From a bacterium (GTDB lineage Bacteria; Zhuqueibacterota; Zhuqueibacteria; Residuimicrobiales; Krinioviventaceae), in assembly GCA_029561455.1 (NCBI GenBank), contig JAKQIY010000029.1:1-64000 (forward strand): a stretch of DNA of 64,000 bases. Direction: 5' to 3'. Within the stretch, counting starts at the first letter, position 1; the number at the start of each line of letters is the position of its first letter. Under the pieces are notes generated by a model, which saw only the letters and a list, made by a program, of their open reading frames with translations, was not told the DNA's origin and did no database searches. Positions 1 to 64,000 of this stretch are shown here, one piece after another. The position numbers were made by a program, and so were the translations under genes.

Positions 1-141
1 GCTTTGTTACACATGCAGACATGATAACAAAGCCGGTAAAATTACCAGTTAATATTTTAGCATCGATGCTTTATTCATATTCATAGTGATTTTTACTACA
101 TAGAATTTTATTATTTCTTTTTCTAATGTCCAAACTCGAGG

Positions 142-616
142 CCACGACATTCATGTCGTGGTATTATGAAAAAATAGTAATGACTTTAGTCAAATAAACA
201 TTATTAGGCTAAAGCCTGGTTGTGGGCGTTGGAATTCCACGATCTAAAGATCGTGGCAATGATGGATTATCTCATAGAACCGGTCCCCGGGTAGAGGCCG
301 CGAATCCGCATGCGGGCGAGCTGTCCCGCACGCGGGATATCGGGGGGCGGTTCGGCAATGCATGTAAATCCATGTCCCCCGGTGGGCGTCTCGATACGTC
401 CGCTCTCGCTATGGCCGCTCATTTTTTCATTCCAATTGTTGTATTGATAAAATCATATTATTCATGAGGGCGTCCCACCGGGACGCCCCGACCGGCCTGG
501 TTGACGACCGCTTTTTCTGTTTATAGTCCCGCCTCAACGATCGCCCTGGATCGCAGATCCGACACAGGCGGATATCACAATCCAGGGTGGACAGTACATT
601 GGGATTTCCAATCCCA
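142..616. repeat. Cluster of short palindromes in the non-coding left end (1-707)
   Basis: The first 707 bases hold no convincing gene; the open frames here have no ribosome site and no family signature. They do hold a series of tight hairpins: CCACGACAT/ATGTCGTGG (142-161, 2-nt loop), CCACGATCT/AGATCGTGG (237-256, 2-nt loop), TCCCGC/GCGGGA (324-337), GGGCGTCCC/GGGACGCCC (468-488, 3-nt loop), GGATC/GATCC (548-560) and TGGGATT/AATCCCA (600-616). The loops are 2-3 nt and the arms 5-9 bp. The same style recurs at 1352-1548, 19191-19488 and 45244-45412, so this is a dispersed family, probably REP-like. No transposase or RAYT gene is seen nearby. Confidence 0.7.
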
Positions 617-707
617 CAACTGGATAGAATCCTGTTTCTATTTTGAGACCTGAACAATGATGTCCAGGGCCAGTATCCTAGTTGCCAATGAGCACGGGCA
701 GGGGAGA

Positions 708-1319
708 TCAATCTTTAATATATGAAAACACCAGCCCGGTTTTAATTTTGATTGTTTTGTTTTTATCTATTCCGTCAAAGTTATTTGTTGCTTTTTCTAC
801 ATGGAGTAAATAACCGATTGATACAGGCTTGAATTCTTTGGCAAATACCAGCGAAGCGGAAACAAACCAAAAATTATCACGAATTATCCCATGATGAAAA
901 TCTTCCTCAAATACCCCTTCCGATGTATAACCATATCCCAATTGCGGCAAAAGTTTATAGCCTGAGGGGAAATGAAAACTTTTACCAATCAATAATTCAT
1001 TGACATGAAAAGTATATATAGTTTTTTTATCGTATATATCTGTTCCTCCCCAGGTATCGACCGAGGTTAATTTATTAAAATAGTGATAACCTTTTTCTAA
1101 TTTTATATGTATATCAATGTTATCATTAATATTTATTGGTACAGAAAAGCCTAACAGGTGTCCTGTCGGAGCACCGTTAAATATATTTTCAACTCCATAA
1201 TAATGGTAAGAAATGTCTTTGTTTGGTAAGTTATTGATCCCGAAATGGACGTTGAAAATGTCTTTGGCGTTAGCAGAACACCCAAGTGTGATAACCAGTA
1301 GAAAAAATAATTTACGCAT
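708..1319 (-). CDS. Exported beta-barrel-like protein of unknown function
   Basis: I do not recognise the family. The 203-residue product begins with a clear Sec signal peptide (MRKLFFLLVITLGCSANA, cleavage after about residue 18) followed by alternating polar/aromatic strands rich in Tyr, Phe, Asn and Gly, and ends in an aromatic-containing strand (LVFSYIKD), which suits a small outer-membrane barrel. A longer frame reaches 1397, but the ATG at 1319 is preferred: it starts exactly at the signal peptide and has GGAGGG seven bases upstream, and the extra residues would be read from a palindrome. The gene stands alone between two palindrome-rich gaps. Function unknown; barrel assignment is inference. 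Confidence 0.65.
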   Translation of the reverse strand: MRKLFFLLVITLGCSANAKDIFNVHFGINNLPNKDISYHYYGVENIFNGAPTGHLLGFSVPININDNIDIHIKLEKGYHYFNKLTSVDTWGGTDIYDKKTIYTFHVNELLIGKSFHFPSGYKLLPQLGYGYTSEGVFEEDFHHGIIRDNFWFVSASLVFAKEFKPVSIGYLLHVEKATNNFDGIDKNKTIKIKTGLVFSYIKD

Positions 1320-1351
1320 AGCGCCCTCCAAATTTTTTATTAACTTGATCG

Positions 1352-1548
1352 CCCTGGATTTCCAAATCCAGGGTGTAGATTGAGATGGGATTTCCAATCC
1401 TATCTAATTTCATAAGACCCAGTGAACAACAACACAGCCCACTGCTTTGCCGAAAGAAAAATGCAGACCGAAATCAGCTTTGATGCTAATAAAGCACGGG
1501 ATGGAATCCCGCTTTTACTTTGGGCCCGGACAATGATGTCCAGGGCCA
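1352..1548. repeat. Palindrome cluster upstream of the barrel-like gene (gap 1320-1711)
   Basis: The 392-base gap between the barrel-like gene and the cupin gene has no supported gene. It contains CCCTGGATTT/AAATCCAGGG (1352-1373, 2-nt loop), GGATT/AATCC (1388-1400), CGGGAT/ATCCCG (1497-1511) and GGAC/GTCC within a 19-base word (ACAATGATGTCCAGGGCCA, 1530-1548) that is repeated exactly at 654-672. The GGGATTTCCAATCC word is shared with 601-614 and with 19377-19391. Confidence 0.7.
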
Positions 1549-1711
1549 TCTTAAAATATAATAAATGCACTATTCTTATATCTCCCACACCGCCCAGGCA
1601 AAGTAATCATCACATCGTATGCCATTTAAATAATCTTTTTCTACAAAAAAGCAAGTAAAATTTACACTTTTCCGCAAAAATTCCCCCTCAAATATAATCC
1701 CCCAAAACCCG

Positions 1712-2065
1712 CTATTTCACCAACTCGATCACATCTTCTTTATTCGGGATGAGGCACAAAAACGCAAATGGTTCGTCGCCGAGGGTGGTGTACGAGTGCG
1801 CTACTCCGGCGGGGATGAACACGGCGTCATCCTTTTGCGCGGTAAAGGTCTCGTCGCCGATGACGACCCTGGCGCGGCCCTGCAATACGTACTGCTCATG
1901 CTCCACCGTGTTGGTGTGCATTGGCATGGAGCCGCCCGGCTGGATGGTAAACTTGCGCATGGCAAAATGCGGCGCCTGCTGGGCGCCGATCAACACCTGG
2001 CGGGTGGTCAACTTGCCGGCTTTAACTTCTTCCGCAGCGATATTTTTACTGGCTTGAATGCTCAT
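1712..2065 (-). CDS. Small cupin-domain protein
   Basis: A 117-residue single-domain cupin, the usual size for this family. Cupin motif 1 is GGSMPMHTNTVEHEQYVLQG (residues 44-63, candidate metal ligands H50 and H56) and motif 2 is PAGVAHSYTT (85-94, with H90). These proteins bind a divalent metal in a small barrel and act as enzymes or sugar/ligand sensors; the substrate cannot be read here. The start ATG has AGGAG nine bases upstream. It is monocistronic, facing the same way as its neighbours. No signal peptide, so cytoplasmic. Confidence 0.85.
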   Translation of the reverse strand: MSIQASKNIAAEEVKAGKLTTRQVLIGAQQAPHFAMRKFTIQPGGSMPMHTNTVEHEQYVLQGRARVVIGDETFTAQKDDAVFIPAGVAHSYTTLGDEPFAFLCLIPNKEDVIELVK

Positions 2066-2239
2066 GATTTTTTACTCCTGTAATTGAATTATTACATGAA
2101 CTGAATTCCGGTTACCAACCTGACTTTTTTTCATAATTTTACTTCTTATTCAGAGAAGCATTTATTTTTTTAACGCAGGAGCTTTAGGGATAATTTCTTC
2201 TGAAAGTGTATTTTTAACATAATTCATTTTTTTGCTTTT

Positions 2240-2396
2240 CTCAGCGTCCTCTGCGTCTCTGCGTTAAATCTTTTAATGTTATAATCTTCAAGTTCTAACT
2301 TTATATCTCTTATCTGGAACCTGCTCCTTATTTAATTCTATTATTTATTTAGCAATCAGGATGCTTTTGAACGCAGAGGCGCAGAGATCGCAGAGG
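2240..2396. repeat. Inverted CTCTGCG-type word repeats downstream of the GxxExxY gene (gap 2066-2402)
   Basis: The 337-base gap between the cupin and GxxExxY genes has no gene. It contains GTCCTCTGCGTCTCTGCGTT (2246-2265) and, inverted about 105 bases away, a near copy (2370-2396, reading CTCTGCGATCTCTGCGCCTCTGCGTT in two overlapping words on the minus strand). A third degraded copy (TTCGCGTCCTCTACGTGC) sits at 2808-2825, upstream of the same gene. The GxxExxY gene is therefore bracketed by this word family. Confidence 0.65.
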
Positions 2397-2402
2397 AAAA
2401 AT

Positions 2403-2786
2403 TTATTCCGGTAAATTATTGACAATACGTTCAATTCCATCACGTAAAACTACAACATGAAAATTAATTAGCAAACCTAAATGCTTTTTACTCAGCCGTA
2501 AATATGTTAATAGTTTAGCTCTGTCGATAGGATTTGTTGTTTCTTTTGCTTTCAAATCAACAATTACTTTTTCTTCAACCAGTAAATCCAGACGTAAATC
2601 TGTACCAAGTATTATCCCTTTAAAAGGAATCGGGACACTCTGTTGGCGAAGAAATCGTATTCCCCTTAATGTCAACTCATGACAAAGCGCTTCTTCATAA
2701 ACAGATTCCAGTAATCCGGGACCTAAAATACGATGTACCTCAATAGCCGCACCGATAATTTTCTCCGATATTTCATTCTCATGCAT
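2403..2786 (-). CDS. GxxExxY family protein
   Basis: The product (127 residues from the ATG) carries the defining G-L-L-E-S-V-Y motif directly after the conserved IGAAIEVHRILGPG stretch, and the DLRLDLLVEEKVIVDLKA segment, typical of GxxExxY proteins, which have a PD-(D/E)XK-like fold in structure predictions. Function in the family is not established. A TTG three codons earlier (2795) could also start it, but the ATG at 2786 is nine bases from AAGGAG. The gene is flanked on both sides by CTCTGCG-type words, an association worth noting because it suggests the gene and the words travel together. Length is normal for the family. Confidence 0.9.
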   Translation of the reverse strand: MHENEISEKIIGAAIEVHRILGPGLLESVYEEALCHELTLRGIRFLRQQSVPIPFKGIILGTDLRLDLLVEEKVIVDLKAKETTNPIDRAKLLTYLRLSKKHLGLLINFHVVVLRDGIERIVNNLPE

Positions 2787-2921
2787 ACTAGTCAACTCCT
2801 TTCTTCGCGTCCTCTACGTGCTATCTTGGCATTTACAGGGAACCGAGGGTGAGGTTAATTGCTTTAATATCAAATATTCACAACACGACAGCTGTTTTTA
2901 TTATTGATAACGATGTTAATG

Positions 2922-3734
2922 TCAAAACTCCCCCGGCAGCGGGGGGCCGCCGAGTTCTTGCCGTAATATCTCTATGAACCTGGCGGCGGCGTGTTTTTCG
3001 CGCCAGGGCGCATGACCGCATTTTTCCAGTAAAATAAAGCGGAAATTGACCAGCGCCGCAGTCAGGGGATCGCGAACTCCTTCGACCGGGTGCGGATCGT
3101 AATCGCCATGGATGGCAACCACCGGGCACTGAATCCGTTGCGCCAGCGGCAGCAGCATCCCGTCGCTGCGCAGCGCCGAGGCCTGTTTCCACACCTGTTT
3201 ATAAATGGCATAATTATAATCGACAAGATCGGTAATCCCCGGTTCGTTGGCCAGCAGGTCATAGGCGTCGATCTGGCCGTACAACATGCCCAGCCAGGCA
3301 AAGATTTGATCTTTTTCTTTTATAAGGGGACTGGCTAACTGGCGGTGCAGCGCATTCAGTTCCGCGCGCCCGGCATCATCCAGACGCGACAGGCGTTTTT
3401 CCGAGATTTCAGTAGCGTAATGCGCACTGAACGGCGGACAACTGATGAGCACCAGCTTTTTCACCAAATAGGGATATTCCGCCGCCGTCAGGAAGGCCAG
3501 CCATGCGCCCCATGAAAAGCCAACCAGGGTTACAGGCGGCTCACCATAACGGGTCAACACGGACTGTAATTCCTGCACCTGACCGGTGAGGGTATCTGCG
3601 GTTTGCAGGGGTTCCAGAACGCCATAGTCGCCAAGATTCCGCGCTACCGGCGCCATTTCCCCGGCAGCGCCGGGGCCGCCGTGCAATAGGGCTATGCGAT
3701 AGGGGGCAGGACCGTATTTGCGAAGGTTTGTCAT
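2922..3734 (-). CDS. Alpha/beta hydrolase
   Basis: A 270-residue alpha/beta-hydrolase fold protein. The oxyanion-hole motif HGGPG is at 18-22, the nucleophile elbow GFSWGAW places Ser74, an acid lies in HGDYDPHP (D211 or D213), and His241 is in CGHAPW. HGGPG is common in prolyl-iminopeptidase-like and related hydrolases, but the substrate cannot be told. There is no signal peptide, so it is cytoplasmic. It is the last gene of a co-directional run (Omp85, Omp85, rsmE, HIT, hydrolase); the HIT stop codon is 14 bases upstream of its ATG, so co-transcription is likely. Confidence 0.85.
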   Translation of the reverse strand: MTNLRKYGPAPYRIALLHGGPGAAGEMAPVARNLGDYGVLEPLQTADTLTGQVQELQSVLTRYGEPPVTLVGFSWGAWLAFLTAAEYPYLVKKLVLISCPPFSAHYATEISEKRLSRLDDAGRAELNALHRQLASPLIKEKDQIFAWLGMLYGQIDAYDLLANEPGITDLVDYNYAIYKQVWKQASALRSDGMLLPLAQRIQCPVVAIHGDYDPHPVEGVRDPLTAALVNFRFILLEKCGHAPWREKHAAARFIEILRQELGGPPLPGEF

Positions 3735-3748
3735 ACTTTATTTTCTTC

Positions 3749-4090
3749 TCATCCCGGAGGCCAGCCCATTAAACGGCCGCCCAGCAGGTGACAATGAATG
3801 TGGAATACGGTTTGCCCGGCATCCTTGTTGCAGTTTAATACCAGCCGATAGCCGGGATTTTGCAGGTTATTATCTTTAGCAATCGCCTGCGCCGCCAGTA
3901 CAATTTTACCGACCAATTGCGCGTCTTCCGGCTTGATATCGTTCAGCGTGGCAATGTGCTGTTTAGGGATAATAATGATATGCACCGGCGCCTGCGGATT
4001 AATATCCCTGAACGCGATCACATCCTCATTCTCATAAACGATTGCGGATGGGATCTGTTTTGCGGCGATCTTGCAAAAAATGCAATCCAT
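3749..4090 (-). CDS. HIT family nucleotide-binding protein
   Basis: A 113-residue histidine-triad protein. It begins MDCIFCKI (Zn-binding type CxxC at C3/C6) and has the triad H97-I-H99-C-H101-L-L. HIT hydrolases of this HinT-like branch cleave nucleoside phosphoramidates or similar AMP-linked substrates in the cytosol. The frame is open back to 4186, but the ATG at 4090 is right: AGGAG lies upstream and the family always starts M(D/S)CIFC. It sits between rsmE and the hydrolase gene on the same strand. The C-terminus (GGRLMGWPPG) is the normal end for HinT-like proteins. Confidence 0.93.
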   Translation of the reverse strand: MDCIFCKIAAKQIPSAIVYENEDVIAFRDINPQAPVHIIIIPKQHIATLNDIKPEDAQLVGKIVLAAQAIAKDNNLQNPGYRLVLNCNKDAGQTVFHIHCHLLGGRLMGWPPG

Positions 4091-4213
4091 AGAAACTCCT
4101 GAAATAAAGTAGGTGGAGAAAAGAACAGATGTAAATAATAAATGATAGCTTGATTGACCTGAAAATGTACCAATTCGCGCTGTCAAATGCCATAAAAAAA
4201 GAGACAGACTTGA

Positions 4214-4948
4214 TTATTCCAGTTCCCGCGCCATGTCCAGAATTTTGATTGCCGCTACCAGTCCCGCTGTTTCGCTGCGCAGCCGGCGCGGACCGAGATT
4301 CATCGGCAGGGCGCCAAACTGCAGGGCGCGGGCAAATTCTTCCGCTGTAAAACCACCCTCCGGGCCGATGAACAGTGTTACCCTGGTCGCTGAAGCAATT
4401 CGTTTATCCAAATCTGTGCGCGTTTCGGCGTGGCTCTCATGGGCAATGATCAATAAATCCCTGGTGTACAACTCCAGGGCGGCGGTGAAATCGAGCGGCG
4501 GTAAAATATCCGGACAGCGGCTGCGGCCGCATTGTTTCATAGCCACCAGCGCTTTTTTCCCCCAGCGATTACCGCGCGCTTCCGGCGATACGATCGAGCG
4601 CGCCGTGATAACCGGTTGAAATGCAGAGATGCCAATCTCGGTGCCTTTTTCAACCACCAGGTCGAAGTTGCTGCCTTTGGGCACTGCCTGCGCCAGGGTG
4701 AGGTATAGTTTGGGTTCACCGGCGTTAAGCTGCTGTTCATAAATACCGGCGACCAGTTCTTTACTGCTCATGGAAATAATCTTGCCGCTGTATAAATTGC
4801 CCTGACCATCCACCGCCTCAATGGCATCGCCGGTTTTCATACGCAGCACCCGCGCCGCATGGATAAATTCTTCGCCATCGAGTACAAAACGGTCATTATG
4901 AACATTATCCGGCTGAACATAAAATTGTTGAAAGTGAGCGCGCGTCAA
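4214..4948 (-). CDS. rsmE: 16S rRNA (uracil1498-N3)-methyltransferase RsmE
   Basis: RsmE methylates U1498 of 16S rRNA with S-adenosylmethionine; it is a SPOUT-class enzyme. At 244 residues it has the family's normal length. Motifs: an N-terminal PUA-like domain, VEKGTEIG (99-106), KQCGRSRCP (138-146), GPEGGF (195-200) and LGPRRLRSETA (218-228), the last two forming the SAM-binding knot. The start is a TTG that overlaps the TGA of the preceding Omp85 gene (TTGA), so translation is probably coupled. A hydrolase and a HIT gene follow on the same strand. Confidence 0.95.
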   Translation of the reverse strand: MTRAHFQQFYVQPDNVHNDRFVLDGEEFIHAARVLRMKTGDAIEAVDGQGNLYSGKIISMSSKELVAGIYEQQLNAGEPKLYLTLAQAVPKGSNFDLVVEKGTEIGISAFQPVITARSIVSPEARGNRWGKKALVAMKQCGRSRCPDILPPLDFTAALELYTRDLLIIAHESHAETRTDLDKRIASATRVTLFIGPEGGFTAEEFARALQFGALPMNLGPRRLRSETAGLVAAIKILDMARELE

Positions 4949-6267
4949 AATGCCACCCCCATGTCCGCAATGAATTGCGCTTGGTAATCGGAATTAAAGG
5001 CGCATTCCAGGCGCAGCACCTGGATATATGGCAGGTGCAAATGCAGACCGGCGCCAAAGCCGGAGAGCAGTATAGCGCCGGTCAATTTTTCACCCCGCAG
5101 CCAGGCTGCACCGGTATCGTAAAACAGACCGCCGCTCAATCCAAAAGGCAGGTTGCTGCTATAATGGCCCAGATCGCCGGTTATCGGACTGAGATCGTAA
5201 TACCTGATCTTTATGAGCGGGAACCGTAATTCCACACTGCCAAGAAAACGGTTATCGCCTTCGCTGATAGTGAAAAATTCACCGCGAACCCGCGTACCGT
5301 AACCGATAAAGATACGGTCATAAACCGGAACCCGGTTATGGGCAAGATCGCACATCACCCTGTATGCCAGGGAAACCTGTTTATACACCGGGTGATACAA
5401 ACGCACATCAGCCCCATAGCGGTAGTAGTTGATCTCCGTTTTGTAACGGTAATGGCTGACATACAGATCGAACAGGCCGCCCTTTTTGGGGTATTCGTAC
5501 AGATCGCGGCGATCATAACGAAAAGCAAACCGGGCTGAAGGGAGATGGTCAGTGGCATTACCGGAATGGGTGACGGCTTTGTATTGCAGCGGAACAGTAA
5601 CTTGCCGGTAAGCTAGAGTTGACGAGGCGTAAATATGGTAACCCCATCTTTTGCCCAGGGTGACGCTTGCTGCACGGTGCTTTTCATTAAAATCATCCAG
5701 GTAACTGCTCTTGTTGCGGATTTGATATGAATAAGCGCTGACCTGGTAATTAAACTGGTGTTTACCACCAAACCAGGGGTTGATATAAGTAAATTGTATA
5801 CCGGGATCATATCCCAGCCAAAAAGCCGCAATGATGTTGTGACTCAGTCCCCGGAAATTTTGGTGAATGATACCGGCGCCATAAGATACTTTACTCCAGT
5901 CCCGGTCATTGATATACAGAATAGGATAGGGGAATACGTACCACCGTTCCGCAACGATAATATTTAGTATAATGCCCTGTGCTGTGAAATCGGGAACAAT
6001 TTCCACACGGGTAAATAATTGTAAATTTTGAATACGTTCACGGTCTTCATTAAGACGTTCCGGGTCGAATTCATCGCCGATAGCGGTTTTCATTTCGCGG
6101 AGGATGATCTGCTCTTTGGTTTTGGTATTACCGCTGATAATAATATCAATGATCTGCAGGGAATCGGATTCGGCTTGCAGCGGTAAAAATTCCTGGCTGA
6201 GCAGGGGGGCGCTCGATATGCAAATGAACAAGAGGATAAACAACAGATTTTTTTTACAGGTATTCAT
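4945..6267 (-). CDS. Omp85/BamA-TamA family outer-membrane protein with one POTRA domain
   Basis: A 440-residue protein: signal peptide (MNTCKKNLLFILLFICISSAPLL), one POTRA-like domain at about 37-112 (IDIIISGNTKTKEQIILREM ... VPDFTAQGIILNIIVAERW) and a 16-strand-type surface-antigen barrel from about 118 to the terminal F. The family inserts or secretes proteins across the outer membrane; with only one POTRA it is shorter than BamA (five POTRAs) and is more like an accessory Omp85. The last residue is Phe, as expected for a barrel C-signal. It starts six bases after a second, POTRA-less Omp85 gene and overlaps rsmE, so the run is an operon. Confidence 0.85.
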   Translation of the reverse strand: MNTCKKNLLFILLFICISSAPLLSQEFLPLQAESDSLQIIDIIISGNTKTKEQIILREMKTAIGDEFDPERLNEDRERIQNLQLFTRVEIVPDFTAQGIILNIIVAERWYVFPYPILYINDRDWSKVSYGAGIIHQNFRGLSHNIIAAFWLGYDPGIQFTYINPWFGGKHQFNYQVSAYSYQIRNKSSYLDDFNEKHRAASVTLGKRWGYHIYASSTLAYRQVTVPLQYKAVTHSGNATDHLPSARFAFRYDRRDLYEYPKKGGLFDLYVSHYRYKTEINYYRYGADVRLYHPVYKQVSLAYRVMCDLAHNRVPVYDRIFIGYGTRVRGEFFTISEGDNRFLGSVELRFPLIKIRYYDLSPITGDLGHYSSNLPFGLSGGLFYDTGAAWLRGEKLTGAILLSGFGAGLHLHLPYIQVLRLECAFNSDYQAQFIADMGVAF

Positions 6268-6273
6268 CTGATC

Positions 6274-7500
6274 CTAAACTTTGGTGAGAAATCGCAGCGT
6301 GATACGCCAGTCATCCTGATCGTGCAATATTTGCCGGGCAAAGTCGATGCGGAAAATACCGTCGGCAAGAATTAGGGACAAGCCCGCATCTGTTAAAATA
6401 TCATGAGTATTCAAACCCTCGAAAAGAGAGCGCTTGACATTTTGCGAATGCCAGGCATCGCCGCATTCTACAAAAATAGCCACCGAAGCAGCTTCGCCGG
6501 TCGGGATTCTTTCCAGGGGTAATATCCGCGACAATTCCCCGGCAAAATCCCAGGTGATCCGCGCATAAACCAGGTTTTGTCCGGTCCGGTAAAATTCCGG
6601 ATAGGCGCATAATGTGCCAATACCGCCAATCGACAACAGGTGCTGCGGCGCCAGGCTGCCTTGCCTGAATCCTGCCTGGGCATTTAAGACCAGTTTTTGC
6701 TTGCGGAAAGTGGGAATATAATGCGCGCTGGTTAAAAAGAAACCGGCGGTGTGGAAATCTCCCATGGTCTTTTCGACTATACCTTCGAAATATACCCCCC
6801 GTGAGGGGAAAAACAGGTTGTCGCGGCTGTCCACCAGGAACATGAACCGCACGCTTCTTTCCCGTCCTTCGACAATTGCGGGATTGGGGCGGAATTTTTT
6901 GTTGCCGACATATAGAGTGCCGGCAAAATTGGTGTTTACCGGCATACTGATATAATCATATTCTGCATATTCTATGCGGGAATGATGCACCCCGAATATC
7001 CGGTTCTCGCATAATACCTTCCAACCCTCGCGGGTGTAATAGTTGTAAAAATCTTCGCGCAATAAAACCCCGGCAACGGAATTTTCAAACCTGCCGATCT
7101 TCCAGTTGTCACGGGTGGTCGTTTCCCGGAAATAATCAGCCTTAAACAGAAAATCCTGGTTGGTAAAAGTGAACCAGTGCTGCATAGCCAAATCATATTG
7201 CCAATTACGGTATTTGATACCATAAGCGCCCTGAATAGTGGTAATGACCGGCCAGAATTTTTGATGCCGGACAAAAGCCCCGCCCTGCAGAACCACACCT
7301 TCAACCCGGTTAAAATGGGGGCGTGAAAAAAAATCAACTACCTGGAATTCCGTCAGGGGATCATCATCGATCTTGTTATATCCGAACTGCGCCCGGGAAT
7401 CGGCAATAAACAAAACCAGGAACGCTGCGGTCAATAACAGGTGAAGGTAAGGCGCCCGGTTTTGCAAAAATTGTTCAAGGTTATTTTTTATTGTCGACAC
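6274..7500 (-). CDS. Omp85-type barrel protein lacking POTRA
   Basis: A 408-residue exported protein whose C-terminal two thirds resemble a surface-antigen (D15/BamA) barrel: FMFLVDSRDNLFFPSRGVYFEG is the typical 'RDN..P..G' strand pair, followed by LSIGGIGTLCAYPEF, which replaces the usual GG...RGY...F lid-lock motif. The N-terminus has a long signal (hydrophobic segment about 18-34, ending ADSRAQ) and no POTRA repeat is visible. The start codon is GTG without a clear ribosome site. It is the first gene of the run leading to the second Omp85 and rsmE. The pair may form one system; that is inference. Confidence 0.75.
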   Translation of the reverse strand: MSTIKNNLEQFLQNRAPYLHLLLTAAFLVLFIADSRAQFGYNKIDDDPLTEFQVVDFFSRPHFNRVEGVVLQGGAFVRHQKFWPVITTIQGAYGIKYRNWQYDLAMQHWFTFTNQDFLFKADYFRETTTRDNWKIGRFENSVAGVLLREDFYNYYTREGWKVLCENRIFGVHHSRIEYAEYDYISMPVNTNFAGTLYVGNKKFRPNPAIVEGRERSVRFMFLVDSRDNLFFPSRGVYFEGIVEKTMGDFHTAGFFLTSAHYIPTFRKQKLVLNAQAGFRQGSLAPQHLLSIGGIGTLCAYPEFYRTGQNLVYARITWDFAGELSRILPLERIPTGEAASVAIFVECGDAWHSQNVKRSLFEGLNTHDILTDAGLSLILADGIFRIDFARQILHDQDDWRITLRFLTKV

Positions 7501-7725
7501 GTTGGAATTTGCCCGTAATTAAAACAGACCAGGTATTTTCTGTCAGGTTATAAACACTATCCGTAATTATAAACTGTTAAATTAAAAGACAATTACTCTG
7601 CTTTATTATGGCCAGGTATGAAGTATTTTCCATGCCATTTATCGGTTAACATGGTTTTTACCGACATGGCCCTTGCCAGACAACCGGTTTTCAGCTCAAT
7701 AAACTGTGGTTTGTAAGCTGCTGGT

Positions 7726-8181
7726 TTACAGGTTATGCAGCACTTTATACAGGATCACTTCGCTGCCATGATCGTGGAACTGGTATTTTACATCGTCCAT
7801 AAGGGTTTTAACTATGAATATGCCCCGTCCGCTGTCCTTGAAAATATTTTCCGGTTCCACCGGGTTGGCTATATCATCGGGAATAAAACCCTGACCTTCA
7901 TCACGTATATGAATTCTGATAAATTTGTCTGAATAGATAAATTTGATAAAAACTTTTTTGTGTTTGTTTTTTTTGTTCCCATGGATAATAGCATTGGCAA
8001 CAACTTCGGTAACGGCAATTCCCAGGTTATCACGATCATCTTCTTTCAGGCCGAGTTTTTTGGCCAGCTTGTCCGTTTCCATTTCCACTTTATGGATTTG
8101 TACCGGATCACTGGGAATGACCATTTCCAGAACATGTTCTTTATGCAAACTCACAAAGCCTTTTAACTTTTTCCAATTCAT
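7726..8181 (-). CDS. RsbW-like ATP-binding protein (anti-sigma/serine kinase type)
   Basis: A 151-residue protein of the GHKL ATPase class as in RsbW/SpoIIAB and the histidine-kinase-like ATP-binding regulators. The N-box is VTEVVANAIIHGN (E59, N63), the G1 box DEGQGF (94-99) and the G2 box GRGIFIVKTLMDD (118-130). It lacks transmembrane segments and a phosphoacceptor domain. Such proteins bind sigma factors or phosphorylate STAS-domain antagonists, but no STAS or sigma gene is in the window, so the partner is unknown. The gene is transcribed alone; an Omp85 gene follows after about 225 bases. Confidence 0.85.
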   Translation of the reverse strand: MNWKKLKGFVSLHKEHVLEMVIPSDPVQIHKVEMETDKLAKKLGLKEDDRDNLGIAVTEVVANAIIHGNKKNKHKKVFIKFIYSDKFIRIHIRDEGQGFIPDDIANPVEPENIFKDSGRGIFIVKTLMDDVKYQFHDHGSEVILYKVLHNL

Positions 8182-8338
8182 GGGAAAGCGGTCCTGTTTA
8201 GTAAAATGTCATTTTACACGGCGATGCCTGGATAATTATTTTGCATTATGTTTTTACTTAATATAATAAAAAATCTTAAATATCCATTAAAGAAAGTTAA
8301 GAGTTTTATATAAAAAATGCCATACCTAACTTGGATTT

Positions 8339-10225
8339 TTAAAAAACCCAGTTCAATAATAGTTGAATATTATTGATATAGTATTTTTCACCATCCTGAG
8401 GTTTAACTCTGTAACGAATGGCATCGAATACAAACCGCAGCCGGGGCGTTGGTGAATAGAACAATCGCAATACCGGGCCCTGGCTGGTGTAAACCCCGGT
8501 GGCGGTTTTCTTTTCCAGGCCGGTGCTGTTCAGCTCATGCCGCCATTCCTGACGGAAAAAGCATGAATAACCCGGGCCAATACGAAAGCCGGGAGTGGGT
8601 TGATAATTCCAGATAAAGTGAATCCACTGGTTACGCCGGGTTGCCAATACCCGTTCCGTCCACTCATCCCATGAAAGCTGGCCGTTTTCTTCCAGTTGCA
8701 GGCGATAGTCAAAAGACAGGGTGGAATTATGGGTTACCTGGAATTGCAGAGAATCGTCCATCGAGAATTTACGAAACACAAAACTCTTGGTTTGGACGCT
8801 TTTATCTTCAAAATCATAATCGACATAATTTGCCAGCACTTCAAAAGCCTGGGTGAATTTGAATGTTTTTACCGGGGTATAATTAACAGAAGGCCGCAGC
8901 AGGAAAATACGATTCCAGTTGTTATCGGCGCTACGTTCGCCAAAGATATAAACAAGATGATATAAATTAACGCTCGCCTGCAATTCTCCCCGCAGAACCG
9001 GACTAAAACGATGCACGCCGATCAGTCGGGAGTTGAAGCGTAATTCATCGCGGTCGTCAAAATTGCTGGTATCCGGAGTATCGTATTGAAATTTACTGAT
9101 GGAAATATAGCTGTACAGGGAATCTTTTTTTGTTACCGGCGTACTGAGACCGGCGACCATCATCAGGCGGCTGCTTTCATTATCCGGGGTAATAAATGCC
9201 GTACGCCCTGAAAAAGGCGAACTGGTATCTGTATCGATATCGTATGATTGTTTTTGCGTCCACCAGGACAATTGCAGTTGTGATTTAAGTCGGTTGCGGC
9301 GCAGGTAAAAAAGCGCATCCTGGCTTAGCCGTTGATCGCTGCGGTTGCGCCGTTTCTCTTCAATATTATCCACACTGGATAATATTTGGACATCCTTGAA
9401 ATACAGGCCGCTGTTCAATTGTATATTCAGGTTTCGGGATATATTGTAGAATAAAACATTATCGAGTCCTTTAACATTTTCCCGCAGGCTTTCAATATTG
9501 CCACTCGTGGAAGTGTAATTATCCCGCCGTTGGTTGGTGGTCAATAACCGCAGGGAATCGGAAGTGCCTGGAGCAAATTCCCGGTACATAGTGTATTGTA
9601 TATTCAGGTCTTTGTTTTGCCGTTGTGAAAATTGATCCTGCCCCAGCAGAACATTTAAATTGTTTTCATATTTTTCCCACGCGAATTTCTCGGCCGAGGC
9701 TTCAAAATAATAGTTATATCCCTTATCATCGCGGCTAAAGCGTGAATCCCATTTCGGCCCGGCTTGAGCAAAAAAACGCAGGTTGGGCAGAGGCGTATAT
9801 TCGATACCGAAATTGCCATGATGGGTGCGGATATCGTTGTTAAAACCGGATTGCCTGTCCATGAATAAAAGTGAGGAAAGTCTGGAATGAAGGGTAACCG
9901 TGGGCAGCAGGGAATAACCCAGTTTAAAATTTAAATTTTGGTCATCTTTCCATTTATCATTGTCCGAGGATAATTTTAGCATGGATGAAGTGAATTTCTC
10001 GTTCAACAGCACCTGCCAGCGGTTGTTGATGACCTGCATGGTAGTGAAATTATAATTCCAGATATAGGTATTAAATTCCTGCCTGAAACCAATTTCATTG
10101 TTATTCCCCGGCATAGCGGTAATGGGGCCGGAGTCCTCAGGTTCGGAATACGCCGCAGCAAATAATATAAAAATTAAAACAAGAGCATGTCTCTGGAACA
10201 GTTTATTAATTTTAATACCGGTCAA
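8339..10225 (-). CDS. Large outer-membrane barrel-like protein, unknown function
   Basis: A 628-residue exported protein; start is a TTG at 10225 with GGTGA just upstream (no better Met follows before the signal peptide LVLIFILFAAAYSEP). The mature part is a long series of alternating amphipathic strands rich in Asn, Gln, Tyr, Arg and Asp, ending in ..YYINNIQLLLNWVF with a terminal Phe, the usual C-signal of outer-membrane barrels. No plug, POTRA or TonB box is visible. I do not recognise the family. It lies between ftsB and the RsbW-like gene on the same strand with 165-base gaps, so it is probably its own unit. Confidence 0.7.
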   Translation of the reverse strand: MTGIKINKLFQRHALVLIFILFAAAYSEPEDSGPITAMPGNNNEIGFRQEFNTYIWNYNFTTMQVINNRWQVLLNEKFTSSMLKLSSDNDKWKDDQNLNFKLGYSLLPTVTLHSRLSSLLFMDRQSGFNNDIRTHHGNFGIEYTPLPNLRFFAQAGPKWDSRFSRDDKGYNYYFEASAEKFAWEKYENNLNVLLGQDQFSQRQNKDLNIQYTMYREFAPGTSDSLRLLTTNQRRDNYTSTSGNIESLRENVKGLDNVLFYNISRNLNIQLNSGLYFKDVQILSSVDNIEEKRRNRSDQRLSQDALFYLRRNRLKSQLQLSWWTQKQSYDIDTDTSSPFSGRTAFITPDNESSRLMMVAGLSTPVTKKDSLYSYISISKFQYDTPDTSNFDDRDELRFNSRLIGVHRFSPVLRGELQASVNLYHLVYIFGERSADNNWNRIFLLRPSVNYTPVKTFKFTQAFEVLANYVDYDFEDKSVQTKSFVFRKFSMDDSLQFQVTHNSTLSFDYRLQLEENGQLSWDEWTERVLATRRNQWIHFIWNYQPTPGFRIGPGYSCFFRQEWRHELNSTGLEKKTATGVYTSQGPVLRLFYSPTPRLRFVFDAIRYRVKPQDGEKYYINNIQLLLNWVF

Positions 10226-10390
10226 TTATATCACCATGCCTAATTATTTTTGAATCCGGTCATCAGGTTTTATATAATAAAAATGCCAAGCGCTAAAAGT
10301 GCATTGGCATTGGTATATCAATAATATAAACCTTGACTATAATAACAGAAATATTCAATTAATGCAAATTACACTCCGGCAACGAACCGT

Positions 10391-10699
10391 TCATCTGACC
10401 CTGATAACCACCTCATCCGCGGCCGCCATTCCCAGTTTTCTGGCTTCCAGTTCCAGGCGGTTCAGATCAATGGGCTCGGTAAGACGTTGTATTTCGGACC
10501 TGGTATAATCATTGCGTTGTTTCGCCAGATCGATTTGTTTTTGTATTTGCCTGCTTTCCTGTTTCAGGCTGTACAACTTGATAAATCCGGTTTTTCCAAA
10601 AATAAAAGAAAAAATAATGCAGATAAATATTTCCCAAAACAGGCATACCGGTTTGAGACATGGTTTTGTAAATTTTACTAATTTGCTCAAATTGCTCAT
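10391..10699 (-). CDS. ftsB: Septum-formation initiator FtsB/DivIC-like protein
   Basis: A short bitopic division protein: cytoplasmic tail, one transmembrane segment (LFWEIFICIIFSFIFGKTGF), a coiled coil (LKQESRQIQKQIDLAKQRNDYTRSEIQRL) and the C-terminal LELEARKLGMAAADEVVIRVR typical of FtsB/DivIC. It links FtsL and FtsQ in the divisome. I start it at the ATG at 10699 (102 residues), which has AAAGG upstream; the GTG at 10735 lies in a hairpin. Its position directly after enolase is the classic eno-ftsB order found in many bacteria, which supports the call. Confidence 0.9.
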   Translation of the reverse strand: MSNLSKLVKFTKPCLKPVCLFWEIFICIIFSFIFGKTGFIKLYSLKQESRQIQKQIDLAKQRNDYTRSEIQRLTEPIDLNRLELEARKLGMAAADEVVIRVR

Positions 10700-10720
10700 G
10701 TGCAATGCCTTTATTGACAT

Positions 10721-10762
10721 AAAAACGGTAAGCACCTCAAAGCCGGGTAGGGCTTTGAGGTG
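10721..10762 (-). terminator. Hairpin between enolase and ftsB
   Basis: Eight bases after the enolase stop codon is a perfect 12-bp stem, CACCTCAAAGCC / GGCTTTGAGGTG (10751-10762 and 10733-10744) with a 6-base loop, followed on the minus strand by CTTACCGTTTTT (T run at 10721-10725). It looks like a leaky intrinsic terminator or processing hairpin that lowers ftsB expression relative to the abundant enolase. The gap between stem and T run is longer than ideal. Confidence 0.6.
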
Positions 10763-10769
10763 GATACAA

Positions 10770-12074
<1,305 letters not shown>

Positions 12075-12151
12075 TCAAACAGCTTGATATATGTTGAATA
12101 TTTATTTTAAAATATAATATAATATGTTTTTTTAAAAAGAAAAATAATTAT

Positions 12152-13654
12152 TTATAATACGATTGAGCGTATAACTAACAGGAAAAGAATGCTGCTCACT
12201 GCGCAAAACAAATTGACCATATCGTTATTGATCCATATATACCCGCCAATATGAACTGCCGGTTGCTGACAATGCCGGGTTTTTTCGGTAATTTTATTGC
12301 ATACCTGGCACCGGTATTTTGCCTGGACGGTAGCGCCTAAAAAACTGTCCACAAAGCTGGCAAGTAAGCCGGCCAGCATAATTATAACAAATTCTTTATT
12401 GTCAATAATCCTTACCGAACTAGGCGGAGCGGTCAGCCAGCCGGTAATAACCAGCAGTAGCGAGCCGGCTGCGGCTCCTGCTGTTCCTATGAGGGTTATA
12501 CCGCCGGAGGTTCCGGGAGGAACTGTTTTAAAATTAAGTATGGATACCGGTTTGGTCCGGGACAAGACGCCAATTTCCGTTGCCCAGGTATCTGCGGTAA
12601 CCGCGGCGAGAGCGCCGAGAAAGAAAATGTAAAAAATATCCAGGTGATAATAATTCCAGGTCAAAACCAGCGCCCCGGCCAGACCGCCGTTGGCAAGCAC
12701 CTGCCATAAATCTCTTTTACCGGTTTTTTCAAATATTGTGATCAGCTTTTGTTTATGGCCCTTGCCGATATTGGAAATCACGCTCGAAGTGATAAAAAAG
12801 GTCAGAATGGGTATTGTAAAAGCGAGGCGGCCGATGCCAAACACCACAACTCCCAGTAAAAACGCGCCAATCGCGCCGCCGGTATCCAGGAATTTGAACC
12901 GAAACGACATAATTGCCGCCAGCAGGGAAAGGATAATTCCCAGGGTGAAAAACAAGGCGTCGCCTGGCGTATGGTGAAAAAGATAGTGCATGGTAAAAGC
13001 GGCGCCCAGGGGAACAGTGAGGTTATCGGAACCATGCAGCGAAATAACCTCGCATGCGGTTGCGATGATCGCAACCAGGACCGCATACCAGATGACTTGC
13101 AGCGCCGTTAGCTGGATGGGTGTAAATTGCGGCAACGCCAGGGAACAGAGCGCTACTATCATAAATGTCGATACTAACATGGTTAACGACCCCTGCACGG
13201 ATTTGGCTTCAAAACCAAATTCCAGGTGAATGGGATGTTTTACTCTTTCTCCAACCAGGGAAGCGAGGGCATCGGCAATGGCCATGATTAACATGGCCGT
13301 GACCAGGATCAGTTTGTCGTTATCCCATAATAAAACCACCAGGATAACAAAGGAAAGCGGGTAAAAGACAGTGCCATACGAGTGTCGTTTGGTGCCGTGC
13401 ATCCCCCTGAAAAGATTTTTGCGAATGGCTACAAAATCGAGGATGGTGAACAACGTGCCCAGGATCAGCATCGGCCACATCGATTGCAGCGCAAATGGGG
13501 TCAGCGAAACCAGAATCCCTGTGAATACATGCACAAATTTACGCGACGCCTCGGGCTGCCAATGAAATAATTTCCTGAATATTTCTGCAATCAATACCAG
13601 GGAAAACAACGCGATGAAAAATAACCCAAGGTAAGTCCAGTCAGATTTAATCAT
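12152..13654 (-). CDS. Fused phytol/dolichol kinase-like (VTE5/SEC59-type) and DUF92 (VTE6-type) membrane protein
   Basis: The N-terminal half (about 1-230) resembles the CTP-dependent polyprenol kinase/cytidylyltransferase group: SRKFVHVFTGI, KRHSYGTVFYPLSF and MAIADALASLVGERVK are its hallmark motifs. The C-terminal half (about 250-500) is a DUF92 domain: FLDTGGAIGAFLLG, NGGLAGALV, DTWATEIGVLS, VPPGTSGGITLIGT and ASFVDSFLGATVQAKYRC-C. In plants VTE5 (phytol kinase) and VTE6 (a DUF92 phytyl-phosphate kinase) act in sequence, so one polypeptide could carry a two-step prenol to prenyl-diphosphate salvage; that is inference. At least 12 TM segments. The ATG at 13654 has ACAGGA upstream; the longer frame to 13714 is not needed. 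Confidence 0.85.
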   Translation of the reverse strand: MIKSDWTYLGLFFIALFSLVLIAEIFRKLFHWQPEASRKFVHVFTGILVSLTPFALQSMWPMLILGTLFTILDFVAIRKNLFRGMHGTKRHSYGTVFYPLSFVILVVLLWDNDKLILVTAMLIMAIADALASLVGERVKHPIHLEFGFEAKSVQGSLTMLVSTFMIVALCSLALPQFTPIQLTALQVIWYAVLVAIIATACEVISLHGSDNLTVPLGAAFTMHYLFHHTPGDALFFTLGIILSLLAAIMSFRFKFLDTGGAIGAFLLGVVVFGIGRLAFTIPILTFFITSSVISNIGKGHKQKLITIFEKTGKRDLWQVLANGGLAGALVLTWNYYHLDIFYIFFLGALAAVTADTWATEIGVLSRTKPVSILNFKTVPPGTSGGITLIGTAGAAAGSLLLVITGWLTAPPSSVRIIDNKEFVIIMLAGLLASFVDSFLGATVQAKYRCQVCNKITEKTRHCQQPAVHIGGYIWINNDMVNLFCAVSSILFLLVIRSIVL

Positions 13655-14226
13655 TGATCCTGTCTCTTGTTTGGAGTAACGTACCTGTTGATTGTGAGTG
13701 ACACATTTCAGCAATGTAGCATGTGACCCCGGTTTTGTAATCGGGAACCGTTTTGCGGGCGAACAAGGTCATAGTATCAACTCCGGCCTGTTTTGACAAA
13801 ATGCAAAAAAACTATTATTTTACTTGACAGAGAATCGCTTGTGGTACTCGCGGCAATTTTTCCCCAAGTTATCCACATTTGTATTTGGATTAATTTGGGC
13901 ATCTGGTTTCAATTTTGTAAGTACAATCCAATATCTGCTTAATATTTCAGCATTAACATGAAATTTACACTAGAAATCTACTCGTTAATTTTTGCGTATT
14001 GATTTGTTAAATATTTGTTTATTAATAACTTGTAATATTATAAAAATGTTTTCTAAGTTACTAATTTTCAAGCTAGTTATCTCTAAATTTTTTTTAAATG
14101 AAATTGACTGTCTGTTTGTGCTTGTAATTTTAATATGAAAAATTGTTGGTAACTTTTTCACAAGTTATCCACATTGGATAACTTACTATATTTTTTGAAA
14201 ATTATCTAAAATTTCCAACCGGCAGG
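13655..14226. other. AT-rich gap with DnaA-box-like sites
   Basis: The 572-base gap between the epimerase and the VTE5/VTE6 fusion has no gene and is AT-rich, especially 13900-14220. Two perfect DnaA-box consensus sites, TTATCCACA, lie at 13869-13877 and 14165-14173; both sit inside the same 15-mer CAAGTTATCCACATT. The second is also one arm of a palindrome AAGTTATCC-ACATT-GGATAACTT (14162-14184), which gives a nearly matching box on the other strand. Possible meanings are a replication-origin or DnaA-titration site, or a regulatory site. Transcription is the same direction on both sides, and no replication gene is nearby, so an origin is not established. Confidence 0.45.
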
Positions 14227-15198
14227 TCAGTCATGTTTTTTTTCTTTAAAATAATCTATAACACGTTGCAGGATTTCATCCAGTTGTACGCGCGGTTTAT
14301 ATCCGATCGCGTTGTATGCTTTGCTTAAATCCGGTTTGCGGATGCGCATATCTTCAAAGCCTTCTTCGTACGCTTCATCGTATGGAATGTAGACGATTTG
14401 TGATGCAGAACCGGTCATGGCTATAATCTTTGCCGCCAGGTCTTTGATGGTTATACCGACATCATTACCAATATTATAAACCTGGCCGACGGCTTGCGGG
14501 GTTGCCATTAATTTTATGGCTGCCATAACAACATCATCCACATAGGTAAAACAACGATATTGGTTGCCATCGCCGTAGACGGTGAGAGGTTTACCCTTTA
14601 ACGCTTGCTGAACGAATCTCGGTATTACCATACCATAACGCCCGGTCTGGCGCGGGCCCACGGTGTTGAACAGACGCATGATCACCGTTTCCAGGTTACG
14701 TTCCTTGTAATAAGCCAGGGCCAGGAATTCATCGATGGCTTTGGAGCAGGAATAACTCCAGCGGCTTTTGGTGGTAGGACCGAGTACCCGATCCGCATCC
14801 TCTTTAAAGGGAACGGCTTCGCTTTTACCATATATTTCCGAAGTAGACGTAATTAACACTTTACGCAAATAACGATTCGCCAAACGCAGCACCACATCGG
14901 TACCCAGGATATTGCGTTCGATCGTTGCGACCGGACTTTTTACGATCAACTCTACGCCGACCGCCGCCGCCAGGTGATATATAACATCGCATTCACTCAC
15001 CAGGCGATCCATGACCGTTTCATTCAGTACCGTTTCGATAACAAGACTAAAGTTGTTATTATTACGCAGATGGTTTATATTTTCCAGCCGGCCGGTGGAC
15101 AGATCATCGATTACGCACACTTTATCGCCACAAGCCAGTAATTTCTCCGCCAGGTGCGAACCGATAAATCCGGCCCCGCCCGTTATTAAAACTCTCAC
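14227..15198 (-). CDS. NAD-dependent nucleotide-sugar epimerase/dehydratase
   Basis: A 323-residue extended SDR. The Rossmann motif GGAGFIGSH is at 7-15, the active-site Thr/Ser lies in TSTSEIYG (117-124), and the YxxxK pair is Y149/K153 (YSCSK). The substrate-loop segment RLFNTVGPRQ and the YGDGNQYRCFTYVDD motif resemble UDP-glucuronate decarboxylase/UDP-glucose 4-epimerase relatives, so the substrate is a UDP- or dTDP-sugar, not settled. The start is GTG with AGGAGG upstream. It is the last gene of the polysaccharide run (flippase, GT4, WecA/MraY-like, epimerase), 38 bases after its neighbour. Confidence 0.88.
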   Translation of the reverse strand: MRVLITGGAGFIGSHLAEKLLACGDKVCVIDDLSTGRLENINHLRNNNNFSLVIETVLNETVMDRLVSECDVIYHLAAAVGVELIVKSPVATIERNILGTDVVLRLANRYLRKVLITSTSEIYGKSEAVPFKEDADRVLGPTTKSRWSYSCSKAIDEFLALAYYKERNLETVIMRLFNTVGPRQTGRYGMVIPRFVQQALKGKPLTVYGDGNQYRCFTYVDDVVMAAIKLMATPQAVGQVYNIGNDVGITIKDLAAKIIAMTGSASQIVYIPYDEAYEEGFEDMRIRKPDLSKAYNAIGYKPRVQLDEILQRVIDYFKEKKHD

Positions 15199-15236
15199 AT
15201 TAACCTCCTGTTCACCATATCAATTAAAACTAGCAG

Positions 15237-16343
15237 TTATTTTACAGCTTTTTTATTATTGCGGCGGCCGATCATGATTAGCTGGGTGATCAGAATGTAC
15301 ATGATCACTGCCTGAACAAGAATGATGATGCAGCCGGCCAGGGACAAATATGGCAGCAGAATTGCGGCGCTGCCGATACAAAAACAAACCAGGTAAATAA
15401 ATATCACCGCGGCCCGGTGTCCCATACCCAGGTCCAGCAGCCGGTGCGAGAAATGGCATTTATCGCCAATAAATAAAGGTCTTCCTTCCCGCCACCGGAT
15501 AAACATTACAGAAAAAGTATCATATAGCGGAATACTAAGAATCAAGATCGGCATTAAAACCGGGATAATGCCGACGCTGGTATGAACCACATAAGAACCC
15601 ATAACCGTCAGCGAGCCAAACATAAAACCGAGGAATAAACTGCCGCTGTCGCCCATAAATAATTTGGACGGGTGAAAATTATAAAGCAGAAAACCCAAAC
15701 AGGCGCCGGCCAGGGCCATTAAGATAAAAGCAAAAAATACCTGTCCCTGTAACACGGCAACGGTAAAAAATACAAACGCGGCGATTATTGAAACCCCGGC
15801 GGTCAAGCCATCCATATTATCCAGCAGGTTGAATCCGTTGGTGATACCCACTATCCAGATGGTGGTTATGATAATATCCAGCGCTTGTCCGGGCATGAAA
15901 TCGGTGCGCACCCCGAATATCGCTACCAGCAGGGCGACCAGGAACTGGATGAAAAATTTGAGTTTATAGGACAATTTTTCTTTGAAAATATCATCCAGCA
16001 GACCCAGTAAATGGATCAAAAATCCGCCGCCGAGGATGACGATCAGGCGCGGCAGCACATTATTCAGCAACGGAAAGATCCTGACGATGGATTGCAAATG
16101 CTGTTGAACGAATGGCTGGGTGAATAATAAATAGAAGCCGATTATATTGCCGACAATCGTTATAAAAAAACCGCCGAAAATTCCAACTCCGCCCATCAGC
16201 GGTTTGGCGGAAAGATGTACTTTACGCTGGCCGGGTTTATCAACCACATTCCATTTTAATGCCGCTTTGATGATTAGTGGTATCAGCAGGGCTGAAATGA
16301 CAAAGGCTTGCGTAAAGACCAGGCCATATAGTAAATATCTCAA
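15237..16343 (-). CDS. MraY/WecA-family polyprenyl-phosphate sugar-1-phosphate transferase
   Basis: A 368-residue polytopic membrane enzyme with about 11 TM segments. Family motifs: PGQRKVH (37-43), LLDD (115-118), NxLDNMDG (172-179), MGDSGS (about 235) and a cytoplasmic His loop GDKCHFSHRLLDLG. It transfers a sugar-1-phosphate (GlcNAc-1-P or similar) from UDP-sugar to undecaprenyl phosphate, the first step of a lipid-linked surface glycan. Peptidoglycan MraY is less likely given the neighbours. The start is a TTG overlapping the stop codon of the GT4 gene (TTGA), so translation is coupled. Confidence 0.9.
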   Translation of the reverse strand: MRYLLYGLVFTQAFVISALLIPLIIKAALKWNVVDKPGQRKVHLSAKPLMGGVGIFGGFFITIVGNIIGFYLLFTQPFVQQHLQSIVRIFPLLNNVLPRLIVILGGGFLIHLLGLLDDIFKEKLSYKLKFFIQFLVALLVAIFGVRTDFMPGQALDIIITTIWIVGITNGFNLLDNMDGLTAGVSIIAAFVFFTVAVLQGQVFFAFILMALAGACLGFLLYNFHPSKLFMGDSGSLFLGFMFGSLTVMGSYVVHTSVGIIPVLMPILILSIPLYDTFSVMFIRWREGRPLFIGDKCHFSHRLLDLGMGHRAAVIFIYLVCFCIGSAAILLPYLSLAGCIIILVQAVIMYILITQLIMIGRRNNKKAVK

Positions 16344-17572
16344 TCCTGAGCACTCCTTTTATTTTGTAACAAACTGGTTAAAATCTGTTCCAGTTCCAGG
16401 GCTTTTTGTTTGCGGGAATAGTGTTTTACCACCATAGCGCGACCGGCTTGTCCCATTTGTTTGCATAATGCCGGGTCTGTTTTCAGGCGCAAAATCGCCT
16501 GCGCCATTTGGTCGGTATTTTCCGGTTCCACGAAAATACCGGCACCGGCGGTTTCCAGAACGAGGCGTGCTTCGCCGTCCACACTCAAAATAACCGGTCT
16601 TTCACAGGCCAGGCAATCGAACATTTTAGACGGAAGGGCGCCGAGGAACAGGTTGTTTTTCTTCAACGGCACCAGGCAGCAATCCGCCGCGGAAATATAG
16701 TCCGGAATTGCTTCCCTGGCTACTTCGTTCATCAGGGTCAGGTTGGTCAATGCTTTATCTTGCTGTAATTTTTGCACACTAGCCTTGACCGGTCCTTCGC
16801 CGATAAATACAAAATGAATTTCTGGATTTGTTGTAAATTTTTCCACCAGGGTAACCAGTTGTTCCATACCCTGGGCTATGCCAAAGATACCGGCATATAA
16901 AACCACAAACTTGTCCTGCCACCCCAGGGTGGTTTTCAGCGCCGGGCCGCGGTTGCAGAACAAGTCCGTATTGGCGCCATTTTGCACCAGGTGAACCCCG
17001 CTATAACCGCGCCGGGCGAGTCGCGCTTTGATACCGCCGGTAACAGCGACAATCGCGGCGGCCTGGCGGTAATAATAATTTTCCAGCTTTTCCGCCCATT
17101 TGATCATCCGGGGATTGGAGAGTTCGCCCAGTTCCACTGCCGATTCCGGCCACAGATCGCGGACTTCAAATACAAATTTGGCATTTTTCAGCCGGCTCAG
17201 CCATAATCCGGCCACGCCGACAAAGAAAGGCGGCGAGGTAGTATATACAATATCGAATGGCCCTTTGATAAACGAGCCGAACAAACTTGCCGAAAGCATA
17301 AAACTCAGATACAAACCCATGCGGGTGAAAAAATTTTTATTCGGCCGGGCGTAAACCCAGGTGCGGAATATGTGTATACCCTGCCATACACTGTGTTCCA
17401 CCAGTTTGCCCTTGTATCGGGGGGGAATTATGCCTTTGGGGTGATTGGGGAACTCGGTCAGGACGACCACCTCGTGACCAAGTTTAGCCAGATTGGTAAC
17501 CATTTCAACGGCGCGGGTTTGCGTAGCGCCGATCTCCGGCGGAAAGTACTGGGAGATATAGAGAATTCTCAT
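16340..17572 (-). CDS. GT4-type glycosyltransferase (WbuB-like)
   Basis: A 410-residue retaining glycosyltransferase with a GT-B fold. The N-terminus (MRILYISQYFPPEIGATQTR) and the donor-site region (PLKKNNLFLGALPSKMFDCLACERPVILS) are typical of the WbuB/WcaI group that adds a deoxy-amino sugar or fucose-type residue to lipid-linked glycans. Donor and acceptor cannot be read. It overlaps the flippase gene by ATGA and the WecA-like gene by TTGA, so the three are one operon. Confidence 0.9.
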   Translation of the reverse strand: MRILYISQYFPPEIGATQTRAVEMVTNLAKLGHEVVVLTEFPNHPKGIIPPRYKGKLVEHSVWQGIHIFRTWVYARPNKNFFTRMGLYLSFMLSASLFGSFIKGPFDIVYTTSPPFFVGVAGLWLSRLKNAKFVFEVRDLWPESAVELGELSNPRMIKWAEKLENYYYRQAAAIVAVTGGIKARLARRGYSGVHLVQNGANTDLFCNRGPALKTTLGWQDKFVVLYAGIFGIAQGMEQLVTLVEKFTTNPEIHFVFIGEGPVKASVQKLQQDKALTNLTLMNEVAREAIPDYISAADCCLVPLKKNNLFLGALPSKMFDCLACERPVILSVDGEARLVLETAGAGIFVEPENTDQMAQAILRLKTDPALCKQMGQAGRAMVVKHYSRKQKALELEQILTSLLQNKRSAQD

Positions 17573-18792
17573 ACTTGTTTCACGCCTCCGGGTTTGAAAT
17601 AAGAACCGGCCAGGATTGCCGCATAGATTGCATAGGAGATGCTTGTGGACATGGCGGAACCCGGCAAACCCAGTTTGGGAATAAGCAGAATGTTTAAAAT
17701 GATATTAACCGCCAGGGCTATGAGCGGCGCAATGACTGTGATCCGTGGAAAACCGCGCGCCCACAAGGCGATATTAATAATTTTTGCCCCGGTCATCAGC
17801 ACAGCGCCGGGTAGCAGCCACATCAGGGCAGGCGCCGAGGCGGAGAAATCTTTTTTAAAGAGCAAGATAATTAAATCCCGCCCAAAAAACATCATGGACA
17901 GGGAAAATAAAATACTGATTGACAAGACAAATGTCAATACTTTGAGAGTCAATGCCCGGTTTTTTACCTGGTTATCGCCGGTAATTTTGGGAAAGATCAC
18001 ATTTCCGGAGGTGTTGGCTAGTTTTTGCAATAGCTCGGCGATCAGCACGGCGATAGAATACAAACCGGCCGCCCCGACGCCGAGAAAGATATTAATAAGA
18101 ATAATGTCGATGCGAAACAGTAAAAACAGGGAAATATGCGATACTGTGGCTTTAGCGCCGGCATCCCAGCTCTGCCGGGCTATTTGTTTGTTGGTAGCAA
18201 AGCCTTTTTCCTGTTTCCTGAACTGGATGACAATAGCAATTAATACGATCAGTATCGACCAGGTATAATTCAACAGAACGGCGGCGGAGGTGACGACGCC
18301 AAACTTTAGTATCAATAAATTGGCGACAAGATATATCAGAAAGGGCAGGGCCAGGAAAATGTTGTAACGGTTATAATCCTGCCGGCCCAGAAAGATAGCG
18401 CTAATGCTGCGTACTGCCATCAGGAACGGCACAACCGAGAAAGAGATAAAAACCAGGGTGTGCGACAAACCGGGGAATAACAGCCGTACCAACGGGTAAC
18501 CTAGCAGTCCCACCGCCAATAAAATTATGGCCATTACACTGTTATAAACAACCAGGTTGCCGAACAGCGATGGCACATTGCGTTTATCTTTGCTGGTAAG
18601 ATAAGTGTTGGCGCGGCACAACCCGTCGCCAAACACCAGGCTGAGTATGGTAACAATGGTCATACCGAGCGAGTATTCGCCCCGGCCCTCGACTCCCAGT
18701 GAACGGGTGATTATTATACTATTGATAAAACCGACAATGATGACAACGCCTTCGGCTAGAAAGCTGGTGGTAAATATGCGCAGCAAGGACAT
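17569..18792 (-). CDS. Polysaccharide flippase, Wzx/MATE-like
   Basis: A 407-residue integral membrane protein with about 12 predicted TM helices and the polysaccharide-biosynthesis-protein signature near the start (TTSFLAEGVVIIVGFINSIIITRSLGVEGRGEYSLG). It probably moves the lipid-linked repeat unit made by the following genes across the inner membrane. It is the first gene of the operon; the ATG lacks a clear ribosome site. The next gene overlaps it by four bases. Upstream lies the MITE-like element and no obvious strong promoter. Confidence 0.88.
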   Translation of the reverse strand: MSLLRIFTTSFLAEGVVIIVGFINSIIITRSLGVEGRGEYSLGMTIVTILSLVFGDGLCRANTYLTSKDKRNVPSLFGNLVVYNSVMAIILLAVGLLGYPLVRLLFPGLSHTLVFISFSVVPFLMAVRSISAIFLGRQDYNRYNIFLALPFLIYLVANLLILKFGVVTSAAVLLNYTWSILIVLIAIVIQFRKQEKGFATNKQIARQSWDAGAKATVSHISLFLLFRIDIILINIFLGVGAAGLYSIAVLIAELLQKLANTSGNVIFPKITGDNQVKNRALTLKVLTFVLSISILFSLSMMFFGRDLIILLFKKDFSASAPALMWLLPGAVLMTGAKIINIALWARGFPRITVIAPLIALAVNIILNILLIPKLGLPGSAMSTSISYAIYAAILAGSYFKPGGVKQV

Positions 18793-18968
18793 GTGTGGTT
18801 GATTGATTCCTGTTTAAACAGAGTTCTGTTATATAAAGTATTAAATTTACTGGATTTTTTTGGCAATTCAAAATTATTTGTGCCCCCGGCAACGATTAAC
18901 TGTCGACCCAAACACAGGAGATAGACGGCGGGAAGCCCCTGCAAAAAGTAGGGGCAAAGCATTTTGAT

Positions 18969-19157
18969 CGGGGCTGTATCAAAAGCCTTTATTGTTCTAT
19001 TTTTTTCAGGAAATGATTACCTGGAAAATGTGGCACACCTTAATGCAAATTCCACAAAAACAAAGCGATATTCCAATGTATAGATTGAAAGTTTATAGCG
19101 AAAAAATTGCGCAGGTGTACTACACTTTCCCGATCAAGACCTTTTGATACAGCCCCG
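18969..19157. mobile_element. MITE-like element with 17-bp perfect terminal inverted repeats
   Basis: Seventeen bases CGGGGCTGTATCAAAAG at 18969-18985 recur exactly inverted at 19141-19157, enclosing 155 bases with no open reading frame worth calling. The outer GGGGCTGT.TCAAAAG resembles the ends of IS1182/IS5-type elements, so this is probably a non-autonomous derivative or a solo remnant. No target duplication is evident, and no transposase is in the window. A GCCCCT/AGGGGC hairpin (18935-18955) lies just outside. Confidence 0.65.
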
Positions 19158-19190
19158 TAAAAGAGACAGGAGCTGCGCCCCTGTAATGGC

Positions 19191-19488
19191 CCGGGAAGGC
19201 CAAGCCTTCCCGGTATTTCCGCACCAGGGTACAACCCCGGCGCGATCAGAATTTCTTTATAGCAGACTCGTGCCCCAGGTGGACCACACTGAATTGCCGC
19301 CGGGCCGCAGGCCCGACCTACTCAATTCCTATAACAGATCGAACCGGGTTTCACAACCCGGTTCGTACAATGATATGGGATTTCCAATCCCGTGCATTTA
19401 TGACGCGCTAAACGAGCCGGCACAACCTTGTTTTATTACCAGGGTTAGAAACCCTGGTCCATTTCCCGCACCGGGATGGGAATCCCGG
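19191..19488. repeat. Second cluster of short palindromes (gap 18793-19541)
   Basis: After the MITE, this 350-base stretch is almost nothing but hairpins: CCGGGAAGGC/GCCTTCCCGG (19191-19213), CGGGCC/GGCCCG (19301-19315), CGAACCGGGTT/AACCCGGTTCG (19340-19365), GGGATT/AATCCC (19377-19391), ACCAGGGTT/AACCCTGGT (19438-19458) and CCGGGAT/ATCCCGG (19471-19488). Two hairpins share the flanking words TTTCC(C)GCACC and CCGGCGCGATCA (about 19216-19248 and 19463-19496), so units were duplicated here. No coding function is credible. Confidence 0.75.
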
Positions 19489-19541
19489 CGCGATCAAGGC
19501 TACAAGATGGGTAGACACGCAGGTCTGCCCATACTGAACAG

Positions 19542-22361
19542 CTAGCGCAACAGCAGCATTTTTCTGGTCAATTGCTGCTTATCGGTTGACAACCGATAGA
19601 AATAGACGCCCGAAGGAACCGGCAAGCCCGCGGAATCGCGGCCATTCCAGGAAAGGTGGTGAATCCCGGCGGCCCTGGCGTCGTTAAGCAATGTGGTTAC
19701 CTGCTGGCCTAGACTGTTATAAACTTCAACCTGCACCCGTTCCGCTTGTGGCAGAGCAAAGGAAATGACCGTTTCCGGGTTAAAAGGATTGGGATGATTC
19801 TGAAGCAATGCCAGGGTAACCGGTAAACCGGTCGGTTTATTTGTGTCGATACCGGTCAATATGGAATCAACAGCGATCAGTATATCATCGATATACCAGC
19901 CGTCATAAACATCGGCGGCGTCGCTTTTCAGGTTGAAACGAACCTGCACTGACTGATTACCCGGCTGGCAGTAAGACGTTAAATCGACAACGCTGCGCTG
20001 CCAGTCCCACGAGGATTCGCCGGTAAAAGCGGCCAGGGTGCGCCAAGCGTTGTTATTATTGCGGGCCTGCACCAGCGCGCTGTCGCCATTGGCCAGAATG
20101 GAGATATGATAAAATTCCAAAAAGGCGCTTTGCCGTCCGGCCAGGTTCAAGGTCTGCTCCAGGGTGAGAATATTTTCCGCATTACTTTCATAATAAGCTA
20201 TGGGACTGTCGGTGATGCTGAAATCACCGCTATGCGCCCAGAAATAAGGCTGCCAACTGTTACCGGTATGCCAGTTACGTATAATGCTTTCAAAACCTTC
20301 CCGGTAGGCAACGTGTTGTGAATAAATGTTGAGCGAAAAAGAAGCACTACCGGCCGGTAAACCATTGATAAAAAACCGGGCGGTCAGATCTACCGCTCCC
20401 AGGCCGCAGGTGGAATCGACCCGGATAGTAAAATGGGTAATTCCCGCAGTTTTGGTTTGCAGGTAGGCCATACTGCCATAATCAACTGATTTATTCACAA
20501 TATCGATATTAAAATCATGCGATGTTAATTCAACAGAGAGATTGGGCACGGCGCTGCCGGAGCTTTTAATATGCAAATCCAGATCAAAGCCTTCCCCGGC
20601 TTCCGGGTTGCCGTCGCCGTCGCCTGCAGCTTCGTCATCTATGGTATAATCAACAATTGTAAAAGGCTGGTACGTGGAAAGCTGATCTTTGTTCAGTATT
20701 TTATTGGCCGGGTCGATAGTAACCTGCCCCACGGTAACCGGTAAACGCACCTGTAAACTGTGCGCCGGCCCGTTCATCATAAAAGCCAGGGTCGTATCGT
20801 ATTCCCCATATCGGACGCCGATTTCAAGCGGCATAGTAAATAACAATGAATCTTCGCGGGCCTGTTTTACGACCACATTCAGTACATAATCACCTTCGCC
20901 GGTGGGCACACAGGACCATGAATGATCGTACAGCGGGTAACCGGGGCCATAGATCCATTCGTTGAAAAACCAGTCCAAATCCTGCGCGCTAATTTCTTCC
21001 ACAACATTGATAAAATCCGGGGTAGTAACGCTGCTGTGTGCAAACCGTTGTCCGTATTCCAACAGAGTGGCAAAGAATAAACTGTCGCCGATGACATTGC
21101 GCAGCATGTGCAAAACGCAGCCGGCTTTTTCATACGAATGCACCCCCCACATCACCTGCGGATCATAGATCGGGAAATCGCCTTCGGTATTGAGACCACT
21201 GAAATAAGCGCTCATGTGTCCCCGCACCTGCTCATCGTACCTGTCCTTGCCGTGATATTTTTCCATGAACAACGCTTCGGCGTAGGTGGCAAAGCCCTCG
21301 TTCAGCCAAATATCGCGCCAGTCGCCCGGCGATAACCAGTCCCCCCACCAGTGATGCGCCAGTTCATGGGCAATAAGATCGTCATACGTGTGTGAAGCCG
21401 AGACGACGTATTCCGGGTAGGCGATACAGGTTTGGTGTTCCATTGCGCCTTCCGGCGTAACTGCATAGCCGACTTTATCGTAGGGGTAAGCGCCGAACAA
21501 TTCCGAATAAATAGTAACCATGGCCGGCACCCTGTCGAAATGCACAACCGATTTGGCTGAATCCTTGTGAGTTGCATAGATCACTACCGGCAAGGTATCG
21601 TTAACGGTGGTTTCGATGAGCGCATAATCGCGCATGGCGAGGCAAACCAGGTAGGTGGCCATGGGATGCTCCTCTACCCAACGGAATGTGGCGGTGGAAT
21701 CGGCGCCGTTAAACTGTTGCGCGTTTTCCACCAGGCGGCCATTGGAGGCGAGGTACTTGTCATGAGGGACGGTAAAGGTCATGTCGAAAGTGGCCTTGTC
21801 CCATGGCACATCATGACAGGGCAGCCAGTGGCGGGTCATAGAGATATATGACGTATTCAACCCCGCGCCCAGAGTAAAAGCATTATTATCACCATAGAAA
21901 TAAAAGCCGCCCCAGCTCTGCGCGCCGGGTTCGGCAACCGGACGGCCATGATAATATATGGTTGTGTGCAGGGTTTCCGCAGCCGCATAAACTTTATCCA
22001 GGGTTACTTGCACTATACGGCCAATTTGAATAAAGGGTAAGGACTGAGCGCCGGAAAAAACGCTATCGACGGTCAAGGCAACCAGATCAAGTTCCAGTTG
22101 TTCGAGTCCTGAAACCAGGCTGGCGGCGTCGATAGCGACTTTGCCGAAAACCTGCTGCTGTTCAGGGTCGATACCGAGTTCCAGCCGGTAATGCAGGGCA
22201 TCCCAGGTATCGGTGGCCGGAGCGATCAGTTTGTTCACAACCGGATGTCGCGACTGTTTTTCCAACTGGCGAACAGTCAGGGTGTCGCTGTTTACCGCCG
22301 ACATTGTTTGTCCGGTAATACACAAAACCAGGCATAACAGCGCAAGGACAGGCTTTTTCAT
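19542..22361 (-). CDS. Secreted M1-family zinc metallopeptidase with T9SS sorting domain
   Basis: A 939-residue exported aminopeptidase. Signal peptide at 1-21; the M1 N-domain; GAMEH (305-309, exopeptidase motif); zinc site H332-E333-L-A-H336 with E355 (NEGFA), spacing as in the family. After the catalytic region come an Ig-like part, an immune-inhibitor-A/MAM-like jelly roll (about 690-835, ending DGWYIDDI) and a Por-type C-terminal sorting domain (860-939, NHPNPFNPET ... GVYFYRL ... KMLLLR). It should cleave N-terminal residues from peptides at the cell surface or outside. Transcribed toward the palindrome cluster; start ATG preceded by GGAATAAAG. Confidence 0.92.
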   Translation of the reverse strand: MKKPVLALLCLVLCITGQTMSAVNSDTLTVRQLEKQSRHPVVNKLIAPATDTWDALHYRLELGIDPEQQQVFGKVAIDAASLVSGLEQLELDLVALTVDSVFSGAQSLPFIQIGRIVQVTLDKVYAAAETLHTTIYYHGRPVAEPGAQSWGGFYFYGDNNAFTLGAGLNTSYISMTRHWLPCHDVPWDKATFDMTFTVPHDKYLASNGRLVENAQQFNGADSTATFRWVEEHPMATYLVCLAMRDYALIETTVNDTLPVVIYATHKDSAKSVVHFDRVPAMVTIYSELFGAYPYDKVGYAVTPEGAMEHQTCIAYPEYVVSASHTYDDLIAHELAHHWWGDWLSPGDWRDIWLNEGFATYAEALFMEKYHGKDRYDEQVRGHMSAYFSGLNTEGDFPIYDPQVMWGVHSYEKAGCVLHMLRNVIGDSLFFATLLEYGQRFAHSSVTTPDFINVVEEISAQDLDWFFNEWIYGPGYPLYDHSWSCVPTGEGDYVLNVVVKQAREDSLLFTMPLEIGVRYGEYDTTLAFMMNGPAHSLQVRLPVTVGQVTIDPANKILNKDQLSTYQPFTIVDYTIDDEAAGDGDGNPEAGEGFDLDLHIKSSGSAVPNLSVELTSHDFNIDIVNKSVDYGSMAYLQTKTAGITHFTIRVDSTCGLGAVDLTARFFINGLPAGSASFSLNIYSQHVAYREGFESIIRNWHTGNSWQPYFWAHSGDFSITDSPIAYYESNAENILTLEQTLNLAGRQSAFLEFYHISILANGDSALVQARNNNNAWRTLAAFTGESSWDWQRSVVDLTSYCQPGNQSVQVRFNLKSDAADVYDGWYIDDILIAVDSILTGIDTNKPTGLPVTLALLQNHPNPFNPETVISFALPQAERVQVEVYNSLGQQVTTLLNDARAAGIHHLSWNGRDSAGLPVPSGVYFYRLSTDKQQLTRKMLLLR

Positions 22362-22388
22362 CTTTATTCCTGTTTTTAGGTAGTAAAA

Positions 22389-23786
22389 TTAATCCATATC
22401 CAATTCATGACTTGAGCCGTATTCGGGAATAACCACGTCCCAATTGAACCGGCTGCGGATCTTTTCCGCGAGTGAAGCCGAAGCCTCGGGCTCGCCATGC
22501 ACAATAAAAGTCTTTTTCGGTGGGCGGTTAAAGCCCATCAACCAGGCGAGGATCTCGTTGTAATCGGCATGACCTGAATAGCCGGTGATCTTTTCAATAT
22601 GGGCTTTGATGGGAATCTCCTGACCATGAATTTTAACGGTCGGATTACCTTGCTCAATCGTACGTCCGCGGGTACCTTCCGCCTGGTAACCGATTAGCAG
22701 AATAGTATTTTTGGGATTTGGCAACCTGATTTCCAGGTGATGCAGAATACGACCGCCGGTGGCCATGCCGCTGGCGGATAGTATAATAGCGTTTTTGGAA
22801 ATCTCGTTGATCATCATAGATTGTTCGCGGGTGCGGGCAATGTGCAAATTCTTTGGTTGAAAAATATCCTTATCGCTTAATGTTAGAATACGGGAAGGCA
22901 GGTTGAAATCCGCCTGGTGTTTATCAAACACATCGGTAGTTTTGATTGCCATCGGTGAATCGACGTATACCGGCAGCGCCGGAATTTTTCCCGCTTCTTC
23001 CAGTTCGCGCAACACATACAGCAGCGTTTGGGTTCTACCGACCGCAAAGGAGGGGATCACCAGCACGCCGCCGCGTTCTACGCTGGCATTTACAACCCGT
23101 GCAAGTTCTACGGCAGGATCGCCGTCATCGTGCAAGCGGTCGCCATAGGTGGATTCGAGCACCAGGTAATCGACATTAAAAACCTGGGTGGGGTCGCGCA
23201 ACACGGTGCTACGGGGCCGGCCCATATCGCCGCTGAACAAAATCTTGCGGGTATTGCTGCTGTCGCTGGTTTTAAATTCCACAAACGATGAACCGAGTAT
23301 ATGCCCGGCATCCTTGAATTTTACGCGGATGCCATCTTCAATGAAATAATCTTCACCATAGAATTTCGGTTGGAACAGGGTGAGAGCTTGTTCAGCGTCG
23401 GCAGTTGTAAATAGCGGCAGGGCGGGACTGTGTTTGGAATAGCCTTTTTTGTTTGCCCAAAACGCGTCTTCTTCCTGCAGGTGTGCGCTGTCCATGAGCA
23501 GTATATTACATAAATCGCGGGTGGCGTGGGTACAGTGCACCGGGCCGCGATAGCCGTCCTTAACCAGGCGGGGGAAAAAACCGCTGTGATCGATATGGGC
23601 ATGGGTTAAAAAGACCCGGTTAATTTCCTTTACGGGGACCGGAAAGGGTTCCCAGTTTTTCTGGCGGTTTTCCTTCTTACCCTGGAACATACCGCAATCG
23701 ACAAGATAGTTGTTATTATTCAATTGTAAAAAATGACGGGAGCCAGTTACCGTGCCGGTGGCGCCATAGAATGTGAGTTGTGACAT
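22389..23786 (-). CDS. MBL-fold beta-CASP RNA-processing-type hydrolase (YsH/CPSF-like)
   Basis: A 465-residue metallo-beta-lactamase protein with the beta-CASP insertion. The metal motif is THAHIDHSG (61-69), further ligands lie in KDAGHILGS and FSGDMGR, the beta-CASP part has LVLESTYGDR, PSFAVGRTQ and SASGMATGGR, and the last domain has TGYSGHAD and FIVHGEPEAS. These match bacterial CPSF-73-like proteins, which act on RNA as endo/exonucleases; the target is unknown. Cytoplasmic. It lies 27 bases upstream of the M1 peptidase gene, so the two may share a transcript. Confidence 0.9.
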   Translation of the reverse strand: MSQLTFYGATGTVTGSRHFLQLNNNNYLVDCGMFQGKKENRQKNWEPFPVPVKEINRVFLTHAHIDHSGFFPRLVKDGYRGPVHCTHATRDLCNILLMDSAHLQEEDAFWANKKGYSKHSPALPLFTTADAEQALTLFQPKFYGEDYFIEDGIRVKFKDAGHILGSSFVEFKTSDSSNTRKILFSGDMGRPRSTVLRDPTQVFNVDYLVLESTYGDRLHDDGDPAVELARVVNASVERGGVLVIPSFAVGRTQTLLYVLRELEEAGKIPALPVYVDSPMAIKTTDVFDKHQADFNLPSRILTLSDKDIFQPKNLHIARTREQSMMINEISKNAIILSASGMATGGRILHHLEIRLPNPKNTILLIGYQAEGTRGRTIEQGNPTVKIHGQEIPIKAHIEKITGYSGHADYNEILAWLMGFNRPPKKTFIVHGEPEASASLAEKIRSRFNWDVVIPEYGSSHELDMD

Positions 23787-24060
23787 AATCTTTCTCCGTT
23801 TTAAAGTTTTAGCATATTAAGGTTTTTTGAGGACATTTTCCAGTAAAAAATTTTCTGTCTGGTATTCAAGTACGAACCCGGTTAATTTATCCGGTGTTAA
23901 AAAAGTGGTTAATTCAAGAAAAAATTTAATCTACAAGTAAATTTATAGTGGATTTTGTCGGGGAAAAATCGTAATATAAATATTTGGTAATAATATGAAA
24001 ATGTGAATCCTAGCGATAACTGTAATAAATCCGGTTAATCATCTACAGGAGTAAGAAAAT

Positions 24061-25734
24061 ATGGCTGGTGAAAATTTTGTAATTGGTATTGATTATGGAA
24101 CAGATTCCGTGCGTTCAATTATTGTTGACGCCGCTGACGGTCGGGAAATTGCCAGTGCGGTTCATTATTATCAACGCTGGAAAAGCGGCAAGTATTGTGA
24201 CGCACAAAAAAATCAATTCCGGCAACACCCGTTGGATTATATTGAAGGTTTGGAAGTCACTGTTAAAAAAGCATTAGCAGATTCGCCCGCAGGTACTGCC
24301 GCTCGCGTGCGCGGTATTACAATCGATACTACCGGTTCCACACCGGTCGCTGTCGATAAAAACGGCGTACCCCTGGCGCTGACTCCGGACTTTGAAGGTG
24401 ATCCCGATGCCATGTTTGTACTGTGGAAGGACCATACCGCCGTACAGGAAGCCGCAGAAATCAATCAGGTTGCCAAAACCTGGGGCGGAGTCGATTATAC
24501 CCAATTTGTTGGTGGCATTTATTCTTCCGAGTGGTTCTGGGCAAAAATTTTGCATGTCCTGCGGAGTAATAAAAAGGTCCGTGAGGCAGCATTTTCCTGG
24601 GTGGAACATTGCGACTGGATACCGGCGCTGCTGACCGGTGATCAAAATCCGTTAACCCTGAAACGCAGCCGTTGCGCCGCTGGTCATAAAGCTTTATGGC
24701 ATGAATCCTTTGACGGCCTGCCGTCGGAAGAATTTCTTGTCGCTCTTGATCCGTTATTAAAAGGCTTGCGTGCCAGGTTGTTTCGTGAAACCTTTACATG
24801 CGATGTGGCGGCCGGCAAGTTATCGGCAGAATGGGCCAAACGGCTGGGGCTACATACGGATGTTGTCGTCGGAGCCGGCGCGTTCGACGCTCACCTGGGC
24901 GCCCTGGGTGGCGAGATCACGCCTTATTTCCTCAGTAAAGTCATCGGCACCTCCACCTGTGATATGCTGGTAGCGCCTTTGGCAGATATGGGCGATAAAT
25001 TGGTGCACGGTATTTGCGGCCAGGTTGACGGCTCCATCATCCCCGGTATGCTGGGTATGGAAGCCGGGCAATCCGCTTTTGGCGATATCTATGCCTGGTT
25101 CAGGAACCTGTTGCTGTGGCCGGTGGAAACACTCGTTCAACAATCAACCGTTATCGGTCGGGACGTTAAAGACCGGCTGCTTGCCGAAACCGGCGAGAAG
25201 ATCATTCCCGAACTTTCAAAACTGGCTGAACGTATACCGCCGTCAGAGTCTGCCATTGTCGCATTGGACTGGATGAACGGACGCAGAACCCCGGACGCCA
25301 ACCAGATGCTCAAAGGCGCTATTACCGGTTTGAACCTGGGTTCCGATGCCCCCAAGATCTTTCGCGCCCTGGTTGAAGCTACGGCTTTTGGCGCTAAAAA
25401 GATCGTCGACCGGTTCCTTTCCGAAGGCGTGGAAATCAAAGGCGTTATTGCTCTGGGCGGCATTCCGAAAAAGTCGCCATTTATCATGCAGGTATTGGCC
25501 GATGTTTTGAATATGCCGATCCGCGTGGCGCGGTGTGAACAAGCCGTAGCCCTGGGCAGCGCCATGGCAGCCGCCACCGCTGCGGGATTGTATAAAACCA
25601 TTGAAAAAGCCCAGCACGCTATGGGCAACGGTTTTGAAAAAGAGTATCGACCAAAACCGGATAACGTCGGTCATTATGATAAATTGTATAAACAATATTC
25701 CGGACTGGGCAGTTTTATTGAAACAAACATGTAA
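24061..25734 (+). CDS. araB: Ribulokinase
   Basis: AraB phosphorylates L-ribulose to L-ribulose-5-phosphate. The 557-residue product is a FGGY-family kinase of normal AraB length: GIDYGTDSVRSIIVDAADG (N-terminal phosphate motif), TTGSTPVAVDKNG, GAFDAHLGALGGE, and the C-terminal adenosine region ALGGIPKKSPFIMQVLADVL followed by EQAVALGSAMAAA. ATG with AGGAG ten bases upstream. It begins a plus-strand operon araB-araD-isomerase. The 274-base upstream gap should hold the promoter, but I see no clear operator. Confidence 0.95.
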   Translation: MAGENFVIGIDYGTDSVRSIIVDAADGREIASAVHYYQRWKSGKYCDAQKNQFRQHPLDYIEGLEVTVKKALADSPAGTAARVRGITIDTTGSTPVAVDKNGVPLALTPDFEGDPDAMFVLWKDHTAVQEAAEINQVAKTWGGVDYTQFVGGIYSSEWFWAKILHVLRSNKKVREAAFSWVEHCDWIPALLTGDQNPLTLKRSRCAAGHKALWHESFDGLPSEEFLVALDPLLKGLRARLFRETFTCDVAAGKLSAEWAKRLGLHTDVVVGAGAFDAHLGALGGEITPYFLSKVIGTSTCDMLVAPLADMGDKLVHGICGQVDGSIIPGMLGMEAGQSAFGDIYAWFRNLLLWPVETLVQQSTVIGRDVKDRLLAETGEKIIPELSKLAERIPPSESAIVALDWMNGRRTPDANQMLKGAITGLNLGSDAPKIFRALVEATAFGAKKIVDRFLSEGVEIKGVIALGGIPKKSPFIMQVLADVLNMPIRVARCEQAVALGSAMAAATAAGLYKTIEKAQHAMGNGFEKEYRPKPDNVGHYDKLYKQYSGLGSFIETNM

Positions 25735-25752
25735 AGTGAGGCGAGTCATATA

Positions 25753-26460
25753 ATGAGTGATTACCAGGAATTAAAAGAACTGGCGTGGAAAAGCAACCTC
25801 GAACTACCAAAGCATGGACTGGTTAAATTTACGTTTGGAAACGTGAGCGCCATTGACCGCAGTAAGGGAGTTATAGCTATCAAGCCTAGCGGCGTTCCTT
25901 ATGAAAAATTAACAGTTGATGATATGGTGGTTGTCGATTTGCAGAATAATATTGTACAAGGCAAGCTGCGGCCTTCATCGGATACCAAAACCCATTTGGA
26001 ACTGTACAGGAATTTTAAAGAGATAGGTGGAGTCTGTCATACTCATTCCACCTTTGCCACCGCCTGGGCACAGGCCATAAAACCCATTCCGATTTTCGGC
26101 ACTACCCACGCCGATCATTTGACCGACAATGTGCCCTGTACGCCCGAGTTAGCGGATGTGCTGGTCGGAGGAGATTATGAACAGGAAATCGGGCGGTTGA
26201 TTTTGCAGGTATTTGAATTTCTATCGTACCAGGATGCCGAAATGGTACTGGTGGCATCGCACGGGCCGTTTACCTGGGGCAGTACAGCGGAAAAGGCGGT
26301 ATATAACAGCGTTATTCTGGAGGAACTGGCCAAGATGGCAATGTTAACCTTGTCCATCAATCCGGAGACCCCGCGTTTAAAAAATGCACTGATCAACAAA
26401 CACTATCAGCGCAAACATGGCAGAAATGCCTATTATGGTCAAAATTCACATGTTTATTAA
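25753..26460 (+). CDS. araD: L-ribulose-5-phosphate 4-epimerase
   Basis: AraD inverts C4 of L-ribulose-5-phosphate to give D-xylulose-5-phosphate, which enters the pentose phosphate pathway. The 235-residue class II aldolase-fold protein shows GNVSAID (29-35), IKPSGVPYEKL, SSDTKTHLELY (phosphate loop), the Zn ligands H96 and H98 (VCHTHST) and H170 (ASHGPFTWG). Length matches E. coli AraD closely. It starts 18 bases after araB and is followed by the isomerase, 39 bases later. Confidence 0.95.
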   Translation: MSDYQELKELAWKSNLELPKHGLVKFTFGNVSAIDRSKGVIAIKPSGVPYEKLTVDDMVVVDLQNNIVQGKLRPSSDTKTHLELYRNFKEIGGVCHTHSTFATAWAQAIKPIPIFGTTHADHLTDNVPCTPELADVLVGGDYEQEIGRLILQVFEFLSYQDAEMVLVASHGPFTWGSTAEKAVYNSVILEELAKMAMLTLSINPETPRLKNALINKHYQRKHGRNAYYGQNSHVY

Positions 26461-26499
26461 ACTAGAATATTTACCGAGATCATTTCAAGGAGTAGGATT

Positions 26500-27978
26500 A
26501 TGAAGAATATTCCGGAAGTAAAATTGGGTGTGATCGCTGTTAGTCGTGATTGCTTTCCAATTGAATTGTCACAAAAACGGCGTGCGGCGGTTGTGCAGGC
26601 CTGTAATAAAAAGGCTATACCGGTTGTCGAATTGAAAACAACAATTGAAAATGAAAAAGATGTTTTAAAAGCTCAACAGGAGATCAAGAACAGCAATATT
26701 AATGCGCTGCTTGTTTATCTTGGTAATTTTGGCCCGGAAGGTCCGGAAACCATTCTGGCGCAACAATTCGATGGCCCGGTAATGTTTGCGGCAGCGGCTG
26801 AAGAAACCGGCAATGATCTGATCAATGGCCGCGGCGACGCTTATTGCGGTATGCTGAATGCCTCCTATAATATTGGCCTGCGTAAATTACGCCCCTATAT
26901 CCCGGAATATCCGGTTGGTACCGCGGATGAGGTAGCGGAAATGATTCGCGTTTTTATGCCCACTGCCCGTATTATGTTGGGTTTGAAAAAACTGAAAATT
27001 TTTGCCTTTGGGCCCCGTCCCCAGGATTTTCTCGCCTGCAATGCGCCGATCAAGGCGTTGTATGATCTGGGTGTAGAGATCATGGAAAACAGCGAACTGG
27101 ATCTGTACGATATATACCAGTCCGCCAAAGGCAACCCCAATGTTAAAGCCATTGCCGCTGATATGGCTAAAGAACTTGGCGTCGGCAACAAATACCCGGA
27201 TATACTGGATAAACTTGCGCAATACGAAGCGGGGCTGGCTGATTTTATGGAAAAGAATCTGGGCGCTTCCCAATATGGCGTTTTTGCCAACAAGTGCTGG
27301 CCGGCATTTGAAAAATTCTTTGGATTTGTGCCCTGTTACGTCAACTCGCGGTTTGCATCGCGCGGTATTCCAATATCGTGCGAAGTGGATATCTATGGCG
27401 CGTTAAGTGAATATATTGCCGCCTGCGCCACCCAAATGCCGCCCACGCTGCTGGATATTAATAATACCGTACCTTATGATATGTTTAAAGAAGCCGGCGC
27501 CCTGGTAGCCGATTATAAACCCAACGACCTGTTCATGGGCTTTCATTGCGGTAACACACCTGCGGCTTGTATGGTTAGTCCGGCCATGAAATACCAGTTG
27601 ATCATGCATCGTTTAATGGAGCCGGGGCAGGATCCGAATATTACCCGCGGCACCCTCGAAGGTCAAATCCGTCCTGGCGATATTACCATTTTCCGTCTGC
27701 AATCAACGGCGGAAACCGAGTTAAAGGCATACCTGGCGGAAGGTCAGGTGCTTGATCTGAACCCGAAATCTTTTGGCGGCATCGGTGTATTTGCCATACC
27801 GGAAATGGGCCGTTTCTATCGCCATGTGCTGGTCGAAAAACGCTTCCCGCATCATACGGCCATTGCGTTCCAGCATTGCGGCAAAGCCCTGTTTGAAGCT
27901 CTCAAAATGATGGGCGTGCCGGATATTTCTTTCAATTTACCCAAAGGTTTGTATTACAAAAGCGAGAACCCGTTTTAA
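26500..27978 (+). CDS. L-fucose/L-arabinose isomerase-superfamily protein, likely functional replacement of AraA
   Basis: A 492-residue sugar isomerase of the FucI/AraA structural superfamily. Candidate catalytic and metal ligands are E295 (SCEVDIYGAL), D319 (LLDINN) and H349 (GFHCGN). Sequence is not that of classical AraA, although its position after araB and araD means it probably converts L-arabinose to L-ribulose. Alternatively it could act on L-fucose or another pentose feeding the same kinase. AGGAG lies upstream of the ATG. A strong terminator follows at 28006, so the operon ends here. Residues N- to C-terminal look complete; no frameshift. Confidence 0.85.
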   Translation: MKNIPEVKLGVIAVSRDCFPIELSQKRRAAVVQACNKKAIPVVELKTTIENEKDVLKAQQEIKNSNINALLVYLGNFGPEGPETILAQQFDGPVMFAAAAEETGNDLINGRGDAYCGMLNASYNIGLRKLRPYIPEYPVGTADEVAEMIRVFMPTARIMLGLKKLKIFAFGPRPQDFLACNAPIKALYDLGVEIMENSELDLYDIYQSAKGNPNVKAIAADMAKELGVGNKYPDILDKLAQYEAGLADFMEKNLGASQYGVFANKCWPAFEKFFGFVPCYVNSRFASRGIPISCEVDIYGALSEYIAACATQMPPTLLDINNTVPYDMFKEAGALVADYKPNDLFMGFHCGNTPAACMVSPAMKYQLIMHRLMEPGQDPNITRGTLEGQIRPGDITIFRLQSTAETELKAYLAEGQVLDLNPKSFGGIGVFAIPEMGRFYRHVLVEKRFPHHTAIAFQHCGKALFEALKMMGVPDISFNLPKGLYYKSENPF

Positions 27979-28005
27979 ATATTCTAAAATGAAAGTAGTT
28001 AATGA

Positions 28006-28040
28006 CGCGGTTATCCTGCCACGGATAACCGCGTTTAAAT
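28006..28040 (+). terminator. Intrinsic terminator after the arabinose operon
   Basis: A perfect 11-bp stem CGCGGTTATCC / GGATAACCGCG (28006-28016 and 28023-28033), 6-base loop, followed by TTTAAAT. It lies 28 bases after the isomerase stop and before the CotH gene. The U run is short but the stem is strong. Confidence 0.75.
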
Positions 28041-28093
28041 TCAAGTGCTCTGTTTATCCCCAGAAATTATTATTCTAGTGTTGAGGTTTGCTC

Positions 28094-29731
28094 ATGGACA
28101 GGCTTTTCCGACTGGCGTTATTGATACTAATTATAAATTCTTTTCTGTTTGCCGGCGATCAACCGGCGAATACCGCGCAAGCAGCAGCTTTTACCTCCTC
28201 AAACCTGCCTGTTGTGGTGATCACTACCGAAAAGGGACAGGGCATTCCCGATGAGCCGAAAATAACCGCGCGACTGGGTATAATCTATAACGGCGAAGGC
28301 CGGCGTAATAACCTGTCCGATCCTTACAATTATTACGACGGTGTGATTGGCATTGAAGTGCGCGGCAATGCCTCGCAGTATTTATTTGACAAAAAGCCCT
28401 GGACCTTTGAAACCAGGGATGAGAACGGCGATAATCTGAATGTCGAACTTTTGGAAATGCCGAAGGAAAACGACTGGATTCTAAACGCCGCTTATATCGA
28501 CAAGACTTTTATTCGCGACCCGCTGGCGTATCACATGTCCCGGATCATGGGCCGCTGGGCCAGCCGCACCATGCATTGTGAAGTGGTGTTGAATGGTGTT
28601 TACCAGGGCTTGTATATTTTAATGGAATCCATAAAACCGGATAAAAACCGGCTCAATATTGCCAAAATGGACTCGACCGATATCAACGGTGAAAATGTGA
28701 CCGGCGGCTATATCTATGAAGTCGCCCAGGGAGAAGAAACTTTTGGCGAACGTCGTTGCTTTAAATATCCCAAAGCGCAAGATATCCGTCCGGAACAGGT
28801 TGCCTATATTAAAAAGTATGACGATGATTTTCGCCGGGTCATGCGCCGCTCCGACTATAACGATCCTGTTAAAGGCTATCCCGCCTGGATCGATGTGGAT
28901 TCATTTATTGATGAAATTCTCGTTCAGGAAGCCTGCCGTAATTCCGACGCCTATGGCTGGAGCAGCCATTTCTACAAAGACCGTTCCGGCAAGTTGTGCG
29001 CCGGGCCGGCATGGGATTTTGACCAGGCGCTTTCCAATTCCACCTTTAATAACGGCTGGGAAACCACCCATTGGATCATCGAAAATAATTATCCCGAATT
29101 TTTGTGGGATCACCCGGAATTCTGGAAAAAATTGTTTAACGATTACGAGTTCAAATGCCGGCTGGCCGGGCGCTGGTTTGCCTTGCGGCGCGGGCCCTGG
29201 CAAACGAGCGAATTGCTGCAATATGTTGATAGCCTGGCTACGGTTCTGAACGAAGCGCAGCAACGCAATTTCGAGAAATGGCCCATACTGGGTGTGGAAA
29301 TCTGGCGTAGTACACCCGGCGTAGAAGAACGCAACACCTATAAAAAAGAAGTGGATTATATGAAAACGTGGTTTGTGCAGCGCCTGACGTGGATGGATGA
29401 GCAACTCGAAGAGTTTGATACCGCCGTTTACGATAAAGAACCGCTACGGTTGACAAGTGATTATGCCCTGGCCGTGTACCCGAATCCCTTTCGTTCGCAT
29501 ACCACCCTCAGTTACACATTACCGGCGTCGGCAGTATGCCGAGTTGGCGTTTATAATGTGCTGGGACAGGAAATATTCACCTCTGCGGAACAACAGTTAC
29601 CCGCCGGGCCACGCCGGGTCATCTGGAACGGATACGACAAGTTGAACCGTCCGGTTGCCAGCGGCATTTATTTTTATGTGCTGTTTGTTGATAATCTAAT
29701 TGCCGCCCGCTACAAAATGTTGAAATTTTGA
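28094..29731 (+). CDS. Secreted CotH-kinase-family protein with T9SS sorting domain
   Basis: A 545-residue exported protein: signal peptide (MDRLFRLALLILIINSFLFAG), a CotH-type domain (about 50-380: GIEVRGNASQYLFDKKPWTFE, NDWILNAAYIDKTFIRDPLAYHMSR, VVLNGVYQGLYILMESIKPDKNRL, GPAWDFDQALSN) and a C-terminal sorting domain (465-545: YPNPFRSHTTLSY ... ASGIYFYVL). CotH proteins are protein-kinase-like; their targets outside spore coats are mostly unknown. I start at the ATG at 28094, eight bases after TTGAGG, instead of the TTG at 28088. It follows the arabinose terminator, so it has its own promoter. Confidence 0.9.
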   Translation: MDRLFRLALLILIINSFLFAGDQPANTAQAAAFTSSNLPVVVITTEKGQGIPDEPKITARLGIIYNGEGRRNNLSDPYNYYDGVIGIEVRGNASQYLFDKKPWTFETRDENGDNLNVELLEMPKENDWILNAAYIDKTFIRDPLAYHMSRIMGRWASRTMHCEVVLNGVYQGLYILMESIKPDKNRLNIAKMDSTDINGENVTGGYIYEVAQGEETFGERRCFKYPKAQDIRPEQVAYIKKYDDDFRRVMRRSDYNDPVKGYPAWIDVDSFIDEILVQEACRNSDAYGWSSHFYKDRSGKLCAGPAWDFDQALSNSTFNNGWETTHWIIENNYPEFLWDHPEFWKKLFNDYEFKCRLAGRWFALRRGPWQTSELLQYVDSLATVLNEAQQRNFEKWPILGVEIWRSTPGVEERNTYKKEVDYMKTWFVQRLTWMDEQLEEFDTAVYDKEPLRLTSDYALAVYPNPFRSHTTLSYTLPASAVCRVGVYNVLGQEIFTSAEQQLPAGPRRVIWNGYDKLNRPVASGIYFYVLFVDNLIAARYKMLKF

Positions 29732-29786
29732 GCCGCCGTCGTCGCGCATAAACCGGCTGCCGCCGTGAAAAACCAACGGATATACC

Positions 29787-30830
29787 ATGCAAGCAGCAGT
29801 TTTGACAGGTATTCGAAAAATTGCACTGTGCACCATAGCGGCTCCGCCGCCGCTGCAGGCGCACGAGGTATTGCTACGGGTGATGACCGCCGGGGTGTGC
29901 GGCTCGGATCGCCATTATTTTACCGCCGGCAGAATAGGGGAGCAGGCAGTTACTTTTCCTTTTATCATTGGTCATGAATGCGCCGCGCTGGTGGAACAGA
30001 CCGGGGCGGCGGTAACACAGTTGCGCACCGGCGACCGGGTAGCGGTCGATCCGGCGGTTAGCTGCGGCGATTGCGACCAGTGCCGGGCCGGGCGTCCCCA
30101 TACCTGCCGCAACCTGTTGTTCCTGGGGTGTCCGGGACAATTACCGGGCTGTTTTGCCGAATATATCGTCATGCCGGAGCGGAATTGTTATCCTTTACCC
30201 GCGCATGTCAGCTATGCGCAGGGCGTGCTGGCCGAACCCCTGGCTATTGCGATCTATGCCCTCGATTTTATGGACCCACGCCCCGGTCAATCTATTGCCA
30301 TTCTCGGCGCCGGGCCGATCGGTTTGTGCGTGCTGGCGGCGGCGCAGGCGCGGGGTATGGAGCAAATTTATGTAACCGATATTGTTAACGAGCGGATCAA
30401 GGCTGCACAACAGGCCGGGGCGGTGTGGACGGGCAATCCCCATATAATTGATATTGTGCAGGAATTATTACATCAGGGCGTTCAGCCGGATGCGGTTTTT
30501 GAATGCTGCGGCAGCGGGGAGGCGCTGCAACAGGCTATACAAATTTTAAAGCCCGGCGGCAAGCTCATCATCATCGGCATACCGAACGAAGCGCGCATCG
30601 CTTTTAATATTCATACCCTGCGCCGCAAAGAGATCACTATAATCAATGTGCGCCGCCAGAACAAAACCACTGCGGCGGCGGTGCAGTTACTGGCCCAGGG
30701 CCGGGTCAACCTGGATTTTTTGCTAACGCACCGCTTCCCCCTGGCGGAAGCGCAAGCGGCGTTAGACCAGGTGAGCGACTATAAAGACGGGGTGATCAAG
30801 GCGATTATTGATGTGAATAGCTCCCGGTAG
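29787..30830 (+). CDS. Zinc-dependent alcohol/polyol dehydrogenase (MDR family)
   Basis: A 347-residue medium-chain dehydrogenase. Catalytic zinc region GVCGSDRHYF and GHECAALVE, structural-zinc cysteines in DPAVSCGDCDQCRAGRPHTCRN, and the NAD-binding GAGPIGLCVLAAAQARG motif. The pattern is closest to the sorbitol/L-idonate/threonine dehydrogenase branch, so a sugar alcohol or sugar acid substrate is likely; its position just after an arabinose operon and a CotH gene is suggestive but not proof. The ribosome site is weak (ACGGA). It starts 55 bases after the CotH stop. Confidence 0.88.
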   Translation: MQAAVLTGIRKIALCTIAAPPPLQAHEVLLRVMTAGVCGSDRHYFTAGRIGEQAVTFPFIIGHECAALVEQTGAAVTQLRTGDRVAVDPAVSCGDCDQCRAGRPHTCRNLLFLGCPGQLPGCFAEYIVMPERNCYPLPAHVSYAQGVLAEPLAIAIYALDFMDPRPGQSIAILGAGPIGLCVLAAAQARGMEQIYVTDIVNERIKAAQQAGAVWTGNPHIIDIVQELLHQGVQPDAVFECCGSGEALQQAIQILKPGGKLIIIGIPNEARIAFNIHTLRRKEITIINVRRQNKTTAAAVQLLAQGRVNLDFLLTHRFPLAEAQAALDQVSDYKDGVIKAIIDVNSSR

Positions 30831-30832
30831 AT

Positions 30833-30861
30833 AGCTATCAGTTGTCAGCTATCAGCTAACA
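30833..30861. repeat. AGCTATCAG word repeat (gap 30831-31126)
   Basis: Directly after the dehydrogenase stop codon, AGCTATCAG occurs twice (30833-30841 and 30847-30855) with TTGTC between and CTAACAG after. The rest of the gap has an ACCGG/CCGGT mini-hairpin (about 30919-30933) but no gene. Confidence 0.5.
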
Positions 30862-31126
30862 GTTCAAATCCATCAAACGGAATGATAAAATTCAGATTTC
30901 GGGTTGCTGAATTCGTACAGCCAAAACCGGTTCTTCCGGTAAAATTAAAATCATGTGAAAGTTGTCATTACACCCCTGGGATAATAATATTATACGCGCA
31001 ATCTAGGGTATAATAGTGTGAAAATAAGTCTTATTTCGCCAGTCAATGAATTAGATAAAAATTTTGTTTAATATTAATATTGAATGAGTACCTCAATTGT
31101 TATTACAAATCTTGTAAAAAAGCTTC

Positions 31127-31507
31127 TTAACCTTTCAGCGATTCTACATGTTCACGCAGCCATTTGACAAGAGTTGGATAATTGAAATGTCCCGTATTAA
31201 ATAAATTTATAAAAAATTTAAATGCTTCTTCATTGTCACAGCTAATAAAGTAACCGTTAATCCTTAAAAATGTATCTGTTGCAAAAAAAGCAATACGTTT
31301 ATTACCATCTAAAAACGGGTGATTCATTGCAAGACTTTCCATTAGCGCCGCAGCTTCTTCATATATATCATTATAATATCCACTTTGAGGACGCATCACT
31401 GCCGATTCTAAATTATCAATATCTCTTATTCCCGGCGAGCCGCCAAATTCATCAAACAGTTTTTGATGAATAAATAATATTTCCTGAACAGTTAAATATC
31501 TTTTCAT
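31127..31507 (-). CDS. Doc-type (death-on-curing) toxin of a type II TA pair
   Basis: A 126-residue Fic-fold toxin with the Doc motif H63-P-F-L-D67-G-N69-K70-R71. Doc enzymes phosphorylate EF-Tu and stop translation; the lysine in place of the second glycine of the Fic consensus (GNK rather than GNG) is the Doc hallmark. Overlaps the antitoxin stop by ATGA, so expression is coupled. Not preceded by a Phd gene but by a RelB/DinJ-like one. Length and motifs intact. Confidence 0.92.
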   Translation of the reverse strand: MKRYLTVQEILFIHQKLFDEFGGSPGIRDIDNLESAVMRPQSGYYNDIYEEAAALMESLAMNHPFLDGNKRIAFFATDTFLRINGYFISCDNEEAFKFFINLFNTGHFNYPTLVKWLREHVESLKG

Positions 31508-31773
31508 TGCGCCAGCAATTCACCGAGTTTTCTGTTTTTTCGAATGCTTGCTTTTAAATGGGTAATTAATTCCGGGTCCATGCTCTCCTCCCCGGTATGA
31601 ATAACATTTTCAGGGAGTTTTAGTTCGAATGGAAAACCTTTGTATTCTTCAATTAAACTATAAAAGATATTTATTGCTTCGGAATGATTCAAGCCCATTT
31701 TTTTTAATATCTTGGCGACATTTTCTTTCTTTTGGGGACTTATAACAGCTCTTACTGTCGATGTTTTATTCAT
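31504..31773 (-). CDS. RelB/DinJ-like antitoxin
   Basis: An 89-residue protein with the ribbon-helix-helix N-terminus of RelB/DinJ: TVRAVISPQKKENVAKILKKMGLNHSEAINIFYSLIEEYKGFPFEL. It should neutralise the neighbouring Doc toxin and repress the operon by binding the palindrome upstream (31810-31832). Pairing of this antitoxin class with Doc is less usual than Phd-Doc. The C-terminal part (LITHLKASIRKNRKLGELLAQ) would contact the toxin. Confidence 0.88.
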   Translation of the reverse strand: MNKTSTVRAVISPQKKENVAKILKKMGLNHSEAINIFYSLIEEYKGFPFELKLPENVIHTGEESMDPELITHLKASIRKNRKLGELLAQ

Positions 31774-31809
31774 AACAAAAAATCCTTAAATTGGTGAACC
31801 ATTATAATA

Positions 31810-31832
31810 ATATAGCCATATTATGGCTATAT
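31810..31832 (-). promoter_or_regulatory. Palindromic operator of the RelB-Doc operon
   Basis: A perfect palindrome with 11-bp arms ATATAGCCATA / TATGGCTATAT about one base lies 36 bases upstream of the antitoxin start. It suits autoregulation by an RHH antitoxin; the AT-rich arms could overlap a -10 element. Confidence 0.65.
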
Positions 31833-31963
31833 GTCAATATGATAAATTATATAACTTTAATTGTACATTAGTCAGCAGGGAATAGGAGTATCTCCGGAAG
31901 TACTGTGTCAGGTAAAGTAGATTTGTTGTGGCGTGAAAGGTCATTGCACACCACAATAGATTT

Positions 31964-33400
31964 TTAGAATACCAAAGTCGTAATCCCTTTGGGCGGGGCC
32001 GAGCCTTTCAGCACCCGGTCGTCCACCCACATCTGGTAAATGCGCTCCGCGTCGCTGAGGTTAAGTATAACCACCGCTACCGTGTCGTCGGGATTGATGA
32101 ATGCCGTGGCAATAAAATCATCGCTGTTGGAGGTACAGGCAATACGTTTGGCGCCGGTCTTGATGAACCGCGAAAAATGTCCGTAATAATAATAGGGCGG
32201 ATTAAAAGAGAGCTCGCCGGTTTGGGTATCGATCTCTACGATGCTGCCGCCGCCCAGGCCACCCGCATGACGCGGCGCCTTGTTCTCATCCATCAGCATG
32301 TTCCAAAAGGTCCAGCCGACAGTCCAGTTATTCAGATCCATGATCATGTTCCTGGCAATGTTCACGCCGGTACGCCAGTCGCCGCCCATACCGGCTTCGG
32401 TATACAGCAGCTTTTTATCCGGAAAAGCGTCGTGCACCATGCGCACATTGTCGAAATGATCGCCCACATAATAGTGGAATGCCGTGCCCCATACATACTG
32501 CGCAGCTTGAGGATCGTCGTAAACCACTTCAGCGCGCTGGTACATGATGCCGCGGTTGTGATCCCAGATCATCAGTTTCAAATCGCCCAGGCCGCTTTTC
32601 TTTAATGTCGGCCCAAGATAATCGCGCACAAAATCGCGCTCTTCCGCAGCAGTAAATACACACGATTCCCATACCTGCACAGCCATCGGTTCGTTTTGCA
32701 CGGTGAGTCCCCAAATGGGAATGCCCTCTTGTTGATATGCTTTCACATATTTTACAAAATAATCGGCCCAGGTTTGAAAATACTCCGGTTTCAGCTTGCC
32801 GCCGTGTTTCATTTCACCGTTGGTTTTCATCCACGGCGGGGGACTCCAGGGCGAGGCGTAAATTTTCAACTTGCCGCCAGTGGCTGCCAGGGCCTTTTTT
32901 ATAAGCGGCAGCCGGTATTTACGGTCATGCTCGATGGAGAAATGTTTCAGTTCCTTGTCCCCGGTCACGTCATCGTATGTGTACATTTCATCGGAATAAT
33001 CGCAGCTATGGATCGTGGTGCGGCACAGGGTATAGCCGTTGCCTTCAACAGGGTCGAAACAGGCGGTAATGAATTCATCCTGTTGTGCGGGTGTCAGTTT
33101 GGCAAAGTTGATGGCCGTAGCATCGGTGAATGCCCCGCCAAAGCCTTCGATGGTTTGAAAGGTTTTGTCCAGATCGATCATGATCGTCGGATAGTTTTCA
33201 TCGGGCTGCTCCAGCGGTTCAAAGGCGCGAAAGCCGTGATCGGCTAACCGGTCATCACCGCTTTGTGAGGTTATATAAACGCGGGCTTCTTTAAAATCGT
33301 TGGTTTTTGCAGTTCCCTGGTTAAAGAGGAAGAAAAACAGTAAACAAATTCCTAGTAATCCTGCGAGAAATCTTGAACCGTGTATTGGCGATGTTTTCAT
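31964..33400 (-). CDS. Secreted glycoside hydrolase family 30
   Basis: A 478-residue exported glycosidase. Signal peptide 1-31; GFGGAFTDATA (86-96); YASPWSPPPWMKTNG (181-195); acid/base E237 in TVQNEP; nucleophile E335 in YTEAGMGG. These match GH30 (glucosylceramidase/beta-1,6-glucanase type), retaining enzymes of clan A. Natural substrate is probably a beta-glucan, given the GH16 enzyme 4 kb away, but beta-xyloside or beta-fucoside specificity is possible. GGAGG is five bases upstream of the ATG. Another exported barrel-like gene follows upstream, in the same direction. Confidence 0.93.
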   Translation of the reverse strand: MKTSPIHGSRFLAGLLGICLLFFFLFNQGTAKTNDFKEARVYITSQSGDDRLADHGFRAFEPLEQPDENYPTIMIDLDKTFQTIEGFGGAFTDATAINFAKLTPAQQDEFITACFDPVEGNGYTLCRTTIHSCDYSDEMYTYDDVTGDKELKHFSIEHDRKYRLPLIKKALAATGGKLKIYASPWSPPPWMKTNGEMKHGGKLKPEYFQTWADYFVKYVKAYQQEGIPIWGLTVQNEPMAVQVWESCVFTAAEERDFVRDYLGPTLKKSGLGDLKLMIWDHNRGIMYQRAEVVYDDPQAAQYVWGTAFHYYVGDHFDNVRMVHDAFPDKKLLYTEAGMGGDWRTGVNIARNMIMDLNNWTVGWTFWNMLMDENKAPRHAGGLGGGSIVEIDTQTGELSFNPPYYYYGHFSRFIKTGAKRIACTSNSDDFIATAFINPDDTVAVVILNLSDAERIYQMWVDDRVLKGSAPPKGITTLVF

Positions 33401-33449
33401 GCAAACCTCCGGAAATTAAGAATATTGCCGTATAGATTAAACCGGCGAG

Positions 33450-34082
33450 TTAATTTTTAACAGTGGGTCTATCCAGTTTGAAACGCACCCCGAACATCGA
33501 GGTGATGACCAGAGGCGCGCCGGGAATGACAGACCATTGCAGTTCGGCGGTATCATTGAGCCGGTGTAGAAATTCCAGTTCAAGCGCCGTTGCATAAAAC
33601 CGATATTGCCAGCCTTTATAAATACGGTCGCCATAAAATTCATCCTCCTCGTATTCCGCAAACCTGTGCCAGTCCCGCCTGAAACTGAAAATGGGGCCGA
33701 TTCCCACGTTCAGCCGATTGCGGCCTTTGAAGAATTGTATTCTGGGACCGGCATGGAGGCAACCCGCCGTCAGGAATGCACAATCTTTGTAGAGTGTTGT
33801 CGTGAACCGGAAAAAGAATCTATTATTGAAGCGGTAATCAAGATTTGCTGCCGCGCCTACCGACAGAACCAGGTAGGCTTTTTTATCGAGTTTCAATGGA
33901 TACACCTGTGGGGCATTCCCGCCATCGGGATGCCAGGTGAGACCCAGGTATTGCACCGAAACCAGCCAGGGGGAATCGGCGCCGGTCGTTTCTATCCTGG
34001 TTTGCGACCAGGCCGCCGGGGGACATAACAATGCGAACAGCAGGAGCAGCGCCGGTTTGAAATAATGTTTATTGATCAGCAT
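33450..34082 (-). CDS. Exported barrel-like protein, unknown function
   Basis: I do not recognise this 210-residue protein. It has a signal peptide (KPALLLLFALLCPPAAWSQ) and a repeating pattern of short amphipathic strands (GAAANLDYRFNNRFFFRFTTTLYKD, GPRIQFFKGRNRLNVGIGPIFSF), ending RFKLDRPTVKN, so a small outer-membrane barrel is the best guess. I begin at the ATG at 34082, where the signal peptide starts; a frame runs to 34178. It is 49 bases from GH30, which follows on the same strand. Confidence 0.55.
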   Translation of the reverse strand: MLINKHYFKPALLLLFALLCPPAAWSQTRIETTGADSPWLVSVQYLGLTWHPDGGNAPQVYPLKLDKKAYLVLSVGAAANLDYRFNNRFFFRFTTTLYKDCAFLTAGCLHAGPRIQFFKGRNRLNVGIGPIFSFRRDWHRFAEYEEDEFYGDRIYKGWQYRFYATALELEFLHRLNDTAELQWSVIPGAPLVITSMFGVRFKLDRPTVKN

Positions 34083-34388
34083 TTGTTCATATAGCCTTTC
34101 ATTATCACGATATTGGTAAATGGTTACAAAACCAAGCCGAACTCTATATAAAACCACGGATTCACAAACGAGCGCCATTTGCTACATAATATATTAACAG
34201 GGAAAACGCGTACAAACACTTTAAATAATCAAAGACTGGCTTGAAATGTTTTATTTAACTTATAATTAGTCAATTTTCCATGCAATATGCAAGAGAAATT
34301 TTTATGGCAAAAGACTACCCCTGGTGGTATTAATATCACTATTGCCGGATACATTCGGCGAGAAATGTTCCCCGGTATTCAGCCCTGA

Positions 34389-35027
34389 TTATGGTTTCTG
34401 GGCGGCAATGAAATAACCGGCGATTCTGTCATAAAAATAATCGGTTTCAAGAATTCGAAATCCGGCGCGGATTGTCAAATCATCCAGTTCCGGACTTTTA
34501 TACCTGGTGATATGTAACGGTATTATGCCCAGTTTGGTAAGCAGAAAAACCAGGCTAAAAGAAGTTTTCATCCCCAAAGCCATTTCAGCGCCGAGGCAAG
34601 GTGTGGATGTGATGAGCGTTCCTCCCGGTTTTAATAACTCTTTGCACCGGAGCATCACTTTATCGGGATTTTCCAAACCATGTAATACATTAAAAGCCAG
34701 AATGATGTTGAACGATTCTTTTTTATATCTCTCATCAAAAAGAGTTGCCTGTTCAAAGTGGATGTTGTTGATTTTGCGATGCTCGGCTTTGATTTTTGCC
34801 AACCCGAGCATTTTATCAGAAATATCAATTGCCTGGATTCTTTGCACCCGGTCGGCTATTTCACAGCACACTTTACCGGTGCCGCAGGCAAAATCCATGA
34901 CAATAGCGTCCTTGTGCAGATATTTTTGGGTATTGGCAATCATTCTGGCATAGCCCCGGGCAAAAGGCTCTTCATTCTTATCAAAGTTTTTTGCCGTATA
35001 GTCCCAAAATTTTTTTGATCTGTCCAT
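34389..35027 (-). CDS. Class I SAM-dependent methyltransferase
   Basis: A 212-residue methyltransferase, no signal or TM anchor. Motif I is MDFACGTGKVCC (start of the Rossmann fold), motif II IQAIDISDKML, and the post-motif segment LAFNVLHGLENPDKVMLRCKELLKPGG. It looks like the ubiE/methyltransf_11 type, substrate unknown. Start at the ATG at 35027 with AGGG upstream; the earlier Met is not needed. The C_GCAxxG_C_C gene lies 75 bases upstream on the same strand, so the two could be co-transcribed and act together. Confidence 0.85.
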   Translation of the reverse strand: MDRSKKFWDYTAKNFDKNEEPFARGYARMIANTQKYLHKDAIVMDFACGTGKVCCEIADRVQRIQAIDISDKMLGLAKIKAEHRKINNIHFEQATLFDERYKKESFNIILAFNVLHGLENPDKVMLRCKELLKPGGTLITSTPCLGAEMALGMKTSFSLVFLLTKLGIIPLHITRYKSPELDDLTIRAGFRILETDYFYDRIAGYFIAAQKP

Positions 35028-35102
35028 TTTCCCTCTGTGTGTTAAGGTATAAGGTCGCATTTTATGTATATAAGCGGAGAGGCTCAGCACAAGCATAACA
35101 GG

Positions 35103-35981
35103 CTAAACCCTGTGCTGTTTTTCGTTGCCGGTATCCACATGCACTTGCTGAGAATAGCTTGTTAACACTTCCAGAATATTCGCACAACCTCCCTTACAAA
35201 TAAACGCGGCATGGTCATCAACAGTTGCAAATTTTTGACCGGTAATTTTGGAACACTCAAATTCATAACCGGAACTTGACAGAAATTTTTCTACAAGCTG
35301 TTGCGCCGTTATGCTTTTATATTCTACTTTAACACCCATTTGGCTGTTTTGCAACTCCCCGAGCCAAATAGCCGCGCCTAACGCCCCGCAGGCGCCGCCG
35401 CATAGACCGATGCCGCCCGCCAGTCCCGCAGCCATCACTGTGTGCAGGGGAGAGGCGCCCAGCCTTTGCGCCAACACAGCCGCACAACTGACCGGGGCGG
35501 CTGGCGCCTGTATATCACCGTCGGTCAATACGATATTAATCTGCTCACCGGCTTGCGGAGCATATTTTGCCGCCATGCAATAACATTTTATAGCGCCGCC
35601 CTGAAGGAAAAAATAGGTCAGCATCCGGTTTATTGTGGAGGAATTATTAATATGGGTTATATCATAACAATCAATTGTGTGGTAACAGCCGCGGAAGGTT
35701 TCGGCTGCTTTCTGCGCGGCAAGTATAGCCCTGGATTCCGCCTGTGCTCCCGCGTCATAAAGCCGATACGCCTGCGCGCCGGCGGCCAGCGCCGCGCCCC
35801 AGATCATCCCGCATTGATAGCCGTTCTGCATAATACCGCCCGCCAGCGGGGTGGTGGCATGTTCCTCCAACGGCAACGGCTGCCCAAAGGCGCGATCGAG
35901 TACGTTACATAGCGTTTCAGAACACGTACCAACCTTTATAAAGGTACGGACAGTTTGTAAAGCTGAGATGCTGTTTTTCAT
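35103..35981 (-). CDS. C_GCAxxG_C_C family putative redox protein
   Basis: A 292-residue protein with the signature GGACGALGAAIW (C-GAxxG spacing) and several conserved cysteines (MQNGYQCGM, TFRGCYHTIDCYDI, AIKCYCMAA, ECSKITG, FICKGGCANI). Members of this Cys-rich family are thought to carry redox or metal-related functions, but their reaction is not known. Cytoplasmic by appearance; several short Ala/Gly-rich segments are moderately hydrophobic. Upstream and in line with a methyltransferase. The ATG has no good ribosome site. Confidence 0.8.
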   Translation of the reverse strand: MKNSISALQTVRTFIKVGTCSETLCNVLDRAFGQPLPLEEHATTPLAGGIMQNGYQCGMIWGAALAAGAQAYRLYDAGAQAESRAILAAQKAAETFRGCYHTIDCYDITHINNSSTINRMLTYFFLQGGAIKCYCMAAKYAPQAGEQINIVLTDGDIQAPAAPVSCAAVLAQRLGASPLHTVMAAGLAGGIGLCGGACGALGAAIWLGELQNSQMGVKVEYKSITAQQLVEKFLSSSGYEFECSKITGQKFATVDDHAAFICKGGCANILEVLTSYSQQVHVDTGNEKQHRV

Positions 35982-36286
35982 TAATACGAAATTGGTTATA
36001 TGGATAGTATTATGTGATTTACGAATCTATTAAGGAAAAGGTTTCAGGTATAATGAAAATCCATCCCCGCAATCAGACCCGGGCGAGGAATTCCAGGCTT
36101 TCCGGATAGTCATAATTTGCAAACTGGTTTTGCAGGGATACTTCACTTTCCCGATCCATACCTTTGGATAAAGTTATGGAGTGTTAAATGTTTTTCAAAA
36201 TACCGGGAAACCCTATGATGATATATAATGCTTTAATATAAACCCGATATTTTTTTTTCGCCGCTTTACAGGTCCGGCCTGCACAA
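35982..36286. other. Intergenic gap, no feature supported
   Basis: A 305-base AT-rich gap between the C_GCAxxG_C_C gene start and the GH16 stop, both minus strand. It must contain the promoter of the former. A CAGG/CCTG mini-hairpin follows the GH16 stop (about 36268-36280), but there is no U run on the minus strand, so I do not call a terminator. Confidence 0.5.
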
Positions 36287-38512
36287 TTACTTGACCAGCA
36301 TCATTTTATTGATCTGATAAAAACCATTCGCCGCTAGCTTGCAGAAATAAATTCCTGAACCGTAATGGCTGCCATACCAATATACTGAATAAGAGCCGGC
36401 AGGAGATGACGAATTGACCAGTGTCTCCACGAGTTCGCCATTTATATTGTAAATGGCAAGCGTTACAAATGCCGGTATGGATAATTCGTATTGTATAGTT
36501 GTAACCGGATTAAAAGGATTTGGCATGTTTTGCAACAACCTGAATGCTTGTACTGTGTTATCCGCTGGTTCTTTAATCTTTGACGGCGTTTTCCCGGTAC
36601 TTAAAAAAACATTGTCAATATATACATCACTGATTGCACCGCCAATATCAAAGCCGAACCGCGCGGCAATGTCCGTTGCATCCTGCATGGTAAAAGTAAG
36701 CGTATATGTTTGTTTTTTATTGGAGAGACGAACAAGGTCATTGCCGCTATAAACAGTCCAGGGGTCGGCATTTTTTCCAACAAAAGCAAAAATATCTCTG
36801 GAAGTGGAGGCGTAAGCGTCAAAGGACAAGGTATATCCTTTGCCATTTTCAATGCTGACCCCGGCTTGTCCCACATGTACATCCCAGGTGTTTACGCCGC
36901 CATTGCGGATGGTGACTTTTAATTCGCCATTTTCTACAGCGAAACTGGCATCGGCAGGCAGGAACGTATTGGTATTCCAGCTATCCAGACCGGCTGAAAA
37001 ATCGGCATTGATTACCTGGTTTGTATTCGAGGTTTGTGGACCTATAAGTGAAAAATCATCCAGGTAGAATTTGCCAGTATTACCGCCGGCATCCACATTA
37101 AATGAGACCGGCACATTGGCAGGCGCTGTAAAGTTCATATCGAATTGCTGCCAGGTATCCGTAACGGATATGGTCTTACTCACATACAAGTAATTGTTCG
37201 CTGTATTGATAATAGCTATATTCACATTGGCCGGGACGCCGTCCTTTCGCGCCCAGAGACCGGCGGAGTAATTTTTTCCGGAATTTACGTAAATACTCCG
37301 TTGGGCGATCTGCACATCCCAGGGATTCACACCGGGTGTTTTGATTTCAGCCAGGTAACAGGAATTACCGGAATGCGGATTATCGGTTGTTAAAGAAAAA
37401 GAGTTTTCATTAGGTTGTGGGGTAACATATTGCCAATATTTAACGCCCTTTTCAAATCCCGGGTTTTTTACAAGATTATCCGATACTGTAACGGTGCTGT
37501 TAATAGTTACTGTACCATCACCGGTCGTCACCTCCACCGTTACATCGCCGCCAAATAACCCCCAATCGACAGATATTTGCCGGGTATTCTGTCCGGCAGT
37601 GATTTGCGCTCCGTTGGGAACAGTCCAGGAGTAACTGGCCCCGGCAGGACCTGGAATTGTGTAATGAATATTTTTACTGTTTGCAACGACATAGTCTTCC
37701 CCTGCAATGACCAGGTCGCTGGTATTTTGGTAGACTCGCACATAATCCACCTGCATAACGCCGGGAAACACTGTAGAAGCATCGGGATTACCGGCCCAAC
37801 CGCCGCCGACGCCTATAGCCAGTAACAGATAGAATGGCTGGTCAAACGGCCATCCCCGGAAACCGCTATGATCGTTGCTATAGGTATAGTATTTTTCCTC
37901 ATCGACGTAAAAATCAATTTTTTCCGGCGTCCATTCCACGGCATAGATATGAAATGCAGTTTCCGAGTCCGATATTTTAATGCTGCTGCCGGCCGGCGTC
38001 ATTGACCCGGTATAATAACTGTATTGCCAGCAATGGCAGGTACCGAAAATTCTGTCCTGGTTGGTCGGGTGTTCCATAATGTCGATTTCCCCGCAAGTGG
38101 GCCAGTATCCATATAATTCGTCCTCGGCCAGCATCCAGAATGCCGGGACAAAGCCCGTCGTTTGCGGCAATTTCATTCGGGCTTCTATCCGGCCATAGCG
38201 CCAATAAAATTTGTTTTGGGTTTTAAGTAGCGCCGATGTGTAATTATATCCCTGATAGGATTCTTCATGAGCGAAAATATTCAGCATGCCATCCACAATT
38301 TGAGCATTTTCAACTCGATCTGTATAATAATGCAGGGTTTCATAGGTTGGCCCGGTTTCAAAGCCCCAGGTGTTCTGATCAATTGCCGGGTCTGCAAATT
38401 CATCGGCCCAAACCAATTGCCAATCCTGAGCGAATATTCTATTGGGAAAAAATATCAGGACAAGAATGAATACAACCTTTGCCGGCAATATGCACATTAA
38501 CGAGGATTTCAT
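36287..38512 (-). CDS. Secreted GH16 beta-glucanase with carbohydrate-binding and T9SS domains
   Basis: A 741-residue exported enzyme: signal peptide (to FA at about 28), GH16 domain (30-275) with the catalytic E142-I-D144-I-M-E147, a PKD/Ig-like segment (about 277-355), two CBM4/9-like modules (about 357-500 and 508-650) and a C-terminal sorting domain (660-741, NMPNPFNPVTTIQY ... GIYFCKL ... KMMLVK). GH16 endo-1,3-beta-glucanases cut laminarin-type glucans. Start at the ATG at 38512, GGGAGG eight bases upstream. With GH30 it suggests beta-glucan use. Confidence 0.93.
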   Translation of the reverse strand: MKSSLMCILPAKVVFILVLIFFPNRIFAQDWQLVWADEFADPAIDQNTWGFETGPTYETLHYYTDRVENAQIVDGMLNIFAHEESYQGYNYTSALLKTQNKFYWRYGRIEARMKLPQTTGFVPAFWMLAEDELYGYWPTCGEIDIMEHPTNQDRIFGTCHCWQYSYYTGSMTPAGSSIKISDSETAFHIYAVEWTPEKIDFYVDEEKYYTYSNDHSGFRGWPFDQPFYLLLAIGVGGGWAGNPDASTVFPGVMQVDYVRVYQNTSDLVIAGEDYVVANSKNIHYTIPGPAGASYSWTVPNGAQITAGQNTRQISVDWGLFGGDVTVEVTTGDGTVTINSTVTVSDNLVKNPGFEKGVKYWQYVTPQPNENSFSLTTDNPHSGNSCYLAEIKTPGVNPWDVQIAQRSIYVNSGKNYSAGLWARKDGVPANVNIAIINTANNYLYVSKTISVTDTWQQFDMNFTAPANVPVSFNVDAGGNTGKFYLDDFSLIGPQTSNTNQVINADFSAGLDSWNTNTFLPADASFAVENGELKVTIRNGGVNTWDVHVGQAGVSIENGKGYTLSFDAYASTSRDIFAFVGKNADPWTVYSGNDLVRLSNKKQTYTLTFTMQDATDIAARFGFDIGGAISDVYIDNVFLSTGKTPSKIKEPADNTVQAFRLLQNMPNPFNPVTTIQYELSIPAFVTLAIYNINGELVETLVNSSSPAGSYSVYWYGSHYGSGIYFCKLAANGFYQINKMMLVK

Positions 38513-38717
38513 GGCATATCCTCCCAAATTGTATAATACCAAAAAAAGTGATTACCTTTTTCCTGGTTTACTAACAATTTTTTGATGAATAAAATTCAGA
38601 AATTTATTTTTCACCTGTGCTGGGAAAAATAAAAAATATATGATTATCATCTAAAGATTATAATAATACCCGCAAAGGTTGTAACCTGTTGTTTATTCAG
38701 GAAGATATTCAAAAGTA

Positions 38718-39710
38718 TCAATCACCTGAGTATTTAATGATCTCGCCCTGGTTAGTTAACGCCCAGCCATGACTCCTGTCGATAAAGAATAAATCCCTTA
38801 TAAACCCTTCATTTTGTGATTTGTATTGTTCACTCCAGGTTTTCCCGCCATCACAGGTATTATATATGGTTACCGGGTCGGTCATCCATCCCTGCAGGGC
38901 ATCGGCAAAGTAGAGATCATCGAACGACATCCCCGACAGTGAGCATAAGGATTGCCAGGTTGCACCGGCGTTATGGGTGATATATACAACGACGCTGTCA
39001 TGGATCGCTGAACTCAGAGCCCAATCTTCAACAAACCAGCCGGTATTTTCATTTATAAAGAAAACACTCCCGGTCCAGTGCGCCGGAAGATCCACAGTTT
39101 GCCAGGAACTACCGCCGTCGCCGGATTTTTGTATATTATTATCAAATGTTTTCATAGCAAAGGCTATCGGTTTATATTTGAAATTCACAAACGAATATCC
39201 CCACTCATCAAAATCATAGACCAATTGCCAGCTACTACCGGCGTTCTCAGAACAAAAGATCTCGCCATGATTGGATATAAAATAGATGTTCCGGTCGTTA
39301 TCCGCATGAATACTGCTAAACAGAGTCGCGCTGTCGCTTGCAATTGTTACCGGCGTCCAGGTCTCGCCGCCGTCGCCGGTTTTCAGCAGTGTTTTGTTAT
39401 AACCGGCAACGAAACCTTTATTGCTATCTCTAAAGTAAATTGAATACAACCTGTCATGGACGCCGCTTTCCTGGTTAACCCAGTTATAACCGCCATTAAT
39501 GGTTTTTTTAATAACGCCGTTTTCCCCGAATATCCAGCCTGTTGTAGAATTGAAAAAATAAATACCGTTAAAACCGGCGCCGGCATTGGCAATCACATGC
39601 CATGACCCTGTAACAGGCTGATTGGATAAAGGCGATTTTTCTTTTTCACAACCGCCGGTTGCCAGCATTATAAAGGCAATAACAAGGAACACTGGATTCA
39701 GTTTTTTCAT
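38718..39710 (-). CDS. YCF48/BNR-type beta-propeller lipoprotein
   Basis: A 330-residue protein with a lipobox (MLATGGC, Cys at about 21) and repeats of the photosystem-assembly YCF48 / BNR type: STTGWIFGENGVIKKTINGGYNW, NKGFVAGYNKTLLKTGDGGETW, NTGWFVEDW, ADALQGWMTDPVTIYNTCDGGKTW, DRSHGWALTNQGEIIKY. These form a six-bladed-type propeller outside the cell. Its binding partner is unknown. Start at 39710 with GGAGA upstream; the frame reaches 39770. Transcribed before GH16, separated by about 200 bases. Confidence 0.85.
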   Translation of the reverse strand: MKKLNPVFLVIAFIMLATGGCEKEKSPLSNQPVTGSWHVIANAGAGFNGIYFFNSTTGWIFGENGVIKKTINGGYNWVNQESGVHDRLYSIYFRDSNKGFVAGYNKTLLKTGDGGETWTPVTIASDSATLFSSIHADNDRNIYFISNHGEIFCSENAGSSWQLVYDFDEWGYSFVNFKYKPIAFAMKTFDNNIQKSGDGGSSWQTVDLPAHWTGSVFFINENTGWFVEDWALSSAIHDSVVVYITHNAGATWQSLCSLSGMSFDDLYFADALQGWMTDPVTIYNTCDGGKTWSEQYKSQNEGFIRDLFFIDRSHGWALTNQGEIIKYSGD

Positions 39711-40093
39711 CTTGAAATCTCCTTTCCTCTCCCCGCACAATTGCGGTTTTGAAATAGTTAGATCATACAAGAAAAAGTATTTACTCTAAACTGCCTGTTA
39801 TGGCATACCAATTACTACCGATTATCAAGAAAATCGTTGCAAATATAAATGATCGCCCGTGTGATAATAAAGAACCGTCAATTCCTCTTTTGCCTGGTTT
39901 GTCGGCAAATTTTAATTTACTGTTCCACTATCGTAATAATTAAATAAATATTTGCCACATTTGCAAGGGGAAAATGAATATTTCGGGAAAATTTCAGGTA
40001 TTCTGAAAAGAGATAATTTATAAAATAATTGAGGCCAGGACTTGGTTAAATCCGTAAATAAGCAGAATAAATACGGGAAAGGATAGTAATTTG
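39711..40093. other. Intergenic gap, no feature supported
   Basis: A 383-base AT-rich gap between the start of the propeller lipoprotein gene and the tetR stop. It contains the lipoprotein promoter, but no clear -35/-10 pair, hairpin or repeat stands out. Confidence 0.5.
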
Positions 40094-40750
40094 CTATTGT
40101 TCCTGTTCCTGTTCTAATCCCCGCAAATACATAAATATTCCCTTTTTATAAAAAGAGGCAAAATCAATTTTAAAATCTTGCATTCCATATTGCTCAAGCG
40201 TTTGCAGCTGCATGGCATTGTATTGGGTCATTGGCCAGGCGCCAGCCAGCAGCGCCTGGTGAAAGAGAATAAAGTCATGGCATTGGAATGCGTCAAGCGC
40301 GGGGAGGGCTTGTTGCAATACCGGGATCACAGCCCCGATCCGCTCGTGCAGGGCAAGCTTGGTGCGTCTGTAAATTTCCGGCGAAAGGTTTTTTTCCAGG
40401 GAGAGCGCCAGCAGCGGCGCCAACTCCAGCAATCGCTTTTGCCGGCACAGGATTGCGGTCCATTTTGCAGCAAAGGATTCCGGTGTTTCCGGTCGGGTAA
40501 AAGCCACGGTCACATGCTGCGCCCAGGTATCAATATCGGCCATGAACAGCGCCAGAAAAATCTCTTCCCGGGTTTTAAAATAACGGTACAGGTTTGAGCG
40601 GGTAAATTTCGCTTCCCTGGCGATCATTAACATGGTTACATGCTCATACGGCACGTTATGAAAAACCCGTCCGGCCGCATCGAGGATCGCGTTTACCCGC
40701 TGCCCGATCTGTTCATCGTTCCTGGCACGCTGCCAACTGCACTTGCACAT
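40094..40750 (-). CDS. TetR family transcriptional regulator
   Basis: A 218-residue regulator with an N-terminal TetR HTH (RVNAILDAAGRVFHNVPYEHVTMLMIAREAKFTRSNLYRYFKTREEIFLALF) and a helical ligand domain. It follows the SDR gene with four bases between stop and start, so they are one operon, and it probably represses the promoter at 41623-41651. The inducer is unknown. The N-terminus has an unusual CKCSW stretch before the HTH, which may be a late start; MxxC at the start is otherwise not informative. Confidence 0.9.
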   Translation of the reverse strand: MCKCSWQRARNDEQIGQRVNAILDAAGRVFHNVPYEHVTMLMIAREAKFTRSNLYRYFKTREEIFLALFMADIDTWAQHVTVAFTRPETPESFAAKWTAILCRQKRLLELAPLLALSLEKNLSPEIYRRTKLALHERIGAVIPVLQQALPALDAFQCHDFILFHQALLAGAWPMTQYNAMQLQTLEQYGMQDFKIDFASFYKKGIFMYLRGLEQEQEQ

Positions 40751-40754
40751 GGAT

Positions 40755-41582
40755 TTATACCGCCACTTTGATCAATTTATCAAACCAGCGATCACATAGA
40801 ATTCGCCGCATAAACAAAAGTGTGCCGGCAAAACTCCCGGCGGCGTAGCGGGTTTTGGGTTTACGCGCCGTAACCGCTTTTACAATGACCCGTGCAATAA
40901 CGGCGGGACCGGTAAAATTTTGATTGGCGTACCTTTTTTCCAAGCCTTTAGCCATCTTGTTGGCTGCACCTGCATAAGCGCCGTTTCCGGAGGTCTTGAG
41001 CAGGTTTTCCGCAGCTATGGAGCCCCATTCGGTAATGATGACCCCCGGTTCGATGATGATCACATCGATGCCGAACTCGGCCGTTTCTACCCGCAGACAA
41101 TCGGACCAGCCTTCCAGGGCATGTTTGGTGGCATGATACCAGCCGCCAAAGCCGGTATATATTTTGCCGCCTATGGATGAAATACTGACAATCTTTCCAT
41201 AACGGTTTTGCCGCATTGCCGGTAGAACCAGTTGCGTTATGCGCGCCAGGCCGAAAACATTCACTTCAAACTGGCGGCGGGCTTCGGCGAGCGGCACCTC
41301 CTCGATGGCGCCATAAGAGCCATAACCGGCGTTATTAATGAGAATATCAATTGCGCCTTCTTTTTCAAGAATTGTATTAATAGTGGTGACGATTGATTTT
41401 TCATCGGTTACATCCATTTTTACAATATGAGCGCCTGATGCTTCAATATCTTGCATGATCTCTACCCGGCGCGCGGCTGCATATACTTTGACCCCGGCTT
41501 TTAGCAGCAGTTCCACTGTTGCTTTACCAATTCCCGATGATGCGCCGGTTACCAGCGCGGTTTTCCCTTGCAGCGATGCCAT
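40755..41582 (-). CDS. Short-chain dehydrogenase/reductase
   Basis: A 275-residue classical SDR: TGASSGIGKA cofactor motif near residue 12-21, NNAGYGSYG, the Ser in SISSIGGK, and YHATKHALEGW (YxxxK). NADP-type oxidoreductase, substrate unknown. The start ATG (41582) has AAGGAG upstream; a frame runs to 41699 but crosses the promoter. It is the first gene of an operon with tetR, which suggests a xenobiotic or metabolite-responsive enzyme. Confidence 0.9.
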   Translation of the reverse strand: MASLQGKTALVTGASSGIGKATVELLLKAGVKVYAAARRVEIMQDIEASGAHIVKMDVTDEKSIVTTINTILEKEGAIDILINNAGYGSYGAIEEVPLAEARRQFEVNVFGLARITQLVLPAMRQNRYGKIVSISSIGGKIYTGFGGWYHATKHALEGWSDCLRVETAEFGIDVIIIEPGVIITEWGSIAAENLLKTSGNGAYAGAANKMAKGLEKRYANQNFTGPAVIARVIVKAVTARKPKTRYAAGSFAGTLLFMRRILCDRWFDKLIKVAV

Positions 41583-41609
41583 TTGTATCTCCTTCATGTT
41601 ATATAAAAG

Positions 41610-41651
41610 ACATTGTGTCTCTAATATAAGGAACATTGTGTCTCTTGTCAA
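41610..41651 (-). promoter_or_regulatory. Promoter of the SDR-tetR operon with 23-bp-spaced direct repeats
   Basis: On the minus strand, TTGACA (41646-41651) is followed by a 17-base spacer and TATATT (41623-41628), a near-perfect sigma70 pattern. The word AGAGACACAATGT occurs twice, once in the spacer (41633-41645) and once just past the -10 (41610-41622), exactly 23 bases apart. That is the natural position for TetR operators. It predicts a leader of about 35 bases before the SDR ATG. Confidence 0.75.
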
Positions 41652-41732
41652 GAGATATTTTCTGATGGCGCTGTGTAATACGGATTTTTTTAGGGGCAAA
41701 GCACTGCTTAAATTATTATCATGCCTGTAATA

Positions 41733-42719
41733 TTACTTGCCGTTCTTTAATAAAGCTACATCTTCAATGGCATCGTCAATGGTCACAATATCCGGGCGGA
41801 AGCTGCTGTTATCAAGCACAGCGCTTGCAAAAGCGTCATACGATGTTTCATCCAGATCTTTTACCGTCCAATTTTTAGTTTTTCCTTCTTTGCTGGCAGT
41901 GATCACCAGTTTACCGTTCTCCCACGCCTGGGTAAGCCGCCAGCCCTGGTCGGTTATCATGTAAAAAATGTCGATGTGTTCACGGGCATTGCCCAATGGA
42001 TCAAACACCTCCAGGTCGGCCGCCCAGGTAATAAACAGATGCGCCGAGCCATTGTCAACGAAATCGACCTTCATAAACTCGGTATCGTTACATTTGAGAT
42101 TAGCATGAGCATAATTGTCGGAGAAAAAAGTTGTTTTGGTAACCGGGCGTCCCATAAGGTATTTGGCCAGGTTCAGATTATGGATCATGGCGTCCATGAA
42201 TGGCCCGCCGTTCCTGGCCGGATCGGTCGCCCAGTCATTCCAGGTTGGATAATGATGCAGCCAGTCCTGTTTGTAAAGCGCCAGCTTGCCGATTTCCCCG
42301 CCGCCCAAAATTGCTTTCAACTGTTGGGCGCCGGCGTTGCCGGTTCTGCCATAAAAAACTCCGCACCGTACTTGATTGCCGATAGCTTTTTTTATCGCCG
42401 CACACTCTAACACCGTTGGGGCAAGCGGTTTGGTCAGGATTATATGTTTGCCCGCCCGGGCAGCTTTTTCAACCAGTGGTAACCGCGCCCAGGGTGGAAC
42501 GAAAATGCAGACAATATCTACCTGCTGGTCGGCAAAAATCGCCTCTGCCGAATCGGTAATCTCGCCGCCAATTTGGGATTGCAATTTGACAGCCTGCTCT
42601 GTACGGAGATCATAAAGGCTTTTCACCAGCACGTGTTTACTTTTGACGATAGGCGCAGCTTCCCAGCGTTGCACCAGGTCGCCACAGCCGATTATACCCA
42701 TGTTCAATTGTTTAACCAT
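41733..42719 (-). CDS. Gfo/Idh/MocA family oxidoreductase
   Basis: A 328-residue NAD(P)-dependent oxidoreductase: N-terminal Rossmann fold (MGIIGCGDLVQRWE; LTKPLAPTVLEC, the EKP-like motif with T for E) and the C-terminal dimer/substrate domain with a His-containing region (GGPFMDAMIHNLNL, the conserved DxxxHxxD/N pattern). Substrate is some sugar or cyclitol. It overlaps the epimerase-like gene by eight bases, with AGGGAGG inside that gene as its ribosome site. Last gene of the LacI operon. Confidence 0.88.
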   Translation of the reverse strand: MVKQLNMGIIGCGDLVQRWEAAPIVKSKHVLVKSLYDLRTEQAVKLQSQIGGEITDSAEAIFADQQVDIVCIFVPPWARLPLVEKAARAGKHIILTKPLAPTVLECAAIKKAIGNQVRCGVFYGRTGNAGAQQLKAILGGGEIGKLALYKQDWLHHYPTWNDWATDPARNGGPFMDAMIHNLNLAKYLMGRPVTKTTFFSDNYAHANLKCNDTEFMKVDFVDNGSAHLFITWAADLEVFDPLGNAREHIDIFYMITDQGWRLTQAWENGKLVITASKEGKTKNWTVKDLDETSYDAFASAVLDNSSFRPDIVTIDDAIEDVALLKNGK

Positions 42720-43722
42720 TTTTTCCTCCCTTGTAGGCGTTGATTACCGTATCCAGAAATTTGTTGTTCTCTTCCCTGATGACCATGCGTTGTGCATCGG
42801 CTTCGAACCATTCGATAGTATGTCTGATCCCGATCTTGAATGGAATGGTAGCTACATAGCCCGGCACAAAAGTTTTGATTTTTGAATTATCAAAGATCGC
42901 GCTTACCGCTTTGTCGCCAAATAAATTGCCCCGCATCCAGCCTTGTCCGATCTTGTCGGCAACCTCGCAAATAAAATCTGAAGGAATGTGCACTAGATTA
43001 GCCTCGACGCCAATGACATCAGCAAACGTCTGGTAGATCTGGTTCCAGGTAAGCAGTTCATCCGAGGTGATATGAAAAGCGTGACCGATAGCCTGTTGAT
43101 GCCCCAGCAAACCGACAAAACCTTTGGCAAAATCCCGGGCATGAGTTATAGTCCACAGGGAAGAACCGTCGCCGTGAACGATAATCGGTTTGCCTTTTTT
43201 CATGCGGTCGATGATCGTATAGTCGTCCCAACTACCAATGGCTACCGGGATAACCGTGTCAAAAGTTAGAGAAGGGCGGACGATGGTAATGGGAAAGCCC
43301 TCATCACGATAAGCGCGGTTCAGACGTTCTTCGCAGGCAATTTTATCGCGGGAATAATCCCAGTAAGGATTTGCCAACGGCGTCGATTCCGTAATAACCG
43401 GATGAGATAACGGTTTCTGATAGGCTGATGCAGAACTGATGAAAATATATTGAGCGGTTTTACCGGCAAACAATTGAATATCCCTGTTGATATCTGCTTC
43501 TTTAAAAGCTATCCAGTTAACCACAACATCCCACTTTTGCTCGCCAAGTACTTTTTTTATCATCTCCGGTTTTGAGATATCGCCGACGATTGTATTAACA
43601 TCCGGAATATCCACTTTTCTGTTGCCGCGGTTCAGCAAATACAGATCAATACCCCGGCTGACCGCCAGGCGGCTGACGGCGGAACTAATGTTACCTGTGC
43701 CGCCTATAAATAATACTTTCAT
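42712..43722 (-). CDS. NAD-dependent epimerase/dehydratase (extended SDR, atypical)
   Basis: A 336-residue extended SDR: GGTGNISSAV at 7-16 in place of the usual GGxGxxG, SSASAY, and YSRDKIACE (YxxxK). It belongs to the atypical branch near CSP41/isoflavone-reductase-like proteins. It probably acts on a sugar nucleotide or sugar derivative with the Gfo/Idh protein downstream. Starts on the LacI stop (ATGA), so it is translationally coupled to the regulator. Confidence 0.85.
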   Translation of the reverse strand: MKVLFIGGTGNISSAVSRLAVSRGIDLYLLNRGNRKVDIPDVNTIVGDISKPEMIKKVLGEQKWDVVVNWIAFKEADINRDIQLFAGKTAQYIFISSASAYQKPLSHPVITESTPLANPYWDYSRDKIACEERLNRAYRDEGFPITIVRPSLTFDTVIPVAIGSWDDYTIIDRMKKGKPIIVHGDGSSLWTITHARDFAKGFVGLLGHQQAIGHAFHITSDELLTWNQIYQTFADVIGVEANLVHIPSDFICEVADKIGQGWMRGNLFGDKAVSAIFDNSKIKTFVPGYVATIPFKIGIRHTIEWFEADAQRMVIREENNKFLDTVINAYKGGKNG

Positions 43723-44813
43723 TGGTCTTCTCCTTCGTTTTCTATAATATATTGTCTGTGATTATTTTTTACATGATACAGGGATGGAGCAATACGTACT
43801 ATTTTGGGCACCGCCGCTGATGCACCGGCGCAATCGATCAGCAGTTTTGCGGCCTGTTGTCCAAGCGATTCCCAATCGATGCCGACAACTGTTGTTTCAA
43901 AATCCGGAAAAAACAATTTCCCGGTGAGAATATCTTGTACCGGTTTTAACGACCAGTCCTCAAAATGAACAATATCCAGGTTCCTGATAAAAGCCGGCAT
44001 CTCTAATTCACCAGGTAACGGATATAACAATGACAGGCTGATGAAACTGTTATCGATAAATAGTGCTGTCGGCGGGTCGTTCAACCCTGAAAACTCTTTA
44101 ACCAGCTGCCTGACCGGAGCCCAGCCTTTCTCTCCCTGGGTGGCCCTCAGCGATTTTACCAATTGCTCATCAAACAGTATATCGTTATCCGCCAGGGCGG
44201 TTTGGTAGCCGGCAAATTTTTTATTGGAATTGATTGCCGCTAATCCTGCCAACCACCTGACGATCGCTATCCGCTTATGACCTTTATTGAGCAGATGTTT
44301 GGTCGCTGTATAGGCGCCAATAAAGCTATCCAGAACGACCGCGTTATAGTTATTATTCTCCGTGTCATAGCCAATTTGAACAATGGGTATTTGGGCTTGG
44401 TGAAACATTTTACAGGCCTGGTTTAAAAATGGGGCATCGGTATTGAGCAAAACCCCGCCCGGTTTATGGTGAATAATCGTTTCAAGCTGTTCTATCGTCG
44501 GCGAGGAACTTATAAATTCAACATGCAGGATTAAACGTTGTTCTTCAAAAACCCTTTGAATGCCGCAAAGCTGTTCCAGTACGTTTTGGGTCTTGCCGGC
44601 CTTTTCAATTCTTGGCAGATCAACAATAAAATAAAAAGGATTTCTGGCGTATTTGGGGCGATATTCATTTTCTTCCAAAAGAGCCAGGATCTGGTTGCGT
44701 CGCTGTTCGGAAATCCGTCCTTTACCGTTGAGTACCTGCGACACCATGGCCGGCGATACATTAACTTGAGCGGCAACTTGTTTAAGCGATAACCGATTTG
44801 ATTTCCTGTACAT
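43719..44813 (-). CDS. LacI family transcriptional regulator
   Basis: A 364-residue regulator with the LacI HTH at the N-terminus (SLKQVAAQVNVSPAMVSQVLNGKGRIS, then the hinge region) and a sugar-binding periplasmic-type domain. Start ATG at 44813, AAAGGA upstream. As first gene of a three-gene operon (lacI, epimerase, Gfo/Idh; all overlapping) it probably controls its own operon in response to a sugar or sugar acid. An imperfect palindrome upstream (44903-44921) is a candidate operator. Confidence 0.9.
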   Translation of the reverse strand: MYRKSNRLSLKQVAAQVNVSPAMVSQVLNGKGRISEQRRNQILALLEENEYRPKYARNPFYFIVDLPRIEKAGKTQNVLEQLCGIQRVFEEQRLILHVEFISSSPTIEQLETIIHHKPGGVLLNTDAPFLNQACKMFHQAQIPIVQIGYDTENNNYNAVVLDSFIGAYTATKHLLNKGHKRIAIVRWLAGLAAINSNKKFAGYQTALADNDILFDEQLVKSLRATQGEKGWAPVRQLVKEFSGLNDPPTALFIDNSFISLSLLYPLPGELEMPAFIRNLDIVHFEDWSLKPVQDILTGKLFFPDFETTVVGIDWESLGQQAAKLLIDCAGASAAVPKIVRIAPSLYHVKNNHRQYIIENEGEDQ

Positions 44814-44902
44814 AATCTTTCCTTTATAAAACATTTTGATAAATTTAAGATAAATTATTTACCAGTCAAGTTCTTTTTTATATAGATGTAAAACATGGCT
44901 CA

Positions 44903-44921
44903 TGATGCAATTTATGCATGA
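44903..44921 (-). promoter_or_regulatory. Imperfect palindrome, candidate LacI operator
   Basis: TGATGCA and TGCATGA flank five bases; one mismatch from a perfect dyad, 90 bases upstream of the lacI ATG. LacI-family sites are usually 14-20 bp with a central CG, which this lacks, so the assignment is weak. Confidence 0.3.
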
Positions 44922-45243
44922 TACTCATTTATTTGATTTTAATGATTTTAAATATTAACATGATCAATTTTATAATTATTAAAACTTATTGCCAGTGAAT
45001 TAGGTGATTAATTTAAAATTAATATTTTATCATATTGTATCCTCATTTTTGATCTCCTGATGAGGAACGAGAGCGGTCAGGAAGCTCCGATTCCTTTAAG
45101 CAGTTATTTTAATATGATCTTTGCATTTCAAAGCAGAGATTTTGTACAAGCGGGTTCACAATCGCGACAGACTGTGTGAAAACACCTGTAAAAGCCAGAT
45201 GGTTAGCGCTTGCATGTTGCACTGATTCAACCGGAGTTGGAGT

Positions 45244-45412
45244 ACAGTCCCTTTATGGACTGTGGGCTGCCGCAGGCAGCCTCGAAGTATTTTATTGCTT
45301 TAATAAAACATATAGTTGCCAAATATTTTGTTTATATGTAATGTTCGGTAAGCTTTTCTTATTACTGATGATATTCGAACCTTCGGCCCGACGCATCGCA
45401 ATAAGGCGATGC
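45244..45412. repeat. Third cluster of short palindromes (gap 44814-45665)
   Basis: In this 852-base gap, mostly AT-rich and without a credible gene, are ACAGTCC/GGACTGT (45244-45263), GGCTGCC/GGCAGCC (45265-45281, loop GCA) and GCATCGC/GCGATGC (45393-45412). The style (7-bp arms, GCA loop) matches the clusters at 142-616 and 19191-19488. The frame at 45176-45451 is read through these hairpins and is rejected. Confidence 0.65.
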
Positions 45413-45665
45413 ACTCCACTTTTTTCAACAATATTTTTAGTTTTCACATAGTCTGGGGAGATTGGAAACCGGAAGCAATGTAATGTTATTAAAAAATTGG
45501 CTAACTTATATTTTATACTGCAAGGCAATAATTAAAGCTTTCACTTTACAGGATGAAAAGGGTTTTCGGTCATCATAATTCAGAAATTATCAATCGGTTG
45601 GGAACTTTTCATCGGCATGATAGTGTTTAAGGTAGACAATTAATATAAAATCAAATCGAGAAAAA

Positions 45666-46142
45666 ATGCCGTTCGCCTTTTTTTGTCGTCAAGGGGAAAT
45701 TTTTATACACGAAAGAATAATCACCCTGCCCATAGGTCACCCAAAGTTAGCTGCACAAAAAATACAGAAATCTCCCGGAACCAAGCTGTTTAAAATAAAA
45801 TCAGTCAAGACGTATCCCATCGATTATGCGGATGCAACACGGGTTGTTTCGACTGAGTTGTATGAGAATGTCATTCCCATACTTTCCGAACCTGCGCAAT
45901 ATATGGCTGATTACCCTGTGATTCTTCACGGCTATTTATACTGGCGCGACGACATACTAATGCCATTATTTCCATTTTACACACGTTATGGCAGTGAAAT
46001 AGTCGGCAATGAATGTGATATCAACAAGTGTTGTCCGAAGGCTACTGTAGTACCGGGGTTGGTAATACATGGCATCGGTGAAACAATACTGATCCAAATG
46101 CGACAAGCTGATTGCATTAATGTGGTATATTGTTATAACTAA
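45666..46142 (+). CDS. Flavodoxin-like protein, decayed
   Basis: The 158-residue product aligns by eye with Flavodoxin_4 proteins: KLFKIKSVKTYPIDYADATRVVSTELYENVIPIL, then PVILHGYLYWRDDILMPLFPF and DINKCCPKATVVPGLVIHG, which correspond to the GxPIWWGxMP...PNAxVL(D/E)GLAI parts. The FMN phosphate-binding loop (SRTGNT) is not present; its place holds LPIGHPK. The segment between MP and DIxKLCP is about 15 residues too short. So this is probably a broken or non-FMN remnant. The ATG has no ribosome site. It precedes a DUF362 gene on the same strand. Confidence 0.5.
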   Translation: MPFAFFCRQGEIFIHERIITLPIGHPKLAAQKIQKSPGTKLFKIKSVKTYPIDYADATRVVSTELYENVIPILSEPAQYMADYPVILHGYLYWRDDILMPLFPFYTRYGSEIVGNECDINKCCPKATVVPGLVIHGIGETILIQMRQADCINVVYCYN

Positions 46143-46286
46143 CTGGAATATTAATAATTTAAAATGGACAGCTTGTTTACTTTTTCAGTTTTACACATAC
46201 TGAATATAACTCAATTTATGAACTCATGACCACAAAACGAGAACATGGCTCGATTGCGACACTAAATTACATTAACAGGAGGCTGC

Positions 46287-47603
46287 ATGAAGAATCAATT
46301 ATCACGTCGTAAATTTCTAAAAAATGCTACGTTGGCGCTGGGCGCCGCTGCCATGACCAATCCGCTTGTCACTGGATTGGCTGGGGTAGCAGGGAAGAAC
46401 AACATTTTAAACTCCATTGAAAACCGGCAAGATCTGCCCCAGGTATTATTTACTCCAGATATTAGTTCGAATGGGTTGTTAAATATTTATTCGCAGCTCA
46501 CCTTAAATAGACAATTAACCGGCAAAGTAGCCGTCAAGTTGCATTCTGGCGAGCCTGGTGGTCACTATTACCCTGACCCGAACCTTATTAAAGACCTGGT
46601 GCAAACGGTTAACGGGACGATTGTCGAGTGTAATACGGCCTATGGCGGAGGCCGCTCGTCAGCGACAGCACACAAAAAAGTGTTAGCTGATCATGGCTTT
46701 ACCGCTATTGCATCCACAGATGTCATGGATGAAGAAGGTTCTATAAGCCTGCCATTTCCAAATGGCAAAAATATCACAGAGGATCTTGTCGGTTCGCATT
46801 TTACAAATTACGATTCTTTCCTGATTCTTTCCCATTTCAAGGGCCATGCCATGGGAGGTTTTGGCGGCGCAATAAAAAATATGTCCATTGGTATTGCCTC
46901 CAAATCTGGCAAGTGTTGGATCCATACGGCCGGTAAAAGCAAGACAAGCATGTGGGGTGGCGCACAGGATCCCTTTCTGGAATCTATGGCGGAAGCCGCC
47001 GGGGCTGTAATAAATAGTTTGCAAGATCGGGTTTTGTATATCAGTCTCATGAATAACTTGTCTATTGATTGCGATTGTGATAGCAGTCCCGCTAAACCGG
47101 AACTGGAAGATATAGGAATTCTTGCCTCACTTGATCCGGTGGCATTGGATAAAGCCTGTGTCGACCTGATCTATGCGTCCGATCCGCAAAAAAGCGCCTC
47201 TTTACGACAACGTATGGAGTCATTACATGGCATTCATACTCTCGATCATGCTGTTACACTCGGATTGGGTAGTCAGAATTATCAATTAATTGAGCTTACT
47301 CCATCGTCTGTAGAGACTTATAAAAATCATGGTATTGCCGCTAATTTTACATTAAATTCAGCATACCCTAATCCGTTTAATTCCGGTACAACACTTTCTT
47401 ATTCCCTGAACTCGGCTGCATTTGTCGACTTGTCTATCTATAATGTCAATGGGCAATTGGTTGATCAAATTTGCCGGGAAAATCAAACTTCCGGGTACCA
47501 TTCATATAAATGGAGTCCCAGGACAACGAGCACAAGTATGTATTTTATTAAATTAACTGTGGACAATTATACCGATACAAAGCGTTGTATTTGTTTAAAA
47601 TAA
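46287..47603 (+). CDS. DUF362 protein with Tat signal and T9SS sorting domain
   Basis: A 438-residue exported protein. It begins with a twin-arginine motif (LSRRKFLKNATLALGAAAMT), then a DUF362 domain (about 45-330: GEPGGHYYPDPNLIKDLV, CNTAYGGGRSSATAH, LSHFKGHAMGGFGGAIKNMSIGIAS, CVDLIYAS) and ends with a Por-type sorting domain (355-438: SAYPNPFNSGTTLSY ... CICLK). DUF362 is of unknown function, often with iron-sulfur partners. A Tat signal together with a T9SS signal implies a folded, perhaps cofactor-loaded protein that is later taken to the surface. AGGAGG is upstream of the ATG. Confidence 0.9.
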   Translation: MKNQLSRRKFLKNATLALGAAAMTNPLVTGLAGVAGKNNILNSIENRQDLPQVLFTPDISSNGLLNIYSQLTLNRQLTGKVAVKLHSGEPGGHYYPDPNLIKDLVQTVNGTIVECNTAYGGGRSSATAHKKVLADHGFTAIASTDVMDEEGSISLPFPNGKNITEDLVGSHFTNYDSFLILSHFKGHAMGGFGGAIKNMSIGIASKSGKCWIHTAGKSKTSMWGGAQDPFLESMAEAAGAVINSLQDRVLYISLMNNLSIDCDCDSSPAKPELEDIGILASLDPVALDKACVDLIYASDPQKSASLRQRMESLHGIHTLDHAVTLGLGSQNYQLIELTPSSVETYKNHGIAANFTLNSAYPNPFNSGTTLSYSLNSAAFVDLSIYNVNGQLVDQICRENQTSGYHSYKWSPRTTSTSMYFIKLTVDNYTDTKRCICLK

Positions 47604-47645
47604 TGCAAAGCAATAAAGTTGCAGTTATACTGTATACAGGTTAAT

Positions 47646-47680
47646 ATTGAGGTCATCAATTATAAACGAATGACCTCAAT
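47646..47680 (+). terminator. Hairpin after the DUF362 gene
   Basis: A perfect 11-bp stem ATTGAGGTCAT / ATGACCTCAAT with a 13-base loop, 43 bases after the stop codon. It is followed by AAAAA on the plus strand and lacks a U tract, so it is a stem-loop rather than a proven terminator; it could serve the convergent genes from both sides. Confidence 0.4.
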
Positions 47681-47765
47681 AAAAATCCGGTTCATATATT
47701 TTAGGTAACAATTGTTTAATGATAGATGGAATTAATAATACCGGCTAAAAACTAGTCCTCAACTA

Positions 47766-48725
47766 TTATTTCGGGAACGGCTGATCCGTAACCAGCGCCT
47801 GCCAGGCTTTGGCAATGCGCTCCGTCGGTAGCCAGGTGGTGGGATGGTTCGGGATTTCGTTGTCGCCGATTTCTGTAATCATCCCGGTTTTGAGATCGCC
47901 CAGGTAACCGGATTTTTGGTCTATAGCCCGTAACGGCAGCGCCTCTGACGACCCGGCGTTGGCAGAGAGACGCAGGGGCAGGACTTCGGCAAAAAATATC
48001 AGGCTCATTTCCAGCGAGCGGCTAATTTCATGACCGGCTTCCGGTTCCTGCGCCAGCGCCCACAACGCTCCGGCGCGGCGGTTGATGGCAAACAGGCCTT
48101 TGATCGTATCGTTACGAAACTCAATGTCTTTACCACCGATGAACAACATGCCCGGCACATTCCGCGCCGCTTTGGACAGTAGCGCTGAATAATAGATGCC
48201 GCCCTTGTTAACGACAAAGGCGATAACCCGCTCCGGCTGCCACGCTACGAACTCGTAATTAAACTCACCGCCGGCGGACATGCCCCACAACAGCAGCGGC
48301 GCAGTGGCCAATTCGACATGCCCGGATTGTTTGGCAAAGGAGGTCAGCGCATCCAGTAAAGCCTGACCGGAGCCTTGCGAGACATCGGCGTATTCCTCGA
48401 TAAAGCCCTGCTCGTGTGGTTTGTCTGTAAAATAACAGCCCACCAGCGCCAGGGTGTGTTGGACGGCAAAAGTTTGCCACACGGAATCCTCCACCATTGG
48501 CCTGCCATCGCCATTGGAGCCGGTTAAAAGGATGATGGTGCCGTGTAGCGGTCCGGTGTTATTGGCATACCACAAGCGAAATTCGGCTTTGTCATAGTTG
48601 GCGCCCGGCGGCGCTGAATACTCAAAAGTAACGCCCCTGATTGGCTGAGAGTGCTCAACAGGGAAAAGAACCCCGGCATACACTAAGCACAGGATTATAA
48701 TTATATTGAATTTTATAACGGTCAT
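47766..48725 (-). CDS. Exported alpha/beta hydrolase-like protein
   Basis: A 319-residue protein with a signal peptide (MTVIKFNIIIILCLVYAGVLFPV) and an alpha/beta hydrolase core: GTIILLTGSNGDGRP (oxyanion region), LLLWGMSAGGEFNYEF (GxSxGG nucleophile elbow), IGGKDIEFRND (acid) and EAGHEIS (His). It looks like the PHB-depolymerase/esterase-type group, but the substrate is unknown. Faces the DUF362 gene (convergent). No ribosome site of note. Confidence 0.8.
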   Translation of the reverse strand: MTVIKFNIIIILCLVYAGVLFPVEHSQPIRGVTFEYSAPPGANYDKAEFRLWYANNTGPLHGTIILLTGSNGDGRPMVEDSVWQTFAVQHTLALVGCYFTDKPHEQGFIEEYADVSQGSGQALLDALTSFAKQSGHVELATAPLLLWGMSAGGEFNYEFVAWQPERVIAFVVNKGGIYYSALLSKAARNVPGMLFIGGKDIEFRNDTIKGLFAINRRAGALWALAQEPEAGHEISRSLEMSLIFFAEVLPLRLSANAGSSEALPLRAIDQKSGYLGDLKTGMITEIGDNEIPNHPTTWLPTERIAKAWQALVTDQPFPK

Positions 48726-48755
48726 ATTTTTCTATTACGGCAATGAGTCAGGTAT

Positions 48756-49523
48756 TTATTCAAGACAAGCCGGCAGCATACCCAGAAACGGCAGACAGAG
48801 ATCATAATTTAGCTGATAATAATTTGCACCGAGGTTTATTTTTTCATAATACTCATCCCGGTGATCTTGATAATATTTTTCCGAGGGAATTTTCCAAAAT
48901 TTTTCGCCCAGGATTTGACATAAAAACCATTTTTCCAACAAACGCCCGCCGCGGCCGTTACCGTCCAGGAACGGGTGAATATGTGCAAACATTAAATGCA
49001 GGAGGGATGCGTGATAAAAAGCCTCTGCAACGGTTAGCTCCGCATTTATTAAAAAGTCTATCCCTGCAAATAATTCCTGCATTTTTGCTACAATAAATTC
49101 AGGTTCAATAGCTTGATATACCTGACCCCTGTGACTCAATACCTGTTCATGCTCAATCCGATACCGACCGCGCTGACTTTTAATGAGCAAGGTTTTGGAA
49201 TATAAAGCATGACATTCCAGAAAGGTGGTTTCATCCAGTTTATTCAATTGTGCGTATTCGTAAGCCTTGAAAAGATGATCTATCTCGGTAACTTCTATCG
49301 GCGGTCGGGATTTTTGTGGTATGCGTTTGTAATTGATAAAAGTATCAAGATCAACCATATTATCTTCAATATTTGCCGAATAAACTGCTGAGGATTGTGT
49401 AGCGTATCCAAGCTCCATTTTTTGTTCATTAGACATAAAGTCGCGAACCAGATTCCCGATTTTATGACCAATGAGCTTTTGATACTCTGCAAGATATTTT
49501 TTATCTGTGACTTGCATATTCAT
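48756..49523 (-). CDS. Fic family protein, probable AMP-transferase
   Basis: A 255-residue Fic-domain protein with the full active-site motif H183-P-F-L-D187-G-N189-G190-R191. Such enzymes add AMP from ATP to target Ser/Thr/Tyr hydroxyls. Near the N-terminus, SAVYSANIEDN (45-55) resembles the class II inhibitory motif (S/T)xxxE(G/N), with E53 able to block the active site; residue 54 is D instead of G/N. AGGA upstream of the ATG. Monocistronic, target unknown. Confidence 0.9.
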   Translation of the reverse strand: MNMQVTDKKYLAEYQKLIGHKIGNLVRDFMSNEQKMELGYATQSSAVYSANIEDNMVDLDTFINYKRIPQKSRPPIEVTEIDHLFKAYEYAQLNKLDETTFLECHALYSKTLLIKSQRGRYRIEHEQVLSHRGQVYQAIEPEFIVAKMQELFAGIDFLINAELTVAEAFYHASLLHLMFAHIHPFLDGNGRGGRLLEKWFLCQILGEKFWKIPSEKYYQDHRDEYYEKINLGANYYQLNYDLCLPFLGMLPACLE

Positions 49524-49784
49524 CGTCCTGTTTTAATGTTAACCGGTGTTCTGTCTAATAAAACAATTTACTAGCTGTTTTCTGTTTAGAATAACCGCGC
49601 CTGACGAACAAATATTCAATTATATACTATATGTAATAAAGTTTGTGGAGACAAGCAAGAAGTATTTTACAATTTCCCTGAAGAAACCTGCCATTCTGTT
49701 TCCGAAAGAGCGCGCGGGGGAGATATCTTGTCCTGATAAAAAAGTTTTTTACAAAAACAAACAGTATTTCTCCCTGCGGCCGCA

Positions 49785-49822
49785 AGGGCATACCGGAATA
49801 GACCGGACGATAGGTATGCCCT
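49785..49822. repeat. Inverted repeat in the gap 49524-49844
   Basis: AGGGCATACC (49785-49794) and GGTATGCCCT (49813-49822) are perfect 10-bp arms around 18 bases that contain CCGG twice. It lies just beyond the stop of the flavodoxin-like gene and may be another member of the palindrome family or a terminator. The rest of the 321-base gap holds nothing that I can support. Confidence 0.5.
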
Positions 49823-49844
49823 GTAAATTAACGTTTACTTTTTA

Positions 49845-50435
49845 TCATCCCTTGGTAATAAATTCCAGTATCTCTTTACCAAAAGCCAGGCATTCATCGC
49901 GTTTGAGATTGTCGTAATCTTCCATGCCGGCCATCATTTGCGCGGTTTGCGGGTCCATCAGGGCTTTGGTGATCCTGCCCAGGAACACATGTTTGGGGAC
50001 GCTATTGACCCCGCAGAGCTTGGCCAAATGATTGTCGATTAATGCGGTGATCTGTTCCGGGCCGATCGGCTGCTTCATGTTGCCGCACACCGCAAACACG
50101 CCCCGCACCTTGCTGCTTAATGCCGCCTGGTTTTTATTCAGATACTCCTGCAGTTCCGGCGAGGTTGCCGCCATGCGAATGGCGCCGCCGACAATGATTT
50201 GCTCGAATCCCGTCAAGTCCGGATTCTCGCGGACGTCAAAAACATTGGCAATGCCGCCCATGCCCTCGCATATCCACACTGCGGCGTCGCGGGCGCTGCC
50301 GCACCAGGTGCTGTAGAGCACGGCGATTTTTTTGTCCGACGGCGCGGGATAGTACTTGAGCGCCCAGGCGTTTTTTATCAGGGCCAGAGTTCCCACTCCG
50401 GTCAATCCTGCTTTGAAAAACTGTCTTCTGTCCAT
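49845..50435 (-). CDS. Flavodoxin-domain protein with Tat signal (HemG-like)
   Basis: A 196-residue protein starting with a Tat motif (MDRRQFFKAGLTGVGTLAL) followed by a flavodoxin fold: KKIAVLYSTWCGSARDAAVWICEGM (FMN phosphate loop with TWCGSA instead of TxTGxT), GFEQIIVGGAIRMAATSPELQEYL and VFAVCGNMKQPIGPE. Resembles the flavodoxin-like protoporphyrinogen oxidase group, but exported, so the cofactor-loaded protein would work outside the cytoplasm. GGGAGAAG upstream of the ATG. The next gene upstream, a hydrolase, is 61 bases away. Confidence 0.85.
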   Translation of the reverse strand: MDRRQFFKAGLTGVGTLALIKNAWALKYYPAPSDKKIAVLYSTWCGSARDAAVWICEGMGGIANVFDVRENPDLTGFEQIIVGGAIRMAATSPELQEYLNKNQAALSSKVRGVFAVCGNMKQPIGPEQITALIDNHLAKLCGVNSVPKHVFLGRITKALMDPQTAQMMAGMEDYDNLKRDECLAFGKEILEFITKG

Positions 50436-50496
50436 TTTTACTCTTCTCCCTTGATGAGTGTTATTATTACTACATTCCGGGGTGCAGATGAGTTGC

Positions 50497-51258
50497 TCAT
50501 TGCGCCCCGGCGGTTTGCAGCAGATCTTTTATATATTGAATCGTTTTATCCGGGTGATCCTGGTGGATGTAATGGCTGCCGGTTAATTCAACATGTTTCG
50601 AGTTCTTGTGGCCTTTAATTATTTTTTTATGATATTTGTACCATTCCCAGGCAGAGGCCGAAATCAGGATAACGGGTATCTGCTCCGGTATTTTAAGATT
50701 ACGCATATATTCCATATTCGGCAAAAATTCTTCCCATTCCTGTTGCTGTCCCCTGGGACGGCTTCGGTAAACCTCGTCGCCGCCTTTTTTGTATTCCTGT
50801 AATTCTTTAGCAGACATTTGATACCACCATGCCTCTGCGGCGGGATCGAGCAGTAACAGACCTTTTACCTGTTCAGGATGTTGGCTGATGTAATATCGGG
50901 TTATGAATCCGCCCAAAGAATGACCGACAAAAACGTATGGAGGGTGAATATTTTCATAGTTCAACAGATCGTGCAATTCCTTTACATGGTTGGGCAAGGT
51001 GCGCGGCGTTGTTGCTGAATCGGATTTGCCGATGCCGGGCCGGTCATACAGGAAAACCTTGGCGATTTTGGCAATCGAGTCCGGAATGCTCTGCCAGTTT
51101 TCGATGCTGTCGGACATGCCGCTTTCAAATACTACCGTAATATTGCCTTGCCCCATTTCTTTGACGCGGTATTTTTGGCTATCGACAGTTACGTACTTTT
51201 CATGGGCATAAAGCCAGGATGCTATAACTAAAAGCGCAAGTAAACATGTTCGTTTCAT
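50497..51258 (-). CDS. Exported alpha/beta hydrolase
   Basis: A 253-residue alpha/beta hydrolase with a signal peptide (MKRTCLLALLVIASWLYA). Motifs: FESGMSDSIENW, LYDRPGIGKSDS, FVGHSLGGFITRYY (nucleophile Ser in GHSLGG), LLLLDPAAEAWW and GSHYIHQDHP (His). A typical lipase/esterase-like hydrolase of broad specificity. Upstream of the Tat flavodoxin gene on the same strand; could be co-transcribed. AAGGGG upstream of the start. Confidence 0.87.
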   Translation of the reverse strand: MKRTCLLALLVIASWLYAHEKYVTVDSQKYRVKEMGQGNITVVFESGMSDSIENWQSIPDSIAKIAKVFLYDRPGIGKSDSATTPRTLPNHVKELHDLLNYENIHPPYVFVGHSLGGFITRYYISQHPEQVKGLLLLDPAAEAWWYQMSAKELQEYKKGGDEVYRSRPRGQQQEWEEFLPNMEYMRNLKIPEQIPVILISASAWEWYKYHKKIIKGHKNSKHVELTGSHYIHQDHPDKTIQYIKDLLQTAGAQ

Positions 51259-51379
51259 AGAGCCCCTTTATAAAAAACATATCTCAGGTTTGAGGAAATT
51301 TCCCAATAACCGGAATTGAACCCATGCCGACATTTGCTGATTATCGGGAGTAAATTTAAAAGTGCTTAAGCCGCTACTG

Positions 51380-51778
51380 CTATTTGACAATAACCGTCAC
51401 CCTGAAAGTCTTTTCCGGCGGGTTATCCGGCTCAAACGGGCGGTGATAGATAAACTGCAGGTCATTTTGCCCTTTGCCAACGGCGGTAAAGCGGAACGTG
51501 AACATACCGGGCGAGCCGACATAACCGGGTTCGGTATGATCTGCATGATACTCATAATCCCCGTTTTGGCGGATTACGGTGGAATCGGCCATCTGCGCTT
51601 CCCACAAATAACCGGTGGTGGGATTTCCTCGCAGATTAACTGTAAAGGTATCTCCCTTGTGCAATTGTACGGAACTGCCGTTCTTTTCTTCGGTTACAAC
51701 CAGGCTATTATTCAGATTTTGTTTACAGGCAATAAAAAACGCCGGCAGAATGGTAATGACTAGCAACAGGCGCAGCAT
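51380..51778 (-). CDS. Chagasin/I42-family protease inhibitor lipoprotein
   Basis: A 132-residue protein with a lipobox-like signal (ILPAFFIACKQN, Cys at about 18) and the chagasin inhibitor loop GNPTTGYLWE. I42 inhibitors block papain-like cysteine peptidases; the second inhibitory loop is seen near GYVGSPGMFTFRF. As a periplasm- or surface-facing lipoprotein it would protect against own or foreign C1 peptidases. Start without clear ribosome site. 35 bases from the antiporter gene, same strand. Confidence 0.85.
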   Translation of the reverse strand: MLRLLLVITILPAFFIACKQNLNNSLVVTEEKNGSSVQLHKGDTFTVNLRGNPTTGYLWEAQMADSTVIRQNGDYEYHADHTEPGYVGSPGMFTFRFTAVGKGQNDLQFIYHRPFEPDNPPEKTFRVTVIVK

Positions 51779-51813
51779 TAAAATATCATTTCTGTTTTAC
51801 AGAGTTTTCATAC

Positions 51814-52767
51814 CTAAAAAGTCCATGGCACAATATTGGTCCAAACATGTGTGGCTACAAAATAACCATACAACAGCAGAATGATCACCGCTTCGATGCG
51901 GTTGAGTTTGGCGCGGGTGGTGATGAATATTTGCACGATAATTCCCGCCAGGATCAGAAAAGTTATATCGATGTTAATGACGCGGGCGTCGGCAATGGCG
52001 AGGGGGCGGATCAGGCAGCAGACGCCCAAAATGCCCATGGCGGTGAAAATGTTGGAAGAATAGATCTCGCCCATGCTGATCTCGGCTTTTTTCCTGAATG
52101 TGGCCGATACCGCTATTGCCATCTCCGGCAGCGAGGTACCGAATGCGAACAGGATGGCGCCGAGCAGCAGGTCGGGCATGCCCAGGTGTTGAGCCAGGGC
52201 CTGACCGTGATCGAGGCTGAATTTGGCGCCGAACACCACACCCGCTATTGCCGCGCCTTCAATAACCAGCGCGCGCCACAGCGGGGTTTTGATGGCTGCG
52301 TGCGGCTCGTCATGACCCCCGGCGCGCATATCGCGCAGTACCGAAATGACATAGGGCACATACAGTCCGATCAGGATCAATCCATCAATGCGGCTCAGTT
52401 CCATATCCAATGCCAGCAGCAGAATAACCACAGTTGATAATATCATCCAACTGCTTTCGCGGTCGCGGATTTCCTGGCGCATGTTGATCGGCGCAATCAA
52501 TGCGCAGATCGCGGTGACCAGGGTGAGGGTGACGAAATTAGAACCGACTATGTTCCCAAGTGCAATTTCCGCGTTGCCGTTATATGCCGAGATCGCCGAA
52601 ACGGACAGCTCGGGCAGTGAGGAGAAAACGCTCACCCCTAATATGGTTACCGTCAGTTCATTGACGCCCAACCGCCGGGCAATGACCGGTATATTGCGAA
52701 CAACCAGTTCCGAGCACAGCCATAACAGCGCAATGCCGATGATAAATAAAAGCAGATGAACGACCAT
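51814..52767 (-). CDS. CaCA family calcium/cation-sodium antiporter (YrbG-like)
   Basis: A 317-residue membrane protein with ten predicted helices in two halves. Alpha repeat 1: LPELSVSAISAYNGNAEIALGNIVGSN; alpha repeat 2: LPEMAIAVSATFRKKAEISMGEIYSSN. Both retain the Glu/Asn ion ligands. It should exchange Ca2+ (or K+) for Na+/H+ across the inner membrane. AGGAG eight bases from the ATG. Precedes the inhibitor gene, with a short gap. Confidence 0.93.
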   Translation of the reverse strand: MVVHLLLFIIGIALLWLCSELVVRNIPVIARRLGVNELTVTILGVSVFSSLPELSVSAISAYNGNAEIALGNIVGSNFVTLTLVTAICALIAPINMRQEIRDRESSWMILSTVVILLLALDMELSRIDGLILIGLYVPYVISVLRDMRAGGHDEPHAAIKTPLWRALVIEGAAIAGVVFGAKFSLDHGQALAQHLGMPDLLLGAILFAFGTSLPEMAIAVSATFRKKAEISMGEIYSSNIFTAMGILGVCCLIRPLAIADARVINIDITFLILAGIIVQIFITTRAKLNRIEAVIILLLYGYFVATHVWTNIVPWTF

Positions 52768-53002
52768 GCAGGACTCCTGTTGCGTATAGTTACCGGTTAT
52801 TTATCATGTAATTGGTTTGGTTTTTTGTGTACAAGAACCCGACGAACTCTAAAAGATCTTTGCTGAGGGCCATCTGGTTTTAATAATATAGGAATATAAT
52901 AACAAATAATACAAATTTCAAATAAACTTGTTTTGAATCAGTCGAACCGGCCATTTACATTTATATAAAGGTTATGACTTTTTACCGTTATCGGTATGGC
53001 GC

Positions 53003-53194
53003 TTATTTTTTCCCACGGACTTGTTTTATTGCCGCTTTAATATCCTTTTTTGTGAGACCTGCTTGTTTTGCTTGTTCGCGGGCCTGACGCAGTAACACTC
53101 CAATTTTAAACGTTTCATATCCCTCGTCAAATCGTTTTGCAAAATCCGGACTGGCATTTTTGCGTTTTTGAATAAATTTATCCAAATCATCCAA
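53003..53194 (-). CDS. Chimeric antitoxin fragment (TTG start, duplicated N-terminus)
   Basis: The first 41 of 63 residues are almost identical to the N-terminus of the XRE antitoxin at 53479-53754 (one change, F for Y at position 7), and the underlying DNA (53070-53194) is nearly identical to 53630-53754. The HTH that should follow is missing; instead the tail is AKQAGLTKKDIKAAIKQVRGKK, the typical end of AbrB/MazE- or VapB-type antitoxins. The ATG of the other copy is a TTG here, so expression is doubtful. It is probably a recombination product between two antitoxin genes. Confidence 0.6.
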   Translation of the reverse strand: MDDLDKFIQKRKNASPDFAKRFDEGYETFKIGVLLRQAREQAKQAGLTKKDIKAAIKQVRGKK

Positions 53195-53248
53195 AATTAT
53201 CTCTCTTTGGAATTACTCTATGCCGGCATTGGCATAGAAAAACTCCGA

Positions 53249-53482
53249 TCATAGTTTATCATATTCTTCCGGTTCAACATCCGGTATGTGTGCTATCGCT
53301 TTTGCAAATTTATCAACATTTGCTCGTTGCGCGCGTTTTTCCATAATGACTTTTGTGGCGCATGCCGATTCATATTCGGCAATGGCTTTTAATTCGCTTT
53401 GCTTCTCATAATGGGCCAGAACACGTTTTACACGCTTTTCATCCCACCCTTTGGGTTATTTGCTTTGATGTATTTTTTTCAT
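53249..53482 (-). pseudogene. Broken antitoxin-like gene with in-frame stop
   Basis: Reading the minus strand from the ATG at 53482, which overlaps the XRE gene's stop as ATGA, gives eight codons, a TAA (53456-53458), and then an uninterrupted 68-codon frame to TGA at 53249. The frame after the stop (PKGWDEKRVKRVLAHYEKQ..., ending VDKFAKAIAHIPDVEPEEYDKL) reads like small antitoxins of toxin-antitoxin modules. With the overlap, this was probably a translated third gene of the operon that was killed by a single nonsense change. Alternatively a non-ATG restart downstream could still express it. Confidence 0.65.
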
Positions 53483-53754
53483 GATATTGATAAATGCAGT
53501 TTTTTACCAACTGCATCCAGGTAACTCTTTAATGTTGAAAGGCGCATATCTTCGGAATGGTTTTCTATCCTGGATATGGCGGACTTTTTTGTATTGAGTT
53601 TTTGCGCCAGTTCCTCCTGGGTTATGCCGGCTTGCTCGCGGGCCTGACGCAGTAATACGCCAATTTTAAACGTTTCATATCCTTCGTCAAATCGTTTTGC
53701 AAAATCCGGACTGGCATTTTTTCGTTTTTGAATATATTTATCCAAATCATCCAT
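53479..53754 (-). CDS. XRE-family antitoxin (HigA-like)
   Basis: A 91-residue antitoxin: an N-terminal leader ([20 protein letters not shown]), then an XRE/Cro HTH ([51 protein letters not shown]). It starts one base after the toxin stop (TAA a ATG), with AAAGGA inside the toxin end as ribosome site; longer frames to 53844 overlap the toxin. Toxin-first order is HigBA-like. It should bind and neutralise the Gp49-like toxin and repress the operon. Confidence 0.9.
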
Positions 53755-53755
53755 T

Positions 53756-54100
53756 TTATTTCCTTTCAAGGTAATCTTTTTTACGCTGCTGTGCGATTTG
53801 TATCTCTTTTCCCGGCGTCTTTTGGCTTTTCTTAACAAAGGCATTGGTTAATACCAGGAATTTATTTTTTACAAAAAACCCCAATATGCGAATGCTTTTA
53901 TTTCCGGCATTGATTCTAATCTCCCAAAGATCATCGGTGTTGACCAATTTTTTAAAATATTCTTTGGGAACCATAGTCAATTCTTTGATTATTTTGAATA
54001 CCCATAATACTTTTTCTATTTGCTTGTCATTTAGAGAATCAAGAAATTCTTCAACAGGACAATGCCCGTTTACTGTACGATAGAATATTATTTCTCTCAT
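53756..54100 (-). CDS. RelE/HigB-type (phage Gp49-like) toxin
   Basis: A 114-residue toxin of the phage-derived Gp49-like/HigB group: [37 protein letters not shown] ... [25 protein letters not shown] ... [31 protein letters not shown]. The F(V)KKSQKTP and EI..A..R signatures are typical. Such proteins cleave mRNA at the ribosome. Start at 54100 (MREIIFYR), the standard start of the family; the longer frame to 54157 is not needed. Followed by the XRE antitoxin after one base. Confidence 0.9.
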
Positions 54101-54172
54101 AGCACAAGTTAACAAATATGTGAACAATATGCAAGAAATTTTTGAACACAAAATCACAAAGAATAATAACCC

Positions 54173-54200
54173 ACTTGGTGTCTTTGTGGCTTGGTGGCTG
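54173..54200. repeat. CTTGGTG-type word repeat
   Basis: The string from 54173 contains TTGGTGTCTTTGTGGC then TTGGTGGC, the word family seen in other genomes next to small toxin-like genes. It sits directly upstream of the toxin gene and before an inverted repeat. Confidence 0.4.
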
Positions 54201-54222
54201 ATTTATCAGAACAGCCAGTTGA

Positions 54223-54334
54223 ATGTAAAATGTGCTACGCACCTGGCAGCTGTTGCTTTTGGAAAGTAATATAACCCAAGTTATGTTTCATTATTATAAA
54301 TTTACACGACGACAAGGTGCGTAGCACTTTACAT
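54223..54334. repeat. 112-bp palindromic element with GTGCTACGCACCT arms
   Basis: GTGCTACGCACCT at 54232-54244 recurs inverted at 54315-54327; ATGTAAA (54223-54229) recurs inverted at 54328-54334 with a 2-base indel between. The 70-base centre has no open frame. It abuts the SRPBCC gene stop and separates it from the toxin-antitoxin locus. GTGCTACGCAC is itself a hairpin, so each arm could fold. Confidence 0.6.
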
Positions 54335-54335
54335 G

Positions 54336-54893
54336 TCAGCTCTTTTCCGCAGCGGCTTGGAGATAGCCCAGTCCCTCATCCAGCGATTTTTGCAGCATCT
54401 TTTGCATGGGCTTGTTTAAGAGTTTCACCAGCCAGCCGTCCCACGATTCCGCAGTGTGCACAACCGTAACGCTGTCCTGCGGGGTGAGTCGCCAGACATG
54501 GATGGCGTTTATGCCCAACATTTTGCCGCTCCAACTGATAAAATACGGCGGCTGCGCCTGTTGAATGGTCGAGGTGATTTTGGCGGAATCGGCCTGCCAT
54601 TTGAAAACAGTACCAGGCGTTACCGGGCCATTAATTGTCATTGCCTGCACAGCGGGATTCCAGTCGCGCCAGCGCGCAAAATCCGTCAATATATTCCAAA
54701 CGCTGTTTGCATCGGCGGCAATGGTTATGGTGGCGGACGCCGCCGCCGCGGCGTTGGCATTGATGGTTGTATAATCCATAGCGTTCATCTCCGTTCCCCG
54801 GTTTGGTTCAAAAACGACTCGTACTAGTAAAACAAGTAAAAGTAACACTGCCGCACCCGGCAGCAGCAGTAAAAGCGTGCGTCGTGATGTCAT
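54336..54893 (-). CDS. SRPBCC (START-like) domain protein, membrane-anchored
   Basis: A 185-residue protein with an N-terminal TM anchor (LLLLLPGAAVLLLLVLLVRVVF) and a SRPBCC/polyketide-cyclase-type domain: AADANSVWNILTDFARWRDWNPAVQAMTINGP, GTVFKWQAD, WSGKMLGINAIHVWRLTPQ, ESWDGWLVKLLNKPMQKML. Such domains bind hydrophobic ligands. GGAGG upstream of the ATG. Isolated gene between the palindromic element and the AT-rich island. Confidence 0.85.
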   Translation of the reverse strand: MTSRRTLLLLLPGAAVLLLLVLLVRVVFEPNRGTEMNAMDYTTINANAAAAASATITIAADANSVWNILTDFARWRDWNPAVQAMTINGPVTPGTVFKWQADSAKITSTIQQAQPPYFISWSGKMLGINAIHVWRLTPQDSVTVVHTAESWDGWLVKLLNKPMQKMLQKSLDEGLGYLQAAAEKS

Positions 54894-55005
54894 AGTTCCT
54901 CCCGTTATCTCTGTTATCGGCCACAGCGCTGTGTGCAGCGCAGTGGTAATATTATGGTTTAAACAGGAAGAATATAACAGCTACAACCGCAAAAAAAATC
55001 CCGTC

Positions 55006-55023
55006 GGGGGGGTTGGGGGTGGG
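55006..55023 (+). other. G-rich run, potential G-quadruplex
   Basis: G7-TT-G5-T-G3 (55006-55012, 55015-55019, 55021-55023) can supply four G3 tracts. It lies between SRPBCC and the AT-rich island, where the base composition changes sharply. Nothing else supports a function. Confidence 0.4.
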
Positions 55024-55140
55024 ATAATATATCCGGGGAAATGAAACAGAATATGCTAAGTAACTAGGAAAACCCACAGAATTTCGCCGGGATGGGGGAT
55101 TTAGTATTATTAATAAATAATGAGAAATAGATTATAATAT

Positions 55141-56064
55141 TCAGGGTTTAATTGATTCTATACATATCATAGCTGTGCGAGATAAATCAGGATTTCGACC
55201 AGATGATCCAATTGAAGGTTGCATTGTGATTTTTTGAGATACATTTGGTTCATCATAAATCATATAATCAAGAGAACTAACCTCAAAATCGGTTACTGAT
55301 GCTTGTTCTTTGTGCGCGTTTAAGATACCTTCTCTCAAAAGTTTTGTGTCAGGAACCTCACCTCTGTCAATAATTTGGAGAACACCCCCTGAACGTAGTA
55401 ATTTATCAGCAAGTACATAAACTTGATTTTGAACGCGTAACCGATAGTCAAAACTTGATTTAATCTTTAAATTAAAAAGATTTTCACATTCATTTCTTAA
55501 ATGATGAGTACCAATAAGCCAGATTGTTATTGCATCAAAGCATTGTATGCTCATTAGAAAAGATAATAAATCATCGTCACTTAATAATATATCCGATTCA
55601 ATTAAATTGATACTTGAGGTTTCAAACAGCTTTCCTGATTCTACCCCCAATAAATACTTGTTATTGGTTTTCGGAATAACATGCATTCTATTAATAATTG
55701 AAACCTTTAAGCCCTTTGAACGAAGATTTTGTGCAGTAATATTTATACATTCTAAATTTTCCTCTAGGGATAGAATTGTTATTTCCTCAGAATTTAAAAT
55801 GGAAAGTATAGCAAGTAAACCACTCCCATCACCACAACCAATATCTAAAATACGTTGGGGAGAATAAGCTTTCAGACGTGTAGCCATCCAATTATAACAT
55901 CCTTGAGATGCATTATAAGCAGCATTTCTTTGCCAATTTTGGCAATATATTTTATGTGCTACATCAACACGTTTTTCGGGGGGCGCTAAATCAATTTCAT
56001 AATGGCAGTGTTTATATTTTAAACCACTACCGCACCAACATTGATCATTTCTTCCGATTTTCAT
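55141..56064 (-). CDS. SEC-C zinc-motif protein fused to a class I methyltransferase
   Basis: A 307-residue protein. The N-terminus is a SEC-C motif (GRNDQCWCGSGLKYKHCH, about 4-21), then a SAM-binding domain (RILDIGCGDGSGLLAI, about 70-85; LSLEENLECINITAQNL) and a variable C-terminus (VYVLADKLLRSGGVLQIIDRGEVPD). SEC-C binds zinc and often mediates protein or ribosome contacts. The substrate is unknown. Last gene of an AT-rich block; 81 bases from the membrane gene. Codon usage is AT-rich, unlike the neighbours, which suggests transfer. Confidence 0.8.
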   Translation of the reverse strand: MKIGRNDQCWCGSGLKYKHCHYEIDLAPPEKRVDVAHKIYCQNWQRNAAYNASQGCYNWMATRLKAYSPQRILDIGCGDGSGLLAILSILNSEEITILSLEENLECINITAQNLRSKGLKVSIINRMHVIPKTNNKYLLGVESGKLFETSSINLIESDILLSDDDLLSFLMSIQCFDAITIWLIGTHHLRNECENLFNLKIKSSFDYRLRVQNQVYVLADKLLRSGGVLQIIDRGEVPDTKLLREGILNAHKEQASVTDFEVSSLDYMIYDEPNVSQKITMQPSIGSSGRNPDLSRTAMICIESIKP

Positions 56065-56145
56065 TTATAAATTTTATAATTTTCCACTTATGGTAGAAAT
56101 TTTAGATTAAATATAATTTTTTTTCTAATATGTTTGGTTTTATAA

Positions 56146-56643
56146 CTAATTAAGTTCTTTATTAGATTTTTCTTTTAATTCTTCTAATACTACTTTAGCT
56201 AATTTTCTAATGCTATCTGATTCATATTGATCATTTGCAATACCTTGTACTACTAGAATAATTGAATTAATTGAATCAGGGTTCGATGCCTGTGAGAGAT
56301 TTCGTAATGCCAATTCACGTTGAAAAATTTCAGTTGAATGTAAAGCAGCATATGATAATGCTATTAAATATATATTCCATGTTAATTCAACTAAATCATG
56401 ACGTACATTTTTAATTAACTCTGAATTATTTGAACTTAACCATTTATTAATCTGGAAGAGCATGTTTACAACACGTTCCAGATTTTTTATACCTTTTTTA
56501 TTTTTTTCTAGGCGTGGAAATTCCCATTTTAAATATTTTTGCTTGCAATAACGCCATAATAAAGGTATCAAAATCCATAAGGACAATGATATATCTTTAA
56601 ATAACTGCCATATCAATTCCCAATCATTACTTTCAATTAACAT
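56146..56643 (-). CDS. Small helical protein with one membrane segment, unknown function
   Basis: A 165-residue protein not recognised. A hydrophobic segment (LFKDISLSLWILIPLLWRYC, about 15-34) near the N-terminus is followed by a basic, helical cytoplasmic part (KNLERVVNMLFQINKWLSSNNSELIKN ... IRKLAKVVLEELKEKSNKELN). It follows the receiver gene by 23 bases on the same strand and precedes the SEC-C gene. AT-rich. Its place within the histidine-kinase operon suggests a signal output or membrane partner. Confidence 0.6.
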   Translation of the reverse strand: MLIESNDWELIWQLFKDISLSLWILIPLLWRYCKQKYLKWEFPRLEKNKKGIKNLERVVNMLFQINKWLSSNNSELIKNVRHDLVELTWNIYLIALSYAALHSTEIFQRELALRNLSQASNPDSINSIILVVQGIANDQYESDSIRKLAKVVLEELKEKSNKELN

Positions 56644-56666
56644 CCTGCTCCTTAATTTGTTTATTT

Positions 56667-57086
56667 TTATTCTTTACTATTAGCAAAACAAGTTTCTATT
56701 AAATTTGCAAAATCAGAAGGGGGACATTTTGTTTTTTGAATTATTGTAACAAGAGGTAAATTTCTTAACTTATTTATAGTTTTTTCATGATTCACATTTG
56801 TTAAAACGAAGATGGGAGTGTTTGGGCAGATTTTTCTTATGTCTTCAAATAGAAACAGACCTGTATCTAGTCCTTCTCGTGTGTTTACATGTTTATATTT
56901 TTCTCCGGGTGAAATCATTATATCTAAAATTATTGTAAAAATTTTTACTTTTTCATTTTGTATAAATTCGAAAGCACTATCTGGTTCTAAAAATTGGATA
57001 ACTTTGAAGTCTTTTTGTTTTAATGCTATAATGTAGTATTTCATAGGTAATTTATCATCATCAATTAATACAATAAGTTTTTCCAT
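56667..57086 (-). CDS. Stand-alone response-regulator receiver
   Basis: A 139-residue receiver domain with no output domain: acidic pocket D9-D10-D11, phosphoacceptor D55 (IILDIMIS), T96 (VLTNV), K118 region (IIQKTK). Between D55 and the next helix is an unusual insert (PGEKYKHVNTREGLDTGLF). Phosphorylated probably by the PocR kinase gene three bases upstream. Output is unknown: a CheY-like partner, or the neighbouring membrane proteins. Confidence 0.85.
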   Translation of the reverse strand: MEKLIVLIDDDKLPMKYYIIALKQKDFKVIQFLEPDSAFEFIQNEKVKIFTIILDIMISPGEKYKHVNTREGLDTGLFLFEDIRKICPNTPIFVLTNVNHEKTINKLRNLPLVTIIQKTKCPPSDFANLIETCFANSKE

Positions 57087-57089
57087 TAA

Positions 57090-59126
57090 TTACACTCCTT
57101 TATTAATTGTTAAAGGTTGAAATCTCAATGAATTGGGTAATGAAATTGTAAATTCAGTAGGCCATTTATTATTAGTTAACCTTACATCACCACCATGCGC
57201 CTCTACAATTTGCCTTACAATCCACAAACCTAATCCTTGTCCGGTTACATCTATTTTTTCGGCATCTGGTCCTCTGACCCCTTCTTCAAAAATTACTTCT
57301 TCTAAATCTTTGTCAATACCAATCCCCCAATCTTTAAATACTATTGTTAGTGTAACTTCATCACCTTCTATCATAACTTGAAATGCTTTAGCATCATCAT
57401 AAGCATATTTAATTGAATTAATTAAAAGATTAAATATTACCTGTTGAAATAAATTTCTATCAATCCATAAAGGGGGGAAATTTTGTAGTGATTCTTTTGT
57501 ATAATTAATATTTAATGATGAAAATCCACGTTCATCAAGGAGTACCTTGGATTGTCTTATTGCGGAAGCAATCACATCTCTTAAAATGAAGGTCTGTTTT
57601 GGATTAATATTAATTTTATGTTCAGTATATCTCAATGTATTTGCTTTGTCAATCAAAATACTCATTAAATCACTCCAAGACCATATATCTCCTGCATAAT
57701 CATAAGTGAAAAAATTTTTATATCCTGGTGTTTTTAGTATAAAATCAGCTGCTCCTCTGATGGCGACTATTGGCACTTTTAATTCATGAGTTAGTTTACC
57801 CAATTCTTTTACTCTTTTAATTTTTATATTATGGCGAGATAGAACAATAGATAAAACATCTATAATATCAATAAATGTATCAATATAAAATTGTGATATA
57901 TTTTTTAAGTCATTTTTCAAGCTTATACAAATTAGACCACCTATAATTTTATTCTTAATATCGACAAATGGAAAACCAATTATATTAATATTAGTTAATT
58001 TATATGATGAATCAGCAATAATTTCATTAAAAAGATTATCTATATTGCATTTTATTAATTGATCTGAAATATCTATAATTTTAAATTTTTCGTTATATTT
58101 ACAATTTTTATTGAATAATTTCATAAAATACTTACAAAATATTTCAAAATTTTGTGTCCCTTTAAATATTTTTCTATCAAAAATTTGTATTCTATTAATT
58201 TCATATTCTTTCTTGTGTTCTTTTAATTCAAACATCAAATAAGCTTTAATATCAGGAAGAGTGTTTGCTATAGCTTCATCAAGTGTTTTCCAGAATTCTT
58301 CAGGTTCCTCACTCAAGTGATCACCTTTATTAGATAATTCTTTTGACATTAAATGAATGTGTACACGCCTTGCTGCTTCAGCTTTGGCTAAATGAATGTC
58401 TCTTAATAATTCTTCTATTGTTCTTCCATATTCAATAAACTTTTTGAAACGTTCTAATAACATTTCGATATTAATTTTTTTATTCTTTTCTTCCTCTATT
58501 AGATTTAACAATTTATCTTTTTTTATATTATTATTTTTTATTTTGGGAACCTTTTTTATTGCTGCAATTATTTCTTCTATTTGATTACTTTTTGAAGGTA
58601 ACTCTTGAGTCTGTATATTTTTTAATGGTGCCCATACGACATTTTTTTTATATTTTTTAAGTTCTTTATTCCAATCATCAGGATTTTCTGTAACTATCAC
58701 TTGTCCACCATATATTATACCTATTAATAAATCTTGAACAAAAATAGGATAAGTCATTTCCCAAAGATTTAAATGGCAATGGAATAATTTAGGCTCAGTC
58801 CACTCTTTATTATAGTATTTGAGAGTTATTTCAATATCACATTGTTTACAAATTTTTTCATATTTTGGTTTGTCTTGACGAAAACAGTAACAAATTGGCG
58901 AGTTTAATCGCATTTCTTCTTTTCTATCTTTCAATTCAAGCCATTTAACTGTATCAAATGTAGCAGGTAAGATTTTTGAATAATAAACGGTTAATGAAGT
59001 TTGTAGAGGGAAACGATAGCTATCCAACAGCCTTTTTAGAATGTCCTGATTAATTATTTCAAAAATATAAATTGGTTGTGTTTTTTCAAAAAACGATTTA
59101 TTTTCTAACATATAAACATTTCCCAT
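57090..59126 (-). CDS. PocR-domain histidine kinase
   Basis: A 678-residue soluble histidine kinase. A PocR-type sensory domain spans about 15-150 (C79, C81, C93, C96; HCHLNLWE 116-123; IYGGQV), then a coiled region, a GAF-like part (about 280-430), HisKA with H446 (LTHELKVPI) and HATPase_c (FNLLINSIKYAYDD, DWGIGID, GQGLGLWIV) to about 670. PocR domains bind small molecules, often alcohols or hydrocarbon derivatives. A second Met (residue 6) has GGGAAA upstream and may be the start. It is followed by a stand-alone receiver gene. AT-rich. Confidence 0.88.
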   Translation of the reverse strand: MGNVYMLENKSFFEKTQPIYIFEIINQDILKRLLDSYRFPLQTSLTVYYSKILPATFDTVKWLELKDRKEEMRLNSPICYCFRQDKPKYEKICKQCDIEITLKYYNKEWTEPKLFHCHLNLWEMTYPIFVQDLLIGIIYGGQVIVTENPDDWNKELKKYKKNVVWAPLKNIQTQELPSKSNQIEEIIAAIKKVPKIKNNNIKKDKLLNLIEEEKNKKINIEMLLERFKKFIEYGRTIEELLRDIHLAKAEAARRVHIHLMSKELSNKGDHLSEEPEEFWKTLDEAIANTLPDIKAYLMFELKEHKKEYEINRIQIFDRKIFKGTQNFEIFCKYFMKLFNKNCKYNEKFKIIDISDQLIKCNIDNLFNEIIADSSYKLTNINIIGFPFVDIKNKIIGGLICISLKNDLKNISQFYIDTFIDIIDVLSIVLSRHNIKIKRVKELGKLTHELKVPIVAIRGAADFILKTPGYKNFFTYDYAGDIWSWSDLMSILIDKANTLRYTEHKININPKQTFILRDVIASAIRQSKVLLDERGFSSLNINYTKESLQNFPPLWIDRNLFQQVIFNLLINSIKYAYDDAKAFQVMIEGDEVTLTIVFKDWGIGIDKDLEEVIFEEGVRGPDAEKIDVTGQGLGLWIVRQIVEAHGGDVRLTNNKWPTEFTISLPNSLRFQPLTINKGV

Positions 59127-59243
59127 TTTTGAAAAAAATTAATAAAATATATAGTTTTAATCTCTTCGGGGTAAAATCCCAAAAGCTTGTTTCGGATATA
59201 AAATAAATTAACAATTGAAATCTCATAACTTGCTGTGAAGTGT

Positions 59244-60464
59244 TTAAATCATTTTTTCTTTTTTTACTTCATCCGTAATATCAACCTCACCTGTCATAAA
59301 GTTATCTTGGTTTTGATAGTTATTTTCTGAAAGGAAAGATATAAATTGTTCAAGTGTTTTCTTCATTGAATTATTGATTTTTAATTTATTTTCTTCTTTT
59401 ATAACTAAGCCATCAGTAATCATTTTTCCAATAATATATAAAGTTTTATCGATTCTTCTTTTATAGAATATGGGTTTAATATCAGTTCTGTGAGCAAAAT
59501 CTTGATATTTTCTCTCTTTCTTTTCTTTGATTATAGCATATTTATAACGCAAATTTAAAACCTTTTCACTTGTGATATTTATTTTCATAATATTAAGAAT
59601 TGCGATATCTTCTTCAATAAATCGGTTAAAAATTGCATCATCCATTTTATTGTAAGAGTATTTTGGATCAACTTTAAAATAGTTAACTAATTTTTTTCGT
59701 TTTTTCTTATTTATTTTTTCAGTAATAGCTATGATTAAAATTATTATTATTACAACCATAAATATTAAAATAAGTGTATACCCAAAACCCCTCACTAGTT
59801 GAACTAGTATGCCTCCTGAAAATACAATAGAAATGAATGATTCAGTTTCTTTAATTTCCTCTTTATTTAAAACTTGTATAGATTTAATACCCGCGATTTT
59901 TCCTATTGGTTGGATTGAAGGTGATGTTTCTAAATTATATTTTATTATTACTTTTAAGATAAAATATTCTGAGGGTTCTAAAATTATATTGGAAAAAGTA
60001 ACTTTATTTGATGAATCAGAAAATATTTTTAAATTATCTTTCAAATATTGATTAGAAGTTTCATAAATTTCTGGTTTTTTTAAAAGAATTCCATCTGTTA
60101 TGCAAAACCCTAATGGATCATTATCATCATAAAAAGTCTTTAGGATATCAGTATTCCCAACATTTATTACTCTAAAAGAAATAATTCTTACATTTTCATT
60201 TGTTGCTTTTAAACTTTTGCCATCATACAAAATATCAAATTGACTTGCATCCGCTTTTATATCTAGAATATTTGTATTGGATATTATTTCATAATGTAAT
60301 TTAGTATTCCTTTGTTGAATAAAATAAGAGTAAATTGTAATAATTGCGCCTATAAATCCGACAAAAGAAACAAAAAAAATTATAAACTTACTCCAAAATA
60401 TTTTTTTTGATATGCTCATATTTTCATTTTTATTTATTCTAGGCAACATAGTATTAATTTTCAT
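59244..60464 (-). CDS. Two-TM membrane protein with extracytoplasmic domain and winged-helix-like tail
   Basis: A 406-residue protein that I do not recognise. TM1 at about 27-48 (FIIFFVSFVGFIGAIITIYSYFI), a 170-residue beta-rich region (RVINVGNTDILKTF..., YFILKVIIKYN), TM2 at about 225-250 (GFGYTLILIFMVVIIIILIIA), then a basic cytoplasmic domain whose end (LYIIGKMITDGLVIKEENKLKINNSMKKTLEQFISFL) reads like a winged helix. The topology suits a membrane sensor or effector. First gene of the AT-rich block, 117 bases before the kinase gene. No ribosome site. Confidence 0.6.
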   Translation of the reverse strand: MKINTMLPRINKNENMSISKKIFWSKFIIFFVSFVGFIGAIITIYSYFIQQRNTKLHYEIISNTNILDIKADASQFDILYDGKSLKATNENVRIISFRVINVGNTDILKTFYDDNDPLGFCITDGILLKKPEIYETSNQYLKDNLKIFSDSSNKVTFSNIILEPSEYFILKVIIKYNLETSPSIQPIGKIAGIKSIQVLNKEEIKETESFISIVFSGGILVQLVRGFGYTLILIFMVVIIIILIIAITEKINKKKRKKLVNYFKVDPKYSYNKMDDAIFNRFIEEDIAILNIMKINITSEKVLNLRYKYAIIKEKKERKYQDFAHRTDIKPIFYKRRIDKTLYIIGKMITDGLVIKEENKLKINNSMKKTLEQFISFLSENNYQNQDNFMTGEVDITDEVKKEKMI

Positions 60465-60851
60465 AACAATAATAAAATCAAAGATTGTATTTGGGGTAAT
60501 ATATGTTTTTTTACTTCAAAAGAAAAAGTGTCTTAATAAATATCTTTTAATATGGAGTTTAGTATTGCTTGTTTTATAAATGTTAAATTATTAAAGAGTT
60601 GCAAATTTTTAAAAATCCTTTCCAAACTCCCACCCACCTCTTTACATCATATAATATACAAAAAATCCCGCCGTACCCGTGTCCTTAGAATCCATATCAT
60701 AATGGCGCTGAAATTAAAGAAATTTTACGGAAATATGCAAGAACTATTTTAATTTTCCCCAGGAAAATTCAACTTTTTTTAAAAAAATTCTGCTTGGTAA
60801 GTACAATTCCCCAATTTCCGGCTAACACACTTCCTCCAACAACCCCGCCCC
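60465..60851. other. Intergenic gap between the AT-rich island and the arginine genes
   Basis: A 387-base gap in which composition switches from AT-rich to balanced. AATTTTCC/GGAAAATT (about 60752-60769) is a hairpin followed by CAACTTTTTTT on the plus strand, close to runs of A on the other; it could end transcripts, but no plus-strand gene precedes it. No gene supported. Confidence 0.45.
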
Positions 60852-61304
60852 TCACCCCAGCCTCTTCACCAGCGCGGTTTCGTCGCAGTCCGGGAATTTG
60901 GGGCAGTGGATGCAGTCTTTCCAGATCTTGTGCGGCAGGTCTTTCTTGTCCGCCAGGGTAAAGCCGAGCTTGACGAAAAAGTCCGGCTTGTAGGTAAGCG
61001 TAAACACCTGCGGCAGTTCCAGGCTGCGGGCTTCGTCGAGCAGGGTTTCCACAATGCGGCGGCCCAGGCCCCGGCCCTGCTTGTCCGGCGCAATCGCCAG
61101 GGAGCGCACCTCCGCCAGGTCGCTCCAGATAATCGACAGCGCGCCCACGCCAGCCACTTTGTGCTCCTGCTCGATCACCACAAAATCGCGCAGCACGCTG
61201 TATACCTGCACCGGTGTGCGCGGCAGCATTTCGCCCTTTTGCGCGTAATAGTTGATCAGATCGACTATCTCGGGCACATCTTTGATTTTGGCTTTTCGTA
61301 TCAT
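60852..61304 (-). CDS. Short GNAT-type N-acetylglutamate synthase
   Basis: A 150-residue GNAT acetyltransferase: VRSLAIAPDKQGRGLGRRIVETLLDEA (acetyl-CoA loop QxxGxG) and a Cys-rich end (KDCIHCPKFPDCDETAL), typical of bacterial ArgA-type synthases of the short class that lack the kinase-like domain. It would acetylate L-glutamate with acetyl-CoA, the first step of arginine synthesis. Overlaps argD by four bases and follows argC-argB-argD, so the operon context supports the role. Ribosome site is not needed with the overlap. Confidence 0.88.
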   Translation of the reverse strand: MIRKAKIKDVPEIVDLINYYAQKGEMLPRTPVQVYSVLRDFVVIEQEHKVAGVGALSIIWSDLAEVRSLAIAPDKQGRGLGRRIVETLLDEARSLELPQVFTLTYKPDFFVKLGFTLADKKDLPHKIWKDCIHCPKFPDCDETALVKRLG

Positions 61305-62512
61305 GTCGTTGTTTCCAGCGCTGATAATGCGGCTTTGAACTTGCCGGTAAATTCATCGATATGTTTATTCGCCACGATCAACGGCGGCAGCAGGCGCACG
61401 GCGTTGCTGCCGGTCTTGCAGATCAGCAGTCCCTGCCTGTAACACGCGGCAATCAGTTGCGCCGGATCAATGGTCAGTTCGACGCCGATCATCAGTCCCA
61501 GTCCCCGCACCTCTTTGATGGCCGGGAATTGGGCTTGCAGGGCGCGCAGTTTGTTCTGCAAATAGCCGCTTTTTTCGTTGATGGCGGCCAGGAATTGCGA
61601 CGCGGCGATGCGCTGTAAAATATCCAGGGCCACGCGGGTGGTCAGCGGGCCGCCGCCAAAGGTGCAGCCGTGGTCGCCGGGCTTGATGGCCGCGGCGATT
61701 TTGTCCTTGAGCAACACCGCGCCCAGCGGCAGGCCGCCGGCGATGGGTTTGGCGTAGGTGGCAAGATCCGGCTCGACGCCGAAATGCTCATACGCGCAAA
61801 ACTTGCCGGTGCGGCCGAATCCGCACTGCACTTCATCCAATACCAGCAGCAGGTTACGGTCGTCGCACAGCTTGCGCAGGCCCTGCATAAATTCTGCAGT
61901 GGCGGGATAAATGCCGCCTTCGCCCTGCACCGGCTCGGCAATGATGGCGCAGGTCTGGTCGTTGACCAGCTTTTGTACGGATTCCAGGTTGTTGAATTCG
62001 GCAAACGCAAAGCCCGGCAGCATGGGCCCGAAATTGTCCTGCAATTTCGTTTGTCCCGTTGCAGAGAGCGCGCCGTAGGTGCGGCCGTGAAAAGACTTGG
62101 TGAACGAGATGATCTGCATACACTCCGGCCCGCGGTTTAGTGTTGCCCACTTGCGGCAAAACTTGATGGCGGCTTCGTTGGCTTCCGTGCCGCTGTTGCA
62201 AAAGAATACCTTGTCCGCAAAGGTGCGCTCGGTCAGGAACTGTGCCAGCAATACCTGGGGTTCGTTATGGTAGAGGTTGGAGCAATGCCACAGTTTGGCG
62301 GCCTGCTCGTGCAGAACCTGCATAGTGCGCTCGTCGCCATAGCCAAAAGCGTTAACGGCGATCCCGGCGACAAAATCGAGGTATTCCTTGCCGTCGGCGT
62401 CATACAGGTACATGCCCTTGCCGTGGGTCAAAACAAAATCGGGCCGGGCATAGTTGCCCAGCAGTACATTATTTTTTAGTTCGATCAATTCTTGTGTATT
62501 CATGGCTCTCAC
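61301..62512 (-). CDS. argD: Acetylornithine aminotransferase
   Basis: A class III PLP aminotransferase of 403 residues. NSGTEANEAAIKFCRKW, SFHGRTYGALSATGQ, IAEPVQGEGGIYPA, LVLDEVQCGFGRTGKFCAYEHFGVEPDLATYAKPIAGGLPLGAV (Asp and Lys in place) and GCTFGGGPLTTRVAL are family marks. Converts N-acetylglutamate semialdehyde and glutamate to N-acetylornithine. GTG at 62512 overlaps the argB stop; an ATG three codons later is also possible. Overlaps the GNAT gene. Confidence 0.96.
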   Translation of the reverse strand: MRAMNTQELIELKNNVLLGNYARPDFVLTHGKGMYLYDADGKEYLDFVAGIAVNAFGYGDERTMQVLHEQAAKLWHCSNLYHNEPQVLLAQFLTERTFADKVFFCNSGTEANEAAIKFCRKWATLNRGPECMQIISFTKSFHGRTYGALSATGQTKLQDNFGPMLPGFAFAEFNNLESVQKLVNDQTCAIIAEPVQGEGGIYPATAEFMQGLRKLCDDRNLLLVLDEVQCGFGRTGKFCAYEHFGVEPDLATYAKPIAGGLPLGAVLLKDKIAAAIKPGDHGCTFGGGPLTTRVALDILQRIAASQFLAAINEKSGYLQNKLRALQAQFPAIKEVRGLGLMIGVELTIDPAQLIAACYRQGLLICKTGSNAVRLLPPLIVANKHIDEFTGKFKAALSALETTT

Positions 62513-63288
62513 AGGTGAATGGTTGTGCCGGAGGCGGTTGCGTGAGTTAGATTGTTCTTTAAAGTGTCGGGACCCTGCCAGCAGGTGATGTGCACACGCG
62601 CAACGCCGCCGTGCAGCGCGGCAAACGCGGATTCCATTTTCGCCACCATGCCGTCTTTAATAACGCCCTGGCGGATGAGTTGTTCCGCATCGGACATGGA
62701 CAGGGAGGCCAGTAATTGTTCGCCGGATTTAACGCCGGGGACGTCCGTGAAATACAGCAGATCCGTGCAACCGGCGCCGATGGCCAGGGCTGCGGCGGCG
62801 CTGTCCGCATTGACGTTATAGCTGTTACCGGATTCGTCGGCGGAGATGGGGGAGACCACCGGCGTTAGCCCCTGCCGCCATGCCTGCCAGACCACATCCG
62901 GGTTGACCTTTTTGATCTGCCCGACATAGCCGTATTGTTGTCCCTGGCGGGCAATCGGCTCGGCGATGAGTAAACCGCCGCTTTTACCGGACAGGCACAG
63001 GCAGGAGAGCCCGCCTTCTTCAAGGTAAGCGGTGATGCGGCTGTTGATAGCGCCGGACAGTACCTGTTCGACAATGGCAATGTCTTCGCGTTCGGTGACG
63101 CGGATGCCGTCGATAAATTTTGTGGGACGGTTGGCCTGTTTGAGGGCGTTGGTGATTTCCGCGCCGCCGCCGTGCACAATGATCACCGCAGTATCGGCAA
63201 GGGCTTTGATAGCCTCGGCCAGTTGCAGGTAGCTGCTTTTATCGTCAAAGGCGCGTCCGCCTATTTTAATCAGTAATTTCGTGTTCAT
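62509..63288 (-). CDS. argB: Acetylglutamate kinase
   Basis: A 259-residue amino-acid kinase: KIGGRAFDD at the N-terminus, VHGGGAEI, GLSCLCLSGKSGGLL, NVNADSAAAALAIGAGCTDLLYFTDVPGV and GMVAKMESAFAAL, the last motifs binding N-acetylglutamate and ATP. It phosphorylates N-acetylglutamate in arginine synthesis. Slightly short for the family, without the N-terminal arginine-sensing helix, so it is probably not arginine-hexameric; that is inference. Overlaps argC by ATGA. Confidence 0.95.
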   Translation of the reverse strand: MNTKLLIKIGGRAFDDKSSYLQLAEAIKALADTAVIIVHGGGAEITNALKQANRPTKFIDGIRVTEREDIAIVEQVLSGAINSRITAYLEEGGLSCLCLSGKSGGLLIAEPIARQGQQYGYVGQIKKVNPDVVWQAWRQGLTPVVSPISADESGNSYNVNADSAAAALAIGAGCTDLLYFTDVPGVKSGEQLLASLSMSDAEQLIRQGVIKDGMVAKMESAFAALHGGVARVHITCWQGPDTLKNNLTHATASGTTIHL

Positions 63289-64000
63289 GTCAGTAAGCCG
63301 CTCTCCTCCGGCAGGCCCAGCATTATGTTCATGTTTTGAATGGCTTGGGAACTGGCGCCTTTGCCCAGGTTGTCGATTGCGGAAAAGAGAATGATTGTTT
63401 TACCGCCAGGGGCTTCCGCGCCGAGGAAGCAGTAATTGCTGTTGGCGGCCATTTTCATAGAGGGATAATCTTCCTGCAGGACATGCACAAACGGTTCGCT
63501 GGTATAGGCGTCTTTTAAAACCTGCAACACCTGCGCTTTGTCCATAACGGTTTTGGTCTGTACGTATATTGTGGACAGCATGCCGCGCGTTATGGGCGTT
63601 AAATGCGGCGTGAAAATGATGTCTGCCTTTTGGCCGCTGAAATTTTGTAAATGCGTCTCCATTTCGCCGACGTGTCTGTGCCGGCGTCCCGCCTTGTAGG
63701 GGGATAGATTCTCGTTGACGGATACGAAATGCGTGGTTTTGGTAGGACTTTTGCCCGCGCCGGAAACGCCCGATTTGGAATCGACAATGATGGCCGCATC
63801 GGCAAGCAGTCCCGCTTTGAGGAACGGCAATACCGCAAGCTGCACGCTGGTGGGGTAGCAGCCGGGGTTGCCGACGATGGCGGCGGATCTGATTTTGTCC
63901 CGGTTCCACTCCGGCAGGCCATAGACCGACCGGTCGAGCAGGTCGGGAGCGGGATGCTCCATGCCGTACCAGGCTTTATAGACCGCCGGGTCGCTGAAGC
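63285..64000 (-). CDS. argC: N-acetyl-gamma-glutamyl-phosphate reductase (5' end beyond the window)
   Basis: The open frame runs past the right edge without a start, so the gene is partial here. Before the first internal Met the frame reads ..DPAVYKAWYGM.., the expected ArgC segment. Seen: NPGCYPTSVQLAVLPFL (catalytic Cys in GNPGCYPT), DSKSGVSGAGKSPT, HRHVGEMETHL (catalytic His), FTPHLTPITRGMLSTIYV, and the end IDNLGKGASSQAIQNMNIMLGLPEESGL. Reduces acetylglutamyl phosphate with NADPH. Reads into argB with a 4-base overlap. Confidence 0.93.
   Translation of the reverse strand, partial: FSDPAVYKAWYGMEHPAPDLLDRSVYGLPEWNRDKIRSAAIVGNPGCYPTSVQLAVLPFLKAGLLADAAIIVDSKSGVSGAGKSPTKTTHFVSVNENLSPYKAGRRHRHVGEMETHLQNFSGQKADIIFTPHLTPITRGMLSTIYVQTKTVMDKAQVLQVLKDAYTSEPFVHVLQEDYPSMKMAANSNYCFLGAEAPGGKTIILFSAIDNLGKGASSQAIQNMNIMLGLPEESGLLT

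Follow-up and report, generated by a model that had tools for sequence, protein, structure and literature searches.

We analyzed a 64,000 nt stretch of contig JAKQIY010000029.1 (the window) from a KSB1 genome of 5.85 Mb that is 98.8% complete. It carries a gene made of two halves, and the presence of this gene in a KSB1 genome is confirmed as a real observation (Table 1). The gene is one uninterrupted ORF of 500 aa with an ATG start at position 13654. A longer form beginning with a TTG at 13714 was considered; the ATG is favored because the relatives of the fused gene start at the same place. The closest relative, from a genome of the same genus, is 64% identical. PDB sequence searches did not find relatives. 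An AlphaFold model computed with 75 aligned sequences (pLDDT 93.9, pTM 0.92) shows a membrane protein built largely of helices, apart from a few short strands close to the C terminus.

Table 1. The fused gene, its two halves and neighboring genes in the window.
Feature	Position	Strand	Description
Fused gene	12152..13654	-	Integral membrane protein of 500 aa; coordinates include the stop codon (12152-12154)
N-terminal half	12959..13654	-	aa 1-232; predicted SEC59/DGK1/VTE5-like CTP-dependent kinase domain; based on residues and CdsA profile match
C-terminal half	12155..12958	-	aa 233-500; DUF92/COG1836 (VTE6 family); based on PF01940, conserved residues and Foldseek
Enolase	10770..12056	-	Directly downstream, same strand; neighbor in many relatives too
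DivIC/FtsB-like septum protein	10391..10735	-	PF04977, E=1.7e-14; conserved neighbor
Predicted outer-membrane protein	8339-10225		Relatives in 29 neighborhoods
RsbW-like HATPase	7726-8181		PF13581

The conserved neighbors of the fused gene are eno, divIC, a DUF502-like membrane protein (recognized by eye) and outer-membrane proteins. Across the phylum, the outer-membrane protein and the HATPase of Table 1 accompany enolase, divIC and the fused gene. The neighborhood was considered as a source of operon clues to the substrate and found uninformative; its conserved members are housekeeping genes (eno, divIC) and include no isoprenoid genes.

The C-terminal half is the only DUF92 copy in its genome. 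PF01940 (DUF92) matches aa 242-487 with an e-value of 1.5e-65 and 221.5 bits (cut-off 27.5), and TIGR00297, the NCBIfam hypothetical equivalog within DUF92, scores 104.4 bits, below its cut-off of 205.85. The conserved residues of this half are D355-T-W, E360, S383-G-G, D436-S, Q444, CxxC...HC (449-462) and N477/N481. D355-T-W, E360, D436-S, Q444, N477 and N481 show no variation among 75 fused proteins of several phyla, and D355, W357, E360 and D436 are kept in every complete fused relative examined. The two conserved aspartates of DUF92, predicted to be catalytic by the criterion of Makarova et al. (PMC5898192), are thus present as D355 and D436. COG1836 has been predicted to act in the phosphorylation of phytyl phosphate (PMC3223725), and in Arabidopsis the DUF92 family member VTE6 is a phytyl-phosphate kinase that follows the phytol kinase VTE5, with CTP preferred (reviewed in PMC9782597). 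The cysteine and histidine positions at aa 449-462 read CCHC in 103 rows, that is, in most DUF92 halves examined, and elsewhere they are swapped jointly, e.g., to DRSV. This suggests an optional metal site.

The N-terminal half is harder to place. Alone (aa 1-232) it has no significant match in Pfam or NCBIfam, and PF01148 is reached by only one of 36 fused relatives (E=0.0036), the protein studied here having no match to it. The residues of this half are more telling. It carries a putative substrate/phosphate clamp, R38-K39-xx-H42 (RKxxH), followed by D128xxA131, G135, K151, G155, E202, D210-N211 and P215. We take DxxAxxxG ... KxxxG ... E ... DN to be the nucleotide-site pattern of the SEC59/DGK1/VTE5/FOLK kinases (COG0170), and every position of it is occupied as expected (D128, A131, G135, K151, G155, E202, D210, N211). 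R38, H42, D128, K151 and D210 are intact in all complete fused relatives examined except one; position 39 is K, R or Q among the fused relatives. A farnesol/geranylgeraniol kinase has been reported in Plasmodium, and this demonstrated enzyme, PfPolK, has its clamp, R29-K30-xx-H33, in the same RKxxH spacing (PMC10849223).

A profile of the N-terminal half retrieves the genome's own CdsA with e-values of 2e-5 to 7e-5. The first-pass annotation, which was made from the sequence alone, had held that a kinase reading would fall if this half scored only to cytidylyltransferase-like membrane proteins and no kinase activity were found. The first part of this condition cannot be applied neatly. The N-terminal half is indeed a distant relative of CdsA, but it has the RKxxH clamp, where the genome's own CdsA has A, Q and I, and a large group of stand-alone proteins resembling kinases is much nearer to it than CdsA is. 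The N-terminal half thus belongs to the wider CdsA-like superfamily with features of the kinase branch, and it is a predicted kinase. The conserved residues, the match to the genome's own CdsA and what has been published on its archaeal counterpart (PMC5898192) together argue for its kinship with prenol kinases. Several groups of stand-alone membrane proteins of 200-300 aa with the RKxxH...DxxA...KxxxG...E...DN pattern were also found (L185:3795-4475, L184:3973-4653, L040-L051, L154-L164). Eight of the stand-alone N-type proteins and the A2-group members were scanned and gave no relevant Pfam match. From their residue pattern, these proteins look like unrecognized prenol or lipid kinases.

The fused gene is old and common. 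Within the phylum, a match exists in 69 of 82 genomes, of which 55 carry a complete fused gene; the remaining matches are six genes cut by contig ends or a frameshift, six stand-alone DUF92 genes (family f7) and two unassignable fragments. A chance fusion is ruled out because the 55 complete relatives are conserved within the phylum. When the genomes of 84,980 species were scanned, the top 80 loci belonged to KSB1, Calditrichota, Neomarinimicrobiota, Ignavibacteriota, Kryptonia-type bacteria, Chlorobiaceae and two Bacillota. Among 148 genomes of the Bacteroidota group, 62 have the fused gene, 31 a stand-alone DUF92 gene and 55 no DUF92. On one Neomarinimicrobiota contig (L103:2810-4318), a stop codon interrupts the fused gene after about 143 codons. 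The Chlorobiaceae are photosynthetic and carry the fused protein as standard, so the special link to heterotrophy drawn in the first-pass annotation does not hold. PCP_red domains (protochlorophyllide reductase C-terminal-like), some of them in tandem, occur in four genomes of the phylum (G028, G032, G033, G005); no PCP_red match was found in the genome studied here.

This architecture has been published before. In Methanosarcina, Makarova et al. (2015; PMC5898192) described fusions of the Mbar_A3310 type, in which a Sec59-like domain is joined to arCOG02245/COG1836/PF01940, and proposed that they are isoprenoid kinases. Going by that published description, the archaeal and bacterial proteins have the same two domains in the same order and keep both pairs of aspartates. 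What is added here is that KSB1 and, on a wide scale, related bacterial phyla possess the fusion and have conserved it deeply. VTE5 and VTE6 of plants and cyanobacteria represent these two families and catalyze successive steps; they are two separate proteins with demonstrated activities in photosynthetic hosts, whereas the KSB1 protein is a single chain. The CTP-dependent lipid-alcohol kinases PfPolK, FOLK, SEC59 and DGK1 share the RKxxH clamp and the membrane fold family with the N-terminal half. They are single-domain proteins, however, and the PfPolK assay yielded monophosphates only.

We consider it moderately likely, judging from the sequence features above, that the fused protein is a bifunctional salvage enzyme that converts a prenol to a prenyl phosphate and then to a prenyl diphosphate, probably with chains of C15-C20. 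At the N-terminal half, a free isoprenoid alcohol would receive the gamma phosphate from CTP (or a different NTP) and become the monophosphate, and the DUF92 half would add a second phosphate to give an allylic prenyl diphosphate. Geranylgeraniol, farnesol and phytol would be likely substrates. The first-pass annotation had proposed both the domain order, SEC59/VTE5-like then DUF92/VTE6-like in one chain, and this reaction sequence. The order is borne out by the PF01940 match and the residues of the N-terminal half; the reaction sequence is consistent with the predicted active sites, which are intact in both halves, and with the same prediction made for the families when they stand alone. The fusion has persisted across several phyla, as expected of consecutive steps, and this supports the reading as successive reactions. 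The adjacent halves in a Bacillota locus (L124, below), the high-confidence structure models and the possible consumers of the product in the same genome also speak for it. Channelling between the two steps, which the first-pass annotation had proposed as well, would be conjecture. Against salvage we count the lack of a direct match of the N-terminal half to a kinase-family HMM, the housekeeping character of the conserved neighbors and the weak Foldseek matches given below. The kinase chemistry, the CTP donor, the substrate and the physiological source of the alcohol are all points that we infer. As a salvage enzyme, the protein would be a sensible means of recycling rather than a new kind of system.

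The product could re-enter isoprenoid metabolism through MenA and the GGGP synthase/DGGGP-synthase-like/geranylgeranyl-reductase set of the same genome. MenA, GGGP synthase (TIGR01769) and a geranylgeranyl-reductase family protein score above cut-offs there; a UbiA protein is closest to DGGGP synthases, below the equivalog cut-offs. A decaprenyl-phosphate phosphoribosyltransferase is encoded as well. Each of the 49 high-quality genomes in the phylum has a GGGP synthase/PcrB homolog, in line with a report of archaeal-type lipid genes in some FCB bacteria (PMC7852524). A full archaeal lipid pathway was considered for this genome and set aside: CarS is absent, and the Fe-ADH_2 matches are weak, which makes the call of a G1P dehydrogenase uncertain. 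In Bacteroidota, PcrB accompanies 21/22 fused genes that are not Chlorobiaceae-like, 7/40 that are (a split made only by the length of the matched stretch), 1/31 stand-alone DUF92 genes and 28/55 genomes without DUF92. This co-occurrence was rejected as independent evidence, since the pattern follows clades. A more specific role would be the recycling, in KSB1 bacteria, of geranylgeraniol (or of C20 alcohols that are saturated) into diphosphates for an archaeal-type isoprenoid ether-lipid route (GGGP synthase, the DGGGP-synthase-like UbiA, geranylgeranyl reductase). As this route would run beside ordinary fatty-acid lipids, a single polypeptide would then supply a membrane of mixed composition. 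We regard this as unlikely.

Another substrate is conceivable. The N-terminal half could be a kinase of undecaprenol or a longer polyprenol that keeps the carrier lipid of envelope glycans phosphorylated, with the DUF92 half acting on the same lipid or being regulatory. The N-half family is typified by SEC59 dolichol kinase, and archaeal DUF92 genes adjoin uppS (PMC5898192). A user of polyisoprenyl phosphate, a WecA/MraY-like transferase recognized by eye, lies close by at 15237-16343 of the window, and a kinase of the DgkA type is absent from this genome and from the other nine of its family. However, a second phosphorylation of undecaprenyl phosphate would reverse the reaction that the cell needs, the fused gene is retained alongside DgkA in many genomes, among them G044, G046, G047 and G020-G022, and the characterized DUF92 enzyme VTE6 uses a C20 substrate. 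We therefore see only a small chance that undecaprenol is the substrate.

The same absence of DgkA would also fit a CTP-dependent diacylglycerol kinase. The yeast enzyme of this kind, DGK1, belongs to the same superfamily as the N-terminal half, so that the fused protein might serve phospholipid metabolism, with the DUF92 half as a second lipid-phosphate enzyme. We think this rather improbable, since the DUF92 enzymes of known activity phosphorylate prenyl phosphates and the fusion does not follow the loss of DgkA across the phylum.

The history of the fusion bears on whether both halves matter. In a tree of N-terminal halves, those of FCB-type fused proteins lie together on one side of a branch with a support of 98. 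The fused Bacillota protein L149 groups with stand-alone proteins, and in a related Bacillota locus (L124) the halves are encoded by two neighboring genes separated by about 20 bases. We do not claim an independent fusion in Bacillota, as a single clade of all fused N-terminal halves is not rejected (AU p=0.588); a second fusion event there is possible. The stand-alone DUF92 protein of Melioribacter (L151) nests inside a clade of fused proteins, and its counterpart in KSB1 family f7 is placed next to such a clade, which suggests that the N-terminal half was lost secondarily in both. An Ignavibacteriales protein (L146:919-2448, Ignavibacteriota) has a degenerate N-terminal half (K39S, H42F, D128S) and an intact DUF92 half. 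Its genome and that of Melioribacter L151 each encode a separate, intact stand-alone N-type protein, which may compensate for the dead or missing half. This is suggestive only, because separate N-type proteins are also present in Ignavibacteriota where the fused N-terminal half is intact. In the f7 genomes with stand-alone DUF92 (G024, G026 and G029; loci L035, L037 and L036), we did not find an N-type protein, only weak CdsA-like matches. The two-step model leaves these genomes unexplained unless the draft assemblies hide such a gene.

These losses, together with the higher conservation of the C-terminal half, would fit a protein in which only the DUF92 half, as a prenyl-phosphate kinase, is physiologically relevant and the N-terminal half is dispensable or decaying. 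All predicted catalytic residues of the N-terminal half are nevertheless intact in the window protein and in nearly all of its relatives, and we doubt strongly that this half is idle.

The two halves are distant homologs of each other, and both are distant relatives of CdsA. HHalign of one half against the other gives P=0.0033, and a profile of the stand-alone N-type proteins matches the C-terminal half at 7.9e-7, with the aspartate of DxxA aligned to that of DTWATE. With the full model, Foldseek places CdsA (4Q2E/4Q2G) best by probability (0.69-0.91), with e-values of only 0.08-1; with the C-terminal half, ranks 1-4 are all CdsA (probability 0.57-0.92), again with weak e-values (0.08-1). The HHpred result of Makarova et al. 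(PMC5898192) agrees with this remote relation. CdsA, an intramembrane CDP-DAG synthase (PDB 4Q2E, 4Q2G), and the fused protein are alike in their remote fold and in a catalytic membrane site based on aspartate. The CdsA signature, KRxxxxKDxxxxxPGHGGxxDRxD, is missing from all 500 aa of the fused protein, and a differing chemistry is expected. That the fused protein is a two-domain CdsA-family member that makes CDP-lipids and is no kinase, as the shared ancestry would allow, is very unlikely, since a separate CdsA with the full signature is encoded elsewhere in the genome (G000:C29), neither fused half has this signature, and CdsA lacks the RKxxH clamp.

As a putative prenol-to-prenyl-diphosphate enzyme, the fused protein joins both predicted steps in one natural chain in KSB1 and in the culturable green sulfur bacteria, and would offer a single test case for a bacterial pathway. 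The fusion also strengthens the assignment of DUF92 proteins, whose Pfam name is still a number, to isoprenoid phosphorylation.
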